DNA from: Malus domestica
Taxonomy: Eukaryota; Streptophyta; Magnoliopsida; Rosales; Rosaceae
Length of the DNA: 64,000 nt
Direction: 5' to 3'
NCBI RefSeq assembly: GCF_042453785.1
Contig: NC_091674.1
Location: 20,247,001-20,311,000 of the forward strand
Shown here: in pieces, positions 1 through 64,000 of the stretch
Layout: each line of letters starts with the position of its first letter
How positions within the stretch are numbered: position 1 is the first letter of the stretch
Program-made: the position numbers and the translations under genes
The notes under the pieces: generated by a model
Database searches by the model: none
Told to the model about the DNA's origin: nothing
Seen by the model: the letters and a program-made list of their open reading frames with translations, nothing else

Positions 1-285
1 GACCAACTGTACCTTCTTCAAAATTTGCTTCCTAACAAGGTAATTTAAGGTGTGATTCCTTTATATGTTTTCAAAATCAATTTTGGTTGATGATGTTATC
101 AATTTTAGTCCAAATCAAACTTTTACTTTTAATTTTGACCGATGTTATCTATGTGGATATCAAGTGCAAAGGTAAACTTGTCATTTTAAAACATTGAAGT
201 CTATTTGATCCTTAAATCAAGTGAGAAATAACATTTTCACCCACATTGTCTAGAGCGAGTGTGCATCCTCTAATTACTCAAATTT
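1..285. other. AT-rich intergenic DNA, nothing recognised
   Basis: No open frame with recognisable similarity and no terminal repeats were seen before the SINE that begins at 286. Confidence 0.5.
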
Positions 286-464
286 ACCACTTAGTACTAC
301 GGTATAATAGTATTCATCTTCACTTGTAAGCGAGAGGTCTTATGTTTAATTTTTGCTAAAGGCGAATTTGAATTCCATTATTGTTAGTCCATTGTTAGGC
401 TTAGCTCAAACCATCACCCTTTTAATGTAGATAATATCGTTTATTAAAAAAATAATAATAATAA
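286..464 (+). mobile_element. tRNA-derived SINE, copy 1
   Basis: A 179-bp element is flanked by the 8-bp direct repeat TCAAATTT (278-285 and 465-472). Its head reads like a decayed tRNA with pol III A- and B-box positions, and it ends in an A-rich ATAATAATAAT tail. The same element, with its own target duplication, lies at 39597-39777, so the borders are defined by comparing the two. A head-less minus-strand piece is at 43636-43740, and tail pieces occur near 11130, 11350, 11570 and 12450. Confidence 0.7.
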
Positions 465-627
465 TCAAATTTGGATATCATTGCCCTCAGTTTAGAGTAC
501 AAGTATAATATCTCTCTTGTATTAAAACAAGTGTAGAGAATCACATTAATTAAGAATAAAAATTAATAAATGAAAACACGAGATTAAAAAATTGGGCCCT
601 CTTCCATTACAAATGGTATCCATTAAG

Positions 628-834
628 GGACAAGGATTGTCTGCCCTCGTTGTTCCCGTGCCCTCCCATGCCCTCCTGTTTGTGTGGTCACGGTTAAGCC
701 ACGTCAACATTTTATATTACTATTTATTTTTGTCTTATTATCTCTATAAAAAATAATATAAAATGTTGACGTGGCTTAACCGTGACCACACAAAATAGAA
801 GAACAAGGAACAACGAGGGCAAAAATCCTTGTCC
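628..834. mobile_element. Mutator-type MITE with 9-bp TSD
   Basis: The two halves are near-perfect inverted repeats that meet at an AT-rich centre around 715-755. The ends read GGACAAGGATT and its complement. The flanking 9 bp, TCCATTAAG, occur at 619-627 and 835-843; a 9-bp duplication is the mark of Mutator-like elements. No coding capacity is present. Confidence 0.85.
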
Positions 835-888
835 TCCATTAAGATTGGTAATGTATGTAATTACTATGGTAAACTACTCCCTTTAACA

Positions 889-1711
889 AAGGTCTTTCTC
901 TCTCTTTCGGTGAGAGTTCTTCTCTCAGACTGAGAATGCTTCTCATCTTCTGTGTGAGTGACCGAAGATACTGATTTCGATCAGCCACCGGCCCTAGCAG
1001 GGCCTGGGTCGGTGGTAGCTCATTCTTTTTCTTCCTTCTTTGTTTTCTTTTGATCCTTTTTCCTCTGCTTCAGCCTGTTTCCGACCGCTCTTTCTCCTTC
1101 CTCTTGCATCGGATCTAACGGCACCTTGGCTTCCATTGGAAATTTCTCAATTCATACCATCTTTTTTCTCTTCCCATGCTGCCTTCCAACATCCATGATT
1201 CTTTTCACCCCATCTTTTACCTACCCCCGTGAATTCTGGCTTCTCTCTATCCCACTATTTCTCAGATCTGCAACCGTGTTTCCTAACCGCGTTTTGCGGC
1301 TTTTCTGGAAGGTGTGTAGAGCATCTGCTCAGGTGGTCACACCACCACCTTCAATCTGTGTGCCTTTTTTGGCACGATTACTTGTGGGATGTTTCTTCCA
1401 CGAGTTTCATTTACATGATGGCTGTGGATTTGGATCTTATGGGATGATGGATGAGGGTGGAATCTTCTTGATTTCCGATTTGGAGGCTTCGTTTGTTTGG
1501 ATTCCAGTGATTGCAAAAGGCGGTCGTGGTTCGTGGTTGGCTGTGTTCTTAGGGTTCTTGTTTTTTTGTTTGTTTTTGCTCAATCTTTGGATTGTGCCTT
1601 TCGTTTTGGGAATCGTTTTGTAGTTCTGGGCTTTATCTGTATTTGAATCCCTGTTTGTAAATGTGTTGCTGTGTTGGTAATGAAAATTTACCTTTGGTAA
1701 AAAAAAAAAAG
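889..1711 (+). mobile_element. Short non-autonomous non-LTR retroelement with poly(A) tail
   Basis: An 823-bp segment ends in 12 adenines (1699-1710) and is flanked by 14-bp direct repeats differing at one position (TACTCCCTTTAACA at 875-888, TACTCACTTTAACA at 1712-1725). That is the signature of target-primed reverse transcription. The 3' end, with TAATGAAAATTTACC just before the A tract, resembles plant L1 LINE tails, and the pyrimidine-rich start resembles a LINE 5' leader. No reverse transcriptase is present. The 165-codon frame at 1126-1623 is hydrophobic and matches nothing known to me. A retroposed non-coding transcript is the alternative. Confidence 0.6.
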
Positions 1712-1862
1712 TACTCACTTTAACAGCCATGATAAACTCTTCATTTGTGAGGATATGAGATTTTTCTACAATGTGAGTTCCCATTAAATTGGTTAAAATT
1801 ATGATTGAGTTATTCTTGTGAAGCTAAAGTCGTTGAATAAACATATTCACCTGTTTATTTGT

Positions 1863-2197
1863 CATATCAGCACATAACAAAAGTTTTGACAAAATTATGG
1901 CGGAGGACCACATTGATTTGAGAAGCCTATTTCTAAGACTACATTGATTGATTTTCAATTTCAAAGATCATCATGATGGTATGGGTCAATTTCAGAGATC
2001 ATTTATGATTAAAAAAAAGAACTTATGGGACCCATTATGTGCCACATCAGCATATTACAGAATTTTTGACAGAATTATGACAGAATGACTACATTGATTT
2101 GAAACACCTATTTTCAGGAATTACATTGATCGATTTTCAATTTCAAAGACCATCTTACTGGTGTGGGTCAATTTCAAGAACCATTTGTGATAAAAAC
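1863..2197. repeat. Diverged tandem duplication, period 180 bp
   Basis: Two copies begin at 1863 and 2043. Both carry the sequence around ACATTGATTTGA, a shared TTTTCAATTTCAAAGA stretch and a GTATGGGTCAATTTC or GTGTGGGTCAATTTC stretch. They have diverged by many substitutions. No coding potential was recognised. Confidence 0.7.
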
Positions 2198-2836
2198 CCC
2201 CCAAAAAATGAAAAGATCAGGAAAAAGAAAAGATGGAAAAAGATAGGGAAAAAAGAAAAACAATTTTGTTGACCAGAGTTGCTGAAGTAAAAAAGAATTT
2301 GTTTTTTTGCTGCAATTGGCATATGGAAATCTTGTTTGTCTAGTGACAGGGAGCACTCAAATGTTTTCTTTCCGTACTTTCAACGTCAGCCAATCAGAAT
2401 ACGAATCAGTTTGCCAATCCAATTAAGATTGCAAGTCAAGTCAAGTTCGCCATTTCAAGTGAAATCTAGTTTGCTTACATGTTCGCTTACCAGAGCCTAT
2501 CTGCCTGATTGCTTAATTAAGTTTGCATCCGCATAGCTTGTTGGCAACCTGTTTGGATCCAAAATTACACCATCAGCCTGTGCAATCAAGACCGTTGAGT
2601 GAGCATAGCTCCACACCATCGGATGGAAAAGTGAAGATAATTTTATTATTGTTAAAGAATATTTTATGATTTGTTATCATAATAATGATATTTTAATAAC
2701 AAATTATCTTGATATTCTCTTATATGGGATAATAAGATGCGAATTATCCAAACAAGCAGTACAGTTCAAATGGACTTGGGATTCTTGTTATCGGATTGGA
2801 ATGGCATGGTACATTAAGATGAGGGTTAATCAGAAT
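2198..2836. other. Intergenic DNA, nothing recognised
   Basis: AT-rich with short open frames only. No domain, RNA gene or terminal repeat was seen. Confidence 0.4.
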
Positions 2837-4090
2837 AGTTTGGATAGACATCACTGCAGCCGTAGAATCAGCCGATCGAAGAGCATATTTAATTTGGATA
2901 TATAACACTGCTTCGAGACCGACAGGTTATTTATCCAAGTCTCGGTCAACAAGGATTTCCAAGTCCTTGTTGGTAGAGGTCATCTCATCAGCCTTTTCGG
3001 CGAAGTGAGGTGTTACCAGGTTACTAGTCTCGGTACATTGAAAGTTAGGTTTTATTTTATGATTGGATATTCGCAAGTACAATTTAAAGTTCGGCATTCT
3101 GACGGCCGAACCACATTTACAATCAAAACATTTATCTCTTTCGAGTATTTGTGTCCGTACAGTCTAGTACCAGTTCGGCATACTTATACTCTCACGAATA
3201 TAATTACCGAGACCGAACCCGGTGCAGACGATTTGTGAACTTCACAGAACTAGCAACCTTGTCTTCAGGTTCTAGAACCCGAAGGCCGAGACGTGTTCTT
3301 TCCTTGGCCGCAGTCGCAAGATTAAGAAGTCAACAATGCACCTAACGCTACATCAACATATTTTACTCCTCGGCCGAACTCGGCTGACGAGTTGGCGAGC
3401 CCCGCATACAACCGAATGACGTAGTTAGCTTATTAATTACTCGGCCTGTGCGACACTGTTGACCCTAAAAACTACCAAGCCTACGTGGTGCGCAGCTGAG
3501 TAATCTATGAGCTAACTACGTTCTTCGGTTGAATGCGCGACGTGCCAACTCATCAACCGAGCTCGACCGAGGAGTAAAATATGCTGATGTTGTGTTGAGT
3601 GCGCGGTCGACTCCTACGTCTTGCGATTGCGACCGAGGAATGAACACGTCTCGGCCTCTTGGGTTCGCGAACCTGAAGACAAGGCTACTATTCTTACGAA
3701 GTTCACATAACGTCGTCATCGGATTCGATCACAGTGATGGTATTTGTTAGAGTAAACTCAAGCCGAATCGACACCAAAGTGTAAGAGCACAAATACTCAA
3801 AGCAGATATATGTCTTAACAATAAACGTGGTTCGGCCGTCGGAATGTCGAACTCTAAATCCCACTTGACAGTATCCAATCATAAACTAACTCGGCGTGCA
3901 ATGTGCCGAGCCTAATAAACTGTAACACCTCACTTCGCCGAGCAAGCTAATGAGATGACCTCGACCAATAAGGATTCAGAAATCTTTTTCGACTGAGACT
4001 TGGATAGATAACCAGTCACCCTCGACACAGTGCTATCTATGCCGATTGAAGATATCATCGGTTGCCTTCACATTGCTGTTTATCCAAACT
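2837..4090. repeat. Large foldback element with about 600-bp inverted arms
   Basis: The left arm (about 2837-3453) and right arm (about 3488-4090) are inverted copies with a central loop of roughly 35 bp. Matching pairs include ACGTAGTTAGC (3419-3429) with GCTAACTACGT, and AGTTTGGATA at the outer end with TATCCAAACT. The arms are rich in CGGC and CTCGG motifs, unlike the AT-rich surroundings, and have diverged by visible substitutions and indels. No clear target duplication was found. It could be a foldback transposon or two solo LTRs of one family inserted head to head. Confidence 0.7.
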
Positions 4091-4576
4091 GAAAGTGTGT
4101 TGGCGAAAAAAGAAAAGGAAAAAATCTCAAGGTTGTTGAGAGAATTTGCACATGGCAGTTGTGTGTTGAATTGAAAGGGGCCATTTCCGTTGCCATTGCA
4201 TCTGTATTTATAAGACTTAAGTACTTGGCTTGCACGGTCATATAATGTTGCAGAGTCCAACTGCAACTCTACCTCGCAGAATGAAATCTAATCCGTGGCA
4301 TAGGCTGGCTGACTTTTCAAACAAAATATAAAACTATCTAGGCTTATCCCATCATGACCAAAGACCTAGCTTACCTAGGCTTCTCTCTCCACCATCAAAT
4401 CCTAGGGCCAAAAGCAAAGCCTATCTAGGCTTCTATAAGATCTATCCGTGCATGCATTAGTCCATTTGCAGTTGTATGACAATCATCTGCATGCTTCACT
4501 ATCTGATGCCACGCATATCCCAATATTCCATAGGTTCTTCAATTGGGATTTAGACAAATATTAGGTTTAAAATAAT

Positions 4577-4662
4577 TTAATATATTATTAAGAGATAATA
4601 TCATGATTATCACAATATTTTAATATATTATTAAGAGATAATATCATGATTATCACAATATT
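4577..4662. repeat. 43-bp tandem duplication
   Basis: A 43-bp AT-rich unit containing ATTAAGAGATAATATCATG occurs twice in direct succession and is essentially identical in both copies, so the duplication is recent. Confidence 0.85.
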
Positions 4663-4806
4663 CTTTCTCAATAATAATTAAAAATTATTTCAACCACTTT
4701 ATCATCCAATAGTTTAAAATTTTGTTCATTTAACGGCCTTGATCACTTGGGCTGATAGTGTAAAATCGGGCCCAAACAGATACGTAGGCTTGGAAGCTTT
4801 TAGGGT

Positions 4807-5321
4807 TGTTGATGCACAAAATCAGTGAGGACTTTGGTACAACAGAAAGTGTTAAGTTTGTGACCTTCGCTAGATTGCTCCGGTCACTAGTGTGGATAAG
4901 TATGTAAATGGATAGGGACAGGGAAGCAAACACAAGATGTACGTGGTTCACCCAGATTGGCTACGTCCACGGAGTAGAGGAGTTCTCATTAATTGTGAAA
5001 GATTTACACAAGTACATAGGTTCAAGCTCTCCTTTAGTGAGTACTAGTGAATGATTTAGTACAAATGACATTAGGAAATATTGTGAGAGAATGATCTCTA
5101 TTTATAGAAGAGAGTTTCTAGTTTCATTTTGCCATTGACACGTGGTGTGTTGTGATTGGCTTTTGATGTTGACACGTGTCGCGCTATGATTGGCTTCTGA
5201 TGTCGACACATGTCGCGTTGTGATTGACCTCCTGGTTGGAAGGAAACTCTTCTGGGTCCTTGATGGTATAACGTTGACCGGTGCTCAGTAGTTTTGGGAT
5301 TGGTCAAGTATGGTACAAACA
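4807..5321 (-). repeat. 3' LTR of the gag-only element
   Basis: 515 bp; on the minus strand it begins TGTTTGTACC and ends GCATCAACA. Relative to its partner it has an extra segment of about 34 bp in a region of repeated GACACGTGTCGCG-like motifs, probably slippage between short repeats. Confidence 0.9.
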
Positions 5322-5492
5322 GTGCTCCCCTAAGTTTCCGAGTGAGGGAAGCTCCTCGGTTGGGGACTTGCAAGATCCAAGTCATTGAGTAATCACGAAA
5401 CTTCTAAGTACCGAAGTGTGGTATCATTTTCACTTGCTTTATCTGTCTCATATGTAGATGTGGCATATTCTCTAGAAATCTTTCATTTTGCC

Positions 5493-7085
5493 CTAAGATT
5501 GATATGTCTGTTGACTTAGCCAAATATTAAGTAAGGCAGGGGGAGGCACCGCTGCCGTTTGGAAGGTCGAGGTCTTCTCATTTGGTTGGATCTGGCTTCC
5601 ACTCCCTACTTGCTGATAAGGGGTGGTTGTAGGGGGTTTCCCTTGATATGTCCTTGCCTCGACGGAGGCATGGTTGTAAGCATGTGCCATCACCTCAGAG
5701 TAAGTCTTCCAAGTGTTGGCATTGATCATGTACTTGAAGAAACAGTCACGTAGGCCTGTCGTGAAGGCCTTGAGGGCAGTCTTGTCATCTGCCTCAGCGC
5801 AGCGAGATTATTCATGGCTGAAACGACCGGCATACTCTTGTAGTGACTTGTCCGGCTTCTGGCGAATAGTGTACAAGTCATTTGCAGAATGTAAGCGATC
5901 GGTCTGGAAGATGTGTTGAGAGATAAACAGTTTCCTCAGTTCCTCAAATGAGTCTACTGTCTCAGGTGGAAGACAGCAATACCAGTTTAGAGCTCCGCCA
6001 GAGAGGGTGGAGGGGAAGAGAAGACTCAAAGAGGTTAAGGTGTTCAATTGGGTCTTCCCTTCCAGTATAGAGTTGTAAACCAAGCTTTTGTTTTGTCTTT
6101 ACTTGAAGGGGGTGCCCAGGATCCTCCTTGTGAGAGGGCCAGGCCTGGGTTGGTTCCAATCAGGTATCTTAGCCTGACGTTCGGCCTTCAACTTGTTTAC
6201 TTCCTTAAGGAGCTGTAGGACAAGGGGGTCCTGAGTGGAGTCATGTACCACTGGGATTTTCTTTCGTAAGTCTCCATCGCCTCTTGGAAGTAGGAAAGTT
6301 TGAGCAAAGGCGTGTGAATTTTCCTTGGACTCGCTGTACTGACTTCTAGGGCGAGTCTGTTGGAATACCTCAGAGTCACTTGTACCTTCATGTCCCTCTG
6401 AGACCTGTCATTCCTTCCCTAGATTGGCAGATGACCTGGGTCGTAGGAGGGGACCGAGTCTTTCAGAAACCCTTGGGTCATTGACCTTCGAGTATATGTG
6501 GAGGGGATTCTCTCGACGTTGCTTTAGGAAGTCTCAGCAGTCGTGATAAACGGCTTTCGATCCTTCCAACCCTTCTGCAAGGAGGTGTCTTCCTCCACTT
6601 CTCATATTTCAGGTCGAAGCAGCTGGGTTGAGAGATGTCTCATGTTGATCAATGTTTTGATGATTAGCTCACTCTTCATCAGGGATACCCATGTCGAAGA
6701 AAGGTAACCCTCCGTGTTGGAAGACACCCAGATGATGGTTGATGTCCACAGGGGCAACAAGCTCGCGTGTTTGAGTATGCCTAGTTTCGTGGAGTGTCTC
6801 AAATAGCTTTTCATACTGCTCCTGGAGGACCTCATTCTTCATTGCTATCTTGTTGTTCTGAGCTTCTAGCTCATCGACTTTAGCTTGAAGAGCAACCCTA
6901 TTTCCTTCTTTCTTTTGTTGCTTTGCACTAGGTGCAAGAGGGGTGTCATTCTGTGTGCTGTGGCTTCCTTCGCTCCTCATGTTGGAGAGGGATGCCTGGT
7001 CAAAAGAGAGTGTACGAATGGTGGAAATCAGCTTGACAAAGCTGAAGAGAGTGGGAATAAGTGTCGTTCCCACAGACGGTGCCAA
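5493..7085 (-). pseudogene. Broken gag gene of the gag-only LTR element
   Basis: Minus-strand frames together resemble a plant Ty3-type gag. An N-terminal part (7085-6669) begins right after the primer-binding site and has a coiled-coil-like stretch rich in E, Q, K and L. The conserved Retrotrans_gag region (6083-5808) includes GALNWYCCLPPET and a SLQEYAGRFSHE stretch. A further part (5729-5493) resembles the downstream YSEVMAHAYNHA segment. The pieces lie in different frames, so frameshifts and stops break the gene. No zinc knuckle or pol domain follows. Confidence 0.75.
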
Positions 7086-7086
7086 A
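7067..7086 (-). other. Primer-binding site of the gag-only element
   Basis: Read on the minus strand this is TTTGGCACCGTCTGTGGGAA, directly after the LTR. Elements A and B carry nearly the same site (TTTGGCGCCGTCTGTGGG), which links the three as relatives. Confidence 0.75.
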
Positions 7087-7567
7087 TGTTGATGCCCAAA
7101 ATCAGTGAGGACTTTGGTACAACAGAAAGTGTTAAGTTTGTGACCTTCGCTAGATTGCTCCGGTCACTAGTGTGGATAAGTATGTAAATGGATAGGGACA
7201 GGGAAGCAAACACAAGATGTACGTGGTTCACTCAGATTGGCTATGTCCACGGAGTAGAGGAGTTCTCATTAATTGTGAAAGGTTTACACAAGTACATAGG
7301 TTCAAGCTCTCCTTTAGTGAGTACTAGTGAATGATTTAGTACAAATGACATTAGGAAATATTGTGAGAGAATGATCTCTATTTATAGAAGAGAGTTTCTA
7401 GTTTCATTCTGACATTGACACGTGTCGTGTTGTGATTGGCTTCTGATGTTGACATGTGTCGCGCTATGATTGGCTTCCTGGTTGGAGGGAAACTCTATTG
7501 GGTCCTTGACGGTATAACGGTGACCGGTGCTCAGTAGTTTAGGGATTGGTCAAGTATGGTACAAACA
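7087..7567 (-). repeat. 5' LTR of the gag-only element
   Basis: 481 bp, TG..CA borders, highly similar to 4807-5321 apart from a gap of about 34 bp and scattered substitutions. It contains a TATTTATAG TATA-like site that could serve as the promoter. Confidence 0.9.
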
Positions 7568-8393
7568 AGGGTCAACACAACCTCATGTCGTGTACTGCCA
7601 TTAAGCTAGTCATGACGTAACATTTTTTATTTATGTCATTTTATATATTTTTTTGTATGACTATAAGAGCATTTCCACCATTCTTTAAGTGGATAGTGGA
7701 TTTATTCCTCTCACTCCCCCTTCCCCCAGCCCCAAAAACACCTCCAGCCTTCTAAGTCCATTGGGCTCTGAGGTAGCTAGTTAAATATCAACTCGCCCAG
7801 CCCTAGGCCATGTGACACAAGGCTAACGTAAAACCATGTTTTGAATTTTTTTTGTGTCAGGCAAGTGGAAAACACGCACGAGTGGGCACATGTTTTTGAT
7901 AGGCTGTAGCCCGTGGGGCCCTCGTTGGTAGTGTATTGATGAAGTCCGCATAAAGGGTGATGTAGCACAACCTTGGCCTGTTGGATTTCCAACGGCTAGT
8001 TTTCTGGAGGAAAAATTAGAAACATTATCATTGCCCACATGTCCAAATGTAGGCTGTTGGATTTCAATTTTTTGAAACCCAACGATCTAGATTAATTAAG
8101 TTAATACAAAATTATTTAAAAATATTGAAAATAAAAAAAAAAAATTTATTTTTATTTTTTTATAAATATCTAATCATTATCTTCCAACTTACACCACATT
8201 TTAATATTGTCAATACTTTCAATTGCATTTCTATAAATACCTAACCATTATTTAATTTCGTATTTATCTATCCACAAAAATTGTTCTTTCGGATTATGAC
8301 ACGTGGCCTAACGAGATTCATTAAAATTCTATCCTAAATTAAAAATAAAATTATTTTTTATTATTTTATTAAAATATTTAATACTATTTCAAA
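7568..8393. other. Intergenic DNA, no gene
   Basis: No coding similarity was recognised. It resumes at 12299 on the far side of the hAT-like insertion. The stretch near 7670, starting GAGCATTTCCACC, resembles the end of a MITE, but no convincing partner end was found. Confidence 0.4.
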
Positions 8394-9720
8394 TAGGGGT
8401 GGCTACTTGGAATCGAAAACCGAAAACCGAAAATCGAAACACGAACGGTTCAGTTTTGTGATTTTGAGACAGTTGCGGTTTCGAAACCCAACCGCGGCTA
8501 AGAAAACGGTTTGGTTTCTGTTTTGGGTTTTCAAAACCGTACCATATATTGAATGTTATGTCTAATTGGTTCTTTATTAGAGTCCATACATTTATAGTAT
8601 GGACTCAAGTACACTAGAATAGAATGTCATCCAATTTTGCACCTCTATTTGAGTCCATATTGTGGAGCCAAAAATAATCGAGAAAAATGTGGAGGCGACA
8701 CATGGATTCTAGGGTGAAAAATATAAAATTACCCTTGAGGCACACCGAAGCTTCTACGCTCGAGCAGTGAACAATCATAATTCGATCAAGGTCAAAGGTG
8801 ATCAAAATAGGTAATTATTCAAAACCTATTTCATCTATCCTCATTAAATCCTCCCCACAAGGTAACTTGCAAATTATTTCTTTCAAATTATATTAATTGG
8901 ATAATTAATTGTAAATTACACCTAAAAAACCACTAAAGTGTCTGGTTCCCATCTCTCCCAAAGGGGTTGGCCACACCCCAATAAATACCACCTCATTTTC
9001 TCCAAAAACCTAAGTTGAATCCTCTTGCAAAATTCTCTAAATTCTCCAAACAATTTTCCCTCAAAATTCTAACTTTGACATCGGAGGTTCTTCGGCCAAA
9101 GCTCCCTCATTTATCGTGTGTGAGGCTCTTGGCCTTGACCTAAGATGTTAATTATTTTTGCAGGTGCATTTTCGTCCAAGAACAAGAAGGAAGAAATTTG
9201 CATCCACACATACATCTCTCTCTCTCTCAAAACTCATGTTCATCTATTTGGCCACACACAAGAAGCTGTGCAGCCAATAGTACTCATATTACAGTAGAAT
9301 TACTAATTCCAACCCTTGATCACAACACTTCACTCGATCTAAATAACGCACAGAGTTCATAGACGTGCTAGAAGCTTGAACCTAATTAATGCAGCACACA
9401 TGTAATTAGCAACATTCTTTCGCTTGAGAAATGTGCTTCATAACAGGGCTTAGCTTGATATCTCTATATATAAAGCCAATGGAAAATGTGAATAGTGATT
9501 TTAGTGTCACCAAACTTCAAAAAAAATATTCAGACAAAAATACCCTCAAGACAAAACTTCACAGGCATCCCAAAATAATGCATCAAATAAGGTAGGGGCA
9601 TTTTCGCCATTTTAACAGTATTTTTTTAATAATTAATTTTTTTGTGGTTTTTTTTTTATTTTTTATTTGTACCTCACAATAGGCTAGCAATAATATGATT
9701 CAATTTCTTTATTTTTAAAC

Positions 9721-10807
9721 CAAGGTTTCTAAAAAACGCTAGGCGCTAGTCGGGCGACGGGCTAGCGCCTAGTGCCTAGGCGGCTAGGCGGGGTCTAGGC
9801 GGGCGCCTAGGCGGATTTAGGTAAATTTCTTGTATATCTTGTAAATAAGTGCATATTGAAACTTTAAAAAAAATTAATTCTTGTATATCTTGTAACCAAA
9901 TTCCAATTAATTATTGTAAAACATAAATTTAAGATAATTGATTTTATATTCTACTTTAATAAAAACGAACGCCTAAGACAAAGAAACTAAAAGAAAGGAA
10001 AAACATAAAAGAAACAAATAAATTAAAATAAACAAATAATAAAACAAAAAGAAAAAAAAAGGAAAAAGGAGACCTGGAGCCATGGGAAAGGCGCATCAAA
10101 AAGAAAGAAAAATTTGATGGACGCAAGGGTTCGAACTGGAAACCTGGGATTGTGAGGATATGCTGACCAACACGTCCAAGTCCACACTAGTGTCAATCTT
10201 TAGCAACATCTATATATGTGCTAATTTAGCAGCTTCATGTTCATTTAAAAAAAAAAACCCTAGCACTCTCTATCTTGCCTCGAGCCCAGAGCCCCAAACG
10301 GCTCTCTGTCTCTCCGTGTCAGAATGTCCCTTTCAACAGACATGGCATGCACACATGTGCCCCCATTTCTCTCATTTCTGATTACTTTTTAGAAACCCTA
10401 CGCATCTATCTCTAGAATATGAGAGTTATCTCTCAATAATAGAATGACCTTCCTTCATTTCACTCGCCCCTCTCTCCCATTTCTCTCAAACGCCTCTCTC
10501 TCTTTAAGATTAAAAAAAAAAACAAATAGCTCTCATTTCCCTAAATGAAGAACCCTAGCTGCTCCTCATCTACCATTTTAGCTCAAATGCTTGACCCTCA
10601 TCTCTCATTTCAACACAACCACCCACCTTTAGCTGCTCACAATAGTCAATCTTCTCTGCAAAAACCAAAACCAGTGAGTCCTACCATGGAAATGGTGGCA
10701 CATTGAAGCTCCAATCTACCTATAGAGGTAAGCATCGCTCCTGCCATTGTTGAATATGTGTTCATTTAATGGTTTGAGATAGTAAAAAAACGAAGACTAA
10801 CACATGA

Positions 10808-10850
<43 letters not shown>

Positions 10851-11009
10851 TTTATTTTTATGTATGAGGGTGAGGATCCGCCTAGCCGCCTAGCACAGTC
10901 GAGCACCGCCTAGAGCCCAGTCGATTTTTCCAACCAATTTGTAAGAAAACACCTCGGGTCACCACCGCCCAACGCCTAGGTGCCGCCTAGGCCGTTTTTT
11001 AGAACATTA
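9721..11009. mobile_element. Nested hAT-like element with 8-bp TSD
   Basis: The ends are GGTTTCTAAAAAACG at the left and CGTTTTTTAGAACATTA at the right, followed inward by many GCCTAGGCGG-like motifs. The 8-bp TTTTAAAC lies on both sides (9713-9720 and 11010-11017). Neighbouring tandem copies show the uninterrupted site as ATTTTTAAACACG, confirming an insertion. No transposase was seen. Inside, on the minus strand near 10110-10175, is a tRNA-like stretch containing AGTTCGAACCC. Confidence 0.75.
10811..10851. repeat. (ATT)n microsatellite
   Basis: An uninterrupted run of about 13 ATT units inside the nested hAT-like element. Confidence 0.95.
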
Positions 11010-11690
11010 TTTTAAACACGTTCAAAACATCTTAAGAGACGTGTAATGCCGGTTATAAAAAAGGCCATTCGCACGCGGATAATAATGTGATTAAATTAGT
11101 TGTCAAATGATTTTTTTTAACAAATGATATTATCTACACTAATAGGGAGAGGGTGTGCTTAACCTCATAATGGGCTAGCAATAATGTGATTCAATCAGTT
11201 GTTTATTAAATATTATTTTCGCTATTTTAAACACGTTCAAAACATCTTAAGAGGCGTGTAATGCCTGTTATAAAAAAAAATCTTTCACACACGGATAATA
11301 ATATGATTAAATTAGTTGTCAAATGATTGTTTTTTGTTTTTGTTTTTACAAACGATATTATCTATACTAAGAGGGAGGGGATGGACTTAGCCTCATAATG
11401 GGTTATCAATAATGTGATTCAATCAGTTGTTTATTAAATATTATTTTCTCTATTTTTAAACACGTTCAAAACATCTTAAGAGGCGTGTAATGCTGCACGC
11501 GGATAATAGTGTGATTAAATTACATTAAATTAGTTGTCAAATTATTGTTTTTTTTTTCTTCTAACAAACGATATTATCTATATTAAGGAGGAGAGGATGA
11601 GCTTACCTCACAATGAGCTATCAATAATGTGATTCAATCAATTGTTTATTAAATATTATTTTCTATATTCTTAATGTAAATTCTATAAAA
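11010..11690. repeat. Tandem repeat array, unit about 210-230 bp
   Basis: Three units begin at about 11014, 11227 and 11455 with ACACGTTCAAAACATCTTAAG. Each ends in a piece of the SINE tail (ACGATATTATCTA ... TCAATAATGTGATTCAA). A further partial unit lies left of the nested hAT at about 9650-9720. The array forms the 3' part of the Helitron-like element. Confidence 0.85.
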
Positions 11691-12495
11691 ATCGATTTTA
11701 TTATGTTTCAACTGTTTTAATTGGTTTATGAGGGGTTTCTTCTAGTATAATCTAAGATTATTCATTTACTTCAAATATTTGACTTTCCTTTTGTCAATTG
11801 ATGCATATAAATACATTTAAAATGTGTAAGCCGCGCATAGCATGCCATGATTCAAAAAATGTCTTCTGCATGAACGTGAGCGCGTGCATGAATACTAGTA
11901 TAACTTAAACAAATTTTGCAGTATGAAAGACTTTCTTTAATGCTTGTGTGTTGTACAATGGTGCTATTGTTGCATATGGTTAGACAAATCTCTCTATCTC
12001 TGACTTCCTTTACTGCAGTTTTTTTTAGTGAACTTTTTTTCTGTAGGTTTGTTGCTTTTTTAGCTGCAATTTTTCTTTTGATGTTATTTTTCGCTGGAGG
12101 TTCATTGATTAATGTACGAGGAAAATGAGATTGGCTTATGCGTAAATATGTGTAAATTTAAAATTATAATTACCGAATCAAACGGTTTAATTTCATTTTG
12201 GTTTTGGCTTCAAAACCATATCGAACAACACTGCAAAAAGTTTCGATTTCGATTGCGGTTTCACTCTAAACCGCACTGTGCCCACCCCTAATTTTAAAAC
12301 GAATTGTCTAGGCTATTTAGATTAAAAGTGTAAATCTACTTAGACAATTACTATTCACTTGGGTGGATGAAATTGACTATAGCCGAGGCTTTTTTAGGAG
12401 TGGAATTGATAAAGAAAATAAAAATTCAATTTTTATTTTGTGAATCAAATGATATTATCTACACTAAAAATAAGAATGTGAGTTTAACCTCATAA

Positions 12496-12877
12496 GACCA
12501 TCTCCAACCCTGGGCTAAAAGCCAAATTACCCCCCCAAACACTCTCCAACCCATGCTAAAATTTTAGGCTAAATGCCAAATGCTATTTCTGGGCCAAATA
12601 CCCCCCAGCTTTCCCCCCGGGCTAAATGCGAAATGTTTATCGGAATTTAAATTTTTTTAGATTAAAATGTTCATAAAATTAATTTACAATAATCTACATA
12701 TTTATTTTAAAAAAAAAAATTGATTTAAGAAAAAAATTTTGGCTAATTTCATTCTTTAATAATTTCGGGCTAAAATTTTAGGGTAGAAGGGTTGGAGCAG
12801 AAAAGATGCTTCTGGGCTAAAAGCTAAATTTTCCGGGCTAAAAAATTTGGCTTTTAGCCCAAGGGTTGGAGATGGTC
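12496..12877. mobile_element. MITE with TAA target duplication (PIF/Harbinger-like)
   Basis: 382 bp with inverted ends GACCATCTCCAACCC... and its complement ...GGGTTGGAGATGGTC; the inner part keeps pairing through GGCTAAAAGCC motifs. TAA occurs on both sides (12493-12495, 12878-12880), as for Harbinger/Tourist elements. It split a SINE-tail remnant: the bases before and after join to CCTCATAATAGACTAGCAA, matching CCTCATAATGGGCTAGCAA in the nearby repeats. Confidence 0.8.
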
Positions 12878-13238
12878 TAATAGACTAGCAAAAAATAAAA
12901 ATTTATTTGAAAAAAAGATAAGGTAAAGAAACACCGAACTTTGTAGTAGTGGAGAAACCAGGACCCAAAGGTTGATCGAATTCGGACCCTGAATCTGAAC
13001 CCGCCTGAAAAAACTTGACCCGGATAATATGAAACAGAACTCATACATCTCTCAAATTCTCAAAGTTTCAAACTTTCCAGTTTCCAACTCAAAATTCATG
13101 CAACAAAATTGCATAATAAAAAATGAAGAATCTTAAACCCTAAAAATAGATAAACGCCCAAAAATTATGAGCACAAATTGCCGCATTTCCCTCCAAAATT
13201 AAACCCCAATTGCTCAAATTTCTTCGTTTTCCCCAGCA

Positions 13239-18618
<5,380 letters not shown>

Positions 18619-19206
18619 TTAAGCGAATGGGGCCTCTCCGCAGACTTGGCATATCGTGCATGGATCGAGGACTGCATTGAAAGCTTCAGTTCCATCAAGA
18701 GCATGAAGAGCGCGAATGAGATTGTATCTTGTAATTTTGGTGTAATCTGTCTCTCCTGTATTTCAAAAGAAGGGCCAATTTTTTCATTTTGTTGGGCTTT
18801 ATTATTATTATTTTTTTGGGGGGTTTGTTCATAGATAATGTAGAAATATGCACTTTCTTTTTCCATTTACACATGAATGAGATTACTACTCAGATAGTTG
18901 GATGCCATGATCTCATTATAAACTTCTTTTTCATCATATTGAAAATCTCATGTCACACAATTCTTTTTCTTTATTTAGTTGCTGAGATGACTTGCATAAA
19001 ACTGAGATGTCAAGATGGTAGTGTCCTAAACCCCTCATGCAATGCCATGTGGCAATGCGTGATAAGTTTGGACACAGCCTTGGGCGTCCATGTTTCATGT
19101 CAGTCTTTTCCTTGTTTACCAGTTTTTTACTCGTTATGATCTGTCAACGTCTCATATATTCAAATTTCGTTTCACTTTTTTACTCAAACAACAATTTGAT
19201 CTAAAT
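18619..19206. other. 3' flank of FTSHI1 and intergenic DNA
   Basis: Probably holds the FTSHI1 3' UTR, T-rich up to about 18830. No other gene was recognised. Confidence 0.4.
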
Positions 19207-21337
19207 AAAGAAATGCTACAACAACAAGAGCAAGAGCTTCTACGAGCTCTCTCTCTCTTTGATCTTCTCTCTCTGGTGCCTTGTCTTCCCATTCTACTCT
19301 AAGCTTGGTCTCGGCCATGGCAATGGAGGTATCTATAATTTATATTTTTTTTCTTTTGTGTTTGGTTTGTTTGGTTTTCTGGATTTGGATTTTTTTGTAA
19401 AGTTTGCCCCTTTTTACCTGTAAATTCTAATGCCTTGATGCCCATTTCTCAGTTTTGTATTTTCTAGCAAACCCATTTCCCCAATCTGTATTTTGTATCA
19501 ATGGATTGGAGAGAAAAGGATGGAATGCTAATCAGTTTCTCAAAGAAAAGATATCCAAATGCTTACTAAAATAATGAGTTGAGAAAAAGATAACTTTGTT
19601 TTGGACACTGCTATTGGTGAAATGAATTCCAAATTTCCTTCATGGGCATGAAAAAATGTCAATAGGTTCCAATTTCTTTTTCATTCAACAACCTCCGGTG
19701 GAGATGGAAGTAGAGCAAGGGCTTCTCCGCCCATTTCCGATTGGTTTTGGGTTGGATGCTGACGTTTTAACATTAAGGGGGTTTGTTTCTTATTACCCGC
19801 AGTTCGGTTTTGAATGATTTTGTTTCTTGGTTAAAGAATGTTCATATCTTAAGACTGGATTCTGGGAAAATCCATGTAGGTTTTCTATTTCTTCTTCTTT
19901 TGAATAATATGTTCCTTTGCTCAAGTGTAATGTTGGGAAAATTTCTTCTGCTCTTACTCTTATATTCTTCGTCGTGACTCGTGAATGAAAACGTTTCTGT
20001 GATTTACCAAATCTTATCTTCATCTGGAGCCAAGAGGACATTTCTGCTATTTTCGGATTCATGCTTTTAGGATAAGCTATTTGGATGGCATTTTAGCTTT
20101 TACCTTTGCCTATTTATTTATTTCTTTCAGGTTTGCTCTTTTAACATGAGCTATATTTTCTTCAGGGACTTCAGCTCCTGATAACAGATCTACACATTGT
20201 CCTAGTGTTCACAGTGGTAAGCAAGGTGACGATGCATGCTCATTTATAGAAAATGGAAGCAGAAAGCAGACAAATGGAATGGTATTAGATTTTACTTCAT
20301 CTCAAAACTGTTACGATTCTGGAGTTTGTGACAACTATGCAATTTCCAAGTACTCACTTCCAGAGACGAATAGATTAGTTTGGAGTATTTTAGGCTATGG
20401 TGATTTGGTTTGTGAACTACATCAAGCACCAGATCACAACACAAATCATTCAGGACAACTGAATGGAAGAACTTCTCATCCCTCCTATCTCAATTTTGAC
20501 GAATTTCGAAACATAACAAAGCAGGAAAAAGGTCAGGATATCCCTAGTCTGCTAGTTAACGTAACCCACGGGCTTGAATCTGATGGAACAGAGTGCAACT
20601 ATGCCTCTGCATCCAAGGGTGCAAAAGCGGTGGCTCACAATAAAGAAGCAAAAGGAGCAAGCAACATATTGGGAAAGGATCACGATAAGTGCCTTAGAAA
20701 CCTTTGCTCTGTTGGGGGAAAGTTCGTCATAGTTGAGCTTGCAGAAGAGACTTTGGTAGATGCTGTCAAGATTGCAAACTTTGAGCACTACTCTTCTAAC
20801 TTCAAGGAATTTGAATTGTCTGGAAGCTTAAGCTATCCGGCAGAAGCGTGGTCGCCATTGGGAAACTTTGAGGACTACTCTGCAGAACATGCAGCCAATA
20901 AATTGCCAGACCCTAATTCAACTGTAAAATCCTCTCCAAAAGAAGAGGTTGGTTCAACTGACTGGAAAACAAGTAGTGTTGGTCAAACTGGGGTTCAAAC
21001 AGCTGGTGTAGGGACAGAAAGCGTTGAAGATACACAAAAAGTCAATGTAGACATTACCAACAATCCAGTAACTGCAAGCAAGATTCCAGAGCCGGTTATG
21101 AAGGTAAGACAGTAGCCAAACGGAAGAATTCCTGGTGACTCAGTTCTGAAGATTTTGATGCAAAAAGTGAGGTCACTCGAGCTGAACTTAACTGTGCTGG
21201 AGGAGTATATCAAAGAATTAAATCGAAGACAAGGGGGTATCTTGCCGGAGGTTGGTAAAGAGCTGTTGAGAATATCATTGCTTCTGGATGAAAGCAAAAC
21301 AGAGATTAAAGATCTCTTGCAATGGAAGGAAATTGTG
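19207..21337 (+). pseudogene. Mid-SUN domain protein (SUN3/4/5-like), broken copy
   Basis: Exon 1 (about 19207-19328) encodes a hydrophobic anchor (SFYELSLSLIFSLW) but lacks a start Met; a stop lies just upstream in frame. Exon 2 begins at 20166 after an AG and continues in matching phase. It encodes the first half of the SUN domain (NYASASKGAK, GASNILGKDHDK, ANFEHYSSNFKEFELSGS) and then jumps to the region after the domain, so roughly the C-terminal half of the SUN domain is missing. A TAG at 21113-21115 interrupts the frame, which then resumes ([25 protein letters not shown]) to about 21337. The distal coiled coil and C-terminal membrane segments are absent. Intact relatives sit in the ER or nuclear membrane. 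Confidence 0.8.
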
Positions 21338-22581
21338 GTACTCCGTTGTTTTTTCTTAACATTTACTACACATTTTGTGTTTATGCATATAATTTTCGGG
21401 ACAGTAAGCATATAATTTTGGGTTTTGATGATTATTAGCAGAAGTATGACAATATTCATCACTTTAATCTATAGTTAGAAATTCCTCTTAATTTTCTTCT
21501 AGTGCCAATCCAGCTTTAGCATTAGGTTTTTGGCCACTTTTTAATTTAGAGTTGTTTTTTGGTATAATAGAAAGAAAGGGTGTTGTAGAAAAAGAAAGAA
21601 GTTTATATGTCATCGATGGATCACAATTTATGTGGTCAATAAGAAAATAATCCGAAGTTTGGTTCTTTGTTTCTTTTCGTTTTAAAGTCGTGAAATTAAC
21701 AATATTAACAAATATGAATTATGTCAGTCGATTAGAACAGTATGATGATCACTAACTTGCAAATTTGATTCCCACTTACTCAGCAAAGTTGAAGAGGAAT
21801 AAAAAAAGATCCTTGGCTTGAGCTGAAAGGGAGAGAAGAAGCGTCACACAGAAGAAAAAAAATTGAGATGAGTTAACGCCGTCACTTTGGGGCCATTGTG
21901 AGGGAGACATGTGGGAGTTGTCGTGAATACATTAAGTTGACGATGTCGATTCAGAGTCGGATTATAATTTTTTTTTTCTTTTCAATTTTTCTGTTATTTA
22001 TGTTTGCCGACGTGGCAAAATATGATTTGACAATATGTAGGGCCTTAATTGTCATTTTCAAAGAGAGTAAGTTTGTCATTAAATTTTTTATTATATTGTG
22101 GGTGGAAAGTCAGGATAATTGAGTTCAGTTGCACTAAAATAATAATTTGAATAAGGATTTTAAGTGATTCTTTGAAATTCAATCAAGATTTTAAAATATT
22201 TTATTAAAATTCTTAGAAATTCGGGTGTATTCAATTAGGATTTTAAAGAAGTTTATAACATTCCAATTGTATTCAATTAGAATTTGATTTAAAAGAAGGA
22301 AATTATTATTAGCACTCTAAAAATTTCATTCTACACTTCTCACAAATGTATTTTTCTCTTTAATTATAGAAAGTTTGGAGTACCAAATGAGATTTTTGGA
22401 GTGTTAATAACAATTCCCTTAAAGAATTTGAAAAAAAAAATTTGAGTAATTAGAGGAAATTGGAGAGAATTCGTAATGTATTTTAAGCATCTACAGATCT
22501 CACATCTTCCCATGAGATTTCTAGGGAATTGAATCAAAATTTTACATGGAATCTCTACATATCAATTAAACTCCATAAAAA
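21338..22581. other. AT-rich intergenic DNA
   Basis: No gene. From about 22224 the sequence GGTGTATTCAATTAGGATTTT resembles a MITE end whose partner may be near 22785-22797 (TTGAATACATCCCC). If so, the two small MITE copies around 22.6-23.0 kb lie in or beside it. Confidence 0.35.
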
Positions 22582-22754
22582 GGGTAATGCAAGGGAGACT
22601 AAATTTGTAGACAAAGTTTTAAAAACAAAAGGACATGGAAGTTGATGATTAATTTATTTTTTAAACATTGATAAACATATTTATTTCTATTGGTAACACA
22701 TTATTTAGTTTGCAAATTTAGTTTTTCCAAATTTAGTCTCCCTAACATTACTCC
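22582..22754. mobile_element. Small MITE, copy 1
   Basis: 173 bp with inverted ends GGGTAATGCAAGGGAGACTAAATTTG and the complement of CCAAATTTAGTCTCCCTAACATTACTCC. CATAAAAA is duplicated on both sides (22574-22581, 22755-22762). An 8-bp duplication suggests hAT; the 9-bp reading is also possible. Confidence 0.8.
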
Positions 22755-22860
22755 CATAAAAATCCATGAATTCATAAATGCATATTGAATACATCCCCTT
22801 AAGTAAACGTCCCTAATAATTTTTTTTTTAAAGAATAAAGAGCATTTAATATTTTTATTT

Positions 22861-23027
22861 GGGTAATATTAGGGAGACTCAATTTGTAGATAAAATATTG
22901 CAAACTAAATGACATGTAAGTTGATGATTTTATTACTTAAGCATTGATAAACGTGTTTATTCTTATTGGTGGCACATTATTTAGTTTGCAAAATTTGTCT
23001 ACAAATTTAATCTCCTTAGCATTACAC
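22861..23027. mobile_element. Small MITE, copy 2 of the same family
   Basis: Starts GGGTAATATTAGGGAGACTC and ends in the inverted TCTCCTTAGCATTACAC. The middle matches copy 1 around ATTGATAAACGTGTTTATT. A third copy starts at about 23046 and is cut after 22 bp by the Gypsy LTR at 23068. Exact borders are uncertain. Confidence 0.7.
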
Positions 23028-23067
23028 TTTGGGTAATTGACTTTAGGGTAATACTAGGGAGACTAAA

Positions 23068-25126
23068 TGACACACCCCAACCGAGATCAAGGCATGTTGG
23101 CCGTCACGTGAGAGTGACGTAGCCATGTGCACAGTGCGGAAGCAATAATGATAAGAAATATAAGAATAATTAAAAACCAAATTACTATAGTGCACTACTA
23201 AACAGGAAATGATAAGACTTAGTTACAACAGTAAACACTCCTAATTAGAGCATAATAAGTCAAGGTGCAGTCCAGTAGGACAAGTACTGGTTATACAGTA
23301 CCAGGAATGTCCTACTATTATTTAGATAGGTCAGAACTGCCGACGTCCTCAAGCCACCAACAGCAAACTTACTTAAAACCTGGAGGGGCGCAAAACAGAA
23401 AACGTGAGTGGGCAAAAACAAATGTTTTACAAAATCATTTCATTTATCAACATATCTAACCCCACGCTATAAAACATGTATAATTTTTTCCAAAATCAAG
23501 ATATAAGCATATACATACATACATACATATATATATAATCATATTAATTCAATTCATACTTCACATAATCATTTTCATATATATGTCATGCCAAGATATA
23601 ATAGAAGAAGCAATTCATGTAAGAATAATTTCATAGAAATATAACAAGGTATGTACGACAAGGCTATGCACCTAAATTGGATCCAATATGAGCATATGAT
23701 GCGGGATGTGACATAATAAACAGGCATGTGCCATATCTATGGCTAAATCACAATCACCCTAAGTGCAGTTTTATGAGCTCAACATCATTCAATCACATAT
23801 CACATCATCGATGATTCATATAACCAAACATAACTTACCTGGGCTTACCTGAGCGTCCACAGCACCACAATTATATATATAACGTTTCACATACCAATTC
23901 ATGTATGAATTGTAAACTTATATGCATGGCATTATGGCATAATATCATTTAAACACATTTCTGGGAAAATATCAAGTATATAAATATATACTGAAAACCA
24001 AAAGCCCACTCACTGGTATGTCCAAGGGTCGTAGCCCCTGAGTTGCCCGTGGATACATTCGTCCTCGGAATAAGTCTCACCTATATGCGAATTAACTATA
24101 AAAACGTTATTTTAAAGCACATACACAAAACTAGTTAATAACTTCTCATACAAAGCTTAATTTTGGTATATGAATATATCATAGTGACCTACACAACCTC
24201 AGGATCATTCCCAAATTTTTAGATAAATTTTTGGAAGCCTCATGCGCCCCCATGCGCCGATAATGGCACGGTCAGACGCGCCCCCCACGTGTGGCCATGT
24301 GCCAGGCACACTGACGATGTCAGTTAACGGCGTTAGGAATATTCCGTTTAATCCTAACGGTAACCGTCCAAACTAACTGACGGCATCAGCATATTCCATC
24401 CAAACTGACGAAATATTCTGTCTTCGTCTCCGACGAGTTTCCAATCGCCGGAAAACTGGGTAAAACTTCAAAACCTTTGTTCTCACTCGATTCTTCACCA
24501 AAACTTATGAAATTTGAACCATTGGAAAGCTAACAACATGTAGAATCACGTTATACCATTTTTAAGCATTGAAATCCACTAGAATTTACCTGAGGAAGCT
24601 CGATAATCCGATCAACTTCAAAACTAGATATCCCGAGGTCCAAATTTATCTAATGAACCACCCCGAGCCTCCTTAGGACCTCCTAAAGCTCTCTATGAGC
24701 TTGGAATTCCCTGAAACCAACATATTTACGTCCATATGAATAGTGACCAAAATCGGGGCTAGGGTTTCTATGTGAAATCGAAGGTTTCCTTACCTGAAAT
24801 TGATACCTTTGAACTTGTAGGGTCCTCACGAACACAATGGTACCATTTTCTTCCTCGATCTATGAGGTTTGAGAGCTCCTTGGTGTTTGTCCGTACAAGA
24901 AGAAGAAGGAGAGAGATAGAGTTTGAGAAAGGAAAGAGAGAGCACAGGAAGAAGAGAGAATGAGTAAGTGTGGTATGTGTGTGTGATCCACGTGGTCACC
25001 AATTCAAGACCACATAACAACCTCTAAGTCTCAATATGTCACACATACACACTGCCAGTTTCCCATTCAAGGATAAAGCTGTCATTTTACATTACTGATA
25101 AATGAATTTCGGGACGGGCTGTGACA
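23068..25126 (-). repeat. 3' LTR of the Gypsy element
   Basis: About 2,059 bp; on the minus strand it begins TGTCACAGCCCGTCCCG and ends GGGGTGTGTCA. It is related to the plus-strand LTR starting at 63107, with shared stretches such as ATTTATCTAAAAATTT. Confidence 0.85.
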
Positions 25127-25181
25127 ATCTCCCCACCTTATAAAATTTCATCCTCGAATTTATACATAACAAATACATCAA

Positions 25182-26375
25182 CTAATAATCATAAAATAAG
25201 CGTGGATACATCTCTCTCATCCGATCCTTTGTCTCCCAAGTAGCTTCTTCCATTGAATGATTTCTCCATAATACTTTCACCAAGCGTACAGTCTTATTCC
25301 TTAATTTCTTATCCTTCCAATCCAAAAGAGTCACTGGTTCCTCATCATAAGTCAAGTTCGAATTGATTTCCAAAGGTTGAGGAGGAATCACATGTGAAGG
25401 ATCTGAAACATAATGTCGAAGCATCGAAACATGAAACACATCGTGCACCTTGGACAACTCTGGAGGCAACTCAAGCCTGTAAGCAACCTCACCGACTCGT
25501 TCGGTGATCATATATGGTCCAATGTACCTAGGACTCAATTTTCCTTTCTTTCCAAATCGTACAACACCTTTCCAAGGTGATAGCTTCAGAAATACCCAAT
25601 CACCTTCATTATACTTCCGATCAGTGGCATGCTTGTCTGCTAAGCTCTTTTGTCGATCATGGGCCGCTTTCAGGTTAGACTTAATTACCTGAATATTTTG
25701 AGTAGTCACATCCACAATCTCAGGGCCCACTAAAACTCTTTCGCCAACCTCTGACCAACATAGAGGCGTACGACAAGATTTCCCGTAAAGTGCCTCAAAT
25801 GGTGCCATACCAATACTCGAATGATAACTGTTGTTGTAGGCGAACTCCATCAAATCCAAACAATCATGCCAACTATCTCCAAACTACAGCACTGAAGATC
25901 TCAACATATCCTCTAATGTTTGAATAGTCATCTCAGATTGTCTATCAGTCTGAGGGTGATATGCCATACTAAAGCAATCTCGTACCAAGGGCTTCCTGGA
26001 ATGTTGTCTAGAGCTTGGAAGTAAATCTAGGATCCCAATCTGAAATAATATTAACTGGCACACCATGGTACTTCACAATCTGTGATATAAACAACTTAGC
26101 TAATCAGCTTAACGAATACTTCTCCCTCACTGGAATAAAATGCACTGACTTAGTACGCCGATCAACTATCACCCAAATGCCGTCATAACCATTATGTGTA
26201 CGAGGAAGCTTGTACACAAAATCCATAGTAATATTTTCCCATTTCCACTGTGGAACGGGAAGTGGCTGCATCAACCCAAACGACCTTTTCCTTTCAGCTT
26301 TAACCTGTTGACAAATGACACACCTACTCACATATTCGGCAATTTCCCTTTTCATAGCCGGCCAATAATAATGGT
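25182..26375 (-). pseudogene. pol 3' part: integrase and chromodomain, frame broken
   Basis: Frame 26355-26104 carries the integrase zinc-finger end (CVICQQVKAER) and the first catalytic Asp region (TMDFVYKLPR). Frame 26066-25884 carries MAYHPQTDRQSE with the catalytic Glu. Frame 25859-25182 carries AYNNSYHSSIGMAPFEALYG, the GPY-type region and a terminal chromodomain (LRNKTVRLVKVLWRNH, EEATWE). These lie in different frames, with a stop separating the last two and the middle catalytic region damaged, so it is inactive. Confidence 0.85.
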
Positions 26376-27433
26376 CTAATGGTATATAATCAACTAGCTT
26401 AGCCTAGCTAGCTAATTGCACAAATGATAGACTTTGTGAGCAGGAAAAAGCACCCCAAATGGAATGTTGTGGCTTATTATTTGAAAGATTGAAGAGGCCA
26501 AGCTTGATGAGGGTTATAACTTGGGAAAAATAATTAACATGTACATATATATAAATGTATCTTCATTAAACAAATCAGCTTTCTAGTTTTTGCAGAAAGC
26601 TGATGTGATCATTTAATTAAGCATTTTGCATGTTAGGGTTTGGAAACTATTATGTATTTTTCCCATAAATGTCATTGTGTTTGATCACCAGTGGTTGTTG
26701 CTCTGTCTCCAGTTCGGGTCAAAGTGACCCAACACCAGAGTTACTAAGTGGCACCAAGTCGGCCCATGCCGAGTCGGTGGCTGACCTCACTACAACTTTT
26801 TCATCAAGTCGGGTGCCCTGATCTACCAGGCGTGTTAATAGCCAAGAACGACACGAGGCTATGCCAACCTCCTGTTGATGCCCCTGAGGCCATTGTCGAT
26901 TTGGCCACCATGAGCCCGGAGGGAGACAGAGAACTCCCAGTCGAGAAAAAGATCGCGGTGCAAGGGATCTGTAGAGATTTTTCCTCGAAATGGATCACAT
27001 GCATAACGCAAAACAAGATTGTAGTCGACTACAACCCATTCCATCGGCAAGCAAGCCTGAAAGTCCACAGCTTGTTCACTCCCGGCATAGGTGCCATCAT
27101 CCGCACTATGTGCCCCATGCTCGCCCCTTCATGACAAAAGTTATCCCTTAATGTGTAGGAGGAGATGATGAGATAGATCTCAGTAAGTACGAAAATTTTT
27201 TAATTTATTATTTTTATTACTTTTACTTGTTTAATGTATTTTTTATACTAATACACTTATTTTTTGTGTATTTTATGTTAACTTCTCCATCAACATGGAG
27301 CGCCCGGGTATATCCGAGTATATAAACTGAGTATGGACTTGATGGTATAAGGAGTGGAAGTACAAACTGCCCATGTACTCCCAAACTTTTTCATCTTCTG
27401 CTAAAGCTCTTAGTGATCCACCTTCCCCGGGCA
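26376..27433. other. Intergenic DNA with one unidentified open frame
   Basis: A 128-codon plus-strand frame (26748-27134) has no feature I recognise. It has many prolines and cysteines but no domain. It may be a relic of a transposon. The rest is AT-rich. Confidence 0.3.
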
Positions 27434-28282
27434 CGGGTCTGCTGTCCCCAAAATAAATGTCTCCTTGGTGTCTCTTCGGTAATTTTGCGACACCTGTCCA
27501 ACACTTAACAGAGAATTAACATTGTTAAGTCCCCTTAACAAACCTCCCCCTCTATTATTTCTTCGTTTGCAACCACAGGTTAAAGCAAAACCACTTTTTC
27601 AGTTTTCATTCTTGCCGTCTCCTTTAGAAATTGATATATATTGGAAACTCAAATTCCACAATTTCAGATTCAAACAGAATGTTTTCCAATCTTTCCAGTT
27701 GACCCAACCCATCCTGAGTTGCTTGACTTATTGCATCTTAATTTTATGTCAATTCTGATAACAAATTTTTTTATTCCCTTCCAATTTGCGAAAATGTGTG
27801 TTGCTTGAGAGAGATTAACGATAACTGAAAAATTGATTGATGGAGAGATAAAACGAGTTTGAAATTGAAATATTGAAAGATACAATGACTTGTTTTGACA
27901 AGTTCGTTGAGATTAGCATAGTGGATGTTCCTGGTGGCGTGTGCTCGTAGTTGGTGGCCAAGCCATTTGAATTGAAATTGTCGTTTTGAATTGTGGGCTC
28001 TCGCTGGCGGCAATGAAGTGTGGAGGAGTAGGTGGGGTCACATAGGTATATAAACACAACACTGTTTTGTTGATGATACGAAGAACAAGGCGGCTGGAAG
28101 ATATGGAGGATGAGTTCATCGAAATGGTTCTGGTACCAGTGGGTGCCTTCATAAGAGAGGACTTAAATGTTCGAACAAAAAAAAAAAGATTTAACAGTGG
28201 TAATTATCTGGTAAGTGTTGGACAGGTGTCGTAATATTAAATAAGAGACATGAAGGAGACCTATATTTTAGGGATAGCAGAC
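27434..28282. mobile_element. Element with about 100-bp terminal inverted repeats
   Basis: The left end (GGGTCTGCTGTCCCC ... CGACACCTGTCCAACACTTA) is an inverted copy of the right end (TAAGTGTTGGACAGGTGTCG ... GGGATAGCAGACC). The ends share about 100 bp with some mismatches, suggesting a Mutator-type element. No clear target duplication was found. The central 650 bp shows no recognised protein, though minus-strand frames at 27771-28152 could be a captured fragment. Confidence 0.6.
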
Positions 28283-28322
28283 CTATGCCCACCTTCCCCA
28301 CCCTCTCCCCCCCTGCGAGTTT

Positions 28323-29206
28323 GTGGAGAGGAAGGTCGAATGGGAATGGTTGTGCGATCATTTTCAAAGCCCTGAGTTTCAGGTAATTAAGTTTCTTTTA
28401 AAATTTAATTCGAATCTTATGTTTTTTTAATTTTAATTTTTTTAAATTTAATTAATTTTTTTAATTCACTGAGGAAATCAGCACGAAATAAGGCTAACCG
28501 AGAAGCAAAGTCGTACTTTCATCACTATGGTTCTCGACCCCTCATTTTCAGGGTTAAGGAACGACATGAGAATGGCTCCCTTTTCAGGAAGTCGAGGCTT
28601 GGGGAATACACATTTCAATTATGGAAACAAGGTGGTTAACAACATTTAAGTATTCCGTTCAAAATATAATTTCAAAATTCAGTACATTTAAAAATTTTAA
28701 AATTATGATCGATAAAATTAATTTTTTTTTCTATTGGCTTCTATGTCGTAGAAGAAGGACGAGTACCTCGCCAACCTTTCCCATAAACAACTGGATACAT
28801 GATTCAATGAAGGAGCTGATACCTAATCCAAAGATATCTCTACAATTGCTCATGAACGAGGTTGGGTGACAGAAACGCAAAGAGATGCACAGCTTAGGAG
28901 TGGGTCGAGTTTGAGACCTCGAGGATCTTCTACATCTAGCTCTCAGACTTCAAACGAGACGTATTCCAAACTCCAGCAGCTAGTGTTGGAGTTAGTGGCC
29001 TTCGGTTAGTAAGAAGAAGAAACTTGGAAGGAAGAGCACCATCAAGAAGTTGCACACCTGTGAGACGAAGCGCAACGCTAGGAGATGGGGAGTTGAAGCG
29101 TTACATTGCTGGGATAGTCCAAGCAATAATAGCTTCTAAAATTAGCTTCCTTAATCCTTTAAGTGACCTTCAGCCGCCATCTCACCAACCACCCAGTAGT
29201 AGTTAG
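28323..29206 (+). pseudogene. CACTA (En/Spm) plant transposase-like remnant
   Basis: The conserved core VEWEWLCDHFQSPEFQ, then KSARNKANREAKS and an arginine-rich block, looks like the Transposase_24 domain of plant En/Spm-type elements. It is interrupted by an AT-rich gap (28383-28470) that could be an intron. Later parts contain many stops. No CACTA termini were located. Confidence 0.55.
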
Positions 29207-32200
29207 CAATGTCTGAAATTTCAATATTATCGATAATATCGTTTTTGTGAGACACCGATATTTTCACACGTATCCACTGAAATATCGTCCAAATATCACG
29301 ATATTAACGATAATATCGATAATATCGCAATATTAGCGATAATATCATGATATTTTAGGCTGGTGCGAATCGGAGACGAACGCCGGAGCTTCTACAGCTC
29401 CGGCCGACTGTAAAAGAGCACCCTAGACTCCGATCTAGGTATCAGAATGAAATACAAGACGAGATGAATGTTTTTATAACTTTCGTTTGCCGTGAAACGG
29501 TCGGAGGTGTTCGGAAAATTCCTCAACACTCATGGCCTCGCCGGAAAGTTCCTGGGTTCCACAGTCCTAGCTGAACCAAGAGAAAGGGAGAGAAAAACGA
29601 GGTTTAGATGGTGATGATGATGCCGTTGACGGAGTACTACGAAGGGCGTAGAGGGCGTAGAGGTCACGGAAGATGGAGACGGCGCTGACTAGGCGAAAGA
29701 CGCAGACGAGGAGGAAGGTGGGGGAGGAGCAGAAGGCCATGTGGGAGAAGGATCGAGAGACTGAGGTCTCTGTGCGTGTGTATGGGAGAAGGGAGAAGAG
29801 AGAAGGATCGAGAGATCTCTATGTGTGTGTGTGGGAGCAGGAAGAAGGGAGAAGAGATAATGATAGAGAAAGAGAGACTGAGGTCTCTGTGTGCATGTGT
29901 GGTAGCGTGTGATGTGAGAGTCTCTGACTCTGTGTGTGTGTGTGTGGTGGGTGGCATGTGAGAAAAAAAGAGCATCCAAATAATTCAAAACCCTGACAAC
30001 TTTTACAACTTGTACAATTTTTTACAAGACAAAAATAATGGTGGTTTCATCAAGATTCAAAACTGTGTGCCACGCATGATATTCTTTCACATTCTTAGAG
30101 GTGGAGTATCAGATCATCACACATTTTTTGACCCTTCGAAAATTGAAAAACCTCTATTACACGTTTTCGTTTCTTCTTCTTCCCTTAGCCCTTTCAGAGC
30201 CATTCCAGATTCATTCCAGAGCCATTTCAGAGCTTCAAATTGAATAAATGGATCTGTAGCTCGCGCCACTCCAAATTAAATGTTAAATACCTTCTTTCTC
30301 TCTCATTTATTCACAGACGGCAAGCTTCAAAGGATCGTCGAGGTTTTCCTGCTACGTACGACATCAAAAGTTCCAGATTTGTTACATTTGTGTAATTATT
30401 ATTTTATTGTTGCTTCACGCAGATTCTACTTGGCCTTTACACAAAGGGTTCCATGTTTAAGGTAAGTTTACGAACTTATATTTATATTATTGTAATTTAT
30501 ACAACAACAAAAAAAATTTGTGTGGACCCGTGCATGTGATCTAAGAACCAAATAATACTTGCATGTTAATTTTTTGAAGTAATTAAGTAATGTTGTATAA
30601 TTATTCCCTAGAATAATTTTAATATGTTTAATGTTATTTATATTTTATTATCAAATTGGATTATTATTCATTAATATTAGGTTTTATTATTCCATATTAT
30701 TTTTATAATTACTTAAATTCTTACAATTATTTTCTTTACTTCCTATTTAATACTTCCTATTTAATTCTTCTATAGAATAATTTTACTTCCTATTTTCTTT
30801 ACTTCCTATTTAATATGTTTCCGTCACTACTATATTTTTTGGCCAAAAAATAATTGCCTAATTTTCATGAAAATAGGTACGTTTAAGATGTCCAGTGGAG
30901 TTACTAAACGTGATCCAGCTTGGGAACATGGAGACCCAATAGACGGAAACAAACATAACACAATTTGCAAATATTGTGGTTGGGTAATGAAGAGTGGCGA
31001 AGTGACACGACTTAAGTACCATCTTAGTGGATTAGATCCAGGAAATAATGTCCAACGATGCAATAATGTCACCCTATAAGTGAAGGCATTCATCACCACA
31101 TTATTAAAAAAAATAAAAAACAGCATAAGGAAAAGATAACACATGGAATGGAAAATATTCGAGCTGGGCTATGAGGAGAAGTCATTGACCAAGCGGTTGA
31201 CAGTGATAATGATGACGATGAGGACGGATGTGATGATGACATGAGACCTGAAGAACGACGCAGTTTCAAACAAGCATTACGTACCTCCAAACAGTCAGCA
31301 TGGGAAAGAGAACACCTTCATAAAATTCCTAATAGAGCACAAGGTTCCGGGACAGTGGTGGTGCACAAATGAGATGGGGAGCAAGTGTTAGAGAATCACA
31401 ACCAACACCACTAATAACCCCAAGTTTATATAAGTCATCCAAAGCACGTCAAAAAAGTGTTTGGAGTTATTTCACTGGAGGTAATGTGAAGGAGGGAATG
31501 TGGCGTCTAATTACCAAGTTCTTTATCTATGAAAATGTCCATGCTGAGAAGGCATCATCACATCATTTCAAAAATATGGTATTGGGATGTCAATAGGCCA
31601 GTGTTGGAGTACAACCTCCCACTCCCTATTAGGTAAGAAACAAATATTTGGAAATGGAGTATAAAGACATTGGCGAGTATGTTAACAAGTTCAAGTCAAA
31701 GTGGGAAACTAATGGTTGCACAATCATGTGTGACAGATGGACTTGCCCGACCAAATTGTCTATCATAAACTTCATGGTATAATTCAAGGGAAAGATAATT
31801 TTTTTTGAAGTCTGTTGATGCTTCAGACCATATAAAGAACTACAAGTATATTTACAAATTATTGAGGGATGTAATCATGGAGGTGGGATAGCATAATGTT
31901 GTCTAAGTCGTGACCGACAATGGTTCTGCATTTGTCAAAGCTGGAAAAAAGTTAATGAAGCATCATAATGTGTTTTGGACATCATGTGCAGCACATTGTA
32001 TTGATCTCATGTTTGAGGCAATGAGGAAGAAAAAGAATATTGCTACTGTCGTAAAAAGAGCTAGAATGATCACAAATTATATTTACAATCACGGTTGGTT
32101 GTTGGCAAAGATGCGTGAATTTTGCAAAGGATAAATTATTCGTCCAGCTACCACTCGATTCGCCACCAACTATATTGCATTAGACAGCATACTTAAGAAG

Positions 32201-34465
32201 AAAGCAGGGTTGAAGCAATTATTCACTAGTGACGATTGAGCTAACCACAATTTAAACCGCTCAAATGCAGGTCATATGGTGGAAAGTATAGTGCTTGATC
32301 ATGCTTTTTGGACTTAATCAGAACATGTGTGCCAAGTGTTTGAACCTCTTTACAAAGTTTTACAGATCGTTGACATAGAAGTGTATCCTACTATGGGGGT
32401 AATATATGAGTTGATGCGTGTAGTGAAGGATGACTTGGAAAGAAAACATGGTGCAAGGTGGGTCATAAAGATAATTGATGACCGATGGTATAAAACATTA
32501 TACCACGATTTGCATGCAGCAGGTATAAATTATGTCATAATTTGCAATTCATTTCTTTAGTTGCATAAGTATTATTTCTCTTATTAAAGTATGTGTTTCT
32601 TTGAACATCATATTATTTGAATCCTCGATACCAATACAAACCTGGGTGTTGGAAATGATGGTACCCTTATACATGATGTACATAATATATACTCTAAATT
32701 AGACCTTGCATCACCAGCAGTTCGCCAATTTGGAAAAGAGGTTCACAATTACTTAAATTATAATAATTACATTGTTGGATTAAACTAACACGATTTATTG
32801 AATTCAGCTAACATGGTTTAAAGATGCAAGAAGAACTTTTGGAGAACCAACATCAGTTGCTGCTTGAACAAAAATGTCTCCTAGTGAGTGTAAACATATT
32901 TCATTATCAGTTTATAATAGAATTTGTTGGAGTTATTAGGCTTATCAACATTGTTTTTCATTATAGCTGAATGGTGGATCATGTATGAGACTGATGCACC
33001 AATTGTGAGAAAGTTAGCAATTAATGTATTATCACAAACAGCTTCCTTATCTGCTTGTGAAAAAAAATTGGAGTACATTTGCACTCATACACACAAAGCA
33101 AAGAAATAGGTTGGCTCATAGTCGGTTGGAAAAATTAGTTTATTGCTACTACAATATGAAGCTTCAAATTCGAGATAAGGAAGCATAAATAGATCATGTC
33201 GACCGTGGTGACCCACGAGATGTGTTTGATATTGTTGTTGAATATGATGATACAGAGGGTAACCAACTTTATCAATGGATTAGACCTCTTCATTTAAATG
33301 ATGATGAAGGCAACCCAGCTCCCAAAGTTGCTGAATAAGCACGTAATGAAGGGATAAATGTAGAAATAGTATTAGATGAGGAGGTTGGATCTAGCAGCAC
33401 TGACTATTTGGAATAACTTTTGCACCCAAGACCAAGAAACACTGGAATTCCACCTTCTTCCAATCCTACACAACCACAAGATCATGCTGATACTAATGAT
33501 AGCTCTACTACAAGATTAGGAGACTCACCTACCACCGGAGGTAGGAATGATGAAGGATACAGTGGAGCTGGAGGTAGTGGTGGATATGGAAACTATGTTG
33601 GACCACCTCCTGGATTTATGAGCCTCTTCACTGGTGAGGCAAACTTCATGCATGCAACACAGGATGAGGACCATGGCAGTAAGCGGGCAGGACTAGGAAT
33701 TGGTGCCATAGAGAAGGTCTATACTTATAAAGAAAAAGGCAAGGGGATTTTGTCAAGTCAAGAAGATGACTCGTTATTTATAACTTCGGACTCTGTTGGA
33801 GTGGAAAGTAGTAACTATGGTTATACTCATAACCAACCATTTCCCTACCCTTCATATCTCATTCTTGTTGGGATGGAATTGAGCGACTCATAGAAAGAAT
33901 CCGAGACTCAATCTTCAAATGATTTTGCTAATAGACAACGTTAACCAATCTCAGATCCATATGGGTGGCATGTTAACAATTACATGCAAAACTATTTTGG
34001 GAATTTATCATTTGATGACTACTCTTCACAATGCACTTACTATACACATAGAGATGATGAAGATAGTGAAAATTTTGAACCTTATAGGAACTCTATGTGG
34101 TACTAAGTCACTCATGTATTTTACCATGCAATGTATAAAGTGTAAAATATTGTACTAATTCATTATATATAAATGATTATGGTGTGTTTAAACTTCTTTA
34201 ATTAGTTACTACATATTTTCTACACTTACAATGTTTACCAGCTCGCTATATAATCAACTTAAATTAGTTAAATTCATCATGCAATGCATTTCCTTTCAAT
34301 TTTTTGTGATAAACTAATAGATAATTGACTAAATAAACATCCTGCAAAGTTTCAATAAATTTTTTTAAGTTTTTCTTACAATTCCCGTGGTTTTTATTCA
34401 ATTTTTATCGATATTTCCATGTTTTTAGACTACCAATATTTTCGATATCATCGATATTTTATAGT
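29207..34465 (+). mobile_element. Decayed hAT transposon
   Basis: Both ends carry clusters of ATATCG, GATAATATCG and TATCGATA motifs (about 29220-29350 and 34395-34460), as expected of sub-terminal transposase-binding sites. The interior encodes a broken hAT transposase. The start of the element (29350-30000) is GC-richer and has TGTGTG and GAGAGA runs. Exact termini and target duplication could not be fixed. A second, partial copy lies at 38037-39168. Confidence 0.75.
30888..34106 (+). pseudogene. hAT transposase with BED zinc finger, broken
   Basis: In order: a BED-type finger (CKYCGWVMKSGEVTRLKYHL), an acidic linker, a DUF659-like catalytic region (NGCTIMCDRWT, then VTDNGSAFVKAG and FWTSCAAHCIDLM), a region ending ERKHGARWVIK, the hAT dimerisation segment (WWIMYETDAPIVRKLA) and a glycine-rich tail ending at 34104-34106. 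Stops and frameshifts occur at many points, the first after the finger near 31077. The tail is also encoded intact on the minus strand at 38428-39168, which helps define this end. Confidence 0.85.
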
Positions 34466-34793
34466 TTGATTCTTACCAATCCATTTTCATCACAGGGCTA
34501 AATATAGCAAATTTCCCATTTTCTTTTAATATTTGACCCGGTACTCACGGTTCGAGTTCATTCTCCAGAGCTCAGTCCGTTACGACTCGCGACTCACCAA
34601 CTCACCAACTCACAACCAACCCCTCTTTCTCTCTTTCCACACTTTATCTCTGCAAAACTTCAATCTCCTCGGAATTTTCTAGGGTTTTTCAAACCTGAAC
34701 CCGGCGAGCCAAAACGGCGCAGTTTCGCCCCCACCAGCAGACGGAGCACACCCTTTTCGTGGACCTCGCACCACCAGATTTCTAGGGTTTTTC

Positions 34794-34871
34794 ATGTTCT
34801 GCAGAGCTTTCATGTCTTATGAATGGAGATTATTTCCCTCACTCTCTCGTCTCCTCAAACCTTCTTTGTAG
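34794..34871 (+). promoter_or_regulatory. Upstream open frame overlapping the SKIP8 start
   Basis: An ATG at 34794 (with in-frame ATG 34812) opens a 25-codon frame that stops at 34869-34871, past the SKIP8 ATG at 34823 and in another frame. If transcription starts upstream of 34794, this frame would hinder SKIP8 translation. A further out-of-frame ATG lies 4 nt before the start (34819). Confidence 0.45.
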
Positions 34872-36585
34872 CCCTAATTTTCACTCTTCTCTCATTTTTC
34901 CTTGCCCTCCTCGCCGTCCGATTACTCCCCGACAAATCCAAATCGGGCGGCGCTGCCTCTGCCACCTCGTCGTCGAGTGGAAGCGGGAAGGTCTGCACTT
35001 GCTCTGCTCGTCACCGGGAAGAGGTCTCCGATTCGGGGGCCGTAAGCGCGCCGCACTTGAACGGCGGGACGGGTACGGACGTGACGGAGAAGCCGACGAC
35101 GACGGCGGCCGTACTGGAACGGCAGACGGGCGCGTCGATGATGGAGCAGCTGGTTCCGGAGATTACGACGCATGCCCTTAGCTATCTGGACTACCCGAGC
35201 CTATGTAGGCTTTCGATGACCAATTCGCTCATGCGGAAGGCCGCCAATGACGATAATGCTTGGAAGGCACTTTACCATAAGGTATGTGATTACTGAATTT
35301 GAATTGCATTTGAAGTATTTGAATTTGGGTGTTTGTTGGAATTTGATTTGAAGGCAAGGTGGTTGCCAATTGAAGGGATTAGTGTGTTTGGTTGCCGAGA
35401 AAATGTGGGAAAATTGGGACCCTTTATGCATCTCTATCAATCGAAAATCCATTGTGATTGTGTTTATAGTATTGGAACAATGGAATTGGGTCCCTGCATG
35501 TTACTTATGATACATTTTCTAACTTGGGAATGTGGTTTGACATGTGGGATGAGATTATGCTCTTGTATGGCCACTTTTGGTACATTATGGGTGCCTGAGA
35601 GATTACAAGATTAAACCATTTTATTTTCTTTTGGTGTCAGTTTCGGTTAATGGATATCCTTGGATTCAGTCTCCATATTATGGACGCATGATTCTTTAAA
35701 TGATGAAATTCCTTCAATTTAAGCTTCCTAATGTGCAACCGTTTTGGTTTATGGATAACATGGGATTTAGCCCGAGAGATTGCTCGTCGAGACAGGTGCT
35801 GAGTTTAATTTGGAAGCAGCAATTTTGTCCGTCTTTGAAACCCTAATCCATGCCCCTTTTTTTATTTTTGGCATCCGATACCAAAAACATTTTGTAAGAA
35901 TATTTTGTTATGGGTTTTCAAATTTTCTTTCAGGACTTCACATTGGAACAGGATAGCGTGACACCAGTTAATGGATGGAAAGCTTACTACGCTGCTACAA
36001 GAGTGATTGTGAATATCAATACCGAATTCTTTAACCATATCCGAGGAAGGTCACTTCCAGAAATGAGTCGTTTATGGTTGAATGCAGATTATGTGAAGTG
36101 TGTTCATGCCTCTGGAGAACTCTTTTCAGGGTAAGATGCCTCATTTGTGTGCAACGCTGTACAACAGCTGCATTTCTTTTATGACTGTTTTCTTCTGTTA
36201 AGTTCGTCCAAGTGATTGTGAAATTTTGTTTCTTCTTTCGTGTTAAGTTCGTCCAAGGAAGGAAACTTTGGTTTGTAGTTTGCACCTTATTAATATGACA
36301 CCAGAGCTAAGTCGTTTTTGCTTCCTATTTAGGTATAATGCTGTTATACAGAGTTGGCAACTAGCATTTAATTGGGAGCAAGGGGTGAACTTTCAGATTC
36401 GAGATGTGTGTGCCCGGGTTCTGACAGATATGGCTTGGGTTACCATGAAAACCTTTGTTGAAATCGACACTGGGCTATTCAGTGTGACTAACGTCTATGA
36501 GTTCCATAACGGGCGATGGTACATGGTGCATCATCATAGCTCTGTGATGGATGGAGAGGGAGAACAGCAGATTGTGCAGGGGTAA
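34823..36585 (+). CDS. SKIP8: F-box protein SKIP8
   Basis: Three exons, 34823-35281, 35934-36130 and 36333-36585, with GT..AG introns, give 302 residues. A hydrophobic segment near residues 10-33 (FFVALIFTLLSFFLALLAV) precedes a basic, serine-rich linker. The F-box follows at about 112-152 (MMEQLVPEITTHALSYLDY ... NDDNAWKALYHK), and the C-terminal 140 residues form an NTF2/SnoaL-like domain (WLNADYVKCVHASGE, YEFHNGRWYMVHHHSSVM). It closely follows Arabidopsis SKIP8. F-box proteins bind SKP1 in SCF ubiquitin ligases; the target here is unknown. KELP lies downstream on the same strand, as in Arabidopsis. I chose ATG 34823 because it opens the frame with the N-terminal membrane segment. Confidence 0.93.
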
Positions 36586-37409
36586 CAAAGAAGGGAAGAT
36601 ACGATGATACCGATTATATAACATAATACTAGTTTTAAGAAAATAGTGGTTTCGATTGCGGTAGAAAGTCGATTTAACTTTCGCTATATTTTCTCTGGAA
36701 AGATGCTTTCAATTTTTCCAACCTCAGTTTTGGTTGTTTTCTGGTCAAGAGGTTACCATTTCCTTTTCTCTTTCTGTTATTGCTATTATCATAATTGTTC
36801 ATAATTTGTTTTTGCGAAATTAATTAGTTGGGTATGAAAATGAGTTTGTGCGAGTGAGACGCTGAGATGCATATACATGAGGATTTCCCAAGATTTCCGT
36901 CTTGGGGCATCCTAGTATTTTTCAGTTCTTTGTCAATGAAAGATGATCCATAATCCGATGTTTTCTTAACAAAAAAAGGGCTAATGAAAGGTTGAGAGAA
37001 TTTAGAATTAGAGAAAGCAAGGAAAGCTAGTGAATTTAAAATGAAAGTTAAGAGGTGGAATGATTCTTGCGCATGTTTAAACGCATGCAACTAAAAAAAT
37101 TAAGCAATTCTAATACCTATTCCCTGTAATGGTCTGTGAATGTTGAAAACATGGACTGGAGATATGTGTTGAGTGTCAAGACCTGATTAATTAGTAACGA
37201 GTTTTGCAGCTTAAAACGAGGATGATCAATTAAAGCTCAATCGAAACACTATTTTTTCTGTGCGTGCTTCTGTTGAGTTACCATGTTGTATTGTTGTGCG
37301 TGATTTTGTCAGGTTTTGGTGAATTTAACCATGATTCCGAAAAGCAAGATAAAAGGGGTTGTCAGAGTAAATGAATAAATATAATAAGGTGAAGTAAAGA
37401 AGCATCTGA
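36586..37409. other. SKIP8 3' flank, no further gene
   Basis: Includes the likely 3' UTR. No coding or RNA similarity was seen until the tRNA at 37410. Confidence 0.4.
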
Positions 37410-37481
37410 GGTTCCATGGTCTAGCGGTTAGGACATTAGACTCTGAATCTAGTAACCCGAGTTCAAATCTCGGTGGAACCT
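37410..37481 (+). tRNA. trnQ-CUG: tRNA-Gln (CUG)
   Basis: 72 nt folding into a full cloverleaf. The acceptor stem is GGTTCCA with TGGAACC, the D arm has TCTAGCGGTTAGGA, the anticodon loop CTCTGAA has CTG at 37443-37445, and the T loop is GTTCAAATC. A T-rich run follows at about 37488, as expected for pol III termination. There is no intron. Confidence 0.97.
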
Positions 37482-37617
37482 CCATTCTTTTTTTTTTTCC
37501 CACTTTTTCTAATATCAAATATTTTTGGTCCGAAAACAAAAAATGAAAGAGTGGGAAGGAAATTATCCAGCCCTCTCACTTCCCTCACACCACCACCACC
37601 ACCACCACCACCAAGAC

Positions 37618-37790
37618 ATGGCTGCAATTCCATCCCTCCACAGCAACAATTCTCATCATAACCTCCTCCCCATTTTTAAATCTTCCATCCTTCCGTATTC
37701 ACCTTCCTCACCTTCCTCAGTTGCAGAAGATCATGATTCCCTACAGCTGCCCAATCACCATCCCCCACTCAACAGCTGCCCCTCAGGTAC
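37618..37790 (+). pseudogene. Unidentified exon-like fragment
   Basis: An open stretch from ATG 37618 ends in CCTCAG followed by GTACTCC, like a first exon and donor. It is rich in His, Ser and Pro, follows a CAC microsatellite (about 37590-37613), and matches no protein I know. Its 3' part is inside the 296-bp repeat that recurs at 39169-39464, where the ATG is missing. Confidence 0.3.
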
Positions 37791-38036
37791 TCCAAATCTT
37801 TCACCTCATTTTATCACAAACCCACCAATTTTAACTTTTATTTCTTCCACTACCTCATGTAATGACACTACTCTCTTCTCGCACCATCCCATGGCTCACA
37901 ACTTCCGGATTCCTCGCACAAGAATCTCTCCTAAAAAAGGAAAAACTTTTCTTTTCATAGTAGCTAACATATTTTGGATGTGGTTTATATAAATGAGATT
38001 AATACTTTTACCACTTTGAGGTGAGAACATCACAAC
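37741..38036. repeat. 296-bp direct repeat, left copy
   Basis: Nearly identical, with only a few substitutions, to 39169-39464. The two copies bracket the hAT fragment 38037-39168. Confidence 0.92.
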
Positions 38037-39168
38037 CAAGGAAGAAAATATCGGTAATATCGGAAATATCGGTAGTCCGAAAACACGGAAATATCAATGG
38101 AAATATCGGGATAATATCGATATCGATAAAAATTACATGGAAACCACAGAAATTGTAAGAAAAACTTGGAAATTTTTATTGAAACTTTGCAGGATGTTTA
38201 TTTAGTCAATTATCTATTAGTTTATCACAAAAAAATGGAAGTAAATGCATTGCATGATGGATTTAACATTATCAAGTTGATTATATAGCGAGCTGACAAA
38301 CATTGTGAGTGTAGAAAACATGTAGTAATTAATGAAAGAAGTCTAAACACACCATAATCATTTATATATAATGAATTAGTACAATATTTTACACTTTATA
38401 CATTGCATGGTAAGATACATGAGTGACTTAGTACCACATAGAGTTCCTGTGAGGTTCAAAATTTTCACTATCTTCATCATCTCTATGTGTAGAGTGAGTG
38501 TATTGTGAAGAGTAGTTATCAAATGATAAATCCCCAAAATAGTTTTGCATGTAATTGTTAACATGCCACCCATATGGATCCGAGATTGGTTGACGTTGTC
38601 TATAAGCAAAATCATTTGAAGATTGAGTCTCGGATTGTTTCCATGAGTCGCTCGATTCCATCCCAACAGGAATAGGATATGAATGGTAGGGAAATGGTTG
38701 GTTATGAGTATTACCATAGTTACTACTTCCCACTCCAACAGAGTCCGAAGTTCTAGATAACGAGTCATCTTCTTGACTTGAGAAAATCCCCTTGCCTCTT
38801 TCTCTGCGAGTATAGTCCTTCCCTATGGCACCAATTCCTGGTCCTGCCCGCCTACTGCCATGGTCATCATCCTGTGTTGCATGCGTGAAGTTTGCCTCAC
38901 CAGTGAAGGGGCTCATAAATTCGGGAGGTGGTCCATAATAGTTTCCATATCCACCACCACTACCTCCAGCTCCACTACCTCCAGCTCCACTATGTCCTTC
39001 ATCATTCCCACCTCTGGTGGTAGGTAAGTCTCCTGATCTTGTACTAAAGCTATCATTAGTATCAGCACGATGTTGTGGCTGTGTAGGATTGGAAGAAGGT
39101 GGAATTCCAATGTTTCTTGGTCTTGGGCGCAAAAGTTCTTCCAAAGAGTCAGCGCTGCTAGATCCCAC
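38037..39168 (-). mobile_element. Partial hAT element, 3' half
   Basis: A minus-strand copy of the 3' end of the hAT element at 29207-34465. It runs from the ATATCGG-rich terminus (38040-38135) through the non-coding tail to the last part of the transposase. The frame 39168-38428 is open and encodes the glycine-rich C-terminal tail (GAGGSGGGYGNYYGPPP) ending at the same stop. The 5' half, with finger and catalytic region, is absent; the break coincides with the start of the right 296-bp repeat. Confidence 0.85.
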
Positions 39169-39464
39169 CTACAGCTGCCCAATCACCATCCCCCACTCAA
39201 CAGCTGCCCCTCAGGTACTCCAAATCTTTCACCTCATTTTATCACAAACCCACCAGTTTTAACTTTTATTTCTTCCACTACCTCATGTAATGACACTACT
39301 CTCTTCTCTCACCATCCCATGGCTCACAACTTCCGGATTCCTCGCACAAGAATCTCTCCTAAAAAAGGAAAAACTTTTTTTTTCATAGTAGCTAACATAT
39401 TTTGGATGTGGTTTATATAAATGAGATTAATACTTTTACCACTTTGAGGTGAGAACATCACAAC
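39169..39464. repeat. 296-bp direct repeat, right copy
   Basis: Same length as 37741-38036, beginning CTACAGCTGCCC and ending GAACATCACAAC. The sequence after it differs from what follows the left copy. Confidence 0.92.
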
Positions 39465-39596
39465 AATGTGATGAAAGTAAGCATATGATCCACTCAGTGT
39501 ATCCTAATTTCATATTTTTGTGAGGACATCCTATTGATGACAAGACCACTCGTTCCTACCCAAATTTTTCTTCAAAGTAAAAAGTCGTAAAATGCT

Positions 39597-39777
39597 ATCA
39601 TTTAATATTACGGTCTAGTAGTATTCTTCTTCACTTGTAAGTGAGAAGCCTTAGTTCGATTTTTGTCGAATGAGAATTTGAACCACATTATTGCTAACTC
39701 ATTGTAAGGCTAAACCCATCCCCTTCGCCTTAGTGTAGAAAATATCGTCTGTTTAGAAGAAGAAAAAAAAAAGGTCA
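39597..39777 (+). mobile_element. tRNA-derived SINE, copy 2
   Basis: 181 bp flanked by the 10-bp duplication GTAAAATGCT (39587-39596, 39778-39787), with an A-rich tail near 39761-39772. The head contains GGTCTAGTAGTATTC and TAGTTCGATTTTTG, matching pol III A- and B-box positions of a tRNA. It sits about 200 bp upstream of KELP. Confidence 0.8.
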
Positions 39778-39972
39778 GTAAAATGCTTTTACACTTGGAC
39801 CAGTAAAATAGTGAAACGTGGGTGCATAACTGTACTCCATTGCGCACGGATAAAACGGCACCCCCAAATATACAAGAACACGGGCCCACAATGACACAGA
39901 GCTTCCCCAATTAAGCCAAAAAGAAGAAAACTCATAGATTTTTCTGCGCCACAACCGAAAATAAAATTAAAA

Positions 39973-41204
39973 ATGGAAGCCGAAACGGAGCAGAAAATCG
40001 AGGAAACGGTGCGGAGAATCCTGGAGGAATCGGACATGGACGAGATGACGGAGTTCAAGATTCGGAAGCAGGCGTCCCAAGAGCTGGAGCTCGACCTCTC
40101 CAAGCCCCCATACAAGGCGTTCGTCAAGCAGGTCGTCCAGTCCTTCCTCGACGAGCAGAATCAGAAGGAACAAGAAGCAGCGCAGAAGGACCAAAACCCA
40201 GAAGCCGATGGTGCACAGGAACGGGAGTACGATGATAACGGCGATCTCGTGATTTGCAGGGTCAGCTTTTTCTGTTTGTTTTCGGAGAAAATTTGAATGG
40301 AATGGATTTTCTGTTGTTGGGTTTTTATTTTTTTGTGTTTTTGTTTAATGGGGTTTTGTGGTTTCTGGGTTATGATTGTGATATGCAGCTCTCGGCAAAG
40401 AGGAAGGTGACGCTTCAGGAATTCAGGGGGAAGAATTTGGTGTCGATTAGGGAGTTTTACTTTAAAGATGGGAAAGAGCTTCCTACTGCCAAAGGTGATT
40501 TACTTAACTTTAATCCGATTATTAGCAGCTTCTAATTCTCTGTATTTATATCAGGAAATGATTTGAGTTTGTAGCTGCAAGTTCTGATTGTAGAGGTTAA
40601 TTACTATTCATTTGTATGGACTTGTTGATGGATGATGCAATGCCATCATTTTCGCATCATATTGAGTAATCGTGTTGTGATTAGCTTTTGTTTCGTGTTT
40701 ACATTACTTTTGAATGCATTCCTGGGCTTCATTTTGTACAATCTGACTCGAGAATGTGTTCCTTTTGGCTAACATAAGTTATGGGTTTGCTCGTCGACTT
40801 GGTAGTAAAGGATCAGTGAGGGAATATGAAGAAAGAGGCCGAGTATCAAACTGGTCATAGTAAACTACCAATGCTAATTGCTCTACTTCGTTTTGTGCAT
40901 TGTTTGTTTACAGTCAGTGATGGTAGCAGTAGAGTGGCTTTCAGTCACTTTTTTTCCTTATATTTTTCATACCCCTTTCTCCCTGATTACCTTTGCACCG
41001 AAATTGAGCGAAATATTGCTTGTTTCTAGATTTCTTAAGCGTTGGATGTATGGATACCGGTGACGGTCTTTAGTTTGTCTACCGTGGTATTTATGTAAAC
41101 TTCTGTCTGCAGGAATAAGCTTGACAGAGGAGCAATGGTCAGTCTTCAAGAAGAATGTACCTGCTATAGAGAAGGCCATTAGTAAGATGGAGTCAAGAAT
41201 CTAG
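39973..41204 (+). CDS. KELP: PC4-type transcriptional coactivator KELP
   Basis: Three exons, 39973-40260, 40389-40494 and 41113-41204, give 161 residues, close to the 165 of Arabidopsis KELP. The N-terminal region (about 5-60; IEETVRRILEESDMDEMTEF) is a DEK-C-like helical domain, an acidic Gln/Glu-rich linker follows, and the C-terminal part (about 95-155; LSAKRKVTLQEFRGKNLVSI, then EEQWSVFKKNVPAIEKAI) is the PC4/p15 single-stranded DNA-binding domain. PC4 proteins bridge activators and the general transcription machinery in the nucleus. The ATG is in a good context (AAAAATGGAAGCC). Orientation and proximity to SKIP8 match Arabidopsis. Confidence 0.94.
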
Positions 41205-41901
41205 TGAGAATATAGCATCTGGAAATTTCAAAATCCTTTTTAATCTATATTACGTTGTTTGTTGTGATGAAATGACTTGGCTTAGGCTTTGGGGCTTCAA
41301 ATTGGTCACTTGATGTCAGAATATGTTGTTTAGAACTCAAATACTGCTGTCATGTTTCTAATTAGCCCATCATGTTACGAAAACAACCTGTTGTGATCTC
41401 TGTTATCTACCGAAAGTTTGTAGTTTATCTTTGAAACCCTAAGTAGAATGTCCTAGCTGATATGAAGTGTGTTGTTCAATTGTTATATGCTATCTCCCCT
41501 GTTTAGTTCAAGCATTCCAACAAGGAAGAAAAGCTAGGAGGAAATAAGTAAAACATAAATGGAGGATGCTTTTTTCCTTCGTCTTTTCGAGGATTAAGGA
41601 GTTATCTGAAAAAAAAAAAGAAAAAAAAAAGAAAAACACAGACAGCAATACTCATACACATCGAACCGTTCATAAATCCCTTGCCTTCGTCATATGTACA
41701 GAATACTAATACAAAGTTCACAAGGTAATCGAACATAATAACTAAATTGATGTTCTCAATCAAGCCAAAAAGTAGTTTTTTTAGCCCTCTAAAACATTGA
41801 TTTGCCCTTAAAAATCTGAAAAATACTGGGTCAGAGAAGTATGATGTTTCATATGACCCAGCCTTTGTCCTTTCCAGGACCAGGGTCAGTGGGAGGCACC
41901 C

Positions 41902-42645
41902 TTAAAACAAGTTGGAGAAGTTAGACTTCCTCCAACCACCACCTCCTCCCCAAGGGCTCTTTGTCTTCTTTGGAGTGCTTGCCCAGCCTCCACTTGCAGC
42001 CATCCTCATCGTCTCAATCAACGCCCCAGCATCGCCATTTTCGGAAAATAACTCCTCCAATTGCTTAGTCTCGATCACCAGCTTCACCCTCCAAACCCCG
42101 TCTCCACCAGAAGGCAGCACCTCAAGAGCCGATGACCCTTTCGCCAAATTCTCCACGAAATCTGATCCTGCACAAAATGACTTCTTCACTGGCTCAGCTT
42201 CAGCAGCCTCCATGACTCCAACTTCTGATCCTGCACCACATGACATCTTCACAGGCTCACGTTCTGCAGCCTTCTCCAGGACTTCAACTCCAAGACCTGA
42301 TAACCCGTTCACCAAATTCTCCATGAAATCGGATTCTGCACCAAATGACTTCTCCACAGGCTCAGCTTCTGCAGCCACCGGTTTCTCAGCAACCCGATTT
42401 CGGCAAAAGGGTTGGTCTGCCTTCAGTGGAAGAAGGTAGTACTGGCCACTAGTAAGGGTTTCTTGGTCAGACATTGGCAAGGCGGCCTTGCCTTGTTGGA
42501 AAATGCCATAGCGTGGAAAACCAGTGAGGATTTCAGCAGCTAGTATAGGGCCTTTAAATTCTAGGACACCCCCAGAATCTGTAAGAACCCTAATAGATTT
42601 AGGACACTCCCCAGTGGTTCCTTTGAGAGAAGAACAATTCCCCAT
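41902..42645 (-). CDS. DUF4228/PADRE-domain protein, N-myristoylation type
   Basis: A single exon of 247 residues. The upstream in-frame ATG (42666) would add seven residues, but starting at 42645 gives MGNCSSLK, a typical N-myristoylation signal with an adjacent Cys for palmitoylation, as usual in this family; membrane attachment is therefore expected. The N-terminal half (IRVLTDSGGVLEFKGPILAAEIL, LTSGQYYLLPL) is the DUF4228 domain. The middle has three imperfect repeats of EPVxKSFxAxSDFxENL type, and the C-terminus is rich in Gly, Trp and Lys. Family members respond to pathogens and abiotic stress; no biochemical activity is known to me. The exact orthologue is not identified. Confidence 0.88.
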   Translation of the reverse strand: MGNCSSLKGTTGECPKSIRVLTDSGGVLEFKGPILAAEILTGFPRYGIFQQGKAALPMSDQETLTSGQYYLLPLKADQPFCRNRVAEKPVAAEAEPVEKSFGAESDFMENLVNGLSGLGVEVLEKAAEREPVKMSCGAGSEVGVMEAAEAEPVKKSFCAGSDFVENLAKGSSALEVLPSGGDGVWRVKLVIETKQLEELFSENGDAGALIETMRMAASGGWASTPKKTKSPWGGGGGWRKSNFSNLF

Positions 42646-42690
42646 TTGTGAAATTATTTTTCCCACCTATGGCCACAATTTCAGTGCCCG

Positions 42691-42700
42691 TATATATTTA
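42691..42700 (-). promoter_or_regulatory. TATA box of the DUF4228 gene
   Basis: TAAATATATA on the minus strand, 46 bp upstream of ATG 42645, implies a short leader. Confidence 0.45.
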
Positions 42701-42786
42701 AGGTTTTGGAATCTTTTGGCAAGATATTAGTGGACAAACATTGGATTGGAGGGTTGTCAGAAGAGATACAGATTGTGTTTTTGTTC

Positions 42787-43010
42787 AAAATATGTAAATG
42801 GATGCATGTGAAATTTTGGACCGTTGGGACAATTATTTTAGGGTCAAATTTCGAGTTGATCCAAGGCGAAGGAACCGAGTAAGAGGTAGAGTCGTGAGTT
42901 AAAATAATAGTAGGAAAATACACACACACACATGTAATATATGTAGCATCTCTTGAAATTAGGTTGTCAATTTTGCAAATATGTTCAATGTATCAGCATC
43001 ACGGGTTGAA
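42787..43010. repeat. Duplicated segment, copy 1
   Basis: Upstream flank of the DUF4228 gene. It shares ATGCATGTGAAATTTTGGAC, the GGGTCAAATTT..GTTGATCCAAGGC stretch and a TGTTCAATGTATCAGCATCAC stretch with 44864-45085, in the same order. Confidence 0.75.
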
Positions 43011-43635
43011 TAGAAGGGTGCATCTATTTAGCATCTCCGAAAGAAGCTCTAAATTTCTATTAAATTAGTTTGAGTAGTGATTCACACACTTTTTCATTTG
43101 TTTGAATAATACTTGACTACTCAAAGAATAAGTAGAAGATCCTACTCAAAACTTTTCGTTTTTTATTCATAAACCTCCATGTTTATATAAGAGCAGTTTA
43201 TATTATAAATCACTTTCTAAAGATCTTGTCTACAAAAAATCAATTAAAACTAAAATTATTTAGTCATCCAATTGTATAAGAACCAATGGATGGAAATGGT
43301 AACAACAATACGAATTGTCTATCTATTTGTTACAGTTGATTGAATTAACGACCTTAGTTTTAATTCATTGTTTGCAGAGATGATATTTACAAAGTAATTT
43401 ATAATATGAACAACTTCGATTTTTAGCACAAAGTTCTGTAAATCAGACACGAAAATTTTTGAGTAGAAGTTCTTACTCATTCTTAAGTAGCCAAACATTG
43501 CTCCTTTTGTTTATCTGCATACCATGAAAAAACATAAACATATTCATCTATATGTTGGAGCTGAAGAGGTAAAACAATAAATAGACAAATTTAGGTTAAA
43601 GATATATAGCTCATGTTTTCGAGTTTCAATTTTTT

Positions 43636-43740
43636 TTTTTTTAAACAAACGATATTATCTACATTAAGGGAGAGGAGATGAACATAACCTCACAATGAAT
43701 CAGCAATAATGTAATTCAAATTCGCTTTTGGTGAGAATCA
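43636..43740 (-). repeat. SINE tail fragment
   Basis: Minus-strand match to the 3' two-thirds of the SINE (AACGATATTATCTACATTAAGG ... in part). The tRNA-like head is missing. Confidence 0.6.
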
Positions 43741-44530
43741 AGATGAACTTTAAGTTTTAAAATAAAAACGAGTAAAGCATGCAAAGAGAATAGTAATAAG
43801 TACCAGAGCTGTATTTGGCACAGTGGCGAAGTGAACAACCAAGTTTGCAGAAATGAATAGTCTGATCCACAACGGTTGCAGCCTCAGCCGTTCCACTCAT
43901 GTTTTAACTTTTCTTCAACGCATTCTGCAGTGAGAGGCAAACCGCAATCTCGAAGACATCTTTCGAGACATTTTCCGTCCACTGCTAGTGTAGGTCTGGT
44001 GCTTAAGAGAGAGATTATCATCATAATCACCACAAAGCTTGTATGGGCGACGCCATTCAACTTTATTTTGATAAATTTCGAACTTAAAAGTCAATATTTG
44101 ACGGTTTACTATAATTTTCAAAAAGTTAGTGTGCCAATCCAGGAGCCCAGGGACACCTTTATACAGGTTTCACTGTCTTGACAATATGTAATTTTAATCC
44201 CTTCATGTGTATAAGGAAGCTACTTAAAGTTTACATATTAACAGAAAGATTAGGTAAACAAGTAAAAATTTATTTTGAAATTCGTAGTAACATCTTTGAA
44301 CGGATATGTTTAAGATAATGCTAAGATCACATTTTTGCACCACACCACCGTATGTGACAGTATATGTGAACATGCCACATCAATTTTTTGCACCACACAA
44401 CCTTAGATTTGTATTAATTGGTGCATGATACCGAATAATTTCTCTCAAATCTCAATATTGTTGTCGAACTACGGAAGCAAATCGAAAAGATAGTGAACTG
44501 TATAAGTCACAGACCCATGCCGGGCTTGCC

Positions 44531-44870
44531 GTGGAAGCAGGGATTTGTAAGTCGTCATTTACTGATGACATTCTGAAAGCTAAAAAACCTAGCAAATTCA
44601 CTCAACCAAAGTTCAAACTGTTTGAAGGCATGACTGACCATGTCAAACACATTTACGATTTCCGGCAACAAATGGTTCTCAAAGGGGATGATGAAGCTCT
44701 TCTATGCAAGTTTTTCGCCTCAAGCCTTTCGGGATCACTCCTAATTTAGTTCAGGCAGTTGAAACTAAAATCCATTGCAATTTCACAGAACTTTACAAGG
44801 GCGTTAATATCTCAATATAGCGAAAAAAGGATGCCACAGTTTTGTTCAGCACAAAGCAGGATATGTAAAC
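44531..44870 (+). pseudogene. Fragment of a Gypsy-type gag gene
   Basis: The frame 44531-44749 (SSFTDDILKAKKPSKFTQPK, LLCKFFASSLSG) and its continuation after a stop (FRQLKLKSI) look like the N-terminal Retrotrans_gag region. No LTRs, pol or target duplication were seen, so it is a fragment. Confidence 0.65.
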
Positions 44871-45085
44871 GGTTGCATGTGAAATGTTGGACATTGGTAC
44901 CAATTATTTATTTTAGGGTCAAATTTTAGTTGATCCAAGGCAAAGGAATAGAATAAGAGTTTGATTTGTGGATTTGTTTTTGCCTACAAATGTTAGGTGT
45001 TTGGTTTTTAGTCCGTATAAATTATAGGCATCTGTTTGGCTCTTCAATTTGACGAACATGTTCAATGTATCAGTATCACAAGGAA
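44864..45085. repeat. Duplicated segment, copy 2
   Basis: Diverged copy of 42787-43010 placed directly after the gag fragment. It suggests that promoter-proximal DNA of the DUF4228 gene was duplicated and its surroundings rearranged. Confidence 0.75.
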
Positions 45086-46109
45086 AATAGTGAGAAGTTT
45101 CGATAATTTAACGTGCAGTTTTGACCTGAGTTTTGATTAACTAAAATGAGGAATCAAATTTGAGACTTATGTAAAAGTGAATGCTAATATAATAACCAAT
45201 TCAATTTCAAGTACTTTTATACAGAGATAAAATTTGTTATAGGAGTTTTGAGCACACAAGAGTAAAGAGTTTGAGGTCCCCCAAGTAAATGGAGCGACAA
45301 CGCAATGAAGTGAATGCATTCAATTAGGGGTGGGTACGGGCAGGCCCTAAATTTAGAGACACTGTACCAAACTCATTTGGGAAGAAAAAAAAAAAGGTCG
45401 GGGCAGAACAGATCGTATTATTTTGAAAATAGGACTGGACTTAACCCAAACGGACCAGTTCCTACGGGTCCACAGGTCTTTGAAATACACGTTTTTCTAA
45501 AGTGCAGATCTTATGTGCCGACCAAATATGGTCCATTGAATATAATTTGAATGGTGGAAAACGATTTTTTTCCAACTTAAACTCTTCCTCTCCCCAACAG
45601 CAATTACCATTCTTAAAGATGTTGTCCCCCTTGCCCAAAACTCTCTCGAAAACGATTCCAAAAAAATTTCAGACTTCCTCCCTGTTCGAAACTCAATCGA
45701 AGTTGTCTCGTGCTTGTCGTTTCCAGCCGGCGTTCAAAACTCAGTCAACTTCATCACCACACGGTTGAAACTCAAGCGAAGTTTGTTCGAACTTTTTTCC
45801 AGTCGGTTCAACCGAAAGGAAATGGTGCTTGCTTCCTTCGAGTCGCATTTAGAGTCCTTGCACAATACTCGACGTCATACTTTTTCCTCAAAGTCAATTT
45901 GAAATTTGGTGAGTTTGGAAATTTGATACCCTATAAATAAACATTGCTACTTCCGTTGAACTTGATTAATTAGTTAAGTGTTTAGGGTTAATTATGCATG
46001 TCCGTTGATGAAATTAGTTGAAATTTGGGGAGATATTTGGAATTTTTGGAAAATTTGGGTGCGATATGTGGTTATGAAGTGTTGTTGATAGGTTGTGTAT
46101 AGGGGCTAT
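45086..46109. other. Intergenic DNA, nothing firm
   Basis: Near 45327 a TAGGGGTGGGTACGGG stretch resembles a hAT end, but no partner was found. Several short plus-strand frames (45502-45940) have no recognisable domain. Confidence 0.3.
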
Positions 46110-46277
46110 TCGTTAACTTTTGTTTTGTTGAATGAGTCGGGCACATTTGAGAGGATGATGAAGCTGTCACATGTGGAGAGAGGGGTGGGGTGGAAAGCGT
46201 GCGACGGGTGTGGTGGGACCAGGTTTGTGCCATGTATAGAGTGTGGTGGGAGTTATAGGGTGGTGGTTGGGGATAAG
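46110..46277 (+). pseudogene. 3' fragment of a glutaredoxin-family gene
   Basis: The frame encodes LLNESGTFERMMKLSHVERG and then WKACDGCGGTRFVPCIECGG, the paired CxxC motifs that end plant glutaredoxin-like proteins of the At5g39865/At3g57070 type. The glutaredoxin fold with its active site is missing, and the expected C-terminus is cut by the MITE starting at 46278. Confidence 0.7.
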
Positions 46278-46442
46278 GGAGTAGGATTCTCTCCCCTTCC
46301 CTCTCTTGTTCTCACACTTTCCTTTTTGTGTTTTTCTCTTGATAAAAAATTCAAAATAAGATGTTGACGTGACTTAATTCATACCGTTTAAATAGGAGGG
46401 AAATGAAGGGAAGAGAAATTAGACGGAGAGAGAATCCTACTA
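46278..46442. mobile_element. Mutator-type MITE with 10-bp TSD
   Basis: 165 bp; inverted ends GAGTAGGATTCTCTC and the complement of GAGAGAATCCTACTA. TGGGGATAAG is duplicated on both sides (46268-46277, 46443-46452). It interrupts the glutaredoxin-like fragment and supplies its last codons and stop. Confidence 0.8.
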
Positions 46443-46850
46443 TGGGGATAAGAGGGAGAGGTGCCCCCAAGTGTAACGAGGATGGGTTGGTCCACTACGC
46501 AGCTTGACTGTCCTCTTACTCCAATTCGTAATGTGGTTTGACACGAGAAAAGCATACTCACGATGGGAATTCTCATTGTGGTCAATTATATACAATTTGA
46601 TATTTCTAGCGTTATTGGCATAACGCGTGATTGCATGAGATATAATCATAATGACATTTGTTGTAATTTCTCATCTACATAGTGTTGTGTATGTTGGAGT
46701 TTAAACTATCTTTTTCTCCTAATGCTGTCTTAGGTTTTGTATTGGTGTTAATAAATATACAATTTCTCGTAAATTGATTTGTAAATTATGGCAAAAACAA
46801 CTAAAGAAAGATGATGACTAAATACAAAAAAAAAAAGTATAAACCAAAGG

Positions 46851-46922
46851 AGGGCCCAACCGGGTTCGAACCGGTGACCTCTTGATCTGCAGTCAAATGC
46901 TCTACCACTGAGCTATGGACCC
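46851..46922 (-). tRNA. trnC-GCA: tRNA-Cys (GCA)
   Basis: Full cloverleaf on the minus strand. The acceptor stem is GGGTCCA with TGGGCCC, the D arm has TAGCTCAGTGGTAGAGCA, the anticodon GCA is at 46890-46888, and the T arm is CCGGTTCGAACCCGG. There is no intron. A poly(A) run on the plus strand near 46830 gives the T-run terminator on the minus strand. Confidence 0.97.
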
Positions 46923-47540
46923 TTGTTGATCTAACTGTTCCAATTAACTCTATTTACCCAAAACCACTAATTGACCTATTGTTGGTTCCGACTAGAGGAA
47001 AAAGAGAGAGGAGAGTGACGCGTGCGACTATGAACACCGAAGAAATGGACAGCCTTCCAATTTGTAGCCATCTGTTCCAAGAATCCATGACAAAATTTAA
47101 GGTCTTAAACGTGAAGTTGTGTCTACGAATTCAATATGCTAAAATTTACCAACATTAATCCATATGATTGGACGATAATTAACGGGTGACAAGGTGACGC
47201 ATAATAACCGACTCATGTAATATAATGTTTGATAAAAGTCTTATTTAATAGAAAAGATTAACCGGCCCGCGTGAAACAATCAACATTCTGGACGTTCAAC
47301 TTCAAGGTAGCGCACCCCTTTGGACTTTAGAATCTGGATTATCAACTATCAATATATCCAAGCCTATTCAATCGTTTCTGTCACGTTTTGGAGTCAATAT
47401 TTTTGTTTTTCCAGAGCAGAGACTCGAGAGCCAGTCAAATTACTACATAAATTACGTTATCATAGTAACGTTCACGATACCAACTAAAGAAATAACAAGG
47501 ATTCAAGAATAGAGAAAGAAAATGGGATAAGATGGGGCGA

Positions 47541-47660
47541 GTGTGAGAATACGAGGAAAAAGTTTCATGTCGGTGAATGATCAAACTATGCAAGTGCTTA
47601 TAAGAAATTGAGCAACTCTTCACATTTCAACTTCATTCATGGTATCAGAGCAGGTTAGCC
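47541..47660 (+). repeat. Possible short LTR plus tRNA-Met primer-binding site
   Basis: TGGTATCAGAGCAGG at 47640 is the primer-binding site typical of Copia and TRIM elements. The about 100 bp before it, starting TGTGAGAATACG and ending TTCATTCA, could be a small LTR. No second LTR or coding region was found. Confidence 0.35.
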
Positions 47661-49042
47661 TATATATGAAGTCTAATGGTCACATGTGATCCATGCCACT
47701 TCATTTGCGTTGCTTACATATTAGGTTTGAAAATTTCTCACAAGTTTTAATCATCTAACGCAATCTAGAGATAGGCCGACACTTACTCTGGATCCAAAGT
47801 GAATATAACAGTACATCTGACCTTACACATGAAACTGATCCTGGCTCGAACAGTACAAATAAAGGAAACGTCATATAGACATTCATGATGAGCAGATATA
47901 ACACAAGTATGAACATGTCATAGTTTGTAAACGCAACTAATAATAAAATGATAAGGTACAAGACCTTTATTGTTTCTTAAGTAAGATATGACATTACATA
48001 CCTTCAATCATAACGCAACTAAAAAAACTAATTAACATATTATTAAGGCAAAGACTCACTCACAGATACTAAGTTCGAAATGTTGCTCAAACTAGGGAGG
48101 ACTAGGTCGCCGATAACAACCGTACCTAAACATATATAGAGAACTAACCATACAATAGAGTAAACTGACTTATTATTTTAGCATATTCCCGCAGTGCTCG
48201 TAGTTACATACGATTAAACGCAAACGAAACGTCGTGTATTGAACAAGTTATGCACGTTTCAAGACAAGAGACAGAATTGTAATGCCGCGCTACATTTTTC
48301 TTCCAAAAATTTCTAGGCTGTCAGCTTTGCAGCATACTACAGACTTCGCCACTGGTTCGGACTGGTTGCAAGTTGCAACAGGCAAGTGGCGCATTTGTTT
48401 AATATGTGTCTATGAGCTTATAATGTGTGTCAATGTGTCTACAAGCTTTAGGTGCCTCATCTCGCGAAACTAACGAGTAGTCATTGTTCTGTCCCAGCAT
48501 AAGGATGTTGCTGATAAAGATCAAGGGGATTAAAGTGCATCATAGTGCAGCTCGGATTGAAGCAAAGTGTTCTTAGTTTAAATGTTGAGGCTTATAAGCC
48601 ATTTGTAATGGACGGTCTAGATTAAAATCATTACATTCAAATTTATTAAAAACAACATGATCTTGCTAAGTAAAAAATGCAGTAACACAGGTAGTATTTC
48701 GATAATCCAAGTTCTTTCCATCCCTCATATTCCATCATAAGGATTCCGTTCTCATCATCTGGACTTGCTTATACATTGCAAGAGAAAAACAATAAGGACA
48801 AAAGCATAATTATATATGGGCTCCTTGCAAAGGATTATACATATAGTTATATTATTATACACACTATTTTTATATGTATATATTCACCATCTTCTGATTG
48901 ATTCTTCTAAAACTCTTCCCAGATTCTCAACGCACTATATCCATATTTGGTGCCAAGTAAGCCCTATGGTTCACTATTCTCTCTTTTCTTCACTAACTTC
49001 ATATCTTGTATTTTATGTGCGGCCTTTGTATTTTGTTGTTGT
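47661..49042. other. Intergenic DNA, nothing recognised
   Basis: AT-rich, with no domain, RNA gene or clear repeat border. The end near 49042 is probably NRP 3' UTR. Confidence 0.4.
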
Positions 49043-50841
49043 TCAAGGGTTTTGGTCTGCAAATATATCCAACAGAGACAGTGCCTGCAGAATTGTACAA
49101 ACATACATTAATACATGCAACTCGCTATATAATCCGACGACAATCAATGTGCAACATTCTATGGTGAGAAGTGGTGTTACTAATCCAAACACGTGTATAT
49201 TCGTTAATACGAAAAACACACATAAAATCGTTGTCAACCCGTACTGTAATACATGGATTGGCAACAAGAGTGTTATCATCACACAAATGTGCCAAGTAGT
49301 AAGTTTTGGTTATGTGGGCATTACCTCGGGTACGCTAAGTTCAAGTCGGAATTTAGGGCCGTCGTAGTGGTGAAGAATTGGCCTGAACGAGTCCTCTTCG
49401 AGTGGCTCACAAACTTTCCGAGTAAAAACTCGAACCTGAGCTGGAAAGCGTGACTCGCCGGGACACTTCTTGTCCTCCCAGGCCGATGGATCAAAGTTGG
49501 TCCCTCCAAAACTCGCAGCCTAAACATTAACACGCAAGAAAGGTTGTTAGGTTTTATAGCAAATATTGGGTAAAACTAGTGGTTGGTACGTTTTTTCCAA
49601 ACAAAGAATATAAACCTCCGTCTAGAAGTTTGGCCAAAAGTTGAATAGAACAGGTAAATTCCACTCCAACTACTTCAAGAAAAAATAAAAAGTCCAATGG
49701 GCAGATGTCAGCTGCAGAGGAATACAAACCTCAAAAATTCCATGGAGTTGGTGGGTGGAGTAGTTGTAGAGGAACAGGGGCAACCCCGGAGTTATCGCCC
49801 TTACTGAATCACGATATCGTGGAGGCAATCCTGCAAATTCACAATAATTTTTAGATCCAAACCCTACCTAATAATAAAGAAAATTAAAAAAAAATTACTT
49901 TTTTTTTGTAGAAAAATAAAAAAGAACACCAAATATTGTTAGGCTACAAAGAAAAAATTAATTGAGCAAAAATATGATGGGAAAAAAAATTAATAAAAAT
50001 TAGAGGGGAATGGCATACCAAAAAGCTCCCTCTTGAGATTCTCTTGCATGGTATCATTGTTGCAGACAAAGATGTACCCACCAATGGTCTCATTTCTAGG
50101 CAGAGACTCGGCCGGCGGAAGCGTCTTAAACCTCTTATCCACGCCACTCTTGCCATCCTTGTTATTGTCATCGCCGCCGCCGCCGGATTTCTTCTTACCG
50201 GGATTGCTGTTGCTGTTGTTCTTCTTCCCAGTTTTCCCGCCATGAATCTGATCTTCCTCGTGGGCCTTGTTCTTGTACGGCTTCAAATTCATAAAGTTGT
50301 TGTTGTTGTTGTGAATTGCAGGCTTGGAGTAAATCCCCTTGTTGAAACCGCCATTGAGACCAACGGCGCTATTCTGCGACCCGGCAGCGCCGCCGAGTTT
50401 CCACCCGTCGTTGAAAGCGTTGTTGAAGTCCGAAGCTTTTGGGTTGAAGCTGTTCCATCTGTTGTCGTTGAAGTCCGAAGCCTTTGGGTTGAAGCTATTC
50501 CATCTGTTGTCGTTGAATCCGTTGTTCAACTCCGAAGCTTTCGGCTTGAAGCTATTCCATCCGTCATTGGAACTGCCGTTGGCGTCGGAAAACGCCGCTT
50601 TCGGCTTCAGATTGTCGACCCACGAGTCGTTGAACCCGTTGAAATCGGACCCTTTCGGGGTCAAATTAACTATCGGACTCACTTCTCCGCCGACCTTTAT
50701 ATCGAAATTCCTCCTCTCATCAGGCCTCTTGCTGTACGAATTGCTCCAAATCGAATCGTTGATGTTCAGATTTGCGAAATTGGAGCCTTGGACTCGAAGC
50801 TGATCGCTGAACTGCCAAAACGACTGTTGGTTGTTCTCCAT
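49043..50841 (-). CDS. NRP: Asn-rich DCD-domain protein (NRP / B2 type)
   Basis: Four minus-strand exons, 50841-50019, 49830-49730, 49519-49325 and 49084-49043, give 386 residues. All introns are GT..AG and the phases close. The N-terminal 250 residues are low complexity, rich in Asn, Ser, Lys and Gly, with three WNSFNPKASDFN-like repeats around residues 95-145. The rest is the DCD domain (GGYIFVCNNDTMQENLKREL, YRDSVRAITPGLPLFLYNYS, LHGIFEAASFGGTNFDP, FPAQVRVF), ending ALSLLDIFADQNP. Soybean NRP-A/B are DCD proteins induced by ER and osmotic stress that promote cell death. The orthologue number is uncertain. Confidence 0.93.
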
Positions 50842-53628
50842 TTTTGTATCAAAATTCGATTAAAAACTACAAATCGCGATCTGGGTTTTTGGGAACACTG
50901 AAAAAATCGATCTGGGTAATTGAAAGATTAGAATTTTATGCAGTATGCATGGAGATTCAGAAGACTGCGTAGATAGAAAAACAGGGGAGGTGAGAAGATG
51001 TGAGGGGAGAAGTGTGGAGTGGATTGCTAAATAAAGGGGATAATTTATTTACTATTGGGATCGTAAGAGGAGGAAATTTCTGAGAGTTAAAGGGGTTTGA
51101 AGATTGCGTGTTGATTTGTCAAAGGCAGACATATACAAATATTTTTTAATTAACTTTTTCGAAACGAAATTGGAAGAAAATCACAAAATAACTTTTTATT
51201 TTCGTGAGATTATTGAGTTTGAACTAAAAGGTTTGGGTGATGATGTTAGGTGATGACAGCATAAACGCGTTGAGAAGTGGGAGGTGATGTGGCAGATGGA
51301 GAGGAGGAGAGAGAAAGTGAGGAGTGAGAGTGGAGCGGGGTTGGATTTTGTCGCGGTTTCTAGAAGGTGTAGGAGGTCCGGTGGAATTTGGGAGAGTTCA
51401 TACTAGTGAAGTTGTGTTCATTGCTTGGGAGCGAAGACTTGGACAAAATGGAAAATAGACACGGAGGACGCGTAATAGTGTGCGTATACATCAAATGTAT
51501 GACTTGGCCTTGCGGTTTACACGTCTAAATCAAGACTCTACACGTGAAGGGTTTCATTTGGAGCTAAGATATGGTGGATTGTCATCTGGTGACGGATTGA
51601 GAATTGGTGATGGATTGAGAATTCTAACATTGAATGGTTTTAATCGAGGTACTCTAAATGCTAGTTGGGTATCGGACTAAGGCCTAGGGCCTATGCCTCT
51701 AGACTCTCAACATGGTTTAGGCAGGGTTAACGGACTAGACAGGTTTAAGTAAATTTATTATGACAAATAAATAATTGTCTATTTGCCTTAAAAAATAACT
51801 ATATTTGTATAATTGGTTTATCATTACATGTCACATACAAAAATATTAGAAATTTTGTTTTAGTGCTTCAGTGAATTTGATGACATGAGATGAAAGCTTA
51901 AGTGGTCATTAGTTTGCAGTACCTTACGAAATATTTTTCAGATGTATGAATTTATAGTAATTTTAAAAATAAAAATAAAGGTGTTCTCTTTGTTCCTCTT
52001 CATTGGAACATGAAAGAGAAAGTCCTTCATTGGAACCATGGTCCAAGAACAACAAAGTCATGGTGGTATTCTTTATGTTCCTCTTCGTCTAAAATTAGAT
52101 CTTTCTTTTTGGTTCAAAACTTATGTTACACTTCATTGTGATCTTCCCTCTTCCACCACCTGCCCAAATTGTTGGGTGGTCCTCGGAGGTCTTCACACGC
52201 TTCTTTGGACGTTCAAGTGGTCCTAGGACCACCCAAGTCCATGAATAGAATCGCCCCGGTCGTCATCTTACCATATGGTTACTATGTGCATTATACATCT
52301 TAAAAAATTTATGGTATTTTGGAGTATAATATTTTTTTAACGCTTTTAGCGATTCAATTTTTAGTAAAAAAATATAAAAATAAAGATTTAACAGTTTTGA
52401 AAGTCCGAAATATCTCCTACTTCAGATCACTAGAGTTTTTTTTTTTTTTTTTTTTTATACTTTTACTAATGAATAACATTATTGTTCATTAACATTAGAA
52501 CGAAAGTGAATTTACTCCCTTTTTCTGTCTTCGGTTAGTATTTGTCTAATAATTATGTTTGATTGACATAACACTAAGGTTTGAAAAAAAAAAAGATTAA
52601 AAATTTGATGGGCCAACTAATTGTAATGATCCTCGTCACTTCATACGAGCCTTTATTTAGCAACCGAATTTTGTTGCGTTATTATTATTTTTTTTCTAAC
52701 ATTCAGACAAAGATCAATTAAAACAGCGATTTAAAAAAAATCTCAGGATTCGCTTATAAGTACTATTAAAATGTTTAAAAACTATTTTTGTGAAAATATT
52801 TTTTGAACCAATCTTTAATAAAAATGTAAGTGAATCTTAAAAGAATCATATAACTATTACTTATTGCAGAAAACACTTAAAGTACTTTTGAACTCAAAAA
52901 TATTTTCTTTAAAATCTTTCAATCATTTTAAAAGTACTTTTAAACGAGCATTTAGTAGTATTCCAATCCATTTCTCTTTTGTTTCTCTTCCATGTTTTGT
53001 GGAATGTGTTGAACCATTTTTACGTGCCTTTCTTTCAAATATCAATTAATTAGCAAAATATTTTCACCATTGTTTTGTACCATTTAAGGGCCCGCTCTAT
53101 TTTATTTTTGAGTTTTTGGTTTCCGCAATAAGATTAGACAATCTAGCACTAAAGAAAATACCCCTCAGACAAAAGGGTTTGGGCGGATCAAATAAGGTTT
53201 TGTCGCCTAATGTTTTACCTGACAAAAATTCGTCGGCCAGTTTTAGAACAAAGTCGTCACTAAATGTCTGCCTGACGAATATTAATACTCTGTCAAACAA
53301 ATATTGTTTGCCTGATGATAATTTTGTTGAGCCAAGTGTGATGACCAACTTGACACGACAAATATAAACTTGCCCAATGATAGCATTTGGTCACTAAAAC
53401 TCATTATTAAGCTAGAATAGTATCATAAATAACAAAAATTGTACAATTTGCCCAACGATTTTTTTTCCACTATTTCATCTGGCAAAGTTGTATTTTTAGG
53501 AAATAAAAAAAAATTACTCGACAAAAGAGTCGTGGGCAAGGAATTAAAAAAAAATAAATAAAAAATACAAACACATGCTTGACGAAGATACTGGTCTGGC
53601 AAATTTTTTAATTAATTAGTTTTAATTA
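50842..53628. other. NRP promoter side and AT-rich intergenic DNA
   Basis: No further gene. GA-rich DNA at 51240-51340 may belong to the NRP promoter. From about 53100 to 53600 short motifs such as CCTGACGAA, CCTGACAAA and GCCTGATGA recur, like sub-terminal repeats of a DNA transposon, but no termini were found. Confidence 0.4.
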
Positions 53629-54008
53629 TGTTTATACCATATTTAGGGCCTCCGTATTTAGACCTCGTATAAATACTCGGGGGACTCAAATGTAATTATG
53701 CAATAAGGGAAGGGGCAAATATGTAATAAGTGAAGAGTCCTTATTCTATAAAAGGACTCCTCATCCTCACAATTAGGGGGAGGCCAATTCCTAGGCCTGA
53801 GATCCCCTCTCTCACCCTCAGAAGCCTCATCATATCCCCTAAGCTCTAAGCTCTCTCTCCCTCTTCCACATAGAAATATAATACAATCAGTGTGGACGTA
53901 GCCCAAACCTTGGGGTGAACCACGATACATCTTGTGTTATTTACATTTCATGCAGATTCACGGTCGGATTTACGTTGTACCAAGACCATCCGGTTTTGTG
54001 CATCAACA
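53629..54008 (+). repeat. 5' LTR of element A
   Basis: 380 bp, TGTTTATACC ... GCATCAACA. The probable TATA box TATAAAA is at 53747-53753. Confidence 0.95.
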
Positions 54009-54028
54009 TTTGGCGCCGTCTGTGGGAA
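54009..54028 (+). other. Primer-binding site of element A
   Basis: TTTGGCGCCGTCTGTGGGAA directly after the LTR, as in many plant Gypsy-type elements and in element B. I did not assign the matching tRNA. Confidence 0.8.
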
Positions 54029-54258
54029 TCGACACGAAAAGCTATGTCGATTCTCTCTCAATTTTTCACACTCCACGGTGAATCTGCAAAATACACACAA
54101 AAACCCAGAAACTCAAAAGTCTCTCGCTCTCTCTCTGAGGAAATAAAGAAAAGCATTCTCTCTCTAAGAGGCGGTTCCAGTATTGCTTCCTTCTCCCGTT
54201 GTCGGTTTGAAGGATTGAGGGATGAAGAGATTAAAAAGAAACAATACTTAATAGAAAA

Positions 54259-54381
54259 ATGAGCAGCGGGGATGGTGATTCGATGGAAGTGGAGTACATA
54301 TGGAGACACCACAGGCACGGACCCAGAAAAAACCAGGGGACATCGGCTCTGGTCAGGCACATCAAAGCCCATATGCATCTC
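54259..54381 (+). pseudogene. Captured start of a PYL-type ABA receptor gene
   Basis: From ATG 54259 the frame contains EYIWRHHRHGPRKNQGTSAL and then VRHIKAHMHLV. This resembles the N-terminus of PYL8/PYL9-type abscisic acid receptors, where a RHH-H-P--NQC-SALVKHIKAP-HLVWS pattern occurs. It ends at the point corresponding to HLVW; the ligand pocket and gate loops are absent, so no receptor could be made. It begins at the host Met. Confidence 0.65.
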
Positions 54382-54538
54382 GTAAGCTCTCTCTCTCCTC
54401 ATCTCGGCGGAAATGGTGACTTGATAAACGACGCCAGAGCGGCCCATTCGATGACGTTGTAAAGAACTTCGCGCCAAGTCGAGAATCGACAGGTCGAGCT
54501 TCTTCTTCGTCTTAGCTCTCGTCCTCTCCGCTGCTGCC

Positions 54539-54600
54539 ATGCCACACGTCTCCGATTTTCAAATCCACATTAATGGTCAGCAAGCATTCTTTGTCCGTGA
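54539..54600 (+). pseudogene. Captured start of an NPH3/BTB-like gene (tentative)
   Basis: MPHVSDFQIHINGQQAFFVR resembles the beginning of plant NPH3-type BTB proteins, which open with a D-E---NG---FFV pattern. Only about 20 codons remain before the frame runs into the LRR-like segment. The preceding 54382-54538 is of unknown origin. Confidence 0.35.
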
Positions 54601-54822
54601 GGACCTCTCCTACAACAAAATCTCTGGGAAATTTCCAGTTGGTTTCACGAAAAGGGTTCCGGATAACTCCACTATTAATCTCCCTTTCAACAAACTTGAC
54701 CGGATCGATACCGGACTCGCGGCCTCTGTTCAGTCAGAAAACATATCAGTTTGCAGGAAACAATGAGCTCTGTAGGAAGCAATTGAAAACCCTCTGTCCC
54801 ATTCCTTCTACTCTGTCCACTT
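54600..54822 (+). pseudogene. Captured LRR receptor-like kinase segment
   Basis: The translation reads DLSYNKISGKFP, VPDNSTINL, then in a shifted frame LTGSIPDS, YQFAGNNELCRKQLKTLCPI. This is the last leucine-rich repeat and Cys-pair cap of LRR receptor kinases of the At4g34220/At2g23300 type, where NPELCGKPLKNLC-IPS follows the repeats. A frameshift lies near 54690. The membrane segment and kinase are absent. Confidence 0.7.
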
Positions 54823-55009
54823 GAAACATAAGGGATGAATAAGCCATTAAACTAGGGGATGAAGAAGCCAAATCTCTACTGTCCCGAGCTGTTTACTTGT
54901 CCAACATCAGAAGCAGGAGATCTGGTCTTTGCCATTTTCAGGAAGTTCCTCCACAAAAGGTCATCGGCGGGGAATTTCCAGAAGCAGGAGATTTGGTCTT
55001 TGCCGATGG

Positions 55010-55270
55010 GGGCAAACCTGATGGAGAAGCTCAAAGTCGTGGTCGTCGGCCTGGACCGGATCCAATTGGACGGTTTGGCCCCGCCAGAACCCGAGTCGAA
55101 GAGCTTGCCGATGGAGAAATCGGGATTGACAATGAAGGAAACGAAGAAACTGCTGAGGGTGGCCCAGCTGGAAGCCGTGAGATCAAAGCTTCAAGAAGTC
55201 CAGAAAATCTGGGTATTGTATCCGGAGTTTCGTTGGGATCTGCCGGGAAGGTTGCGCGGATCTGCCATGG
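55010..55270 (+). pseudogene. Captured mitochondrial calcium uniporter (MCU) segment
   Basis: The frame has LMEKLKVVVVGLDRIQLDGL, GLTMKETKKLLRVAQLEAV and VLYPEF; after a frameshift ICREGCAD follows. Plant MCU proteins have this order (MEKL---DRIRLDGL, L---E-RKLLR---LE--K-KL, YSEFLRIC-EGC) in the matrix N-terminal domain. The two transmembrane helices and the DIME selectivity motif are missing. A short duplicated stretch (GAAGCAGGAGATCTGGTCTT at 54909 and 54982) precedes it. Confidence 0.65.
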
Positions 55271-55343
55271 ATCCACCAACTATCAGACTAGGAACCTAGG
55301 GTTAGGGTTTTGCGCGCTCAAGGTTCAAGTTCTAGCTGCAACA

Positions 55344-55430
55344 ATGGCCAGGTGCAGAAGCCGAAGCAGAAGCTACAGCCCTCGTCGGCGCAGTCGGACT
55401 CCGTCTTGCGGACGCAAGCAGCACTCTGCC
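55344..55430 (+). pseudogene. Captured start of an SR splicing factor gene
   Basis: From ATG 55344 the frame reads MARCRSRSRSYSPRRRSRTP and continues basic, like the arginine/serine-rich N-terminus of SC35-like (SCL28-type) SR proteins. The RNA-recognition motif is absent. The following 55430-55680 is GC-richer than the element around it and may be more captured sequence of unknown origin. Confidence 0.55.
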
Positions 55431-55949
55431 ATTCTCTCACTGCCGGTCACTCTCACGCTCACCGGAAAGTACGATCTCACCATCACAGACCCTTTTCTGA
55501 AAGGAACAGCTGGTTTGATGGTCCGCGACAAATGTCTCTGGCGAGGTCTCGGTACTCACCTTCAAAGACAACAGAAGCGCGACGAGCTCCGGGGAGCCGC
55601 GCTGGCGAGAGGACAACTCTTGCTGCTAGTGGCCCTGAAAGCTGCTTTTTGACTTTCCAGAAGATGCTGTAAAGACAAGTCATGCCCCCGCCACTTGCAA
55701 TTTGCAAAGTAAAGCAAAGTAAAGAGAACTTCACTTTACTTTTGTCTGCCATCTGCAAAGGCTAATGCACTTGGACCTCAGCAAGAGAATAATAAATGCA
55801 GTGCGGTGGAAAAGAGAAAAAATAAAAGCAGAAAGCAAAAGAGAAAGCAAAAGCAAGGAATAAACATTCTACCAGAATGATGTAATTTATTATCTTTCGG
55901 AGACATATGTATAAACCCCATCAGTGGGTAATATGTATAAACCCATCAG

Positions 55950-55954
<5 letters not shown>

Positions 55955-55984
<30 letters not shown>
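55955..55984. repeat. Poly(A) run inside element A
   Basis: About 28 consecutive adenines between AGAGGGT and GGAAAAGCCC. Element B has the matching run (poly(T) on the plus strand, about 60259-60283) at the same place. Confidence 0.95.
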
Positions 55985-55986
<2 letters not shown>

Positions 55987-56094
55987 AAAAGCCCAAAACA
56001 AATGGGCTGACATGTTGTGGAAGGCGAAGACCCATAAGCCCAAAATAGCACCAACTAGGTGATCAAAAGTACGCCCAGTACTCCAAATTATACA

Positions 56095-56430
56095 TGAGCA
56101 TTACTCATGTCATTCATACATAAACATTCATGACCATCATACATAAACATTCATGACCATCATTCATAACAACATCCATGACCATCACTCATGTCAACAT
56201 TCATGAGCATCACTCGTGACAACATCCATGAGCATCATTCATGTTAATCAACATAAACATTCATGAGCCTCATTCATGTCAATCAACATAAACATTCATG
56301 AGCATCATTCATGTCAATCAACATAAACATTCATGAGCATCACTCATGTCAATCAGCCTCAAAAGCTTCATTTACAGAGCTCCAGCTTCAAAGCTTCACT
56401 TGCAAAGCTTCACTTACAAAGCTTCAGTGC
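56095..56430. repeat. Minisatellites in the shared 3' region of element A
   Basis: Repeated units of about 30-35 bp built from CATTCATGAGCATCA and TCATGTCAATCAACATAAA, followed by an AAAGCTTCA-type repeat (56366-56425). Element B has both arrays inverted at 59637-59960. Confidence 0.9.
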
Positions 56431-56614
56431 AGGGTATACAAATACCACATCCGAACAACCGCCACTTCGGCCCATACATGGATTCAATTTGAAGTCTCCA
56501 GCCAACAGACTCTATTGACCGAAGACTTGGGGGACTACATTATGTACCATATATTGGGCCTCAACTGGGCCTCATAAAAAATACTTGGGGGACTTAACCC
56601 ATTACTTATGTATT

Positions 56615-56845
56615 GATGAGCGAGCCCTTATTCTATAAAAGGGACTTCCTCACTTTCATTAGAGAGCACCCATCATTTATGTACTGAGGAGCGAGCCCTT
56701 ATTCTATAAAAGGGACTCCCTCACCACCATTAGAGAGCATCGCCGCCTACTGAGCAACCGCCTCGCCGCGATCATCAACTCTAGCCCATCATTTATGTAT
56801 TGAGGAGCGAGCCCTTATTCTATAAAAGGGACTCACTCACCTTCA
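56615..56845 (+). repeat. Three repeats of the LTR core-promoter module (element A)
   Basis: GAGCGAGCCCTTATTCTATAAAAGGGACT occurs, in pieces, three times with TATAAAA at 56634, 56705 and 56821. Each resembles the LTR region around 53740-53765 (TCCTTATTCTATAAAAGGAC). Confidence 0.85.
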
Positions 56846-57039
56846 ATGCCACAAGCTGAGCCAACCAAAGCAACATAAGCCACAAGCCGAGCAGCCTCGC
56901 AACGTGTGCTACTTCTAGTTGAGCGTCATTTCAGATTGAGCACTGCCTCATATCGAGCATCAGTTCAAGACAGTATCTAGTTACTTCGGCCCACACATGG
57001 ACTGAATTTCAAGTCTCCAGCCAAAAGACTCTCTTGACT

Positions 57040-57057
57040 GAAGACTTGGGGGACTAC
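57040..57057 (+). other. Polypurine tract of element A
   Basis: GAAGACTTGGGGGACTAC lies immediately before the 3' LTR. The same sequence in inverse lies after 58923 in element B. Confidence 0.75.
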
Positions 57058-57437
57058 TGTTTATACCATATTTAGGGCCTCCGTATTTAGACCTCGTATA
57101 AATACTCGGGGGACTCAAATGTAATTATGCAATAAGGGAAGGGGCAAATATGTAATAAGTGAAGAGTCCTTATTCTATAAAAGGACTCCTCATCCTCACA
57201 ATTAGGGGGAGGCCAATTCCTAGGCCTGAGATCCCCTCTCTCACCCTCAGAAGCCTCATCATATCCCCTAAGCTCTAAGCTCTCTCTCCCTCTTCCACAT
57301 AGAAATATAATACAATCAGTGTGGACGTAGCCCAAACCTTGGGGTGAACCACGATAACTCTTGTGTTATTTACATTTCATGCAGATTCACGGTCGGATTT
57401 ACGTTGTACCAAGACCATCCGGTTTTGTGCATCAACA
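57058..57437 (+). repeat. 3' LTR of element A
   Basis: 380 bp. By direct reading it differs from the 5' LTR only at two adjacent bases (GATAACTCTT versus GATACATCTT). Confidence 0.95.
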
Positions 57438-57567
57438 AATTATATTAATCTAAAAAGAAATCACAATATAAAAAATTATTTAATTTATATTAATACTGAA
57501 ATATGAGTACAATTATACTGAACCTGAATAAAAAAATTATTATTGCTGGAACACGGTCTCTAAGTAC

Positions 57568-57790
57568 GAGAAATTTTTAGGTGTTCCCGTCACCCCACAT
57601 CACCATGGACACTTCGTGTACCCATCCAATCAGGGGATGCCACGTTTCCCATTAAAGAACCTTTCTGATTTATTTTTTAAGAAAATCAATTAAACAAACA
57701 CTTTAATGCGAAACATGGCATCCCCTGATTGGATGGGTACACCAAGTGTGATGGTGATGTGGGGGTGACGGGAACACCTAAAAATTTCTC
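57568..57790. mobile_element. Hairpin MITE with 8-bp TSD
   Basis: 223 bp. Perfect inverted ends start GAGAAATTTTTAGGTGTTCC, pairing continues through CCCATCCAATCAGGGGATGCCA, and a short AT-rich loop lies in the centre. CTAAGTAC is duplicated (57560-57567, 57791-57798), suggesting hAT. Confidence 0.85.
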
Positions 57791-58316
57791 CTAAGTACTC
57801 TATCTCCAACCATTGTTGTCTGGAAGACGTCCCCTTGCAGGCTGAGAGCTAGATGAGGAAAATCACCCAACCATAAGCTTACCGGTTAGTCATATTTGCA
57901 CTCGATTTCTAGTGTAAATAAAAAAGGGAAAATTAGAATATCCTATGGTTTTTCTATATCATTTAGATTAAACATATGTGCCTTTTTAAAATTTAATTAA
58001 GGGTAAAAGATTGTTTACTACCCTCATGTTTCGTGATTTTTAACATTTAGTACATCAAGTTTTTTTCGTCTCAGATTCATACTTAAAGTGTAAATTTTGG
58101 GACAGTTTCATACATCCGTTAGTCAAACTGTTAAATCTGCCGTTAATTGTGACGTGGTGCCCATGTGGTCAATGATTGGGCGTCACGTGTCATCCACGTT
58201 TTTTTTTCTTTCTTCTTCCTTCTTCTTCCTCCGGCTGCAACTTTTTTTTTTCTTCCTCATTCTCCTTCTTCCTTCCCCTTCTTCCCCTTCTTCCTCATTC
58301 CTCCAAATCTGGGGAA

Positions 58317-58380
58317 GTTTTCTTCTTCTTCTTCTTCTTCTTCTTCTTCTTCTTCTTCTTCTTCTTCTTCTTCTTCTTCC
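58317..58380. repeat. (TTC)n microsatellite
   Basis: About 20 uninterrupted TTC units in the left arm of the foldback element. Confidence 0.95.
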
Positions 58381-58612
58381 AGATTTAGTTTTTTTTTTCT
58401 TCTTCTTTTTTCTTCTTCCTCCTCCTTCTTTCTCCGACTGCAACTTTTTTTTTTCTTCTTCTGCTTCTTCCTCTGACTGCAACTTTTTTTTCTTCCTCCT
58501 TGTTCTCCTTCTTCCTTCCTCCTTCTTCCTTCCCTTTCTTCTCCTTCTTCCTTCTTCTTCTTTCTCCTTCTTCTTCTTCTTCTTCTTCATCTTCCTAAAA
58601 AAAAGAAAAAAT

Positions 58613-58923
58613 TGTTGATGCACAAAACCGGAGGTCTTGGAACAATGTAAATCCGACCGTGAATCTGCATGTAATGTAAATAACACAAGATTGGGCTACG
58701 TCCACACTGATTGTATTTATTTGAGAGAGAGAGAGCTCTGAGAGTGAGAACGTTGAGAGAGGGTGAGAGGGCCTAAGAATTGGCCTCCCCTAATTGTGAG
58801 GGTGATGGGTCCTTTTATAGAATAAGGACTCCTCACTTATTACATATTTTCCTCTTCCTTTATCACATAATTACATTTAAGTCTCTCGAGTATTTATACG
58901 AGGCCTTAAATATGGTATAAACA
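58613..58923 (-). repeat. 3' LTR of element B
   Basis: 311 bp. Relative to the other LTR it lacks about 24 bp (the GTATCGTGGTTCACCCC stretch) and about 12 bp near the end, so B is older than A. Confidence 0.92.
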
Positions 58924-59142
58924 GTAGTCCCCCAAGTCTTCAGTCAAGAGAGTCTTTTGGCTGGAGACTTGAAATTCAGTCCATGTGTGAGCCAAAGTAA
59001 CTAGATGCTGTCTTGAACTGATGCTCGATATGAGGCAGTGCTCAATCTGAAATGACGCTCAACTAGAAGTAGCACGCTGCGAGGCTGCTCGGCTCGTGGC
59101 TTATGTTGCCTTGGTTGGCTCAGCTTGCGGCGTTTGAAGGTG

Positions 59143-59450
59143 AGGGAATCCCTTTTATAGAATAGGGGCTCGCTCCTCAATACATGAATAATGGGCTAGA
59201 GTTAATGCTCTCTAATGATGGTGAAGGAGTCCCTTTTATAGAATAATGGCTCGTTCCTCAATACATAAATGATGGGCTAGAGTTGATGCTCGTGGCGAGG
59301 CGGTTGCTCAGTAGGCGGCGATGCTCTCTAATGGTGGTGAGGGAGTCCCTTTTATAAAATAAGGGCTCGCTCCTCAATACATAAATAATGGGTGCTCTCT
59401 AATGAAAGTGAGGGAGTCCCTTTTATAGAATAATGGCTCGCTCCTCAATA
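59143..59450 (-). repeat. Four repeats of the LTR core-promoter module (element B)
   Basis: The inverse of the module in element A occurs four times, with TATAAAA-type sites on the minus strand at about 59159, 59240, 59356 and 59427. The LTR itself has the same motif at about 58819. Confidence 0.85.
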
Positions 59451-59636
59451 CATAAGTAATGGGCTAAGTCCCCTAAGTATTTTTCATGAGGCCTAATTGG
59501 GGCCCAATATATGATACATAATGTAGTCCCCCAAGTCTTCGGTCGTCTGTTGGCTGAAGACTTCAAATTGAATCTATATATGGGCCAAAATGGCGCTTGT
59601 TCGGAGGCGGTATTTGTATACCCTGCACTGAAGCCG

Positions 59637-59960
59637 TGTAAGTAAAGCTTTGTAAGTGAAGTTTTGTAAGTGAAGTTTTGAAGATCGAACTCTGTAAATG
59701 AAGCTTTTGAAGCTAGAGCTTTTGTAAATGAAGCTTTTGAAGTTGTAGCTCTGTAAATGAAGCTTTTGAAGCTAGAGCTTTTGTAAACGAAGCTTTTGAA
59801 GCTGATTGACATGAGTGATGCTCATGAATGTTTGATTGACATGAGTGATGCTCATGGATGTTGACATGAGTGATGCTCATGAATGTTTATTTATGATTGA
59901 TATGAGTAATGCTCATGAATGTTTATGTATGATTGACATGAGTAATACTCATGTATAATA
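59637..59960. repeat. Minisatellites in element B
   Basis: GAAGCTTTTGAAG/TGTAAATGAAG units (59637-59812) and ATTGACATGAGTGATGCTCA units (59805-59960), the inverse of those in element A. Confidence 0.9.
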
Positions 59961-60635
59961 TGAAGTACTGGACGTACTTTTGATCACCTAGTTAGTGGTA
60001 ATATTGGCAGGTTGCCGAATATTTGTGGAGTACTGGGCGTATTTTTTATCACCTGGTTGGTGGTAATAGCGGCAGGTTGCCGAATAATTGTGAAGTACTA
60101 GGCGTACTTTTGATCACCTGGTTGGTGGTAATAGCGGCAGGTTGTCGAATAATTGTGGAGTACTGAGCGTACTTTTGATCGCCTGGTTAGAGCTATTTTG
60201 GGCTCATGGGCATTCGCCCTCTATACAACATTCCAGCCTTATTTATTTTGGGCTTTGCCCCTTTTTTTTTTTTTTTTTTTTTTATACCCTCTGATAGGGT
60301 TTGTACAGATATCTCCGAAAGATACGAAAAATAAATTACATCATTCAAAAATAAGGAAAGTAAATCACATCATTCTGGTAAGTTGTTTATTCCTTGCTTT
60401 TGCTTTTCTCTTTTCCCCAGCACATTTCTTTTGCTTTTGTGTTTTCTCTGCAACTTTGAAACTTGCCTCGCTTGAACCGACGAATAGGGGTGACAGCTTG
60501 CACCTCCCTTTTTTGCTTTTGTCATTCTCTTTTTTCTTTCTCAGAAAATAATTTCACATGGCATTACCCTTTTGCTTTCTCCCATCCATGACACCGCTAG
60601 CACAGCTTTCTCCTTTTGCTTTCTTTAATTTTTCA

Positions 60636-60974
60636 ATTAACCACTTTCTGCTTTTGCTTCTTCTTCGGCTTTTCTCCATCTCCATGAACCACTAGAATAT
60701 CGATTAAGCGGTGCAGAAACAGCAGCAAGCTAGCAACATTGCAGTTCTGCCTTGACGCCATCATCAAGTAGATACTGTTCTGTTGTATGAACATGTAGCT
60801 GACACCATTGTCGTACACCACTGGATCTTAGGATTACAGATTGCCTTCTTTTTCGATGAACTTGGTGAAGAAGCGTTTGGCCTGAACAGCAGAGACATCG
60901 TCATGGTAGTCGCATCAAATCAAAACTCTTCCTTTGATGTCGAGCAGAAAAAGCACCGAGGCGGCACCGGCCAT
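60636..60974 (-). pseudogene. Captured start of an AP-1 complex mu subunit gene
   Basis: From the ATG at 60974 (minus) the frame reads MAGAASVLFLLDIKGRVLI, a stop, CDYHDDVSAVQAKRFFTKFI, two more stops, then VVYDNGVSYMFIQQNSIYLM and MASRQNCNVASLLLFLHRLI, almost identical to the N-terminal longin-like part of plant AP-1 mu (AP1M) proteins. About 105 codons are kept without any intron-like gap. The rest of the subunit, including the cargo-binding domain, is absent, and the frame runs on into Lys-rich element sequence. AP-1 mu recognises sorting signals in clathrin coats at the trans-Golgi network; this copy is not functional. Confidence 0.88.
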
Positions 60975-60999
60975 CAGACTGAAGATCAAGAGAGTTGAA

Positions 61000-61445
61000 T
61001 CCGACCCAGTTGTCAATACACCCCCCAAAGATTTGAATCTGACCCACTTGTGCTCAGCATGGCGGAATCGGCGGTGAAACTAGAGGCTTGGGGTCCCTGG
61101 CGGAGGAGTCAGCGACTGTACGGAGGAAAGTGACCAAGATGCCAAGGCCCATGTCAATTTGCCTGCAAGCGACTTGGTTGTTGGACGTGGTGGGCAAGAA
61201 GAAATAAAGGGGGTCAAGGAAAAAGCCGGCGATGCATATGATAAAGAAGATGTGGTTCCATTAGGTCACAGGTGCAAGAAGATCATCAGCATGAGTATCC
61301 TTGAAGTCGCTGCGTTTTGCCTTGCAAATCGGAGTCCGATAAGCTGGAGAGAGAAGAAGAAGAGTCGGTCCTCGGCCTGGGATTGGGTTTGAATTCCAAA
61401 GACTGGGTTCGAATTTGAAGCGTCCTCCATGGTTTTGAAGCTTCA
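61000..61445 (-). other. Unidentified cargo-like segment of element B
   Basis: This part is GC-richer than the element's repeats and absent from element A, so it is probably also acquired. The frames (for example SSSSLSSLSDSDLQGKTQRL on the minus strand) match no family I recognise. Confidence 0.35.
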
Positions 61446-61668
61446 AATTTCAAAACCCTCGATCTTGACGAATGCTGAGAGACCTCCATCTTTTAGGCCC
61501 TGTGTTGTAGTGTTGTAATAGTATGATGGTGACAGGTGTAGTAGCTAGATTCACGATGCTGCGGTGTTGTTTAGTTTTTCCAGATTTTGCAGATTCATGG
61601 TGGAGGTATGAAAAATTAAGATAGAACCGACATAATTTTTTGTGTCGTTTCCCACAGACGGCGCCAAA

Positions 61669-62014
61669 TGTTGATGCACAAAACCGAAGGTCTTGGAACA
61701 ACGTAAATCCGACCGTGAATCTGCATGTAATGTAAATAACACAAGATGTATCGTGGTTCACCCCAAGGTTTGGGCTACATCCACACTGATTGTATTTATT
61801 TGAGGGAGAGACAGCTCTGAGAGTGAGAGCGTTGAGAGAAGGTGAGAGGGCCAAGGAATTGGCCTCCCGTAATTGTGAGGGTGATGGGTCTTTTATAGAA
61901 TAAGGACTCCTCACTTATTACATATTTGCCCCTTCCTTTATCACATAATTACATTTAAGTCCCTCGAGTATTTATACGAGGTCTAAATATGAGGTCCTAA
62001 ATATGGTATAAACA
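61669..62014 (-). repeat. 5' LTR of element B
   Basis: 346 bp, beginning TGTTTATACC on the minus strand and similar along its length to the LTRs of element A. Confidence 0.92.
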
Positions 62015-62984
62015 AAAATAAATAAATAAAACCTTCATCTTCCCCAGATTCGGAGGAAGAAGAAGAAGAAGAAGGAAGAAGGTGGAAGAAAAAAAAAGAG
62101 TTGCAGTCGGAGGAAGAAGAAGAAGAAGAAGGAAGAAGAAGGAGGAAGAAGAAAAAATAAAAAATAAAAAAAAATAAAACCGAATTTGGGCAGATTCGAG
62201 AGGAAGAAGAAGAAAAAACAAACTTCCCCAGATTTAGAGGAAGAAGAAAAAGAAGGAGAAGGAGAAGGAGAAGGAAGAATAAGGAAGAAAGGGAATAAAG
62301 GGAAGAAAGGGAAGGAAGGAGGAAGGAAGAAGGAGAAGGAGAAAGAAAAAAAAAGTTGCAGTCAGAGGAAGAAGAAGAAGAAGAAGAAGAAGGAAGAAGA
62401 AAGAAAAAAAAAACGTGGATAACACGTGGCGCCCAGTCATTGTCCACATGGGCGCCACGTCACAATTAACGGCAGATTTAACAGTTTGACTAACGAATGT
62501 ATGAAACTGTCCTAAAATTTACACTTTAGGTATGAATCTGAGACGAAAAAAACTTGATGTACTAAATGTTGAAAACCACGAAACATGAGGGTAGTAAACA
62601 GTCTTTTACCCTTTAATTAAAGTGCTTTGATCAATAGTCACCTCTATTTTTTAAAATTAAAATAATTTTTGAATTTATCCTTTTATCTGCATGATGCATT
62701 TTTTTTATTTAGTGGAGATATTAGTAATTAAACTATATTTTCTCTTCTTCCAAATATGTTTTTTTTTTGTTATGCAAACATTTGATATTATTTCTTTTTC
62801 CAAATGGTTTTTTCTTTTTCAAATAGTTGGTGATCAACATAAAAGCTCGTGTAATTTTTTCAATTTGTTTGTGAAATTATATTTTTTTTTGCTGTTTTTT
62901 TAAGTATAGTTGTTGATGAATTATTATTATGTACAATACATTATGTATATATTATTTGCGGATACGTTTGAATTTACAAAAATC

Positions 62985-63106
62985 ATTAATTGGTACGTTT
63001 ATTTGCAATTTTGGTACGTTTGATTTTATACATATTGTTAATATTGGTACCTTATTTTTATTTTGGTACGTTTTATTTTGTACATATTTTGTATTGGTAC
63101 GTTTAT
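62985..63106. repeat. Degenerate short repeats with TTGGTACGTTT
   Basis: Five occurrences of TTGGTACGTTT or TTGGTACCTTA are spaced 20-40 bp apart in T-rich DNA, ending at the LTR at 63107. The rest of 62621-62984 is AT-rich without a recognised feature. Confidence 0.7.
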
Positions 63107-64000
63107 TGTCACAGCCCGTCCCGAACTTTTAATGTCGGAGACGTAAAACGACGGATTTACCCTTAGTGGGTATTAAGGTATGTGTGTGACATTATTTGGT
63201 TTAACCTTATATTAGTTTTGGAGAAAAATAATTAAGAGGAGTTGGATTATAATTTTGGTTTTTGTTAATTTTGGTTAGGGATTTAGATGATGGATGGTGA
63301 GGATTGAATGTGGACCATGTAAACCCCTTACCCTCTATCTTTCCCGTAACTCTCTCTCTCTCTCCTCCCTCACGACACTCTCTCTCTCTCACACCCATAT
63401 CGTACGGCCACACCCAAAACCATTCAAAACTTCACGGATCGAAGCTATTGAGGTAAGATTCTTCATCATTTCGTCGTCCTGAGTTGAATGGTACTAATTT
63501 TAAAGGGTGAAACATTCGATATCACGTGAAACCCGAACCCATATTTTTGGTCACTGTTCATGCACACGTGAAATGTTGTGTTTCAGGGAATTCTAGTGAG
63601 CTTAGTGAGGTCCCAAGGAAGCTCGGAGTGCTTCGTTTAAAGGATTTGGACGTCGGGATCACGAGGTTTGATTTTGGCCGGTTTTGCTTGGATTTTTCCG
63701 GTGAGATTTAGTTGTTTTTGGAGCTTAAAGTAGTGTATCGTGATTCTACATGTTTGGGGCTTCATTTTGGTATAAAATACGAAGAAAATGGTTGAGAAAC
63801 GAAGGAGAACAAGGCATTTGAAGTTTGGCCAGAAACCGGCCGCCGGAAAAACCTGTCCGGCGAGCCGAGGTTAGGGATGCTGCGCGTGGGGGCGCGTGTG
63901 GCCTCCAAAAATTTATCTAAAAATTTCTTGACGTCCGTGACGTCGAGTAGGTCGATGTGGTATATTCATATACCCAAATTGAGCATCGTATGAGAAGTTA
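63107..64000 (+). mobile_element. Start of a Gypsy LTR, cut by the window end
   Basis: Begins TGTCACAGCCCGTCCCGAA, the same start as the LTR at 25126 on the minus strand. Later stretches (ATTTATCTAAAAATTT, ATATTCATATACC, GTATGAGAAGTTA) also match that LTR. It contains CT-rich and GCCGG-rich parts and no gene. Confidence 0.8.

Follow-up and report, generated by a model that had tools for sequence, protein, structure and literature searches.

How an LTR element that encodes no genes of its own came to hold, one after another, pieces of several unrelated host genes is the question raised by this locus. The window, the whole 64,000-nucleotide stretch of apple DNA that was analysed, contains the element in question (element A) together with two further LTR elements, B and C (Table 1). 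A has direct LTRs, TG...CA ends and a 5-bp target duplication, as an LTR retrotransposon should. Its LTRs differ by 2 substitutions over 380 sites, which corresponds to an insertion age of roughly 0.2 to 0.7 million years under two substitution rates assumed for plants. The putative primer-binding site, TGGCGCCGTC, is taken by us to resemble the end of tRNA-Asp. A Pfam scan of eight frames of A detected neither a gag nor a pol domain, the sole match at E <= 1 being a weak one to Malate_DH (0.066). The earlier description of this element as one without gag or pol, made from the letters alone, is therefore borne out in these frames, and on the same ground the region was rejected as an original retrotransposon reading frame.

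Table 1. Coordinates of the elements and gene pieces in the window, and extents of the LRR receptor-kinase gene in different elements (donor positions)
Feature	Position	Strand	Details
Element A	53629-57437	+	3.8 kb; contig C14 of the apple genome
Left target duplication of A	53624-53628	.	AATTA; right copy 57438-57442
5' LTR of A	53629-54008	+	TGTT...AACA; 380 bp
Leader common to the family	54009-54092	+	about 84 nt
Putative primer-binding site TGGCGCCGTC	54011-54020	+	conserved; directly after 5' LTR
PYL ABA-receptor piece	54127-54405	+	donors C7 88% (main part), C1 83%
Layout of PYL piece	54127-54405	+	upstream sequence; start codon 54259; exon 1 to 54381; intron 1 54382-54405 (24 nt)
Proposed NPH3/BTB piece	54406-54602 (about)	+	not confirmed
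LRR receptor-kinase piece	54603-54820	+	donors C5 91%, C10 88%
Mitochondrial calcium uniporter (MCU) piece	54908-55262	+	donors C15 93%, C2 84%
SR splicing-factor piece (presumed name)	55279-55419	+	donors C13 91%, C16 90%; upstream sequence and first codons
Extra piece of A	55472-55679	+	96% identical in C2 element L040; partly in L037
Stretches of A between mapped pieces	54406-54602, 54821-54907, 55420-55471	+	no assignment
Shared 3' region	55813-57057	+	about 1.2 kb; tandem repeats
3' LTR of A	57058-57437	+	380 bp
Element B	58610-62014	-	LTR, leader and 3' region as in A; ATTTT on either side
Interior of B	60450-61583	-	differs from interior of A
Thiolase-like piece of B	61268-61459	-	one donor intron missing exactly at GT-AG
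Cyclic-nucleotide-gated channel (CNGC) piece of B	61104-61269	-	93% to C6
AP-1 mu piece of B	60699-61032	-	93% to C6; one donor intron missing exactly at GT-AG
Element C	4807-7567	-	short LTR element; 1.8-kb interior; Retrotrans_gag match
LRR gene extent in L026	758-1705		donor positions
LRR gene extent in L022	1173-1750		donor positions
LRR gene extent in L018, L021	1193-1990		donor positions
LRR gene extent in L051	two ends of 1193-1990		donor positions
LRR gene extent in A	1501-1717		donor positions

The interior of A was searched against the same genome and 40 of 82 candidates were scored. Of the five host-gene pieces named in the sequence-only reading, four (PYL, LRR, MCU and SR) have donors in this genome, with identities of 83-93% over eight loci and of 88-93% for the best donor of each piece; the E-values of these best donors, 1e-47 to 7e-136, exclude chance for all four. 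The fifth piece, NPH3/BTB, did not hold up, since the stretch at about 54406-54602 had neither a Pfam match at E <= 1 nor a donor among the 40 scored of the 82 candidates from the search with A's interior. Within 1.5 kb on either side of the eight donor loci no further match of at least 50 nt to A was found, so within that range these loci are not family elements. It had also been noticed that the pieces are incomplete and contain frame changes, and comparison with the donors agrees: frames are open at the donor loci where those of A are broken. The region was rejected as a single contiguous known gene because its pieces map to unlinked loci. The names of the pieces have different sources. PYL follows from a match to a PDB sequence (E 2e-7) and a Pfam match on donor exon 2, LRR from a Pfam match on the donor, and MCU from named homologues, together with a weak PDB match (E 0.12); the SR donor exon gave no Pfam match, and the piece presumably derives from an SR splicing-factor gene.

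The PYL piece runs past the splice site of exon 1 into intron 1, donor exon 2 lying about 0.7 kb further on. The sequence-only reading had expected intact donors of high identity and no introns; donors are present for four pieces, but the second expectation fails at this point, and absence of introns is not claimed for every piece. Because 24 nt of intron are kept, one or more of the templates must have been DNA, or RNA that was not spliced. Two donor introns, both in B, are absent exactly at their GT-AG borders, one in the AP-1 mu piece and one in the thiolase-like piece, whose donor gene we take to encode peroxisomal 3-ketoacyl-CoA thiolase; at least two templates were therefore spliced. The remaining mapped pieces each lie within one exon and so are uninformative on splicing.

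For six of the seven donor genes, the piece in at least one family element reaches 16 to 215 nt beyond the start codon on its upstream side, a count over the genes with mapped donors, which are not a random sample. In the seventh, CNGC, the piece of B is internal, and a chimeric locus on C11 (L063) reaches upstream of the start codon. Such a reach to the 5' end would be expected if minus-strand synthesis jumps onto an mRNA and continues to its 5' end, and then goes back to the leader. The overlap at a junction, taken from one junction, was 2 nt. L063 (C11:39380300-39380750) is 83% identical to the CNGC-AP-1 mu passage of B, with a more complete CNGC 5' end, and judged by this likeness it is probably an older relative of the CNGC/AP-1 mu mosaic of B. 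A further observation is that B is flanked by an inverted repeat of 216 nt, 94% complementary, at 57992-58207 and 62405-62620.

An LTR query of the genome gave 6,739 candidates at first look and 40 of these were scored, and 20 further members were picked by the likeness of their LTR and leader to those of A, the interiors being ignored in the choice. LTR and leader are present in all 20. LTRs across the family are 361-398 bp long, begin with TG and end with CA, and in the 17 members in which both were measured they differ by 0-11 substitutions; L044 has no second LTR in the fetched stretch, and one LTR of L050 and of L057 was partly matched. A perfect 5-bp target duplication flanks 14 of these 17 members, the others being L042, L049, which is a tandem array, and L051, whose 3' LTR is cut. 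The array (C9:14749900-14759890) consists of one family element with an LTR spacing of 3,289 bp, and the LTR query showed four LTR matches at that spacing, three of them within the fetched stretch.

Nineteen interiors could be delimited, each of 1.4-2.4 kb and mostly unrelated to each other; in L042 the shared 3' region is reduced to its final part. The interior of A is matched in one of the 19, that of L040, over 208 nt at 96%. L045 and L054 have most of their interior in common (98%). When A and B are included, 28 pairs among the 21 interiors share sequence at E <= 1e-8; all 33 rows of this similarity are on the same strand, and part of it lies at the edges adjoining the shared regions.

To describe the content of the 19 interiors, the 150 longest ORFs per strand were compared with Pfam at E <= 0.01. 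For 15 of the 19 interiors there were host-gene matches that could be assigned. They include MutS domain V (L048), NMP1 (L042), SHMT (L041), a methyltransferase (L043) and a mitochondrial carrier (L057). In L045, EF-hands and DUF1677 lie within one frame of 289 aa, and L055 has a single frame with an RGP piece, a weak match to DUF1645 and a piece of F-box type that comes closest to tubby-like F-box proteins; LRR remnants in L051 were seen at the DNA level. Weaker assignments are those of L054, made via its likeness to L045, and of L040, L049, L053 and L056, which are below Pfam's own cut-off. L039, L047 and L050 have no host-gene assignment of their own. No retroelement domain is present among the 25 of 36 sense families listed.

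Host genes lie mainly in the sense orientation of the elements. On the sense strand 36 Pfam families were matched and on the antisense strand four, the latter representing two genes (LRR and HMG-CoA reductase). The 25 of 36 sense families listed correspond, in the author's grouping, to 17 genes, and 17 against 2 gives a p of about 7e-4, a count biased by the longer ORFs of the sense strand, which favour sense matches (ORFs of at least 55 aa number 190 sense and 153 antisense). All seven pieces mapped to donors, four in A and three in B, are in sense.

The same genes have been taken up more than once and cut to different lengths. Five different extents of the LRR gene occur in six elements, A and five others (Table 1). 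The MCU piece of A is 92.8% identical to the C15 locus and 84.1% to the C2 locus; for that of a C17 element the values are 85.1% (C15) and 91.7% (C2). Being closest to different paralogues, the two pieces indicate that MCU was captured at least twice. In a C16 element the MCU piece begins 16 nt ahead of the start codon and includes a tandem duplication, of which A retains a remnant of 24 nt (54910-54933 repeats 54981-55004, 23 of 24 identical). The SR piece begins further upstream in L024 than in A. From the LRR extents, the MCU paralogues and the SR starts it follows that pieces have been captured repeatedly, trimmed and exchanged.

The finished mosaic of A has itself been inserted again, as it occurs at two sites with different target duplications, AATTA on C14 and TAATT at 43.8 Mb of C5. 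At the latter site the copies at 43.77 and 43.79 Mb were rejected as two insertions, because their upstream flanks are 99.8% identical and they have the same target duplication; by sequence they represent one insertion and a segmental duplication. A third copy, at 32.7 Mb of C5, resembles neither of these sites in its flanks. The 5' LTR of this copy comes from element C's family (80-85% over about 513 nt) and is joined exactly to the leader of A, and its 3' LTR is of A's family; the 5-mers at its ends differ (CCCAC and CACTC). With hybrid LTRs and unmatched end 5-mers it was rejected as a third plain insertion, and its sequence shows an exchange between the families of A and element C. Recombination after insertion accounts for the hybrid no less well than template switching does. 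Elsewhere, at L027 (C9:14179119-14182327), an LTR of the element-C type in opposite orientation adjoins a truncated A-type LTR and leader, an arrangement that looks like a nested insertion.

The reading preferred here, with a probability of roughly 0.78, is that A and B belong to a young non-autonomous LTR family whose reverse transcription time and again switches to host RNAs packaged alongside, and from one family RNA to another. The sequence-only reading had likewise proposed a non-autonomous LTR family and the repeated collection of cDNA pieces by it, and the differing interiors, the sense bias and the introns absent from B lend it support. The retroviral-like mechanism of capture is read from the anatomy of the elements. 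RNA of the element and host mRNAs would be packaged together in particles made by a partner. During minus-strand synthesis the reverse transcriptase would leave the element RNA for a host mRNA, copy it towards its 5' end, jump next to another RNA and finally return to the leader. In the members sampled, the slot between leader and 3' region is filled mostly with different host-gene pieces. Jumps between family RNAs would trim and shuffle pieces captured earlier. As regards the partner, element C has LTR ends and a primer site similar to those of A, and may be taken as a lead to an autonomous partner of the family, at most. Template switching fits the sense strand, the splicing, the 5' ends, the place of the pieces inside the element and the mosaics. 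Counting against capture from spliced mRNA are the intron sequence in the PYL piece and the two antisense genes.

These same two observations, the intron and the antisense gene matches from two interior ORFs, speak for capture at the level of DNA, as filler in break repair or through gene conversion or nested insertion, a route that has been proposed for Pack-MULEs, followed by retrotransposition; so do the swapped 5' LTR and unmatched flanks of the copy at 32.7 Mb of C5, which imply that DNA-level exchange also occurs. As the origin of the pieces this is nevertheless unlikely, because two introns are exactly missing from B, host-gene matches are in excess on the sense strand and pieces extend upstream of start codons. 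The last of these is also at odds with read-through transduction of single neighbouring genes, with mosaics arising later by recombination among such elements, since frequent starts upstream of start codons are disfavoured by downstream read-through. Transduction at the 3' end is a route described in plants (PMC13317346), and the exchange of pieces between elements would suit it; however, the pieces come from unlinked loci and sit after the leader and ahead of the 3' region, not at the 3' end, which makes this account very unlikely. It is still harder to credit that the chimeras are new genes with a function, retained because of their products, the LTR ends being incidental. The chimera of A does match P0001, a Malus domestica gene model with a protein that reads like the outcome of splicing at the PYL donor site in the captured piece, and the 289-aa frame of L045 has both DUF1677 and EF-hand matches; yet the models P0001, P0058 and P0109 are predictions that cut related sequence differently, and the pieces of A contain frame changes and stops. 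Carried one step further, template switching would make this parasitic family a standing RNA collector, with a slot that lacks any sequence of its own and is filled anew from host mRNAs, and thereby a continuing exon-shuffling machine; the chances of this extension being correct are about even.

Among described classes of elements, A differs from autonomous LTR elements by the absence of gag and pol from the eight frames scanned, and the same absence was noted among the 25 of 36 listed families of the other members. With a length of 3.8 kb and LTRs of 380 bp, A is outside the size of a TRIM. In LARDs the LTRs are large, as is the non-coding interior, which is conserved; here the LTRs are 361-398 bp and the interiors differ among members. 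Pack-MULEs are characterised by terminal inverted repeats and a 9-bp target duplication, and the elements studied here have direct LTRs and 5-bp target duplications. What A does have in common with maize Bs1 is the presence of several unrelated host-gene segments inside LTR ends.

Bs1 is an LTR element with incomplete segments of three unrelated host genes (PMC13317346) and is described as having captured exons only (PMC4717578). It resembles the apple elements in having host-gene segments in an LTR element; however, Bs1 is one element, whereas the apple family was sampled in 19 members with mostly different sets of pieces, exchange between them and one piece that keeps intron sequence. The soybean TRIM GmaRetroS15 contains intron-free exon fragments from three host genes (PMC4717578), and it shares with the apple family LTR ends, a 5-bp target duplication, the lack of coding genes of its own and re-transposition after capture. 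Gene-carrying TRIMs are reported there as 1.2-1.4 kb long, with gene fragments in 30 elements of 7 subfamilies out of 289 (PMC4717578), in contrast to the 3.8 kb of A and to the gene pieces found in most sampled members of one apple family. Chimeras of Veju and BARE-2 in Triticeae have been attributed to abnormal switching of the template among RNAs packaged together (PMC1950507, PMC13317346); as far as those sources go, they fuse retrotransposon or unknown sequence, whereas the apple family takes mainly host mRNAs. Pack-MULEs are, in the passages covered, DNA transposons with host exons and introns and possibly several fragments per element (PMC4717578, PMC13317346). They are likewise mobile carriers of gene fragments, but the apple family has LTRs and, in B, spliced pieces. 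In Rosaceae, the TGTT and AACA subfamilies, with ends TG-TT or AA-CA, have been tied to the Copia Ale lineage in the part of PMC5659011 covered, and like the apple elements they are Rosaceae LTR elements, some of them without coding genes. Membership in them was rejected, as the apple LTRs begin with TG and end with CA, and the shared letters are a coincidence of naming. No apple LTR family of the present kind was encountered in the titles and beginnings of abstracts searched, which covered few subscription papers. Single gene-carrying elements such as Bs1 and GmaRetroS15 are known; a family-wide habit seems to be new.

Gene capture by plant LTR elements has so far consisted of isolated cases, and here the mosaics are young and their donors are still in the genome. 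The family therefore offers many natural experiments on which RNAs are taken, from which end, spliced or not, and with what junctions. If the template-switching reading is true, it would be an RNA-collector family, in the genome of a crop tree, whose new lineages are fresh multi-gene chimeras that are later shuffled between members. It is also a recent source of chimeric reading frames, and annotators should be warned that LTR chimeras match Malus gene models. The chimeric frames of A are held, cut differently, by three Malus domestica hypothetical proteins (P0001, P0058 and P0109). The window also contains a 297-bp direct repeat, 99% identical, at 37740-38036 and 39168-39464, around approximately 1.1 kb of other sequence.
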